The notes beneath the pieces are model-generated. The model had not been told where the DNA came from. It saw nothing but the letters and a program-made list of their open reading frames with translations, and ran no database searches. The translations under genes were made by a program, and so were the position numbers. Of a stretch of 32,541 bases of DNA, positions 1 through 32,541 are shown piece by piece; position 1 is the stretch's first letter; each line of letters begins with the position of its first letter. The DNA comes from Anaerolineae bacterium (lineage in GTDB: Bacteria > Chloroflexota > Anaerolineae > B4-G1 > SLSP01): the NCBI GenBank assembly GCA_003562365.1, contig PWVB01000327.1, positions 1 through 32,541 on the forward strand, in the 5' to 3' direction.

Positions 1-719
1 GCCATAGGGGTGTCACCCACCCCCTGGGTGGCTAAGATGGGGAAAGGCGCCTGCCTGAGACAAGGAATGAGTGATGTGGGAACGCTACCAACGACCACCC
101 CCCGCACCTGCATCTCCTGGGCCTGTTTAACACACTCCGCATCCAGGGTGGCCCCACCGACGAGAATGGTACCCTGAGCTGAGGCGTTGATCTGGGTTGC
201 GAGGAGGGGGTATCCGGATTCCCGCACCACCATACGCAGGATGCCGTAGCTCTCGCTCCCGTTGCCCCAGCGGGCCTGGATGAACCCTCCTACCGTCTCG
301 ATCACGACGCCTTGACCGTCGCGCACCTCAACGACGTGACCGGGCACCAGCGCATTGAGACGCACCAGTCGCGGCTCTGCCTCCAGCAGGAGCCGCCCTC
401 GTCCGATGCCCACCACTCGTCCATCAAGGGGCGACCGACAGACCCGGGAGCTTAGCCCGCCCCGTGCCGCCAGTACATCTCCTTCCCTGACTGAGGTCCC
501 CCGCTCGACCTTGAGGCAGGATAGGGCGTTCTTGATCGGAACATCGAGTGCCTGGGCTATCTCGACAATACGAAAATCTGGTGGGGGTGTTGCCTGTGCT
601 ACGATGTGCGTGGGCTCCACAGCGTCTCCAGAACGCACCAACACCTCCCCCGGGCGAGAGAGTAATCGCGGTACACGGATGGTCGTCAGCGGATTAGCGA
701 TGCTGTAGGAGTTCAGCAT
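1..719 (-). CDS. Partial CDS: barrel-sandwich-like protein downstream of MutL, truncated by window edge
   Basis: This reading frame is missing from the ORF track because it runs off the window. Translating the minus strand from ATG at 719 gives 239 open codons beginning MLNSYSIANPLTTIRVPRLL. The ATG lies one base after the stop of the MutL gene, whose last codons (GGAGGC TAG) supply a good ribosome-binding site. Visible segments: a biotinyl/lipoyl-hammerhead-like stretch (SRPGEVLVRSGDAVEPTHIV, about residues 20-40), a second barrel-like stretch (CRSPLDGRVVGIGRGRLLLE), a KOW-like stretch (LVPGHVVEVRDGQGVVIETVGG), then alternating beta/alpha sequence (GTILVGGATLDAECVKQAQE) resembling a Rossmann-like domain. 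I do not recognise a named family. Position and translational coupling suggest it works with MutL. No transmembrane segment is seen in the visible part. Confidence 0.8.
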   Translation of the reverse strand, partial: MLNSYSIANPLTTIRVPRLLSRPGEVLVRSGDAVEPTHIVAQATPPPDFRIVEIAQALDVPIKNALSCLKVERGTSVREGDVLAARGGLSSRVCRSPLDGRVVGIGRGRLLLEAEPRLVRLNALVPGHVVEVRDGQGVVIETVGGFIQARWGNGSESYGILRMVVRESGYPLLATQINASAQGTILVGGATLDAECVKQAQEMQVRGVVVGSVPTSLIPCLRQAPFPILATQGVGDTPM

Positions 720-720
720 G

Positions 721-2472
721 CTAGCCTCCCACATCCCAGTTCCAGCGCGTAAGAATTCGGCGACGTTGATCGCGGTTCTCTGGCAGCATCAGGGGTCGTC
801 CCCTGGCGTCAACGACGAGTCCTACCAGCCCTCCGAGAACCTCAACCCTGCCGCCTCGACCCGGACCCAACCCAACGTCGAAGCGTCGGCTGGGGCGGAC
901 CTCCAACGTTGCCCGTTGATCAGCCAGCAGCGGCCACACTTCAATCTCTCCATAGTGGGCCTCCACGTTTAGCTCGCTGCCGTTCTCGTATTCGATGCGC
1001 ATACGCATCACGACATCGCCCGGACGTGCTTGTCCTACAGGGGAGATCACCGTACCCAATGAAGCCAGGGTTCCGGCATTGAGCGCTGAGGCGGCGACTA
1101 GAGGCTTAATCCCCGCGATGGCGCCGATTGCTGAGGCTGCTTGGTTGACGTCCAAAAGCAGCGTCGAGATGCCAGCCGGCTGTAGCCCATCAAGGACCGT
1201 CAAGAGCGCTTGTCCAGGGCGGGGGGTATGCACCAGGCCTCCACCGCTGATCAGAATCGGATCGAGTCGTGGCATCGTCTCCCATCCGTTGATCTCGGCC
1301 CCGCTGGTGTCCCACGTTGGACGCGCTGTCTTCAGAGTGGCGCGTAGCATCTCGCGCGCTACTGCAAGCTGCACCCAGAGTTCCTGTGTCGTCTGAGGTG
1401 TTGCCAGGGGCTGCAACTCTGCGTTATATAGTAGGGTCATTAGCGTTTCTTCATCTAAATCATCAGGGATCCAGCGCGATAATCGCGCCAGGCCGTGCGC
1501 ATCGACCCACTCGCTCAGCCCATTGACTACCCCGTGTTCGTAGACGGTTGTATATGGGCGTCCGTCAAAGACCGCCGACATCGTCGTTGTGGCTGCCCCA
1601 ATGTCAACGCCCACGACACCGCGATCCTGGTTCCCTTCACGATGCCATAGGTAGTCTACGACCCGCGAAAAGGCCGTCGCTGCTGGTACAAGGGGTAGCC
1701 GGCTCCACATACTCAAGGTCTCTATGCCGGGGGCTGTTCGGAGACGCTTCTCGATATAGAAGGTCTCGAGCTCGCTCTGCGCGGGTCCTAGATGCTCAGT
1801 ATCGGCAGATGGGTGCACGTTATCTGCGATTAGGACCCGCGTAATATCGCCCAGCAGCTTGGTGATATGGGGACGTAGTGTGCGGTTTCCCGCATAGAGT
1901 ACCGCGGGTCGTTCTTCTTCATTCAACATCGAGGCGGCCAATGCGATGGCTTCAGCAAGCTCGAGCACTGGGCGGCGCGCTCCTCCATCCACACCGCCGA
2001 CCAGCAAAACGAGGTCTGGCGTTAGATCTCTCACGGTGCGTGCCCAGGTTTCTTGAGGGGAGACAGGATTGCCCTCGCGGGAGAGCGTCGCCTCGATCGT
2101 GGCATAGGTGCCTCTCGCGGCGCGCAGGCCACTCTCAAGGCTCATCTCACGGACCAGGCCTGCTAGAATCACGCGGAGCGGAGCCACAGCGCTCATGATC
2201 ACGACAAAAGCGTCGACGCCCTGCAGGCCACGTCGTGGCACGATAATCCGACCCTGAGTGTAGAATTGGCGCTCTGTCATCGTCTCCAGCCCCTGCAAAG
2301 CCTTGCGCACGCCAACGCTTAGGTCGTGCCAGGGGGGATTGCCAGTTGTCTGCGCTTCGGTCTGTGCCACTAGGCGGTAGCTGTCGGCGACGCGCTCAAT
2401 AAGGGATAGCTTGGTGATCGCGGTGCCGCAGTCGGCCACCAATACGGACTGGATGTTACGAGCTTCTTCCAT
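721..2472 (-). CDS. MutL-family (glutamate mutase L-like) actin-fold ATPase
   Basis: A 583-aa protein of the MutL family, part of the actin/Hsp70/hydantoinase ATPase superfamily. Two phosphate-type loops are visible: LVADCGTAITKLSL near residues 11-24 and VVGVDIGAATTTMSAVFDG near 286-304. An adenosine-type motif (ILISGGGLVHTPRPGQ) lies near 420. MutL was named for its link to adenosylcobalamin-dependent glutamate mutase in Clostridium, but no mutE or mutS subunit is in this window, so a role in glutamate fermentation is doubtful. About 100 C-terminal residues (from MRMRIEYENGSELNVEAHYGEIEV to GLVVDARGRPLMLPENRDQRRR) appear to extend past the ATPase core and look beta-rich. The gene sits 72 nt after a membrane protein gene and 1 nt before the barrel-type partial gene. 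Family call is firm; function is inferred only as an ATPase serving the operon's envelope proteins. Confidence 0.85.
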   Translation of the reverse strand: MEEARNIQSVLVADCGTAITKLSLIERVADSYRLVAQTEAQTTGNPPWHDLSVGVRKALQGLETMTERQFYTQGRIIVPRRGLQGVDAFVVIMSAVAPLRVILAGLVREMSLESGLRAARGTYATIEATLSREGNPVSPQETWARTVRDLTPDLVLLVGGVDGGARRPVLELAEAIALAASMLNEEERPAVLYAGNRTLRPHITKLLGDITRVLIADNVHPSADTEHLGPAQSELETFYIEKRLRTAPGIETLSMWSRLPLVPAATAFSRVVDYLWHREGNQDRGVVGVDIGAATTTMSAVFDGRPYTTVYEHGVVNGLSEWVDAHGLARLSRWIPDDLDEETLMTLLYNAELQPLATPQTTQELWVQLAVAREMLRATLKTARPTWDTSGAEINGWETMPRLDPILISGGGLVHTPRPGQALLTVLDGLQPAGISTLLLDVNQAASAIGAIAGIKPLVAASALNAGTLASLGTVISPVGQARPGDVVMRMRIEYENGSELNVEAHYGEIEVWPLLADQRATLEVRPSRRFDVGLGPGRGGRVEVLGGLVGLVVDARGRPLMLPENRDQRRRILTRWNWDVGG

Positions 2473-2544
2473 TATCTTAGCGATCCTGTGTTTTTAGCTG
2501 CAGCGAAGCGAATGCGTCGCGGTCGTTTCCGGAAGAGCATCGCG

Positions 2545-3231
2545 CTATCCGGCAACCAGGCTGATCAAACGCTCAGCCAGTTCGACCAACTGCCATAGCC
2601 GCAGCACTAGGGCCGTAAGCGCTGAGGTCAAGGCCCCGGAGAATGCGGTGCCAAGAGCGATGGCAATGAACGCCATGCCCAGGCGCTCGGTTTTCTGCTG
2701 TACCGGCGTCTTGGAAGGGGGCGCATCTCTATGGGTGTGGGGACGTGTATGGAAATAGTACAACCCCAAAACGGTGCCTAACAGGACTACCGCACCCTGA
2801 GCGATCGCTAGCCCGCCTTCGTCAATGCGTAAGGCCTCACCGGTGACAGTCACCTGGGGTATAAGGGTGCCAACCAGTGCTCCGGATACCGCCACAGCCG
2901 CGCCAACTCCCACAAGGTAGCCCAGTGAGCTGTTGCCAATGACAGCGATACGACCGAGAAACCGGGTTGGGGGGAATCCTTTCAGCAAAAGTAACGCGCC
3001 TAAGACCAGCGGGACGGCATACGCAAGGCTGTCCGGAGCGCCCTGGGCAGCCAAAGCCCCGACGATCCAGTCATTGAGCACGTATCGGGCGGCCACGCCC
3101 ACGGCATAGCCGGCAGCTGCTCCCACCAGAAGCGCCAGCGCCCAGCGATAAAGCACATTGTCTCCGAGAAGGTAGCTGAAGACCATAAGGGTAAGGACGG
3201 CGCCGACGATCAGGCCCAGTGTCTCTGTCAT
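2545..3231 (-). CDS. Polytopic membrane protein of the MutL operon, unknown function
   Basis: A 228-aa protein I cannot assign to a named family. Hydrophobic stretches suggest about six membrane segments: TLGLIVGAVLTLMVFSYLLG at the N-terminus, WALALLVGAAAGYAVGVAA, AVPLVLGALLLLKG, GYLVGVGAAVAVSGALVGTL, IAQGAVVLLGTVLGLYYF, and a C-terminal one around FIAIALGTAFSGALTSAL. A short polar stretch (HTRPHTHRDAPPSKTPVQQ) precedes the last segment. The start codon lies 3 nt after the stop of the 911-aa zinc-ribbon/PDWL gene, and AAAGGA overlapping that gene's end can act as the ribosome-binding site, so the two are translationally coupled. It could be a membrane partner or anchor for the neighbouring scaffold protein. 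That is inference from position. Confidence 0.75.
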   Translation of the reverse strand: MTETLGLIVGAVLTLMVFSYLLGDNVLYRWALALLVGAAAGYAVGVAARYVLNDWIVGALAAQGAPDSLAYAVPLVLGALLLLKGFPPTRFLGRIAVIGNSSLGYLVGVGAAVAVSGALVGTLIPQVTVTGEALRIDEGGLAIAQGAVVLLGTVLGLYYFHTRPHTHRDAPPSKTPVQQKTERLGMAFIAIALGTAFSGALTSALTALVLRLWQLVELAERLISLVAG

Positions 3232-3234
3232 AGC

Positions 3235-5970
3235 CTAGCGTGATCCTTTCCTTTGGAGAGCCAAGCCGTAAAGCACGCCTATCACCAGGAAGGAGGCCAC
3301 GAGCCAGTGTGCTAGCATCAAGATGTCTAGGACCCGCCCGTGGACACCGATATCACCGCGTAGGTCCCGATAGGCGACCGCATCCGCAAAACCGATTACC
3401 CATCCATCCACGCGGCGTGCTTCAAGATACGGTCTGATGAACGGCCCTGCGGTAGCACTTAACCCAACACTGACCGGCAGTGGCCCGTTCCCATTGTGGC
3501 TGCGCAGCAGGAGGTTCTGCTCTATCCACCACCGCATTCGCTCTGGCTGAGACGCAAGTACAATCAGACGGGCTGCCGTCTGCGCCTCCGGCCCTTGTAA
3601 GAATTCGGCGATACCGTTGGCGTTGCCGGGAAGATATCTCCCGCTAACTGTAACGGAGTACCCGGCCTGATCCACCAGCATCGCACCAAGCCCGGCGCTC
3701 TCAGGCAAGGTGCTCACGATCAGGGTCTCCACCTCCTGTGCCTGAATGTGTCGCAGCAGCGGTATCGCGATCTGTGCCATCTCTTCAGCGTAAGCGGGGT
3801 TAATCTCTAACGCCACGAGCACCCGCTCACCGGGTGTCAGTTGATCCAGGCCAGCAGCGAGCGCGGGCACACCTACCGCAGTCTGGACGGGCGGGACCTG
3901 TGACAAGCGCGTACCCGAAGGTATCATCCAGAAGGCAGCTAGCAGAACGGCGATCAGGATCACTCCTGCCAGCAGGCGTATGATCCCCCAGCTTCCCTCG
4001 GAGCGCACGCGCTCCTGGAGGACGGGTCGCTCCACACTGCGCGGCTGTTCCAGCAGTTGCTGCCACAATTGCGCTTGCGCGATGACGGACTCAGGAAGCT
4101 CGGAGTCGGCGGAAAGCCTAGCCTCCGACGGTACATCCACCACAGACAGGGACGGCAACACTCCCGGCAGTCCCTCCAAGGGGCCTTCTGGCTCAGCGGG
4201 TGTCGCTATCCTCTCCCGAGTCAGTGACGCCTTGTCCGGCTCGTTGGGGTCGGCTCTCAGATCGCGGACCCAATCAGGGATATCCGCTGGCACCAACTCT
4301 CCGGCAGCGTCCTCAGGGCCCGTGGACAGCGCTTGTCCAGAAGGGGCAAGCGCCTGAAGCCAGGGCGGCAAGTCTGCTTTCACGGGGGCTTCGTCGTCTA
4401 CGGTCTCAGGCCGTGTCGGGACGGCCTCGTCCGCCAAGAGATCCAGATCCTTTAGCCAGTCGGGCTCCTGAGCCGGCTCATCCAGCGACGGCGGTGTGTC
4501 TGAGCTCGACCTTTCATCATCGGCATCCTCCACGAAGACGGGCGCCGTCGGTGTCAGGTCCGAGGCCTCCTCAACAATGGGGCTGACATCCCGGAGCCAA
4601 TCGGGGACGCTTACCTCCGAGACAGTCTCTTTGGTGAAGACGGCCGATACCGTCTCACCGGGAGGAGCAGGCTCGAGACCTGCCAGCCAATCCGGCAGCT
4701 CAGCCTCCTCAGTGTCATCACGCTCGCCTTCCCACGGTGGGGTCTGCGCCGTGGTCGCTGAAGGTGACGGCGACGGCCCCTGAACTGCTTCGTTGGTTAC
4801 CTCGGAATCAGCGACCTCGGCTGTAGCTGCAGCCTCTTCTGTGACGGCTTCCTCCTCAGCTGCATCCGCTGTTTCATCCGCTTCGCCTTCGGATGGCGGC
4901 TCTTGAAACTCCTGCGCCTGTGGTATCGGTTCTGCTGCGCCGTGCGGCTCCGGCCCGGACGCTTCGCCAACCGATGCCCCGGCATCCTCCAGATCGAGCG
5001 CACGAGCATCCGACAGCCATTCAGGGAGGTCCGTCTCGGAGAAGATCGAGAATGCTGTCTCACGCGTGGCCGAAGATGCCGTCGCCCCGTTCTTAGTCCG
5101 CTCTTCGATTTCCTCCGTCAGTGCGTCGTGCTCCTCCATCTCGTCGCGTTCCGCGGTGAGAGCTGGGTCTTGCTCTTCTGGCCTAGCTGTATCCACGAGC
5201 CGCTCCGATGGCGTGCTGGAGGACTGAGCGGCTTCGGGGTGGTCTAATTCCTGTTCGCTTAGCCAGTCTGGGATCGGCAACTCCCGCTCATCGAATTCAT
5301 CCCCGGCGGCTTCATCAGTCAAGCTGGACAACCAATCGGGTAGTGCTTTAGAAGCCAGCGACTGATCAGACGCCGGTTCTGTTTCCTCAGTACTGGGTTC
5401 GGTAGCCAGGGGCTCCACCGATGGAACTTCTGCACGGAGCCATTCAGGCATGGTTTCACCTTCAAACAGCGACGCGGCCCTGTCGTTGTCGACCTCCACC
5501 TCGACCGGTACGTCGACGTCTCCAAACTCCGCGTCCTCGTCGATCAGGTCCGCCAGCCAATCCGGATAGCCCCCGGCATTCTCCAGTACCTCTTGTTCGG
5601 AAACGCCAGTCTCTTCAGCCCTCTGCTCTTCATCGGGCAGACCGCGCAACCAGGCTGGCAGATCCTCGCGCTCTTGATCATCATCTTCGGTCGTGGGACT
5701 CCGCGTCGGTAGGGAGATGCCTTTCAGCGAGGAGCTGTTAGGTTCCTCAGTCGAGGAGCGCGATGCCAGTGAGTTTAGGTCCTCCTGCTGCATTAATCGC
5801 GCATTACAGTGGTCGCAGAACAGATTTCCTACTGGGTTCACCGTGCCGCATTTTGGACACCGGATCTCGGTCTGCGGAAGAATAGCGCCACAGTTATCAC
5901 ATTTTCGTCGGCTTTCCTTGTTGAGCGAGCCGCAGCTTGGACAGCGAATCATAGCGCTATCACCGTTCAT
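3235..5970 (-). CDS. Double zinc-ribbon protein with eleven PDWL-type motifs, transmembrane segment and extracytoplasmic domain
   Basis: A 911-aa modular protein. Residues 10-27 (CPSCG...CDNCG) and 38-55 (CPKCG...CDHCN) form two zinc ribbons. Residues about 60-640 are acidic, low-complexity and probably disordered, and carry eleven spaced copies of a short motif of the type [LIVMYE]P-x-W-[LV], usually PDWL followed by x-x-L: LPAWLRGL, YPDWLADL, MPEWLRAE, LPDWLSSL, IPDWLSEQ, LPEWLSDA, LPDWLAGL, VPDWLRDV, EPDWLKDL, LPPWLQAL and IPDWVRDL. A membrane helix follows at about 662-683, then a folded domain of about 200 residues, then a second helix (MLAHWLVASFLVIGVLYGLAL) and a basic tail. The ribbons and motifs should be cytoplasmic and the C-terminal domain outside. 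The start overlaps the upstream stop by 4 nt. Family function is unknown; the motif array looks like a multivalent docking scaffold (inference). Confidence 0.85.
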   Translation of the reverse strand: MNGDSAMIRCPSCGSLNKESRRKCDNCGAILPQTEIRCPKCGTVNPVGNLFCDHCNARLMQQEDLNSLASRSSTEEPNSSSLKGISLPTRSPTTEDDDQEREDLPAWLRGLPDEEQRAEETGVSEQEVLENAGGYPDWLADLIDEDAEFGDVDVPVEVEVDNDRAASLFEGETMPEWLRAEVPSVEPLATEPSTEETEPASDQSLASKALPDWLSSLTDEAAGDEFDERELPIPDWLSEQELDHPEAAQSSSTPSERLVDTARPEEQDPALTAERDEMEEHDALTEEIEERTKNGATASSATRETAFSIFSETDLPEWLSDARALDLEDAGASVGEASGPEPHGAAEPIPQAQEFQEPPSEGEADETADAAEEEAVTEEAAATAEVADSEVTNEAVQGPSPSPSATTAQTPPWEGERDDTEEAELPDWLAGLEPAPPGETVSAVFTKETVSEVSVPDWLRDVSPIVEEASDLTPTAPVFVEDADDERSSSDTPPSLDEPAQEPDWLKDLDLLADEAVPTRPETVDDEAPVKADLPPWLQALAPSGQALSTGPEDAAGELVPADIPDWVRDLRADPNEPDKASLTRERIATPAEPEGPLEGLPGVLPSLSVVDVPSEARLSADSELPESVIAQAQLWQQLLEQPRSVERPVLQERVRSEGSWGIIRLLAGVILIAVLLAAFWMIPSGTRLSQVPPVQTAVGVPALAAGLDQLTPGERVLVALEINPAYAEEMAQIAIPLLRHIQAQEVETLIVSTLPESAGLGAMLVDQAGYSVTVSGRYLPGNANGIAEFLQGPEAQTAARLIVLASQPERMRWWIEQNLLLRSHNGNGPLPVSVGLSATAGPFIRPYLEARRVDGWVIGFADAVAYRDLRGDIGVHGRVLDILMLAHWLVASFLVIGVLYGLALQRKGSR

Positions 5971-6581
5971 CCACCACTGTATGGGCGGTCTATACCCAGG
6001 ATGATTCTCAGGCCGGTTATGACAATACCCAGCGATACGCCCAGTAGCAATCCCCGCATGCCGCCGGTGGCCGCAGCATCTACCAACTGCACGATCAGTT
6101 CCACAGTACGGGGATAAACCACCGGGATCGTGCCCAGTAACATCAGCAGGGCCGTCGCGAGGAAAAGGACGGCCATCGGGCTCCGTCGGGTGGTGAAGAG
6201 TCGCATACCGCTCAAGAGCAGCGTCACAGCCGTCAATGCCAGTACCGCTGATTGGCCGGGAATCAGGATGTCACTCAATATAGCCTGGACCCAGATCCCT
6301 TCTGGCCCTTGCAGGAGAACAAGAACGAGCGTGATAACAGCGGACACCAACAAGATCAGACTGGCAATGCGGTGCCGGATCCGTCTTCGGAATACCCGCG
6401 CGATGTGTACCTTAAGGATGCTTCCGTAGGCGAGCACCAGCGCAAAGGCAGCCAGGACTGTGGCCCAACGCACGAGAACGATCCGCACCGAGACAAAGAT
6501 CGGGATAGGGGCCAAGTATCCCAGTAAGACAAGCAACCCAGCAACGACAGCGATGATCGTGGGGATGACCCAGCGAAACAT
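5967..6581 (-). CDS. Polytopic membrane protein of the MutL operon, unknown function
   Basis: A 204-aa very hydrophobic protein with about six predicted membrane segments: PTIIAVVAGLLVLLGYLAPI at the N-terminus, VRWATVLAAFALVLAYGSIL, IASLILLVSAVITLVLVLLQG, AVLALTAVTLLLSGMRLF, MAVLFLATALLMLLGTIPVVY, and a C-terminal one around GLLLGVSLGIVITGLRIILG. A basic loop (ARVFRRRIRHR) after the second segment is likely cytoplasmic. I do not recognise a family. Its ATG lies 3 nt after the DUF6754-like gene's stop, with GGAGG from that gene's end as ribosome-binding site. Its TGA overlaps the ATG of the zinc-ribbon/PDWL gene. This tight coupling suggests the three products are made in matched amounts and may form one membrane complex. 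Confidence 0.78.
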   Translation of the reverse strand: MFRWVIPTIIAVVAGLLVLLGYLAPIPIFVSVRIVLVRWATVLAAFALVLAYGSILKVHIARVFRRRIRHRIASLILLVSAVITLVLVLLQGPEGIWVQAILSDILIPGQSAVLALTAVTLLLSGMRLFTTRRSPMAVLFLATALLMLLGTIPVVYPRTVELIVQLVDAAATGGMRGLLLGVSLGIVITGLRIILGIDRPYSGG

Positions 6582-6584
6582 AGC

Positions 6585-7406
6585 CTATCCTCCACCCTCT
6601 AGCAGAGGGCCTACCAGGGAGATCCCGGCGGCGACCAAAATTCCCAGGATGACCAGCCACCGGAGAAGATTCGCGGCTGCCAGGCTGGCCAGAAAGGCTG
6701 AACGGTCGGTGACCTCTGCGCCACCGGCAAAGAGCTCCTCACCGATGATCAGTTGTCTTTCGGTAAGATCCGGATAGAGTGCTGACAAACCCGCTGGCGA
6801 TACGGCACCACCGGCAAGTTTAGCCTTCTTTGTCACCGCCGCATCCACCAGGAGACTGGCCTCCTGATCGAAAGCACCTAGGTTGATGTGGGTGCCTACC
6901 GGCTCGTCCAGGGTGAGGGTCGCAGCCTGCGCTGCGTACAGGGTCGGTGTAGGGGCAGAAAATCGCACACAGCCCGGACGGTAACCTTGGGCAGTGCCCA
7001 AGCGAGCGTAAGCATCCCGGAGCTGAGTATCAGCCAGCAAATAAAGGGTAGGATCGCCGGTTGTTAGATACGGCGGTGTGTCGTAAGCGGCCGATAGCTT
7101 TGTGAGCGCGGCAAGCCCCTGCAACGCTGCAATGGAAACCATACCATCCTCGCTTAGCAGTCCACCACTGCCCAGGGCGACATGGACGGCTTGGCCCGCC
7201 TCAGCGACGCGCCCCACCTCAGCTGTGAAGGTCTGGAAAGCTGGTACCACCCCAGCGCCCCGCTCTGCCCTGGCGGCGGCCTCGACACCGTCTTGGCCAT
7301 CAGATGATCGAGCGCGCTTTGATTTTCGTTGCTGCCGCATCCCATAAATCGAAAGGGCGAAGGCGCCGATCAAGACCAGACCCAAAGCGATGAGTTGGTT
7401 TTCCAT
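6585..7406 (-). CDS. Membrane-anchored DUF6754-like protein
   Basis: The track ORF starts at 7559, but its first 51 residues overlap the 94-aa gene in another frame and look non-coding. I choose ATG at 7406 (MENQLIALGLVLIGAFALSIYGMR), 2 nt after that gene's stop and preceded by GGAGACTGAG. The product is 273 aa: an N-terminal membrane helix, a basic linker (RQQRKSKRARS), a domain of about 200 residues containing VHVALGSGGLLSEDGMVSIAALQGLAAL, TTGDPTLYLLADTQLRDAY and GAFDQEASLLVDAA, and a C-terminal membrane helix (LLRWLVILGILVAAGISLVGPLL). I recall this pattern as the DUF6754 family, seen mainly in Chloroflexota; the name is from memory. The molecular function is unknown. The operon places it with two polytopic proteins, the zinc-ribbon/PDWL protein and MutL. 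Confidence 0.75.
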   Translation of the reverse strand: MENQLIALGLVLIGAFALSIYGMRQQRKSKRARSSDGQDGVEAAARAERGAGVVPAFQTFTAEVGRVAEAGQAVHVALGSGGLLSEDGMVSIAALQGLAALTKLSAAYDTPPYLTTGDPTLYLLADTQLRDAYARLGTAQGYRPGCVRFSAPTPTLYAAQAATLTLDEPVGTHINLGAFDQEASLLVDAAVTKKAKLAGGAVSPAGLSALYPDLTERQLIIGEELFAGGAEVTDRSAFLASLAAANLLRWLVILGILVAAGISLVGPLLEGGG

Positions 7407-7408
7407 CC

Positions 7409-7693
7409 TCAGTCTCCTTCGATACGGTCTTCGAGAAGATACCGATGCAGCTCTTCCAAGGCTTCGGGACTCTCCAGGGCTCTGGCGATCGGGGTGATCG
7501 CAGCTTCCCCGACGAAGGGTGCCAACATCCAGAGAATCTGGCCGCCGATAAACCCCCAAGCCGGCAGGAGATCGCTCAGGATCAGCACCAAATCCTCCAG
7601 CCCGCGCGCCCGGAAGCTATCTGCCCAGCGTATGAATGTCCTGGGTAGCGTTGCCTCATCCTGCATTGGATGCCCAAAATCCTTGCTGTCCAT
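7409..7693 (-). CDS. Small soluble protein heading the MutL operon
   Basis: A 94-aa protein, the first gene of the minus-strand operon. It is amphipathic with an aromatic central stretch (LLPAWGFIGGQILWMLAPFVG) that could be a membrane-associated helix or a buried core. The C-terminal part (ALESPEALEELHRYLLEDRIEGD) should be an acidic helix. No family is recognised. The ATG at 7693 has no clear ribosome-binding site. An internal ATG at codon 10 (MQDEATLPRTF) is preceded by AAGGA about 12 nt upstream and is a possible alternative start. The stop is 2 nt before the DUF6754-like gene's ATG, so coupling is likely. Confidence 0.65.
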   Translation of the reverse strand: MDSKDFGHPMQDEATLPRTFIRWADSFRARGLEDLVLILSDLLPAWGFIGGQILWMLAPFVGEAAITPIARALESPEALEELHRYLLEDRIEGD

Positions 7694-7865
7694 CCGCGAG
7701 CAACCGGAGATACCTTTCTAGCATAATACCGTGCCGTCACGATGCGATCTCGAGTCACGAGCCAGATTATCCGGACGTGATACCATCACAGCTAAAGGCC
7801 AGAAGTTTGAGAAAGCGGACGCTGTGCGATGGGCGTTGCACAAACCCACAGCTTTTTCAGTATAG

Positions 7866-7883
7866 CACGGTTTGAGAACCGTG
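7866..7883. repeat. Perfect inverted repeat CACGGTT-TGAG-AACCGTG in the divergent intergenic region
   Basis: A 7-bp perfect inverted repeat with a 4-nt centre lies between the minus-strand MutL operon (start 7693) and the plus-strand glycosyltransferase gene. No run of T follows it, so it is not a typical terminator. Symmetry and placement fit an operator or a small leader hairpin. No regulator gene adjoins it. Confidence 0.45.
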
Positions 7884-7938
7884 TAAAGCTATCCCAATCC
7901 TAACCAAGGGTGCGATTTCCCTTCGGAAGACTTAACGT

Positions 7939-7944
7939 TATACT
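7939..7944 (+). promoter_or_regulatory. Candidate -10 box TATACT upstream of the glycosyltransferase
   Basis: TATACT matches the -10 consensus in five of six positions and would start transcription near 7951, about 30 nt before the TTG codon at 7982. The matching -35 region (TTCCCT with a 16-nt spacer) is poor. The box falls inside the longer GTG-started ORF of the track, which argues for the downstream start. No convincing promoter for the minus-strand operon was found in 7694-7909. Confidence 0.35.
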
Positions 7945-7981
7945 ACGACTTGTTGGTGAATTTGGCAAGGACGAGGGATTT

Positions 7982-9085
7982 TTGCGAGTCTTGATGGTCT
8001 CCAAAGCCTGCATCGTGGGCATCTACCAGAAGAAGCTAGAGGAGATGGTCAGAGCGGCCCCTGATCTTTCACTCACGGTCGTGGTGCCCCCTTTCTGGAA
8101 GGATGAGCGGGGCACCGTCTCAGTAGAGGGGCTGCCTGGTGAAGGTTATAAGTTGCGGGTTGAACCTGTGGTGTTTAACGGCTCTTTTCATCTCCACTTT
8201 TATCCAAGGCTGCGGCGGTTGTTCAGGGATAAACGACCGCATGTGGTGCACATCGATGAGGAGCCCTACAATCTGGCGACCTACCACGCCAACAGACTGG
8301 CGCGTCAAAGCGGAGCGAAGACGCTCTGGTTCTCGTGGCAGAATCTTGAGCGTAGATATCCGCCTCCTTTTTCGTGGATGGAACGCTACAACCTGCGCCA
8401 CACTGAATATGCTATCGTTGGCAGTTGCACTTCAGCCGAGGTCTGGCGGGCCAAGGGCTACTGCGGGCCCCTGGCGGTGATTCCCCAGTTCGGTGTCGAT
8501 CAGAAGACCTTTCGCCCACCGGCGCTTCCGCGCCCTGAAACGCCGGTGCATCTAGCCTATGTAGGACGTTTGGTGCCTGAGAAGGGTGTCGATCTCCTGC
8601 TAAGGGCTTTGGTGGAGGTTAGCGGTTCCTGGCGCGCTACGATTCTGGGAAGCGGTCCAAGTGAGGGGCGGCTGCGCGAAACGGCTGTGGCGTTGGGGCT
8701 GGGCGAACGGGTGGCCTTTCGGCCCTGGCTGCCTTCCGACCAGATGCCGGGATTCTATCGCGAGATTGATGTTCTTGTCCTACCCTCGCGGTCGCGTCCG
8801 AACTGGACCGAGCAGTTCGGACGAGTGCTTGTTGAGGCTATGGCCTCTGAGGTCAGTGTCGTTGGCTCGTGTGTCGGTGAGATTCCTCACGTGCTTGGCG
8901 AAGCGGGTCTGGTCTTCCCCGAAGGTGATGTTGCTGCGCTGCGCAAGACGCTGGCTAAGCTTGTCGAATCGCCGGTACTGCGCCGGGAGCTAGGGGCGTT
9001 GGGGCGGCATCGGGTGTTGCGCCGTTTCACCCAGCGTCAGGTCGCTGAGTCTACGTTGGCGGTCTATCGTGAGGTGATGAGATGA
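7982..9085 (+). CDS. Glycosyltransferase family 4 (GT-B fold)
   Basis: A retaining GT-B glycosyltransferase that would transfer a sugar from a nucleotide donor, probably to an envelope polysaccharide or glycolipid. The signature is in the C-terminal half: LAYVGRLVPEKGVDLLLRAL, then ILGSGPSEGRLRETA, then the E-x7-E type donor site around FGRVLVEAMASEVSVVGSCVGEIPHVLGEAGLVFPEGD. The track ORF begins with GTG at 7910, but I prefer TTG at 7982 (LRVLMVSKACIVGIYQ), because the family normally begins with such a first beta strand, AAGGACGAGGGA lies just upstream and a -10-like box sits inside the longer version. This gives 367 aa. The stop overlaps the ATG of the TPR gene by 4 nt. Donor and acceptor cannot be read from the sequence. 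Confidence 0.85.
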   Translation: MRVLMVSKACIVGIYQKKLEEMVRAAPDLSLTVVVPPFWKDERGTVSVEGLPGEGYKLRVEPVVFNGSFHLHFYPRLRRLFRDKRPHVVHIDEEPYNLATYHANRLARQSGAKTLWFSWQNLERRYPPPFSWMERYNLRHTEYAIVGSCTSAEVWRAKGYCGPLAVIPQFGVDQKTFRPPALPRPETPVHLAYVGRLVPEKGVDLLLRALVEVSGSWRATILGSGPSEGRLRETAVALGLGERVAFRPWLPSDQMPGFYREIDVLVLPSRSRPNWTEQFGRVLVEAMASEVSVVGSCVGEIPHVLGEAGLVFPEGDVAALRKTLAKLVESPVLRRELGALGRHRVLRRFTQRQVAESTLAVYREVMR

Positions 9086-9531
9086 GCAGGCTGCGTCGTG
9101 GGTTCGCTTGGTTGCTGGCTCGCTTCTTTTTTGGGCTGGCGACCAGCTGTCGATATTTCGGCAACAAGCATGGCGCGCAAGTGGCGTATGTCCGTGCCGT
9201 AGAGGCTTTCTCGCGCGCGATTGCCTATGATGTGACCTACGCTTCTGCCTACCTGCAGCGCGGTATCCTCTACTGGCGTGAGTTGAATCAGCCGCGCTGG
9301 GCCGTCCTTGATCTGACAATGGCTTATGACCTTGACCCCAATTTGATTGAGGCGCGCTTCAACCGTGGGATCGCCTATCAGCAGCTACGGAACTACGAAC
9401 AAGCGATATCCGACTTTCAAGCTTACCTCCAGGTAGGGCAGCATCCCTATTGGCGCGAATATGCTGAGAATATGGTCCTAGAGTTGAGGGGCCCGACACC
9501 GGAGCCTCACAGCCGCTGTCAGCCTGCTTAA
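9082..9531 (+). CDS. TPR repeat protein
   Basis: A 149-aa protein with an N-terminal hydrophobic stretch (AWLLARFFFGLATSC) and about three tetratricopeptide-like repeats. The clearest are ASAYLQRGILYWRELNQPRWAVLDLTMAYDLDP and EARFNRGIAYQQLRNYEQAISDFQAYLQVG; a preceding one covers VAYVRAVEAFSRAIAYD. TPR arrays are protein-interaction modules, so no reaction is assigned. It overlaps the glycosyltransferase gene (ATGA), so the two are co-translated and the TPR protein may assist polysaccharide assembly. The N-terminal hydrophobic part could be a membrane anchor or a first imperfect repeat. Confidence 0.8.
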   Translation: MSRLRRGFAWLLARFFFGLATSCRYFGNKHGAQVAYVRAVEAFSRAIAYDVTYASAYLQRGILYWRELNQPRWAVLDLTMAYDLDPNLIEARFNRGIAYQQLRNYEQAISDFQAYLQVGQHPYWREYAENMVLELRGPTPEPHSRCQPA

Positions 9532-9557
9532 CCTAGCCAGCTATATGAGGTGGATCG

Positions 9558-10377
9558 ATGGGCGTGGTGATTACCTTCTCCAGGCAGCTGGGCAGTTAAG
9601 GCAGTTACGTCGCAGCCGGAGTTGCTGGCAAGCTTGGGCTGCGCTACATTGATCGAGAGATTGTCCGCGGGGCAGCGATCCGTGCTGGTTTGAACGATGC
9701 CCTTCTACATGATGCTGCATTAGGAGCGGCTGATTCGCGCCTGGCGGATCCGCGAGACGCGGCTCTGCAGCGTCATCTCGCTTCACCAGCGAACAACAGG
9801 GGGGCTGGAACTTGAAGAGATAACTCGGCGTCTGGTAGAAGCCATCGAGGCCTTTCCAAGAGTACCGGTCATTGCCAGCGCTACGCTCCGCGAAGATTAT
9901 GCCTCTGACGAGCGCACGGCAGCCCTGATGCTCGAGGCGGGCCTCAGTCGGGAGCGGGCTCTTGAGAAACTGGAAGTAAAAGGCTTTCCTGCGCGTGATC
10001 TCGCCGTCGAAGCACAGTTGATCCGCCGCCTGATGATGGTGTATGCTCGTGCCGGCGAAGTCGTCCTTGTGGGGCGCGGCGCCCAGGTAGTGCTACAGGA
10101 CTTTGCTAGCGCGATTCAAATAAGGGTTCAGGCTCCAGAGTCTTTGCGGATTCTACGGATGATGAAGAGGATGGGCATAGAGCGCAGAGAAGCGGAGCGC
10201 TGCATACGCCAGAGCGATCGTGTGCGTGCCCGATACCTACAGCGCTTCTACCAGGCAGTTTGGAATGACCCGGATCTCTATCACCTTATCCTGAATACCG
10301 GACGCGTTAGCGTGGATCTCGCCGTCAGCCTGATTGTCCAGCTGGCTGCACAGCTAGGGGCGGAGCTTCCTCACTAA
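9558..10377 (+). pseudogene. Broken cytidylate kinase-like gene (in-frame stop plus frameshift)
   Basis: The track shows only the 149-aa C-terminal piece from 9928. Reading upstream, an ATG at 9558 with a good site (GAGGTGG) starts MGVVITFSRQLGS, then TAA at 9597-9599, then in the same frame GSYVAAGVAGKLGLRYIDREIVRGAA, typical of cytidylate kinase-like P-loop proteins. That frame ends at TGA 9813-9815. The C-terminal part is in the next frame (open from 9724) and keeps family motifs: VVLVGRGAQVVLQ, SDRVRARYLQRFYQAVWNDPDLYHLILNTGR. So there are at least two lesions: a stop in the P-loop region and a +1 shift between 9724 and 9815. An assembly error is possible. The intact homologue would be a nucleotide kinase-like protein of uncertain substrate. 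Confidence 0.75.
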
Positions 10378-10392
10378 GCCGCACATCGCGCA

Positions 10393-11046
10393 TCAATAAG
10401 TGGTGAACAGTCCGCGGTCTGGGGCATCGGTTAACACAGCGCCGAGCAGTCGGACCCGAAAACGTTCCAGTAGCTCTTTTGCCTGTTCGACCCGGTCGCG
10501 GCGGGTGTGACCGGCACGCACGACCAACAAGAGCCCATCGGTCTGTGCTGCCAATACTGAGGCGTCGACGGCGACAATCACCGGTGGTGCCTGAAAGATC
10601 ACGATGTCGACTGTCTCTTTCAGGTGCGCCAGCAGCGAGGCCATGCGGTTAGAGCCCAGAATGTCTGCAGGGTTGGGGGGTAGGGCACCGCTGGGGAGCA
10701 GGTTGAGTCCTGGCACGGCTGTCTCGGCGAGGGTGACCGGCGCTTCCTCAGTCTGCTTCAGCAACACGGTCGTCACGCCTGGTTCCTGGGGCACCCCAAA
10801 GAGTTCGTGCAGATTCGGGCGGCGCAGGTCCGCGTCCACGAGGCAGACCCGCTGTCCTCCTTGAGCCATCACCACAGCGAGGTTGGCTGCAAGATTGGAC
10901 TCCATACCCGCAGCGGTGGGGGAGGCAACGACGAAAGCCTTGAGCTCACGATCCAAGCTGGTGAAGTCCAGGTTCATCCGCAACACACGGTACGCCTCCG
11001 TCGCTGGACTTCGGGGCTCGCGCAAGGTAATCAGATGTGTATCCAT
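10393..11046 (-). CDS. CpsD/CapB-type BY-kinase homologue with degenerate nucleotide site
   Basis: A 217-aa homologue of bacterial tyrosine kinases (MinD/ParA-related P-loop proteins) that work with Wzz proteins in capsule and exopolysaccharide export. The N-terminus SPATEAYRVLRMNLDF and the Walker A' motif VCLVDADLRRPNLHELFGV (about 68-86) are canonical. The Walker A region, normally PGEGKST, reads SPTAAGMESNLAANLAV (42-58): the catalytic lysine aligns with Glu49. Walker B, normally VIIDTPP, reads VIFQAPP, with Gln for Asp at 152. The C-terminus ends FTTY with one tyrosine instead of a cluster. The ATG follows AGGAG. It is the last gene of the operon, 31 nt after the Wzz-type gene. It is probably a pseudokinase regulator of the Wzz partner rather than an active kinase. 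Confidence 0.85.
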   Translation of the reverse strand: MDTHLITLREPRSPATEAYRVLRMNLDFTSLDRELKAFVVASPTAAGMESNLAANLAVVMAQGGQRVCLVDADLRRPNLHELFGVPQEPGVTTVLLKQTEEAPVTLAETAVPGLNLLPSGALPPNPADILGSNRMASLLAHLKETVDIVIFQAPPVIVAVDASVLAAQTDGLLLVVRAGHTRRDRVEQAKELLERFRVRLLGAVLTDAPDRGLFTTY

Positions 11047-11077
11047 AGGGTTCTCCTGAAGGCTACCTTACCAGGGG

Positions 11078-11749
11078 TTACTGAGAGCCGGAAGATCGCT
11101 GCACCGGAGGAATTACAGCGAGTAGTGTGAGGCCGGTATCAGCTTCGATTGCATTGGGCTCGCGTATCACACCGGCCTCAAGCCACTCCAACGCGAAGAC
11201 GACCAGTATCCCCAACACCAGGCCAAGAAGGGCACCGGCAGCTACATTGACCGTTGTCCTGGGCCGCAAAAGTCGATAAGACGGGCGGTCAATAATCTCT
11301 GCAAAAACCCGGTCTTCTCTGTCTTGCCGGTTATTCTGATCATCACGCCATTGGACCAGAAGCTGGGCCCAAGTATAGGCAATATCGTTGGCCATATCGC
11401 CATCCGTGTTGTCCACGTCGATCTTGATGACCATTATCGAGTCGTCCGCGACGATTGTTGTGTTGTCCTTGAGGACGCCCGGCTCCATGTAGAGTCCCAG
11501 CTCCTCGATCACGCGGCTGGCCCGCTGCTCGGACCACATCAGATGCGCGTAGGAACGGAGCAGTTGTTTTGCCGATTGGGTCAGGCTCAAGTCCGGTCTG
11601 GCGAGTTGAATGGAGACCTCCATGCTGGAACGGTAGATCGGCGTCGTCAGTCGACTGAACGCTAAAGCACTGATCGCGGTGACCACTGCAGCTACTAGGA
11701 TGATCCACCCACGGCGCCGCAGTATCTCGATATATTCCTGGATTTTCAC
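11078..11749 (-). CDS. Wzz-type polysaccharide chain-length/co-polymerase protein
   Basis: An inner-membrane protein that controls length or export of a polysaccharide, the usual partner of CpsD-type kinases. Visible: IQEYIEILRRRGWIILVAAVVTAISALAFS with the first membrane helix near residues 12-30, the PxYRSS motif after it, an extracytoplasmic region of about 130 residues, and a second helix (VAAGALLGLVLGILVVFALEWL) followed by a short cytoplasmic tail. The track start is GTG at 11761; I prefer GTG at 11749, which has GGAGGT five bases upstream, giving 223 aa. At this length the coiled-coil part is short, as in Gram-positive-type CapA rather than full Wzc. It lies between the zinc-ribbon gene and the cpsD-like gene in one operon. 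Confidence 0.85.
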   Translation of the reverse strand: MKIQEYIEILRRRGWIILVAAVVTAISALAFSRLTTPIYRSSMEVSIQLARPDLSLTQSAKQLLRSYAHLMWSEQRASRVIEELGLYMEPGVLKDNTTIVADDSIMVIKIDVDNTDGDMANDIAYTWAQLLVQWRDDQNNRQDREDRVFAEIIDRPSYRLLRPRTTVNVAAGALLGLVLGILVVFALEWLEAGVIREPNAIEADTGLTLLAVIPPVQRSSGSQ

Positions 11750-11810
11750 ATCCACCTCCACGCAACTAAGCGTCTGTCAACGCATCCGTCTCGTTGAAAC
11801 TGACCGCGCA

Positions 11811-12110
11811 CTATCGACCGCGCAGACGATAGCGGATCTCCCGACAGTGAGAACACTCATATCCAATGTACTCGCGTCCACAGGTACGACAGGTACGCTT
11901 CTCTAACGGACGCCCTTCCTCCATCGACATTAGAATGACAGTGACTTCCTCACCGTCGTCCCGTCTAACCCACTCATCTAACGATGTGTTTCCAATCATC
12001 CAGGTTCCACTATCGGAGTCCTTGCGCAGGACACCCTGTACAAACCTGCCATCGAGTCTGGCAGCGGCCTGGGTAAGTTCCCGAATACTAGCTTTGCGAT
12101 AGGCAGGCAT
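11811..12110 (-). CDS. Small C-terminal zinc-ribbon protein heading the exopolysaccharide operon
   Basis: The track ORF starts at 12182, but ATG at 12110 (MPAYRKASIRELTQAAARLDGRF) has a strong site AAAGGAGTAAGCAA directly upstream, giving 99 aa. The middle part (FVQGVLRKDSDSGTWMIGNTSLDEWVRRDDGEEVTVILMSM) looks like a small beta-barrel. The C-terminus carries CRTCGREYIGYECSHC, a four-cysteine zinc ribbon, followed by a basic tail. No family name is recognised. It is the first gene after a promoter with a perfect TATAAT box and precedes the Wzz-type gene by about 60 nt. It could be a nucleic acid-binding regulator of this operon or merely co-transcribed; the sequence does not decide. Confidence 0.7.
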   Translation of the reverse strand: MPAYRKASIRELTQAAARLDGRFVQGVLRKDSDSGTWMIGNTSLDEWVRRDDGEEVTVILMSMEEGRPLEKRTCRTCGREYIGYECSHCREIRYRLRGR

Positions 12111-12238
12111 TTGCTTACTCCTTTCCGGAGTATCCGATCCTGGCCTGAGAAGGTCCAGGTTCCAATATCGTGTGCACTGCACCTCTTTGCTCTGCGCTCA
12201 AACGCCGCTGGGTCTTAGTGGTGGCGGGGTACCCTGGC

Positions 12239-12266
12239 ATTATAAGCGATGACGAATGCTGGACAA
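12239..12266 (-). promoter_or_regulatory. Sigma70-type promoter of the zinc-ribbon/Wzz/CpsD operon
   Basis: On the minus strand TTGTCC (12266-12261) and a perfect TATAAT (12244-12239) are separated by 16 nt. Transcription would begin near 12232, leaving a leader of about 120 nt before the ATG at 12110. That leader can form a small hairpin (CCTGG...CCAGG). The rest of the 12111-12328 gap shows only the short palindrome GGCGA-TCC-TCGCC at 12276-12288. Confidence 0.6.
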
Positions 12267-12328
12267 GGGCTAACCGGCGATCCTCGCCATCGTCGGTGCA
12301 CACGGTCCAGGCTCCTTCGGCGGGCGGA

Positions 12329-14074
12329 TCACCAGCTCAATTGATCCTCGGTCTGCCATAGGATCACGCCGGTCGATTGCGGCAGCGAAGGAGTCTTTCG
12401 GTAGAGCAGCCAAAGTGCGAACTCCGGGCATACAGGCGGCAGGCGTGGTTCACAGCGAGGCACAGGTGAAGCGTGCGAGGTTAACGCGACAAAGCGAATG
12501 CCTCGCCATTGCTCTGGTAAAGTAGGCTCCATAGTGGCGGTCGATTCCGGCGTAATAACTGGTGGAGCGCCTTCCGCGGGCCAGGCCGCCGAGACTCTCA
12601 GCTGCCGGAAATCGCGCAGGTTCCAGCGAATGAGTGCGGCCAACTCCGCGTCCTGCCCGACGAAGGTGACTTCGAGCGCATCCTGTCGGGTGTTCTTGAG
12701 GATGGCGATCTCGCGCAGGAGCTGATGCAGGTGACGCAAGTCCTCCGCTGTTGCGGGGCCAACGGCTGGCTCCAGCGGTGATGTCGATCGTGTAAAAGCT
12801 AGTCCGCTGGCGAAGCTTCCCTGCAACAGGAGCAGGGCTGCTGTGATCCCGAACAGGGTTCCAAGCCACAGCTGATTGACCGGTAGGTAAAGCATAAAGA
12901 TGAGCACCAGCAGCAGCTGCAGTGCCATCAGCACGACGACAGCGGCAACCGCCAAGGAAGGGCTACCAACAGCTCCACGAGCGTAGTAGGCTAGCCCCAA
13001 CATCCCGGGGATCCAGAAGATAAACGCCGCTAGGGCATGAAGTCCAATCCGGCGTTTTGCCGTCACGGTTACGCCGCAGAGGAGCTCCTGCAGCCCGGAT
13101 CCCGACAGAAGGGCAAGTGGTAGCACGACTGCACTCAGGGTTTCCGGCGTGCTTCCGGGGCGGGCTGCGACGAGCCCTCCTGCCAACAAGGCCCATGCAC
13201 AGACCGCTAGGCGGACGGGTGTGCGGCTATTCGAGCGGGTGGCCAAAAGCCCTATCGCCACAACGCTCAGGGTCACCAACAGTGGCTCGTAGAGCAGCAA
13301 CAGTGTGAGCGAGGACGATCGTGAACCAGGTACCATCCAGCCGGTCAACCAGGCCGCTGCCCCATCAAGTACCCCGGCCCAACCGGTCCATCGTAGACCA
13401 AAGGCGGTTGAGAGGAGTAGGGCGATGCCGAGCCCGATGAGAACAGGGCGATGCCAGCGAAGGTCAAACTCACGCCGTGTAGGCATCCGCCGCCAAAGGA
13501 TCCAGCAGGCGATGCCGCCAGGCAGAAGCAGATCGTAGAAGGCGGGGCCGGCAACGAGGCCGAGGGCTATTGCCGTCGTGAGCAGCAAGCCCGACTCGCT
13601 TGGAGCCAAGTTTGCCTTGCCGAGCGTTATGAAGAGCGATGTGACTCCCAGCCCGGCTGCGAGAATCGCCAGAGAGGTTGCGTCGACGCGGCGGGCACTG
13701 AAGAGTGAAAGCGGGGAGACCAAGAGCAGGCCAGCCGCTGTCAAGGCACCAAGGTCGCCCACCTGTCTCCGCCACATCCACGGGAGCATTACGATCACCA
13801 CACCTGCTAAAGCCGGAAGCAGACGCGCAATGCCTTCACCTGCGCCAAAGAGGGTGAAAAGACCAGCGTTACCTACAAGAAGTAGGGGGCTATCGGTCGC
13901 ACCGACCCATTCCAGGCCTCGCTCAGCATCCAGCGCGGCCAATGCCGACGTGACTTCGTCCGGCGCCAACGGGTTTGCCGGAAGGCCCAGCAATCGTGTG
14001 GCCAACGCAGCCGCCAGTATCATTGCCCACGCCCATCGGACGATGCCCGATGCGGGGAGTTCTACCGATACCAT
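12329..14074 (-). CDS. GT-C fold membrane glycosyltransferase, family 39-like (PMT-type)
   Basis: A 581-aa polytopic protein with about ten membrane segments in its first 420 residues and a soluble C-terminal domain of about 150 residues. The first loop after the N-terminal helix contains LPANPLAPDEVTSALAALDA; an acidic D-E pair here is the catalytic signature of GT-C enzymes that use lipid-linked sugars and act outside the membrane. SARRVDATSLAILAAGLGVTSLF resembles the second conserved loop. It may belong to the TIGR03663 group found in Chloroflexota and archaea, which often accompanies Chlor_Arch_YYY proteins such as the one encoded upstream here. It is the last gene of the run glnS, NahK-like kinase, GT, with an 11-nt gap. 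Substrate is unknown. Confidence 0.75.
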   Translation of the reverse strand: MVSVELPASGIVRWAWAMILAAALATRLLGLPANPLAPDEVTSALAALDAERGLEWVGATDSPLLLVGNAGLFTLFGAGEGIARLLPALAGVVIVMLPWMWRRQVGDLGALTAAGLLLVSPLSLFSARRVDATSLAILAAGLGVTSLFITLGKANLAPSESGLLLTTAIALGLVAGPAFYDLLLPGGIACWILWRRMPTRREFDLRWHRPVLIGLGIALLLSTAFGLRWTGWAGVLDGAAAWLTGWMVPGSRSSSLTLLLLYEPLLVTLSVVAIGLLATRSNSRTPVRLAVCAWALLAGGLVAARPGSTPETLSAVVLPLALLSGSGLQELLCGVTVTAKRRIGLHALAAFIFWIPGMLGLAYYARGAVGSPSLAVAAVVVLMALQLLLVLIFMLYLPVNQLWLGTLFGITAALLLLQGSFASGLAFTRSTSPLEPAVGPATAEDLRHLHQLLREIAILKNTRQDALEVTFVGQDAELAALIRWNLRDFRQLRVSAAWPAEGAPPVITPESTATMEPTLPEQWRGIRFVALTSHASPVPRCEPRLPPVCPEFALWLLYRKTPSLPQSTGVILWQTEDQLSW

Positions 14075-14085
14075 TCAGACTCCCA

Positions 14086-15198
14086 TTATCGCACGTCCGT
14101 CAGGGCCTGCACCATCTGCCTGATCTGGATTTCCTGTGCTTCAATGCTTTCCATCAGACGAAACTGCACCAGTGCGCGCATCAGATTGTGCTCTGGATAG
14201 CGCGTCTTGAAGTAGACGTTGCCCTCAAGGTGATCGGTGAAGAACCGCAGGCCCATCTCAAAGGCTAAGACGCGCACCGCATCAAAAACGTAAGCGTAGT
14301 CCTCGACAGTGTAGAACTCCCGGACCTGTGGGAGATAACCCTCTAGGATGGCCTCGCAGAGGTCCGGCTCAAAGACCACCTGGTCGATTGCGTCAGTTTC
14401 TTCACCCAGAGGATTGCAGCTAGATCGCAGGCAATCGCCAATATCATATTGGACCAAGCCCGGCTTCACCGTGTCCAGGTCGATGATGCTGACAGCTTGC
14501 TGAGTGATCTCATCGATCATGATGTTGTCGATTTTCGGATCCCCGTGAATTGGCCGTTCCATCAACTGACCCGCCGCACACGCATCCTGCAAAACGGCTG
14601 CCCAGTCACGGCGCCGGTCTATAAAATTGGCACCATAGCGGATCTCAGGGGATTGGGAGTCGATGCCTCGGGTTGCAGTGGCTTCGTCGTAGCGCCGAAG
14701 ATAATGGGACATGATGTGGAAACCGGGCAGGGTATCGTGGAGCGCGCAGATGCTCAGATCGCTGATCTGTCGTTGAAATCTGCCGAGTGCATACCCTGCT
14801 TCCCGGGCATGTTGTGCATCGTTCACCTTCGGATAGGTTTTGGCGCCAGCGATAAATGTGAGGGCGCGCCAGAAGCCGTCTTGTGCATCGATAAAGTAAT
14901 CTTGGCCTTCCCGGGTGGTCACGATCGCCGGCAGTTCCCAGCGTCGCTCCTGCGAAGTCTGCTGCTTTTGCGCCACGTGTTCTGTCACCGCCCGCAGGTT
15001 GATCATGATCAACTCCGGGCTAGGGAAGACCTTCTGGTTAATACGCTGGAGGACAAAAAGGCGTGGCTGATGTCCTGTCTCAGAGACGCGTACTAGAAAG
15101 GTGTCATTTATGTTGCCCGAACCATAGGCTTGAATGCTTTCAATGGGGGCTGAAGCCTTCGGGCTGAAGGCTTCAGCGATGGCCAGAACATCATCCAA
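14086..15198 (-). CDS. NahK-like N-acetylhexosamine 1-kinase / aminoglycoside-phosphotransferase-fold kinase
   Basis: A 370-aa kinase of the APH/choline-kinase fold. The catalytic loop is HGDPKIDNIMID (218-229), with the base Asp220 and Asn225, and the metal site is IIDLDTVKPGLVQYDIGDCLRS (238-259). The N-terminal lobe shows AYGSGNINDTFLVR, the nucleotide loop of this fold, and FVLQRINQKVF. The combination of loop order and IDLDTVMPG-like text closely recalls NahK, which phosphorylates GlcNAc or GalNAc at C1 in sugar salvage. Other sugar or amino-alcohol kinases share the fold, so the exact substrate is inferred. It follows glnS by 23 nt and precedes the GT-C gene by 11 nt, so it is probably co-transcribed. 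Its product could feed the nucleotidyltransferase encoded at 31110. Confidence 0.75.
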   Translation of the reverse strand: MDDVLAIAEAFSPKASAPIESIQAYGSGNINDTFLVRVSETGHQPRLFVLQRINQKVFPSPELIMINLRAVTEHVAQKQQTSQERRWELPAIVTTREGQDYFIDAQDGFWRALTFIAGAKTYPKVNDAQHAREAGYALGRFQRQISDLSICALHDTLPGFHIMSHYLRRYDEATATRGIDSQSPEIRYGANFIDRRRDWAAVLQDACAAGQLMERPIHGDPKIDNIMIDEITQQAVSIIDLDTVKPGLVQYDIGDCLRSSCNPLGEETDAIDQVVFEPDLCEAILEGYLPQVREFYTVEDYAYVFDAVRVLAFEMGLRFFTDHLEGNVYFKTRYPEHNLMRALVQFRLMESIEAQEIQIRQMVQALTDVR

Positions 15199-15221
15199 AG
15201 CTCTTTCTCCTCCTGGCGAAG

Positions 15222-16955
15222 CTATCTACTCAGCTTCTTCTGAATCTTGGCCCACGTGTCCCGCAGCTCAATCGTCCGGTTGAAGATCAGATGCGCTCTA
15301 TCGGTGTCTGGGTCAACGCAGAAGTAGCCGATGCGCATAAACTGGCAACGGTAGCCTGGCTCTGCATCCTGCAAGCTGGACTCCACCTTGCACCCAGTGC
15401 GTACCTCCAGCGAAGCTGGATTTAGGCTCTCGAAGAAGGTATGGCCTTCCGCGACATCCTCCGGATCCTCCTGCATAAAGAGGCGATCGTAAAGCCTCAC
15501 CTCGGCATCCAGCGCATGGGGTACTGACACCCAATGGAGGGTGCCTCGCACTTTGCGCCCATCCGGTGCCTGCCCACCTCGGGAATCCGGATCGTGTGTG
15601 CAGTGAATCTCTACGATGGCGCCGTTATGGTCTCTGACGACATCCTTATAGGTCACCAGATAGGCGTTCATCAGCCGCACCTCTCGGCCCGGTGCTAGCC
15701 GATAGTACTTGCGCGGAGGGTCTTCCATAAAGTCATCGCGCTCGATGTAGATCTCACGGGAGAAGGGGACCTCACGGGTACCCATCTCCGGCCGCTGCGG
15801 ATGGTTGCTAACCTCCATCCACTCCACCTTGTCCTCAGGATAGTCATCGATCACAATCTTGACCGGATCGAGTATGCTCATCACTCGCGGCACGCGGGTG
15901 TTTAGGTCGTCGCGCACGCTGTGCTCAAGGAAGGCAACGTCGACGACACTGTTCGCTGTGGAAACCCCAATGCCCGCGCAGAAACCGTTGATCGCCTCCG
16001 CCGTGTATCCTCGCCGTCGCATGCCGGCAAGGGTCGGCATACGTGGATCATCCCATCCTGCGACATATCCCCCTTCGACTAGTTGCAACAGCTTTCGCTT
16101 GCTTAGCACGGTGTAGGTCATAAAGAGCCGCGCGAACTCAATCTGGCGCGGATGGTAGATGCCCAATTGGTCAAGAAACCAATCGTAGAGCGGTCGATGA
16201 TCCCGATAGCCCAGATCGCACAAGGAGTGGGTCACTCTCTCGATGGCGTCCTCAAGACCGTGGGCCCAATCGTACATCGGGTAGATGCACCAAGTATCGC
16301 CTTGACGATGGTGTGGCTCGTGCAGAATGCGGTACATCACAGGGTCGCGCAGGTTCAGGTTCGGTGATGCCATATCGATCTTGGCGCGTAGCACGCGTGA
16401 AGCTTCGGGAAACTCACCAGCGCGCATACGGCGGAAGAGGTCCAGATTCTCCGGCGCCGACCGATCGCGGTATGGGCTGTTCTTACCGGACTCGGTCAAG
16501 GTGCCGCGATACTCTCGAATCTCTTCGGGGCTCAGGTCGTCAACGTAGGCCTGGCCCTGCTCAATCAGCTGCTCTGCCCATTCATACATCTGCTCAAAAT
16601 AGTCCGATCCAAAGAGGACCGTGTCTCCGAAATCCCAACCCAACCAGCGCACGTCGTCAACGATCTTCTCGACATACTCCTCCTCCTCCTTTACCGGATT
16701 CGTGTCGTCGAAACGGAGGTTGAATTTGCCCCCAAAGTCATAGGCGATCCCTGCATCGATGCTCAGGGCCTTAGCGTGGCCGATATGCAGGTAGCCGTTG
16801 GGCTCGGGGGGGAAACGGGTGCGCACTCGTCGGTCGAAGCGACCCGATTTGACATCGTCTACGACTGCCGAACGGATAAAATCCGTGGCCAGCTCGTCGA
16901 GTTCGGCGTCGTCCAAGGTTACCCTGTCGTTCCAGTCGAGCTTCTCGTCATTCAT
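15222..16955 (-). CDS. glnS: Glutaminyl-tRNA synthetase
   Basis: A class I aminoacyl-tRNA synthetase that charges tRNA-Gln directly with glutamine in the cytosol. The text follows E. coli GlnRS closely: [19 protein letters not shown] with HIGH at 57-60, [60 protein letters not shown], and the KMSKS equivalent VLSKRKL at 283-289, followed by [23 protein letters not shown]. The C-terminal anticodon-binding beta-barrels are present and the length of 577 aa is normal. ATG at 16955 follows AGGAGGGGATAAGG. Many bacteria make Gln-tRNA through GatCAB amidation instead, and bacterial GlnRS is held to derive from eukaryotes by transfer. It heads an operon with the NahK-like and GT-C genes. Confidence 0.97.
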
Positions 16956-16986
16956 CAGACCTTATCCCCTCCTAGATCAGGGTTTA

Positions 16987-17014
16987 ATACTACCAAAACT
17001 GGTTACAAGATCAA
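16987..17014 (-). promoter_or_regulatory. Candidate promoter of glnS
   Basis: On the minus strand TTGATC (17014-17009) and TAGTAT (16992-16987) are separated by 16 nt in the 64-nt gap between the YYY-protein gene and glnS. The start point would be near 16980, with a leader of about 25 nt carrying AGGAGG. The elements match the consensus only partly. Confidence 0.45.
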
Positions 17015-17019
17015 CCGGG

Positions 17020-19509
17020 CTAGGGCGCTGTCAGATCCGCAGCGCGCCCTGAGGGATCGATTTTATAGATGACCACACCGTCATGGTCATACACAGCTGG
17101 ATAGAGTGCATCGAATTTCTCCAAGCCGGGAGCCGAGTAGCGCTGGCGCTCAAGAGGACCAATATAGACGTAGGTCACGGCATAGTCCTCAAGGACGCCT
17201 TGAGCTTCGCCAGAATCCAGCGTCTGAAAAAGCCGCTCCAGGTCGATCTCCCGACGTGCGGGCTCGTCATAGTTGCCGCGCCATTGCCGCTGATGCCCAC
17301 CCCAGCCGAGCAGGGTCGGCAAGCCAGTCAGCGCAGCGACACGTCCCTCATAGATGTAGGCACGGTGCTGATCGCCTGGGGCTTCAACGATGACTGGCGC
17401 GCCCTCCACGTTAGCATTTAACCACTGGATGGCGGCGTAGTCACCAGGGTAAGCCTGTGCCAACCACGCGGCGCCATCTAGGTCCCAAGGTACCCCGTGT
17501 TGTTTGGCTCGGGCCGGCACTGCCAGAGCTGTGTAGACTAGGCCAGCAGCGATCAGCAGCCCCGAGGCGCACAACAGGAGTCCGCGACCGGTTTTCCGTC
17601 CTTCTGGGCGACGCCAAGCTCCGAGCCACACTGCCATCTGCCACGCCCCGGCGAGGCCCCAAAGGATCCAGGCCTGGAAGTAGAACTTGAAGATGGTGTT
17701 CATCCGCGTCATAAAGATGTCCTGCAGGTAGACGAACTCCGGCGCCAGCGTGAGCAGGGCACCGAAGAGGACCAGCAGAAGGGCAAATCGACCGTTGCCC
17801 GCGCCTTCAGCGGGCCTTTGAGGCACGCCCTTCTTCCCACCTGGATGACCCGGCCCATCGTGGATGAGCGTCCAGAGCCCTACCCCAAGTCCTAAAGCCA
17901 ACAGCAAACCAGTCCACGGGTGACGCAGGCGCTGTTGCAGGGCTGTCAGGGCCGTTGCGAGGGGTAGCGTGTAGCCCTCGATGGATTCCCCGCGCAGGAT
18001 GATCATCAAGTATGGGTAGCCCGTCACGGCGCCGACCACCAGGCCCAGCAGTGCGATTCCCACCATCAACCCGATGCCCAGGCCCAGTGCCTGAAGCCAC
18101 CGGACCTTCTGCTTTCGCGCAGCACTGCTGATGACACCAATCATAGGCAGCAGCAAGGGCAGGAACATCACAACGAACTGCTGTAGCTTGGTCGCGTTAA
18201 ACAAATTGGGCAGCAACCCTCCGGCTTGCGAACGCAGCGCAATCCAGAATGGTGCGTAGAGGAGCACGCTCAATACACCCAGAAGCACGGCTTCGGGAAG
18301 CATCCTTCTAATTACCTGGATCAAAGCTGCCAGGGACTGCTCACGCTGCGCGTAGCGCCCGAGAATCCCGGCTCCGACAAACAAGGCCCAGTAGATCGGA
18401 AAATCCCACGTGTTTAGAAACCCTAAGGCGCCTAACACCGTTGCACTGCCAAGGAGTGCCCCCCAGCGCGGAAGCCGCCAGCGCCAGGGCCGCCTTGGAT
18501 CCACCGATTCGCGTTCCGATGCTCTTGCCGTGCCGAGATAGAGGTTCAGCGCCAGCGCTACTGCGATGAGCACAAAGGGAAGCGCCAAGAGGTGCGGATG
18601 CATGTCTCCCAAGATGAAGCTAAAGGCGGGGAACTCGTCGATTACCTCCTGAGAGTCTCCCCAAGGGGTCCTGTCGTGAATCGTACGTGAGGCTTGCCAC
18701 CACCAGTTGAAGCGTTGCGGAATCCAGGTGAAGGGAGGGGTTGGCGGCTCGTTGATCTGGCGGATGTCGAGCCAGGCCCAGAACCAATCCGGAAAGAGGC
18801 CTCTGGCATGCAGGACCTCAAGCAGGCCTTGCCCGTTGCCGGTGATCAGCACCATCAGGGGGCCAAAGAATGGGCGCCACAGGCTTTTACCGCCCAGCAT
18901 ATCATAGACAGTCCCGTATGCTTGAACGGCTACCAAGGCAAACCATCCGGCATTACCTAGGTTGAACGCGATGGTGGAAGGTACTAAGCTAAGGCGTGTC
19001 AGCAGAGCCAGCAGTAGATACCCTAAATAGTAATAGGAGATCGCAAATCCCGAGAGCCAGGGATCGTGGGGCGGCATTAAGGGCGCTCGCAGATTGGCGT
19101 TGAGGAAGGCGATCTCCATCCACTTCTCGCCACCGGCTGTCTGCAACTGAGGTTGGGCGGAACGCACCACGGCCCACAGCATAAAGGCTACCAGAAAGAG
19201 CCCCTCCACGATGAGGATGTGGCGACGATTGCGCCGCCACCAGGGGCGGACTTCGCTCCACTTTCCGTGCATTAACAGCAGTCCACCTGCTAAAACGAGG
19301 CCCAATGCGGTCAAAGCAGCGGCGTAGGTGTTCTCCCAGAGGTGCGTGGTGCTTCCCCACCAGAAGACGACGCCGGTCAGCAGCACCCCTAGCGCTTTAG
19401 CCGTCGAATAGCCACGCGACGGAAGCTGTCTCAGCGTCGCGAAGGCAATCGGCAGGCCAGCTAAAGCCATAACTTGTAGTGTCAGATACCAGGCCAAGAG
19501 TGGCAGCAT
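17020..19509 (-). CDS. Chlor_Arch_YYY (DUF2298) large membrane protein, putative GT-C-like glycosyltransferase
   Basis: An 829-aa polytopic protein with about 15 or more membrane segments. It carries the family's namesake tyrosine motif ISYYYLGYLLLALLTRLS in its first third, preceded by the loop KWMEIAFLNANLRAPLMPPHDPWLSG. Other family-typical text includes HPHLLALPFVLIAVALALNL and MTRMNTIFKFYFQAWILWGLAGAW. A soluble segment near the C-terminus (AAIQWLNANVEGAPVIVEAPGDQHRAYIYEGRVAALTGLPTLLGWGGHQRQWRG) should be extracytoplasmic. DUF2298 occurs in Chloroflexota and archaea and is probably related to lipid-linked sugar transfer; function is unproven. The track start is TTG at 19524, but ATG at 19509 has GGAG seven bases upstream and is preferred. 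The gap to glnS is 64 nt with its own candidate promoter. Confidence 0.85.
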   Translation of the reverse strand: MLPLLAWYLTLQVMALAGLPIAFATLRQLPSRGYSTAKALGVLLTGVVFWWGSTTHLWENTYAAALTALGLVLAGGLLLMHGKWSEVRPWWRRNRRHILIVEGLFLVAFMLWAVVRSAQPQLQTAGGEKWMEIAFLNANLRAPLMPPHDPWLSGFAISYYYLGYLLLALLTRLSLVPSTIAFNLGNAGWFALVAVQAYGTVYDMLGGKSLWRPFFGPLMVLITGNGQGLLEVLHARGLFPDWFWAWLDIRQINEPPTPPFTWIPQRFNWWWQASRTIHDRTPWGDSQEVIDEFPAFSFILGDMHPHLLALPFVLIAVALALNLYLGTARASERESVDPRRPWRWRLPRWGALLGSATVLGALGFLNTWDFPIYWALFVGAGILGRYAQREQSLAALIQVIRRMLPEAVLLGVLSVLLYAPFWIALRSQAGGLLPNLFNATKLQQFVVMFLPLLLPMIGVISSAARKQKVRWLQALGLGIGLMVGIALLGLVVGAVTGYPYLMIILRGESIEGYTLPLATALTALQQRLRHPWTGLLLALGLGVGLWTLIHDGPGHPGGKKGVPQRPAEGAGNGRFALLLVLFGALLTLAPEFVYLQDIFMTRMNTIFKFYFQAWILWGLAGAWQMAVWLGAWRRPEGRKTGRGLLLCASGLLIAAGLVYTALAVPARAKQHGVPWDLDGAAWLAQAYPGDYAAIQWLNANVEGAPVIVEAPGDQHRAYIYEGRVAALTGLPTLLGWGGHQRQWRGNYDEPARREIDLERLFQTLDSGEAQGVLEDYAVTYVYIGPLERQRYSAPGLEKFDALYPAVYDHDGVVIYKIDPSGRAADLTAP

Positions 19510-19699
19510 ATCAGGACTCCACAATCATAGAGGGAGCGCTCTTTTCGTTTAGAAGCGGTTCAATACCGGACATAGTTTAAAGACCTCAGTCCTTTGAAAG
19601 GATTTTTCTGACCTGCAGCAATCCACGATCGAATCGACCCGGCCAACCCCAATGCATACCTAGCAAATGCTGAAGCTCCTCCACGATGCTGTGTTGACA

Positions 19700-20269
19700 T
19701 CAACTAGGGTTCCGATCTGCTGCGGTGTCCGTCGTGGGCTTGATCTTGGGCGCATCGGTGGTGAGACGGGAGGCCAAGACGTGCTGATGGTCGCTGAGCG
19801 AAGCGGCAAGCTTCAGCGCATCCAATTTCGCAGTCGCTGACAGTCCACCGACAGCCTCTGAGGCATGGGAGATCAGACTGCCGTCCGGTAGCGTCATGAT
19901 CTGCGGTGCAACTACGGTAGCGCTTCCATAAATGCGGATCGGCCAGGCTATCGCTGTGGACAGCAGCGCTCTGTCTGAGCTATGCGGCATCGCCGACGCA
20001 GGGAAGCTCCAAACGGGGGCCGACGCGCCAACTGAGCGCACGCGACGACCCTGGGCTTCCAAGCCGTAGAATCCGATCACTCCACCCATGAGCGGCTGCG
20101 TGACCCTGCTACTCGTCAGGGTGAGTCGGGCGTGAAGCGGCATGGCATTCCAGGTCTCGCTCTCAATCGATCGCCGGAGACTGACGGCGCTGGGGTGACG
20201 CTTGAAGGGAGGGCGCTCACCGCGGCCTGCCAAAGGATTCTGGCTCTGTGGCTTCATACTTAAGATCAT
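19700..20269 (-). CDS. Uncharacterised 189-aa ORF downstream of the histidine kinase
   Basis: I do not recognise a family. The ORF starts 14 nt after the histidine kinase stop on the same strand, and no competing long frame exists on the other strand, which supports it being real. The protein is rich in Ser, Ala and Thr: a basic N-terminal 40 residues, then a section that reads like a small beta-rich domain (GGVIGFYGLEAQGRRVRSVGASAPVWSFP, IRIYGSATVVAPQIMTLPDGSLISHAS), then a likely helical stretch (LSATAKLDALKLAASLSDHQHVLAS) and a disordered tail. No signal peptide or membrane helix is evident and no good ribosome-binding site precedes ATG 20269 or the ATG at codon 5. It could be a remnant or a false ORF. 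Confidence 0.4.
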   Translation of the reverse strand: MILSMKPQSQNPLAGRGERPPFKRHPSAVSLRRSIESETWNAMPLHARLTLTSSRVTQPLMGGVIGFYGLEAQGRRVRSVGASAPVWSFPASAMPHSSDRALLSTAIAWPIRIYGSATVVAPQIMTLPDGSLISHASEAVGGLSATAKLDALKLAASLSDHQHVLASRLTTDAPKIKPTTDTAADRNPS

Positions 20270-20283
20270 ACCCGCGGAGGGAA

Positions 20284-21417
20284 CTACGAGGAACTGTAGA
20301 CACTGAGTAATGTCTCAGAGGCCCTAGGTAAGGTGAAGGTGATGGCGTTTCCAGCTTCGGATGTGTTTGAGACCCAGATACGTTCACCGTGGGCCTCGAC
20401 CACCAAGCGACAAAAAGCCAGGCTCAGTCCAGACTCAACTCTCGAATACCTTTTCAAGGCGAACTTGTCGAAAAGATGCTCTCGGACTTCATCAGGCATC
20501 CGCGATCCGGTGTCGTGCACAGAAACGCGGATCTTGTCACGGTTGTAGGGTCCCAAGGCGGCTTCAATCTCTACCTGGCCGCCCGGGGGAGTGGAGAACA
20601 AGGCGTTGGTGATGAGGCTCTGGAGCACTCGCTGGATGAGTGCCTGATCTCCCCAGGTTAAGGGGAGATCATTGTCAATGCTGTAGCCAAGCCGCAGATC
20701 GCGTTGCTGCGCGAACACTCTCGCCGACTGTACCACTGCATCCGCCAACTCCACAAACGAGAAGACATCAGGACTCAAAGGCATACGACCGCCTTCGAGT
20801 TGGCAGAGATCCACAAATTCATTGATAGTGGTGACGAGCTGGTTGGCTTGCTCCGCGGCCTCCTGTAGATGCTGTTGTTGGTCTTCAGCGAGTTGTGTGG
20901 AAGCATACGGAGCGATCAGGTCAAGCGACGCCACTATATTTGCTATAGGGTCTCGCAGATCGTGGAGCATCATGTGGGTAAGGTCTTTGCGGAGTGCTGA
21001 CAACAGCCGCGATTCTGTCACGTCCTGGAGAACAATCATCCGCCCCAAAGATCGTTGCTGGAGGTCGATCACCAGGTTAAGCCAGCGGATTGTGCGTAGG
21101 CCGACCTCACATTCACCCTCGCTGGCACGGTCATCCCCTTGGCTGACTCGGCGAACCTCCTTAAGCACAGCATCAACTGCCTCGGGCGCATATCGTCGCA
21201 ATTCGCGCACTAAATCCCAGCCGGAGCGCTCTACCCAGTCCTCAGGGGCGCCAGGGAGGTCGAGGTAGCTTAAGGCTATGGCATTAATCAACAGGAGGTG
21301 TAGTTCGTTGCTGAGCAGGATCAGACCATCGCGGCAAAAAGCCGCCATGGCACTCAGCCGGCCTCTTTCTTCCTGAAGCCACATCAATTGTTGTTGGACT
21401 GCTGGATCGTCGTGCAT
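20284..21417 (-). CDS. Soluble PAS-histidine kinase with altered ATP lid
   Basis: A 377-aa two-component sensor kinase. An N-terminal PAS-like region (FCRDGLILLSNELHLLLINAIALSYL to MIVLQDVTESRLL, about 25-138) should sense a cytoplasmic signal; no membrane helix is present. The HisKA helix contains the phosphoacceptor H152 in THMMLHDLRDPIANI. The HATPase domain shows the N box (ALIQRVLQSLITNALFSTPPGGQVEI), a changed G1 box (VHDTGSRMPDEV instead of DxGxGIP) and LFDKFALKRYSRVESGLSLAFCRLVVEAHGERIW, where GLGLA is GLSLA. ATP binding may be weaker or use a modified lid. No response regulator gene is adjacent, so it is an orphan here. Its own promoter lies 40 nt upstream. A 189-aa ORF follows in the same direction. 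Confidence 0.85.
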   Translation of the reverse strand: MHDDPAVQQQLMWLQEERGRLSAMAAFCRDGLILLSNELHLLLINAIALSYLDLPGAPEDWVERSGWDLVRELRRYAPEAVDAVLKEVRRVSQGDDRASEGECEVGLRTIRWLNLVIDLQQRSLGRMIVLQDVTESRLLSALRKDLTHMMLHDLRDPIANIVASLDLIAPYASTQLAEDQQQHLQEAAEQANQLVTTINEFVDLCQLEGGRMPLSPDVFSFVELADAVVQSARVFAQQRDLRLGYSIDNDLPLTWGDQALIQRVLQSLITNALFSTPPGGQVEIEAALGPYNRDKIRVSVHDTGSRMPDEVREHLFDKFALKRYSRVESGLSLAFCRLVVEAHGERIWVSNTSEAGNAITFTLPRASETLLSVYSSS

Positions 21418-21456
21418 AATCGGACCTGTAGAAGGATCCTGTCACCATCTAATCCT

Positions 21457-21484
21457 ATTGTAGTGCTATTTCCATCCTCGTCAA
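21457..21484 (-). promoter_or_regulatory. Sigma70-type promoter of the histidine kinase gene
   Basis: On the minus strand TTGACG (21484-21479) and TACAAT (21462-21457) stand 16 nt apart, matching the consensus in five of six positions each. Transcription would start near 21450, about 33 nt before ATG 21417. This separates the kinase from tex, which ends at 21542. Confidence 0.6.
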
Positions 21485-21541
21485 ACTCCGCTATAAAAGT
21501 TGCAGCGACTTAGCCTGCACGGCTGAGCGGCTCAACGCCAC

Positions 21542-23680
21542 TTAGGTGATCAGTGATAGCCCGATACGCCCTCGATCCATATCGACGTTCAGGATTTCCA
21601 CCTCGACGACATCGCCGACCGCGACTTGGTCGTGAGGATCGCGAACGAACCGTTTCCCCATCTGGCTGATATGGATTAGGCCGTTGTGTTTTACGCCGAT
21701 GTCCACAAAGGCCCCGAAGTCCACGACATTGCGCACCGTTCCTTTCAGGCGCATGCCGGGACGCAGATCCTTTAGCGTCGCGGCATCTACCCGCAAAATA
21801 GGTCCCTCAAGCTCATCGCGCGGATCACGGCCTGGACTTTGCAGCGCCTCCAAAATGTCTTCCAGGGTCGGGCGTCCCGTTCCAAGCTCTCGCGCCAGTT
21901 CGTTGAGATCCATTGCCTGCCGCAGCTGCTGGATCGCCTCCGGCAGCTGCGGGTCCGCGATTGAGGCGTCCAGAAGACTCAGGATCTCCCGAGCTACTTC
22001 ATAGCTCTCCGGATGAATGCCCGTGCGATCCAGGGCTTCGTCTCCCTCCAGTATACGTAAGAAGCCAGCCGCTTGCTCGAAGGTCTTAGGGCCGATGCCC
22101 GAGACCTGCAGTAGTCCCTCTCGATCTTTGAATGGTCCTTGCTGTTCGCGGAGGTTTACGATGTTCTCCGCGATTCGCGGCCCTATCGCGGATACGTAGG
22201 CCAGCAGTGCCGGAGAAGCGGTGTTCAGATCAGCGCCGACGCTGTTGACGGCTGACGCTACCACGGTATCGAGCGTGTCCGTCAGCGCCCTCTGGTCAAC
22301 ATCGTGTTGATAGAGTCCAATCCCGATGGCTTGAGGGTCTATCTTCACCAGCTCGGCCAAGGGATCCTGAAGCCGCCGGGCGATTGAAACCGCGCCGCGG
22401 AGCGAGACGTCCAGGTCCGGCAACTCTGCTCGGGCCAGTTGGGAGGCCGAATAAACAGAGGCGCCTGCCTCGTTGACCAGTGTGTAACGGACAGCCAGTC
22501 CCTCTTGGATCATCTCCGCAATCAGCATCTCTGTCTCGCGGCTGGCGGTACCGTTGCCGATGGCGATCACCGTCACATCGTGTCTGTTGACCAGGGTGCG
22601 TAAAGTCTGCTTGGCCTGATCTCTCTTGCGGTCTGGGTAGATGGTAGTCGTGTCGAGTACTTTTCCGGTAATGTCTACCACGGCGACTTTGCAGCCGGTT
22701 CGGTATCCTGGATCGATGCCCAATACGCACTGACCGCGCAGTGGTGGTTGTAGGAGAAGTGCGCGCAGGTTGGTCGCGAAGACATCCATCGCGTGGGCCT
22801 CTGCCTGTTCGGTCAGCATCCGTCGAGCCTCGCGCTCAAGCGCTGGGAAAAGCAGGCGGTTGTAGCCGTCGATACGGGCTTCGATCAGATCTTCTGCCAG
22901 GAAACTACCGGCATCAGCCTGGTAGCGCAGAGCTAGAATGCCCAGTGCCTCCGTCTTCGGTAACTGGAGTAGAACTCTGAGCGCGCCTTCACGTTCGCCG
23001 CGGTTGATGGCAAGCACCTGGTGGGGGCGCAGGCCGCGAAGATCGCTGGCGAAGCTGTAGTAGAGTTGGTAGGTTCCCTTTGGATCTTTGGCCTTCTGGA
23101 TCTGTTGGGCGATCAACTCGCCACGGCGCCCCACCAGCTTTCGTATCTCCGCTCGCAGGTCCGCGTCATCGGCAATATGCTCGGCGACGATATCGCGAGC
23201 GCCCTGATAAGCTTCCTCCACCGACGTCACGTCACCGCGTACGAAGGGCTCTGCTGCTGCTTCCCGTGTTCCTGTGACAGGTTGCGCCAGGATAACCTCT
23301 GCGAGAGGCTGTAAACCCCTTTGACGGGCCATCAGCGCTCGAGTCCGGCGTCTGGGACGGTACGGTCGATAGAGATCCTCCAGTCGCTGCAGCGTGTCAG
23401 CGTCGTGAACCTCGCGTTGGAGCTCCGGGGTGAGCACACTCTGGGCATCCAAAGAACGCAGTATCGTCTCGCGGCGATCCTCTAGATTGCGTCGGTATCC
23501 CAAACGCTCCGCCACTGCCCGCAACTGCTCCTCGTCCAACGAGCCCGTCATCTCCTTGCGGTAGCGAGCGATAAAGGGGATCGTGTTTCCCGCGTCCAAG
23601 AGGGCTACCGCTGAGCGCACGCGAGGTGCAGCGATCTCCAAATTCGCAGCGACCGCCGTGATGATTCGTCCGTTATCCAT
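21542..23680 (-). CDS. tex: Tex-family RNA-binding transcription accessory protein
   Basis: A 712-aa cytoplasmic nucleic acid-binding protein of the Tex/YhgF family (related to eukaryotic Spt6), involved in transcription and RNA metabolism. Domain order is standard: N-terminal helical Tex region (IPFIARYRKEMTGSLDEEQLRAV), YqgF-like RNase H fold (CVLGIDPGYRTGCKVAVVDITGKVL, near 320-345), helix-hairpin-helix region (GADLNTASPALLAYVSAIGPRIAENIVNLRE and VSGIGPKTFEQAAGFLRI), and a C-terminal S1 domain (LKGTVRNVVDFGAFVDIGVKHNGLIHISQM). The track start at 23710 overlaps the ABC permease gene; ATG at 23680 (MDNGRIITAVAANLEI), with GGAG upstream and 4 nt after that stop, is preferred. It ends right after the S1 domain, without the basic tail some homologues carry. 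Confidence 0.93.
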   Translation of the reverse strand: MDNGRIITAVAANLEIAAPRVRSAVALLDAGNTIPFIARYRKEMTGSLDEEQLRAVAERLGYRRNLEDRRETILRSLDAQSVLTPELQREVHDADTLQRLEDLYRPYRPRRRTRALMARQRGLQPLAEVILAQPVTGTREAAAEPFVRGDVTSVEEAYQGARDIVAEHIADDADLRAEIRKLVGRRGELIAQQIQKAKDPKGTYQLYYSFASDLRGLRPHQVLAINRGEREGALRVLLQLPKTEALGILALRYQADAGSFLAEDLIEARIDGYNRLLFPALEREARRMLTEQAEAHAMDVFATNLRALLLQPPLRGQCVLGIDPGYRTGCKVAVVDITGKVLDTTTIYPDRKRDQAKQTLRTLVNRHDVTVIAIGNGTASRETEMLIAEMIQEGLAVRYTLVNEAGASVYSASQLARAELPDLDVSLRGAVSIARRLQDPLAELVKIDPQAIGIGLYQHDVDQRALTDTLDTVVASAVNSVGADLNTASPALLAYVSAIGPRIAENIVNLREQQGPFKDREGLLQVSGIGPKTFEQAAGFLRILEGDEALDRTGIHPESYEVAREILSLLDASIADPQLPEAIQQLRQAMDLNELARELGTGRPTLEDILEALQSPGRDPRDELEGPILRVDAATLKDLRPGMRLKGTVRNVVDFGAFVDIGVKHNGLIHISQMGKRFVRDPHDQVAVGDVVEVEILNVDMDRGRIGLSLIT

Positions 23681-23684
23681 AGTC

Positions 23685-24791
23685 TCACTCCAGATTGCGA
23701 GTGATGGCAAAGGTTGCTATGCCGCCGATGACCATCCCCAGGCCGATCAATGTGACGAGTTGACTCCACATATCCATTATGCCAGCACCCTTCAGGATTA
23801 CCGATCGCACAAAGATAAGATAATAGTTGAGGGGCACGAACTGTGCAAGGAAACGAAAGAGTCCGGGCATATCTCGCACTGGAACCAGGTACCCGGAGAA
23901 CGCGACATCGATCATCGCCTGCATAAAGACCAGGAGAATGGCCTGTTGCTGCGTCCCAGCTAGGGAGGAGATCATAATCCCCCAGGTAACCTCAACTAAG
24001 ACAAAGATGAGGCTACCCAACAACAAGAATCCAAAAGCGCCCCGGATTGGGATGTTGAAGCCGTGGCGGATGATGAGTGTAAGAACCAGGAAGTTTAGGA
24101 TGCCAATGAGCGTAGGCGGAATGGCCTTACCAATCAGCAATTCGACTCGACGAATCGGAGTCACCAGTAGTTGCTCCAAGGTGCCGATCTCGCGTTCGCG
24201 AGCCAATCCTAGTGCGGCAACGCCCAGTGTGATCTGATAGTTAATGAAGCCCAACTGTGCACTGATCGTGTGGGGCCGTCCCTCCATCGAGGGATTGTAG
24301 AGCATCACCGAGTTCACGTCAATACCGACCCGCCCCACGTCTGCCTGCTGCTGAACAAAACGCTGGAGCACCTGCTGAGCTCCGCTCTCGATGACCCGAG
24401 CCGCGATCGAACTGGTTGCGTCGATGGTCAGCGGTATTGTGGCCGGCTCCGTTGTGCGATGGAGGGCTGCTGCTGTACCCCTGGGGATGCTCAAGACGGC
24501 GAAGATCTCCCCCCGCTGGAGGGCTCGCTCTGCCTCGACCATCGTCTGAGGATAGAACGTGACACGAAATCGCTCTGATGCATCCAGCAGTGCAATCAAC
24601 GCCCTGCTTTGCCTGCTGCGGTCGTCATCGATCACGGCGATCGGGATATTTCGGATTCCAGTCGCTGTCGCGTGAGCCAAGAGAACCAATTGCAGCACCG
24701 GCAGGAGGAGGATGAAGAACAACAAGGTCCGATCGCGGACGAACTGCCGGACGTCTTTCAGTGCGATCGCCCAGATCGTTACCGGGTTCAT
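23685..24791 (-). CDS. ABC-2 type transporter permease
   Basis: A 368-aa permease of the ABC-2 family. It has one N-terminal helix (LLFFILLLPVLQLVLLAHAT), an extracytoplasmic region of about 150 residues (IPIAVIDDDRSRQSRALIALLDAS...), and about five C-terminal membrane segments including GILNFLVLTLIIRHGF, GFLLLGSLIFVLVEVTWGIMISSLAG and LVTLIGLGMVIGGIATFAI. The stretch EREIGTLEQLLVTPIRRVELLIGKAIP is the classic cytoplasmic coupling segment. This matches YhhJ-like half exporters. No ABC ATPase gene is adjacent: upstream (7 nt) is the FAD oxidoreductase and downstream tex. The ATPase must be encoded elsewhere. The substrate cannot be told. Confidence 0.88.
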   Translation of the reverse strand: MNPVTIWAIALKDVRQFVRDRTLLFFILLLPVLQLVLLAHATATGIRNIPIAVIDDDRSRQSRALIALLDASERFRVTFYPQTMVEAERALQRGEIFAVLSIPRGTAAALHRTTEPATIPLTIDATSSIAARVIESGAQQVLQRFVQQQADVGRVGIDVNSVMLYNPSMEGRPHTISAQLGFINYQITLGVAALGLAREREIGTLEQLLVTPIRRVELLIGKAIPPTLIGILNFLVLTLIIRHGFNIPIRGAFGFLLLGSLIFVLVEVTWGIMISSLAGTQQQAILLVFMQAMIDVAFSGYLVPVRDMPGLFRFLAQFVPLNYYLIFVRSVILKGAGIMDMWSQLVTLIGLGMVIGGIATFAITRNLE

Positions 24792-24798
24792 GTCTAGC

Positions 24799-26103
24799 TC
24801 AGGTGGCGCCTCCCACCACGCTTGCAGCTCGCCGTCCGATCTCCACTGCGTAGTTCGTGCCTCGGTCCCACGGATATACCTGGCTCATATTGGCCATATA
24901 GAGATGGGGAATCGGTGTCTCCAACGGTGGGATGCGAGCGGAATGATTGACTTGGGGCACCGGCTGGGCGTAGACCTCTGTGAACTTCCAATAGGCACGC
25001 ACCCAGTCGAGCTGAAAGTCTGGGTTCAGACGCTGGATGCCGGACGTAAACCGCGCCAGCAACGCCTCCTTCGGCATCTCAAAATGCACGTGGTCTGGAG
25101 GCAGATAGTCCCCACAGTAAACGAGGGTGTCACCGCCGTAGTGCGCCCGGTCGATGTAGTTGGTGTGTTCCACAAAGGCCAGGAACGGGAACCCTTCCTG
25201 CTTGGGTATGTTTATCCAGTAGTGCCTATCGGTAACGGGGCGCTTGAGCGCTAGCACCAGCACCACTGCTCCCATAGACACCAATTCATCCAAAGCGGCA
25301 GTATAGGAAGCCGGCAGCGTTGGAGTCCTGTCCCGAAGCATCTGTGGTGAGCAGGTCGCCAGAACCCGATCGTGAATCCGATCTCCAGCGCGTAGCTCCA
25401 AGCGAAGCCGGCCATCTTCTTCGCGATGGATCCCGCGAACGTGGTGCTCAAGCTGCAGTACGCCGCCCAGCGCGCGCACTCGGTCGGCCACGGCTTCTAT
25501 GAAGCGTTGAAAGCCACCCCTGAAATAGCCGAGCTGGGGTGTGCGTTTGGCCAATCTCGCCCAGAACCAGGCCAAATTGACGTGCCTGTAGTGTTGTCCG
25601 AACTTACCCTCCAGCAACGGCTGCCAGAGAATCTCGTATCCCCGGCGGCCTAGGGCCTTTGAGAGCCATCCATGCGCCGTTGTACGCTCGAGGGGGCGCC
25701 AGAGTGGATTGTAGCGCAGGAAAGCCGCCACAAGGCCGAAGCGCAGCCGATCAAGGAAGGGCAGTGGTTTGAACTGCAGTACGCGCAGCGGACTGTCCAG
25801 AGGATAGATCTCCCGGCCGTGGTAGATTGATGTTACTGGACGCCGAAAGAAGATCATCTCGCTGAGGCCCAACTCGCCGGAAAACCTTATGATCTCGCGA
25901 TCGCTGGCGAAGATATGGTGGTAAAAGCGTTCCAGGGACCAATCCCATGCGCTGTCCTTGAAACCAGCTGCCAGTCCTCCAACATAGGGTCGAGCTTCAT
26001 AGACTGTTACTTGATGTCCTGCTTTGAGCAGATCATAGGCTGCGGTGAGCCCAGTCACGCCAGCACCAACAATCCCCACGTCTTGAGGGATCGGATCGGG
26101 CAT
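24799..26103 (-). CDS. FAD-dependent NAD(P)-binding oxidoreductase (amine oxidase / desaturase-like)
   Basis: A 434-aa flavoprotein. The N-terminal dinucleotide motif is VGIVGAGVTGLTAAYDLLKAGHQVTVYEARPYVGGLAAGF (8-47), typical of the protoporphyrinogen oxidase, phytoene desaturase and UDP-galactopyranose mutase superfamily. The C-terminal flavin motif is around LYMANMSQVYPWDRGTNYAVEIGRRAAS. The middle (WQPLLEGKFGQHYRHVNLAWFWARL...LGYFRGGFQRFIEAVADRVRALGG) matches the group of such proteins often found near polysaccharide and polyprenyl-glycosyltransferase genes; their substrate is usually unknown. ATG at 26103 follows AAGGAT. It sits between miaB (85-nt gap) and the ABC permease (7-nt gap). 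A carotenoid or porphyrin role is not excluded. Confidence 0.8.
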   Translation of the reverse strand: MPDPIPQDVGIVGAGVTGLTAAYDLLKAGHQVTVYEARPYVGGLAAGFKDSAWDWSLERFYHHIFASDREIIRFSGELGLSEMIFFRRPVTSIYHGREIYPLDSPLRVLQFKPLPFLDRLRFGLVAAFLRYNPLWRPLERTTAHGWLSKALGRRGYEILWQPLLEGKFGQHYRHVNLAWFWARLAKRTPQLGYFRGGFQRFIEAVADRVRALGGVLQLEHHVRGIHREEDGRLRLELRAGDRIHDRVLATCSPQMLRDRTPTLPASYTAALDELVSMGAVVLVLALKRPVTDRHYWINIPKQEGFPFLAFVEHTNYIDRAHYGGDTLVYCGDYLPPDHVHFEMPKEALLARFTSGIQRLNPDFQLDWVRAYWKFTEVYAQPVPQVNHSARIPPLETPIPHLYMANMSQVYPWDRGTNYAVEIGRRAASVVGGAT

Positions 26104-26188
26104 CTGCGATTATCCTTATCAGGCGGCGGTCGACACAAAACACGACACCGCGGTTAGAGAACGAGAAGATCTGGGCGTGAACAGACTG

Positions 26189-27559
26189 TCAGGTCGCTTC
26201 GGGCTTTGGCTGGACTTCCCCGATGAGCGACCAAGGGCCTGTCCAGTTGATCTCAACCCGTGCCAGCCGCCCGAGCCAGTCTCCGTCTGGATCTCCAGAG
26301 AAGAAGACTAAGCGATCCGTTAGGGTTCGCCCAAACCAGCGACGCTTGCGCGCGTGCCATCCCTCTACCAGCACCTCAACACTCTGTCCCATATAGCGTC
26401 TATTGAGGTCGGAGAGGATCTCTGACTGAAGATTATCCAGGGCTCTGCGCCGTTGTTCCTTCTCTTCGTGAGGCAGCGTGTCCTGGAATTGGCGTGTCGC
26501 CAACGTCAGTGGACGAGCCGAATAGCGAGCAATGTGTGCTCTGTCCAGCCTCAGCTCTTCTAGTAGATCATACGTGTTCTGAAACTGCGCCTCGGTCTCT
26601 CCGGGGAAGCCTACGATGATATCCGTGGCGATGGAAACGCCGGGAATAATCGTCCGGATTCGAGCGATCATCTGCCGATAGTCATTGACGGTGTAGCCAC
26701 GGCGCATACGGGTGAGCACCTCATCGTCTCCGGCCTGTACTGGCACTTCGATGTGCGGGCAGACCTTCGGCAGGTCAGCCACGGCTCGGAGCAGGTCATC
26801 CTTCATCCAGTTGGGGTGGCTGGTCAGAAAGCGCAGCCGTTGGAGGCCCTCGATTTCATGCACGGCGTACAGCAGCGTGACTAGCGGCGTCGTGTCTGCC
26901 TGCGCAAACGCCCCTAGATCGTATCCGTAGCGGTCCACAATCTGGCCCAACAGCGTGATCTCCTGCACGCCTTGGTCGGCCATCTGGCGTGCCTCAGCCA
27001 CCACCGCCGCCATCGGACGGCTGCGTTCCGCACCCCGGCGGTAAGGAATCACACAGTAGGTACACGCGTGCGAGCACCCCAGGACAACTGGCAGATAGGT
27101 ACTGACTACTGTTGCCTTAGAAGACGGGGGCAAAATAGTATCGGTACGGCTCAGCGCTAGGCGGCGCGACTCTGCATCTGCGATCAGCGTCTGTGCCTCC
27201 CCCAAATCGCCGCGCTCAGCTAGGTAGGCCCAGAGCTCGGTAGGGTCAGAGGGGGGCAGGAAGAGATCGACCCATGGAAAGCGCTCTTGCAGCCGTCCTG
27301 TGTCCTTTATGCCCACCATACATCCCATAAGTGCCAGAACTCTGTCAGGGTGACGCTCTTTGAAGTGCTTAAGCTGGTTCAGGCGTCCCACGACTTTGTC
27401 CTCAGGCTGTTGCCGGACAACGCAAGTGTTGAGTACCAAGACGTCGGCTTGGGGCGCACGTTCAACGGGTGTGTATCCCAGGCGTTCTAGTCCGGCCGCT
27501 ACGCGTTGCGAGTCAGCCACGTTCATTTGGCAACCAATCGTCCAGATATGATAGCGCAT
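26189..27559 (-). CDS. miaB: tRNA-2-methylthio-N6-dimethylallyladenosine synthase MiaB
   Basis: A 456-aa radical-SAM methylthiotransferase that adds a methylthio group to i6A37 of tRNAs reading U-starting codons. All six cluster cysteines are visible: C10 (TIGCQMN), C46 (NTCVVR) and C80 (LMGCMVG) in the UPF0004 domain, and C162, C166 and C169 (LGCSHACTYCVIPYRRG) in the radical-SAM domain. QEITLLGQIVDRYG (usually LGQNVN.YG) and IATDIIVGFPGETEAQF follow, and a TRAM domain closes the protein (GQSVEVLVEGWHARKRRWFGRTLTDRLVFF). Length is normal. MtaB and RimO share the fold; the first-cysteine context and TLLGQ text favour MiaB. A good promoter lies upstream. It heads the run oxidoreductase, ABC permease, tex. 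Confidence 0.92.
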   Translation of the reverse strand: MRYHIWTIGCQMNVADSQRVAAGLERLGYTPVERAPQADVLVLNTCVVRQQPEDKVVGRLNQLKHFKERHPDRVLALMGCMVGIKDTGRLQERFPWVDLFLPPSDPTELWAYLAERGDLGEAQTLIADAESRRLALSRTDTILPPSSKATVVSTYLPVVLGCSHACTYCVIPYRRGAERSRPMAAVVAEARQMADQGVQEITLLGQIVDRYGYDLGAFAQADTTPLVTLLYAVHEIEGLQRLRFLTSHPNWMKDDLLRAVADLPKVCPHIEVPVQAGDDEVLTRMRRGYTVNDYRQMIARIRTIIPGVSIATDIIVGFPGETEAQFQNTYDLLEELRLDRAHIARYSARPLTLATRQFQDTLPHEEKEQRRRALDNLQSEILSDLNRRYMGQSVEVLVEGWHARKRRWFGRTLTDRLVFFSGDPDGDWLGRLARVEINWTGPWSLIGEVQPKPEAT

Positions 27560-27592
27560 TTCGTTAACAACCTTATAGTTTATCGTGAGCGC

Positions 27593-27620
27593 ATTTTACC
27601 GCACAAGGTCATCGGGTCAA
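27593..27620 (-). promoter_or_regulatory. Sigma70-type promoter of miaB
   Basis: On the minus strand TTGACC (27620-27615) and TAAAAT (27598-27593) are separated by 16 nt, each matching five of six consensus positions. The start would be near 27586, with a leader of about 27 nt carrying AAGG before ATG 27559. The remainder of the 27560-27718 gap shows no other clear signal. Confidence 0.65.
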
Positions 27621-27718
27621 GCAGGGATGGATTCTGAATAGTCGCGTTTTCTTTGTTTCATTGCTGTGGTGACACGCACAACCTAAGGTTCGAGGGGGTA
27701 GATCCCACTCTGCACACC

Positions 27719-28444
27719 TCAGCGGCGCTCCCACTCCCGCGTTGCCTGGCGAATTAGGTCGCGGATCTCAGGTGTCGGGATCTCGTCGATCTCATGATAG
27801 AGGCTACCGTCCACAGCGAATCTGATGCCACCTCCAGGCACGTTAGCGAGGTGCACGCTGTGGCTCTGTAGTGCCGGGTTGCGGGCCTTCATTTCCTCCA
27901 AAATGTCACCGATCTCCTGGGCCAGATCGATCGCCGGTACCGTGCCCGCGGGTGCGGCAACCCGGCGTGATGGGGGTTCCGACCAGGTCACAGCGGCTTC
28001 AGCTGCGGTTGCCGAATCGGGGGGCGCCAGATCCTGCGATGTCCCCCGACGGTCATCCCGCGATTCGACTGGCGCCGCGGTGGCCTCTGTAGATGAACCC
28101 TGCTCGTGGGCTTGCGTCTGTACGTAAGTGCGGGCGAAGCCCGCGAGGGCCCGCAACGCAGCCACCACCTCTGCCCGCACCTCAGCATCAGGCACTGCTG
28201 TGAGTGTCGGATAGCGTCGCCCATCAACGTAGACCTCCCATCGATCCTGACCTCGCCTAAGCGCCAAGAACCAGTCGGCGCGGCTCGCCTGCTCCTGGGT
28301 GCCACTGCGGGGTTGGGCAGCTTTGGGCAAGCGGCGTGGTTGCTTTGGTCTGATCGATCGCCAGATCAGCAACCCAACAATGGCCAGGATTCCTGCGCCG
28401 AGAAGGATAAGCATTGGCAGCAACAGCACAAATAGTGACCTCAT
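27719..28444 (-). CDS. Single-pass membrane protein with a duplicated cytoplasmic module
   Basis: A 241-aa protein of unknown family. An N-terminal helix (LFVLLLPMLILLGAGILAIVGLLIW, 4-28) is followed by a basic stop-transfer stretch (RSIRPKQPRRLPK), so the rest should be cytoplasmic. Two copies of a small module are visible: residues about 69-100 (WEVYVDGRRYPTLTAVPDAEVRAEVVAALRAL) and 207-238 (IRFAVDGSLYHEIDEIPTPEIRDLIRQATREW), both following x-x-x-VDG-x-x-Y-x-x-(L/I)-x-x-(V/I)P-x-x-E(V/I)R. They are joined by a low-complexity linker rich in Ala, Ser and Pro. GGAGGTCACG precedes the ATG. It lies 66 nt after the methyltransferase gene. No function is assigned. Confidence 0.7.
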   Translation of the reverse strand: MRSLFVLLLPMLILLGAGILAIVGLLIWRSIRPKQPRRLPKAAQPRSGTQEQASRADWFLALRRGQDRWEVYVDGRRYPTLTAVPDAEVRAEVVAALRALAGFARTYVQTQAHEQGSSTEATAAPVESRDDRRGTSQDLAPPDSATAAEAAVTWSEPPSRRVAAPAGTVPAIDLAQEIGDILEEMKARNPALQSHSVHLANVPGGGIRFAVDGSLYHEIDEIPTPEIRDLIRQATREWERR

Positions 28445-28510
28445 CGTGACCTCCGAGTATCTGATGACATAATGGAACCACCAGGCGGCTTCCCCGCACC
28501 GCTCTGGACC

Positions 28511-29242
28511 TTACGCCCCCCAGGCGGGGGGGCGTTTTACGAAGTGCCCTACCAGATGCACCTTACAAAGTGCTGGCAGGATCATCTCTAGCGCCACGGC
28601 CGGCAGCAAAGCCCACGGACCCAGGGCAAGATAGGCGGGGTCGTCGATGAGCGCGATCTCCACAAGCTGTAAACCGGCGCCGATGGCCATATACTCTATC
28701 GAGCGGATCGTATTAGCTCTATAGGTGACTGGAAATGTGTCCGCTGGAGAGCGCTCATACAGCGTTGAGATGAACTGCTGGTGCAGAGGCTGCATCCGGG
28801 CGATGATGGCGTTTAGCCGAGAGAGCGGATGGCGAGCATTGGGCGTCAGGAAGAAGAAGCTTCCTCCGGGGCGCAGTAAGCGTCCAATCTCTCCAAAGGT
28901 TGCGCGCGGATGATCTAGATGCTCCAGCACCCAAGAAGCGACGATCATGTCAAAGGTCTGTGCGGCAAAAGGTAGCGACTCAGACTGTGCACAACCACGC
29001 GCCAAGGTCGCGCTCCGGTGTTGCTGCAGCGACTGAATGTCAGGGTCAACACCCAACCAGGCCCCGGAGTCTGCCAAGCGTTCCACAATTCCCCCGCGTC
29101 CGCACCCCAGGTCCAGGACACAGTTACCCTTCGAAAGCGCGGCAGCGACCCGCTGTTGATAGACGGCAGTTGCCGGAGCCCAGCCGGGCTTCAGTCGCGC
29201 ATAGCGCTGTCGGGTCTTTTCCAGTCGATCCAGCGTGCTCAT
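28511..29242 (-). CDS. Class I SAM-dependent methyltransferase
   Basis: A 243-aa methyltransferase of the Methyltransf_11/UbiE-like group. Motif I is CVLDLGCGRGGIVERLAD (about 37-54), the acidic end of strand 2 is LGVDPD, and the motif IV/post-IV text is FDMIVASWVLEHLDHPRATFGEIGRLLRPGGSFFFLTPN. The C-terminal third has a hydrophobic stretch (AYLALGPWALLPAVALEMILPAL) that may contact the membrane or a lipid-like substrate. Such enzymes often modify quinones, lipids or sugar-bearing lipids; the substrate here is open. The -10 box of its promoter ends 6 nt before the ATG, so the mRNA probably has no leader. The stop codon lies inside a strong GC hairpin. Confidence 0.85.
   Translation of the reverse strand: MSTLDRLEKTRQRYARLKPGWAPATAVYQQRVAAALSKGNCVLDLGCGRGGIVERLADSGAWLGVDPDIQSLQQHRSATLARGCAQSESLPFAAQTFDMIVASWVLEHLDHPRATFGEIGRLLRPGGSFFFLTPNARHPLSRLNAIIARMQPLHQQFISTLYERSPADTFPVTYRANTIRSIEYMAIGAGLQLVEIALIDDPAYLALGPWALLPAVALEMILPALCKVHLVGHFVKRPPAWGA
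28513..28538 (+). terminator. GC-rich hairpin with T run overlapping the methyltransferase stop
   Basis: ACGCCCCCC (28513-28521) pairs with GGGGGGCGT (28527-28535) around a 5-nt loop. On the plus strand TTTT follows, giving the form of an intrinsic terminator, yet no plus-strand gene ends here. It may block antisense transcription. Read on the minus strand it contains the TAA stop of the methyltransferase gene and lacks a U tail, so there it would act at most as an mRNA 3' structure. Confidence 0.45.
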
Positions 29243-29248
29243 AACCCG

Positions 29249-29276
29249 ATTCTAGCCCAGCCGCCCGGTTTTTCAA
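29249..29276 (-). promoter_or_regulatory. Sigma70-type promoter of the methyltransferase, implying a leaderless mRNA
   Basis: On the minus strand TTGAAA (29276-29271) and TAGAAT (29254-29249) are 16 nt apart. Only six bases (CGGGTT) separate the -10 box from ATG 29242, so transcription would start at or next to the A of the start codon. No Shine-Dalgarno sequence can be present in such a transcript. Confidence 0.6.
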
Positions 29277-29343
29277 CAGGCCGTGTCGATGCTAAGATAG
29301 AAGGGTCGGGTATCTGGAAAAGCTTAAGTGCCTGTGTTATACG

Positions 29344-29389
29344 CGCCGGTGCGGGCTTCTGCGCCCAGACCCGGGACAATATACCGGCG
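29344..29389. repeat. Spaced inverted repeat CGCCGGT / ACCGGCG upstream of the trehalose synthase gene
   Basis: Two perfect 7-bp arms (29344-29350 and 29383-29389) are separated by 32 nt and lie about 33 nt before the GTG start. A nested GGGC...GCCC could form a smaller stem. It may be a leader structure or a pair of operator half-sites. A weak plus-strand promoter (TTTCAA, 16 nt, TAAGAT, 29271-29298) would place it in the leader. Confidence 0.35.
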
Positions 29390-29422
29390 AAATGACGTAT
29401 CCATCCGCGAAAGGGGGATCCT

Positions 29423-31060
29423 GTGGCCTACGATTGGTATAAGGACGCGGTCTTTTATGAAGTCTCCGTTCGGGCGTTTGCTGATAGCAATCACGATGGC
29501 ATCGGTGATCTGGCAGGGCTAACATCGAGGCTCGACTATCTTAAGGATCTGGGCATTGATGCGATCTGGATGTTGCCGATCTTTCCCTCTCCTCTACGGG
29601 ATGATGGCTACGATGTCGCGGACTACCGCGCCATCCATCCTGACTATGGTACACTGGATGACTTCCATGATCTGGTAACCCAGGCTCACCGACGTGGCCT
29701 GCGCATTGTCGTGGAGCTGGTGCCGAATCATACCTCCGACCAGCATCCGTGGTTCCAGGCTTCGCGAGATCCAGATCATCCCGACCACGCAACCTACAGG
29801 GACTGGTACGTCTGGAGCGATACCGACGAGAAGTATGCGGAGGCGCGGATTGTTTTCCTGGACTATGAAGACTCGAATTGGACCTACGACGAGCGCCGCG
29901 GACAGTATTTCTGGCATCGTTTCTTTCATCATCAGCCAGATCTGAATTTCGACAATCCTGAGGTCCAGCGGGAGATGCTCCGCATCGTCCAGTTCTGGAT
30001 TGATCAGGGCGCGGACGCCTTGCGGATCGATGCACCACCGTATCTCTACCAACGCGAGAGCACGAATTGTGAGAACTTGCCCGAGACGCACGCCTATCTC
30101 AAACGCTTGAGAGGGCTGGTAGATGCATATGCGCCGGGGACGATGTTACTGTCGGAGGCGAATCAGTGGCCTGAGGATGTTCGCGATTACTTTGGCGACG
30201 GTGACGAGATGCATATGAATTTCCATTTTCCGCTGATGCCGCGTATCTTTATGGCCTTAGCCAAGGCTGATCGCTCTCCTATCAGCTGGGTGATGGCCCA
30301 GACACCAGACCTCCCGGATGTCTGCCAATGGGGCACTTTTCTGAGAAACCATGACGAATTGACGCTAGAGATGGTGACACCTGAGGAGCGAGCCTACATG
30401 TGGGACACCTATGCGCCTGAGTCCCGCATGCGTCTGAACCTGGGGATTCGTCGGCGATTGGCTCCTTTACTGGAGAACGATCTGGCGCGGATTCAGTGTG
30501 CCAACTCGATCCTGCTCACCCTCATCGGGTCGCCCTTTCTCTACTATGGTGATGAGATTGGCATGGGCGACGATATCTGGCTGGAAGATCGAAATGGAGT
30601 GCGCACGCCGATGCAGTGGGGGAGCGAGCCGAATGCTGGATTCACTGACGCGGACGTGGAGCCCGAGCGCCTATATCTGCCGGTGATAGACGATGAGCTC
30701 TATGGTTACCAGAAGGTCAACGTTGCGGCCCAGGTCCACGATCCCGATTCGCTGCTGAATTGGATGCGGGAGGCACTGCGGGTGCGGGCTGAATATGTGG
30801 CCTTTGGACGCGGCGATTTGAAGTTGCTAAGGCCGGATAACTGCACGGTGTTATCCTACGTCCGGCATCATCAAGATGGATCGATCTTAGTGCTCAACAA
30901 CCTCTCTTCGGAATCACAGGTCGTGACGCTGGATCTAAGCGCCCATAGACCGCGCAAGCTGCGTGACTGCTTTACCGAAGAACTGCTTGAGGCACCGGCC
31001 TCCGGACGGTGGACGCTATCCCTGCCACGCTATGGCTATCGCTGGCTGACCTTCGTCTAG
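29423..31060 (+). CDS. treS: Trehalose synthase-type alpha-glucosyl isomerase (GH13)
   Basis: A 545-aa GH13 enzyme most like maltose alpha-D-glucosyltransferase (TreS), which interconverts maltose and trehalose in the cytoplasm. Family text runs throughout: WYKDAVFYEVSVRAFADSNHDGIGDLAGLT, PSPLRDDGYDVADY, NHTSDQHPWFQ, YFWHRFFHHQPDLNFDNP. Catalytic residues are in place: nucleophile D203 (ALRIDAPPYLYQ), acid/base E245 (LLSEANQWPEDV) and the stabilising pair H310-D311 (FLRNHDELTLE). RTPMQWG and the C-terminal beta domain follow. The length equals TreS without the fused maltokinase seen in some bacteria. GTG at 29423 has GGGGGATCC upstream. RIDAPPYL has Pro where TreS usually has Val. It precedes the nucleotidyltransferase gene by 49 nt. 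Roles in compatible solute or glycogen/maltose metabolism are both possible. Confidence 0.88.
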   Translation: MAYDWYKDAVFYEVSVRAFADSNHDGIGDLAGLTSRLDYLKDLGIDAIWMLPIFPSPLRDDGYDVADYRAIHPDYGTLDDFHDLVTQAHRRGLRIVVELVPNHTSDQHPWFQASRDPDHPDHATYRDWYVWSDTDEKYAEARIVFLDYEDSNWTYDERRGQYFWHRFFHHQPDLNFDNPEVQREMLRIVQFWIDQGADALRIDAPPYLYQRESTNCENLPETHAYLKRLRGLVDAYAPGTMLLSEANQWPEDVRDYFGDGDEMHMNFHFPLMPRIFMALAKADRSPISWVMAQTPDLPDVCQWGTFLRNHDELTLEMVTPEERAYMWDTYAPESRMRLNLGIRRRLAPLLENDLARIQCANSILLTLIGSPFLYYGDEIGMGDDIWLEDRNGVRTPMQWGSEPNAGFTDADVEPERLYLPVIDDELYGYQKVNVAAQVHDPDSLLNWMREALRVRAEYVAFGRGDLKLLRPDNCTVLSYVRHHQDGSILVLNNLSSESQVVTLDLSAHRPRKLRDCFTEELLEAPASGRWTLSLPRYGYRWLTFV

Positions 31061-31109
31061 ACCGCGACTGGAGTCGCATGTTCAGTCTAAGTGGGGAGTA
31101 GATCAGACT

Positions 31110-32063
31110 ATGCAAGGTGTCATCCTAGCTGCAGGCAAAGGGTCCCGCCTGCATCCCATCACCGTGGCGCGCTCCAAGGCGATGCTGCCGATTTTGGGCA
31201 AGCCGATCGTGTCCCGCGTGATGAGGATGCTGGCTGAATGCGGTATCGACGATTTCATCCTCGTGGTCAGTCCCGAGGACTACGACATCACTCGCTACTT
31301 CCGTCGCGAGTCAACTCTGGAAGCGGACGTGCGCTTTGTCTATCAACCTGAGCGCAAAGGGATGGCCGACGCCTTGTGCTGTGCCGCCCCCCTCATCTCG
31401 CAGGACTTCGTGCTTTCTGCCTGTGACAACCTCGTCCCACAGGATGATGTGGCGCGACTGATCGCGACGATGCGCGCTGCGGAGTATCCCAATGGTGTAT
31501 TAACCTTGATGCCGGTGGTGCCTGAGCGAATTGCCAGTGGCGCCATCGTTGAGATGGACGGCGGGATGGTTACCCGAATCGTCGAGAAGCCCGATCCTGA
31601 GGAGGCGCCATCAGATATCGCCAGTCTGCCACTTTACGCTTTCTCTCGGCGGATTCTCGACTATCTTCCAGAGGTAAGACCCTCGCTGCGGGGAGAGTAT
31701 GAATTGCAGGACGCGATACAGATGCTGATCGATCGCGACGGGAAAGTGGGTGGGGTGCTTATTGAGCGTCGCTTGACCTTAACCAACGCTGCCGACCTAT
31801 TGGCGCTTAATCGTGAGTATTTGACGCACGGTGGTGACACCTCGCAGCTGGCGCCCGCAACCGTTGGACCCGGCACGCAGCTCATCACTCCGCTCCACAT
31901 TGATGAAGGGACTATTATCGGTCGGGACTGTGTCATTGGCCCTAATGTCTACATTGAGCGCAACTGCCGCGTGGGCGACGGGGCGACGTTGCGCGACGCG
32001 ATCCTTTTGCGGGGATCAAAGGTTGCCGATTATGCAAAGGTCACCCACGAGGTTATTGTGTAG
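31110..32063 (+). CDS. Sugar-1-phosphate nucleotidyltransferase with left-handed beta-helix tail
   Basis: A 317-aa enzyme that couples a sugar 1-phosphate to an NTP. The N-terminal signature is MQGVILAAGKGSRLHPITVARSKAMLPILGKPIV, with the loop GxGxRL and a lysine in KPIV. VLSACDNLVPQDD is the metal-binding aspartate loop, and VTRIVEKPDPEEAPSDIASLPLYAF is the EKP motif typical of glucose-1-phosphate thymidylyl/uridylyl transferases. The C-terminal 70 residues hold hexapeptide repeats (IDEGTIIGRDCVIGPNVYIERNCRVGDGATLRDAIL), a left-handed beta-helix that in GlmU-like proteins can carry acetyltransferase activity; here it is short and probably structural. It likely shares a transcript with the treS-like gene. 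The precise sugar and nucleotide cannot be read. Confidence 0.85.
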   Translation: MQGVILAAGKGSRLHPITVARSKAMLPILGKPIVSRVMRMLAECGIDDFILVVSPEDYDITRYFRRESTLEADVRFVYQPERKGMADALCCAAPLISQDFVLSACDNLVPQDDVARLIATMRAAEYPNGVLTLMPVVPERIASGAIVEMDGGMVTRIVEKPDPEEAPSDIASLPLYAFSRRILDYLPEVRPSLRGEYELQDAIQMLIDRDGKVGGVLIERRLTLTNAADLLALNREYLTHGGDTSQLAPATVGPGTQLITPLHIDEGTIIGRDCVIGPNVYIERNCRVGDGATLRDAILLRGSKVADYAKVTHEVIV

Positions 32064-32090
32064 GAGCAACGCTTAGGCTGCTGCGACTGC

Positions 32091-32130
32091 AGAAATACAC
32101 AAACAGGCCGCAGAAACTCCTGCGACCTGT
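32091..32130 (-). terminator. Intrinsic terminator of the initiator tRNA gene
   Basis: On the minus strand ACAGGTCGCAG and CTGCGGCCTGT form an 11-bp stem (one G-U pair) around the loop GAGTTT, followed by the T-rich stretch TTGTGTATTTCT. The hairpin starts 5 nt after the tRNA 3' end. Read on the plus strand, the stem has a C-A mismatch and no T tail, so it serves the tRNA rather than the nucleotidyltransferase gene. Confidence 0.75.
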
Positions 32131-32135
32131 CTCAA

Positions 32136-32207
32136 TAGCGGGGGGTGGATTCGAACCACCGACCTTCGGGTTATGAGCCCGACGAGCTGCCGCTGCTCCA
32201 CCCCGCA
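32136..32207 (-). tRNA. Initiator tRNA-fMet (CAU)
   Basis: The minus strand folds into a full cloverleaf of 72 nt without encoded CCA. The acceptor is TGCGGGG with CCCCGCT and discriminator A; the D arm is GAGC-AGCGGCA-GCTC; the anticodon arm is TCGGG-CTCATAA-CCCGA with anticodon CAT; the variable loop is AGGTC; the T arm is GGTGG-TTCGAAT-CCACC. Three features mark it as the initiator rather than an elongator: no Watson-Crick pair at 1-72 (T opposite T), three consecutive G-C pairs next to the anticodon loop, and A11-T24 in the D stem. It has its own promoter and terminator. Confidence 0.93.
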
Positions 32208-32222
32208 TCGTAGCACAGGACA

Positions 32223-32250
32223 ACTATACCAGGCTCCGGCTAGAAGTCAA
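32223..32250 (-). promoter_or_regulatory. Promoter of the initiator tRNA
   Basis: On the minus strand TTGACT (32250-32245) and TATAGT (32228-32223) are separated by 16 nt; each matches the consensus in five of six positions. The -10 box ends 15 nt before the mature tRNA 5' end, leaving room for a short 5' leader removed by RNase P. Confidence 0.75.
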
Positions 32251-32283
32251 GGCCGGTTGGAGACTGGGTGCACTAACGAGTTG

Positions 32284-32541
32284 TCATGCAGCCTGACCAT
32301 AGGAACGGCGTAGCGGAGCGCGCTGCGCACAGAAAGCGTCCCATTCCTGGCCGAGATACATCGCTCGGGCTTTGATGACTTGCCGTGCGCCCTGGGCAGT
32401 CCACGTCATGCCGGCCTGTTTGAGCCGGGCGCCGATGACCCGTTTGCAGCCACTCTCAATGGTGCCACTCCCGATATGGTATCCTTGCGCTTGGAATTCC
32501 GGATAGCGCAGTCTGTGCCGATGCGTCGTGAAATAGGCCCC
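32284..32541 (-). CDS. Transposase C-terminus, ISKra4-like, truncated by window edge
   Basis: This frame is absent from the ORF track because it is open at the edge. The minus strand encodes 85 residues ending in TGA at 32284-32286: GAYFTTHRHRLRYPEFQAQGYHIGSGTIESGCKRVIGARLKQAGMTW, then TAQGARQVIKARAMYLGQEWDAF. The stretch GYHIGSGTIESGCKRVIGARLKQAGMRW-like is the conserved C-terminal block of ISKra4-type transposases (DDE enzymes; the E of IES should be the catalytic glutamate). Whether the rest of the gene is intact cannot be seen. The element's end is probably near 32266 (GGGTGCACTAACG), which is inferred because the partner repeat lies outside. Confidence 0.75.
   Translation of the reverse strand, partial: GAYFTTHRHRLRYPEFQAQGYHIGSGTIESGCKRVIGARLKQAGMTWTAQGARQVIKARAMYLGQEWDAFCAQRAPLRRSYGQAA

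Follow-up and report, generated by a model that had tools for sequence, protein, structure and literature searches.

Bacteria are generally held to need cycles of phosphorylation in the Wzc/CapB ring to assemble capsules and exopolysaccharides, yet some systems run without them. The described systems closest to the locus reported here include EcpK/EpsV and HfsB/HfsA, which have been described as pairs of a BY pseudokinase and a PCP-2 protein acting by direct contact; a third subfamily of PCP-2 proteins has also been put forward (PMC12004946). EcpK of Myxococcus xanthus, a proposed scaffold, is a stand-alone protein with the BY-kinase fold and a non-functional ATP site, and its PCP-2 partner carries no kinase domain; EcpK has lost all three Walker motifs (A, A′ and B) together with every C-terminal tyrosine, and has a C-terminal helix (PMC12004946). 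HfsB of the Caulobacter holdfast system is likewise a stand-alone BY pseudokinase, and is cited in the same paper as stabilising its PCP-2 partner HfsA (PMC12004946).

Active counterparts are found in Firmicutes, where the PCP-2b pairs CapB/CapA and CpsD/CpsC consist of a short Wzz protein with a cytoplasmic tail followed by a stand-alone active BY-kinase. The EX2RX2R motif of the kinase forms half of the CapB octamer interface (PMC3795738). In Wzc, a tail tyrosine inserted in the neighbour's pocket clamps the octamer, and phosphorylation frees that tyrosine (PMC11986026); Walker A′ is said to aid tyrosine recognition (PMC12004946). Staphylococcus aureus CapB1 and Bacillus subtilis PtkB have also been called inactive, with a pseudokinase role suggested (PMC3795738), but CapB1 retains its active-site residues.

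The window analysed here, a stretch of 32,541 nucleotides from an Anaerolineae bacterium of the phylum Chloroflexota, encodes a protein of this fold (Table 1). Its match to the polysaccharide biosynthesis tyrosine autokinase model TIGR01007 scores 145.8 bits (cut-off 108), and a search of PDB chains returned CapB and Wzc. The AF2 model (mean pLDDT 81, pTM 0.84) has as its best PDB matches the CapA2B2 structure (4jmp, TM 0.86) and the kinase domain of octameric Wzc (3la6, TM 0.88), so that both profile and structure comparison place it in the BY-kinase Rossmann fold. Alignment with intact orthologues bears out the earlier note, which had reported the loss of the Walker A lysine and the Walker B aspartate: GKST has become MESN (G48M, K49E and T51N, with S50 kept), and a glutamine stands at the Walker B aspartate (D152Q). 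Also as that note had it, the Walker A′ motif (φ-D-x-D-x-R; VDADLRRP) is intact and the C-terminal tyrosine cluster is down to a single residue, Y217. Compared with CapB and CpsD, the window protein thus keeps EX2RX2R and lacks the catalytic lysine, the P-loop glycine, the Walker B aspartate and the tyrosine cluster, which makes it a BY pseudokinase, a BY-kinase fold without the catalytic residues.

Table 1. Features of the pseudokinase locus in the window
Feature	Position	Strand	Basis or remark
Stand-alone BY-kinase-fold pseudokinase (CpsD/CapB type)	10393..11046	-	217 aa, ATG start, TIGR01007 match, AF2 model
Degenerate Walker A PTAAGMESN, residues 43-51	10894..10920	-	canonical orthologues P-x-x-G-E-G-K-S-T
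Intact Walker A′ LVDADLRRP, residues 69-77	10816..10842	-	alignment with intact orthologues
Degenerate Walker B IVIFQAPP, D152Q	10582..10605	-	FDAPP to FQAPP against intact orthologues
EX2RX2R octamer-interface motif EAYRVLR, residues 17-23, retained	10978..10998	-	
Terminal Tyr217, sole Tyr of the former tyrosine cluster, last residue	10396..10398	-	
Short Wzz-type co-polymerase (PCP-2b, CapA-like), directly upstream of the pseudokinase	11078..11761	-	Wzz Pfam
Cytoplasmic C-terminal tail of the Wzz protein, LEWLEAG...LTLLAVIPP	11105..11191	-	equivalent to Wzc/CapA juxtamembrane alphaA-betaA element

The partner in the same locus is a PCP-2 protein without a kinase domain. In a profile comparison its last ~65 residues align to Wzc 410-474, just before the kinase core, although this match is weak (whole-sequence E 2e-4). 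In every family locus whose flanks extend that far, the pseudokinase is immediately preceded on the same strand by a short Wzz gene, whose docking-type tail is conserved as well, and the adjacency recurs in nearly all loci read in the class. Among the window genes scanned we recognised no Wzx, Wzy or phosphoglycosyltransferase near the pair, which tells against the polysaccharide role proposed below. A cytidylate-kinase-like gene (PF13189; 9556-10377, plus strand) converges on the pseudokinase; here it is broken by an in-frame stop together with a change of frame, and it is intact, at about 250 aa, beside the same locus in four other genomes (G001, G002, G013 and G015). At 57 other loci, about half of those read, a sugar nucleotidyltransferase with hexapeptide repeats lies about 1-2 kb downstream of the Wzz-kinase pair; the homologue in the window (31049-32060) is 20 kb away. 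The window also encodes, at 3235-5970 on the minus strand, a protein of 911 aa that begins with zinc ribbons and has hydrophobic segments toward its C-terminus, the latter preceded by an acidic, low-complexity stretch with about ten spaced short motifs of the PDWLxxL type.

We propose, with a probability of roughly three in four, that the window protein is a BY pseudokinase that acts as a scaffold for the Wzz octamer and needs no phosphorylation to do so, as has been proposed for EcpK and HfsB. It would dock on the C-terminal tail that the neighbouring short Wzz protein extends into the cytoplasm, and would form or stabilise the octamer's cytoplasmic ring; this ring would support polysaccharide polymerisation with no productive ATP binding and no tyrosine phosphorylation. 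The absence of ATP binding, the docking, the ring formation and the role in polysaccharide assembly are all predictions, and the regulation of Wzz without phosphorylation, suggested already in the earlier note, is read from the anatomy of the proteins. This scaffold reading is well supported in that the structural half of the system is kept (ring motif, Walker A′, terminal tyrosine, Wzz tail), while the phosphorylation half (P-loop, Walker B, most tyrosines and the CpsB/CapC phosphatase) is gone.

The losses are shared across the family of the window genome. Of 24 genomes of this family, 20 (the window's own included) have a recognisable stand-alone orthologue, 19 of them with a readable P-loop; G010 and G008 gave no match. 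Full-length orthologues are 47-76% identical to the window protein. Not one of the 19, the window protein included, has GK[S/T], an absence beyond chance. The lysine is gone in 14 and K-S is kept in five; the Walker B aspartate is present in all five lysine-keeping proteins and is replaced by Q, N, L, K or T in all 14 others. Seventeen of the 19 end in tyrosine, with variable residues before it. Columns conserved in intact proteins but not in the family lie mostly in Walker A and B, and Walker A′ remains nearly invariant.

When the 48 genomes of the order and the 298 of the class were searched with the family profile, most gave a match, usually a stand-alone orthologue. We read 119 class orthologues, one per genome. 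The P-loop is intact (GK[S/T]) in 70; 26 keep only K[S/T], with D, E, N, Q, H or some other amino acid at the last P-loop glycine; and 23 have lost the lysine or the whole motif. As the proteins were chosen as the highest-ranking matches to a profile that was itself made from pseudokinases, the 49/119 with a broken P-loop is not an unbiased rate. The Walker B aspartate is retained in 69/70 intact, 23/26 K-only and 3/23 fully lost proteins, and Walker A′ is kept almost throughout (first aspartate in 115 of the 119, second in 118, arginine in all). EX2RX2R persists even in the fully lost group (E 22/23, R 23/23, R 23/23). A terminal tyrosine is found in 35/49 proteins with a broken P-loop versus 10/70 intact ones.

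In a maximum-likelihood tree computed with motif and tail columns removed, and rooted on fused kinases, the window's family forms one clade (support 100/99). Across the class the loss was not one event. The tree requires 18 changes between intact and broken P-loops, at least 11 of them on strongly supported branches, which rejects a single origin; the fully lost state alone requires 10 changes, 9 of them forced. The kinase was thus lost repeatedly, with intermediates, and since an intact P-loop is the state of the outgroup and of most class members, the changes are mostly losses. When phylogeny is controlled for, P-loop loss is not significantly associated with Walker B loss (2.6 against 0.5 pairs, median p 0.5). 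Its association with fewer tail tyrosines, strong in raw counts, is borderline (median p 0.06, from 4.6 against 0.1 pairs). A comparable state occurs in another class of the phylum: seven genomes of genus g238 (L237, L238, L240, L241, L242, L243 and L246), all complete, single-contig and 4.7-5.3 Mb in size, have PTPEKS for the P-loop and a tail without tyrosine, and other genera of their family keep DEGKS.

Fused Wzz-kinases of the same class retain GK[S/T] in 22 of 22 examined, and the erosion is thus peculiar to the stand-alone locus. The CpsB/CapC phosphatase (PF19567), which accompanies the active Firmicutes pairs, was found in none of the 48 genomes of the order and in 23 of the 298 of the class, often directly downstream of an intact stand-alone kinase. 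Within the 119-protein set it accompanies 10/70 intact and 0/49 broken proteins (p=0.005, relatedness ignored). Two sisters from one family illustrate this: G137 has an intact kinase with CpsB adjacent, while G111 has lost the P-loop and is not among the CpsB-positive genomes.

Many genomes, the window's included (G000:C392), do encode an intact BY-kinase elsewhere, and an inactive protein might have its terminal tyrosine, so common in the family, phosphorylated in trans by that kinase, or might form mixed rings with it. We regard this as unlikely, though it is the strongest of the alternatives. No second BY-kinase match at 1e-20 turned up in six near-complete genomes whose P-loop is broken (G021, 95% complete; G030, G031, G037, G044 and G045, 93-96%), which disfavours an obligate partnership with an active kinase, and EcpK has been proposed to act independently of the active BY-kinases of M. 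xanthus (PMC12004946).

A second alternative is that the protein is a non-canonical but active nucleotide binder, holding ATP through Walker A′ and other residues around a rearranged P-loop. The near invariance of Walker A′ fits this idea, as does the K[S/T] of the 26 K-only orthologues, mostly accompanied by the Walker B aspartate; these 26 may have retained weak nucleotide binding. In the family, however, the loop has no glycine and mostly no lysine, several members carry indels of 1-3 residues so that its length varies by up to three, and the alignment reveals no other conserved motif in its place. This makes active binding by the window protein improbable, more so than phosphorylation in trans. 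Residual nucleotide, metal or substrate chemistry could nevertheless be served by the conserved Walker A′ and terminal tyrosine, which EcpK does not have.

The stepwise loss, of the glycine and then of the lysine with the Walker B aspartate, resembles erosion, and the two family genomes without a match might suggest a relaxed gene decaying toward loss. The family pseudokinases are under purifying selection: dN/dS is 0.03-0.17 for ortholog pairs (simple Nei-Gojobori counts, some ORFs having short non-coding extensions), mean pairwise identity is 59%, all 19 frames are intact and the pairing with wzz is conserved. Decay is thus very improbable, in agreement with the earlier note, which had seen no ordinary decay in the preserved frame; its proposal that a pseudokinase has been conserved alongside a short Wzz partner is well supported by the family-wide loss of the P-loop under this selection, the retained pair and oligomerisation motif, and the intact fused kinases. 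Sequencing or assembly error, conceivable in a 570-contig draft, and recent local mutation are ruled out by the same losses in independent drafts of the genus (L035-L037) and in the family's other genera; intact motifs, which in close sister genomes would have pointed to such causes, are absent from the genus and the family, though they do occur in the two sister families of the order.

Returning to the scaffold, the retained tyrosine suggests a more specific and more tentative picture, in which the terminal residue would continue to fit into the Walker A′ pocket of its neighbour, there serving as a fixed clamp of structural use where a phosphorylatable ratchet once worked. More doubtful again is the broader scenario, in which one ancestral Chloroflexota Wzz-kinase locus underwent many independent conversions to a phosphorylation-free co-polymerase, the lone tyrosine acting as a permanent clamp in a 'frozen ratchet' version of the Wzc octamer.

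The kind of protein is already known from EcpK (2025), and the proteins described here belong to it, having the same fold, the same kind of partner and no intact ATP site. The absence of all three Walker motifs and of all tail tyrosines is a property of EcpK and not a requirement of the kind; unlike EcpK, the Chloroflexota proteins keep Walker A′ and the terminal tyrosine, and have close orthologues whose sequences are still those of intact kinases. HfsB belongs to a Gram-negative system and has no Tyr-rich tail. Because intact close orthologues exist in the class, the pseudokinase state probably arose here independently of EcpK and HfsB, by a conversion that was stepwise and repeated. What is new is the lineage, the recurrent stepwise origin and the subset retaining Walker A′ and the terminal tyrosine; in the library of papers that we searched there was no earlier report of such pseudokinases in Anaerolineae.

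All 18 aligned family proteins match the NCBI curated 'tyrosine autokinase' model, so automatic annotation likely calls them kinases, which they very probably are not. With intact, half-lost and fully lost versions of one orthologous locus in close relatives, these genomes offer a natural series that separates the structural needs of the ring from its catalytic needs.
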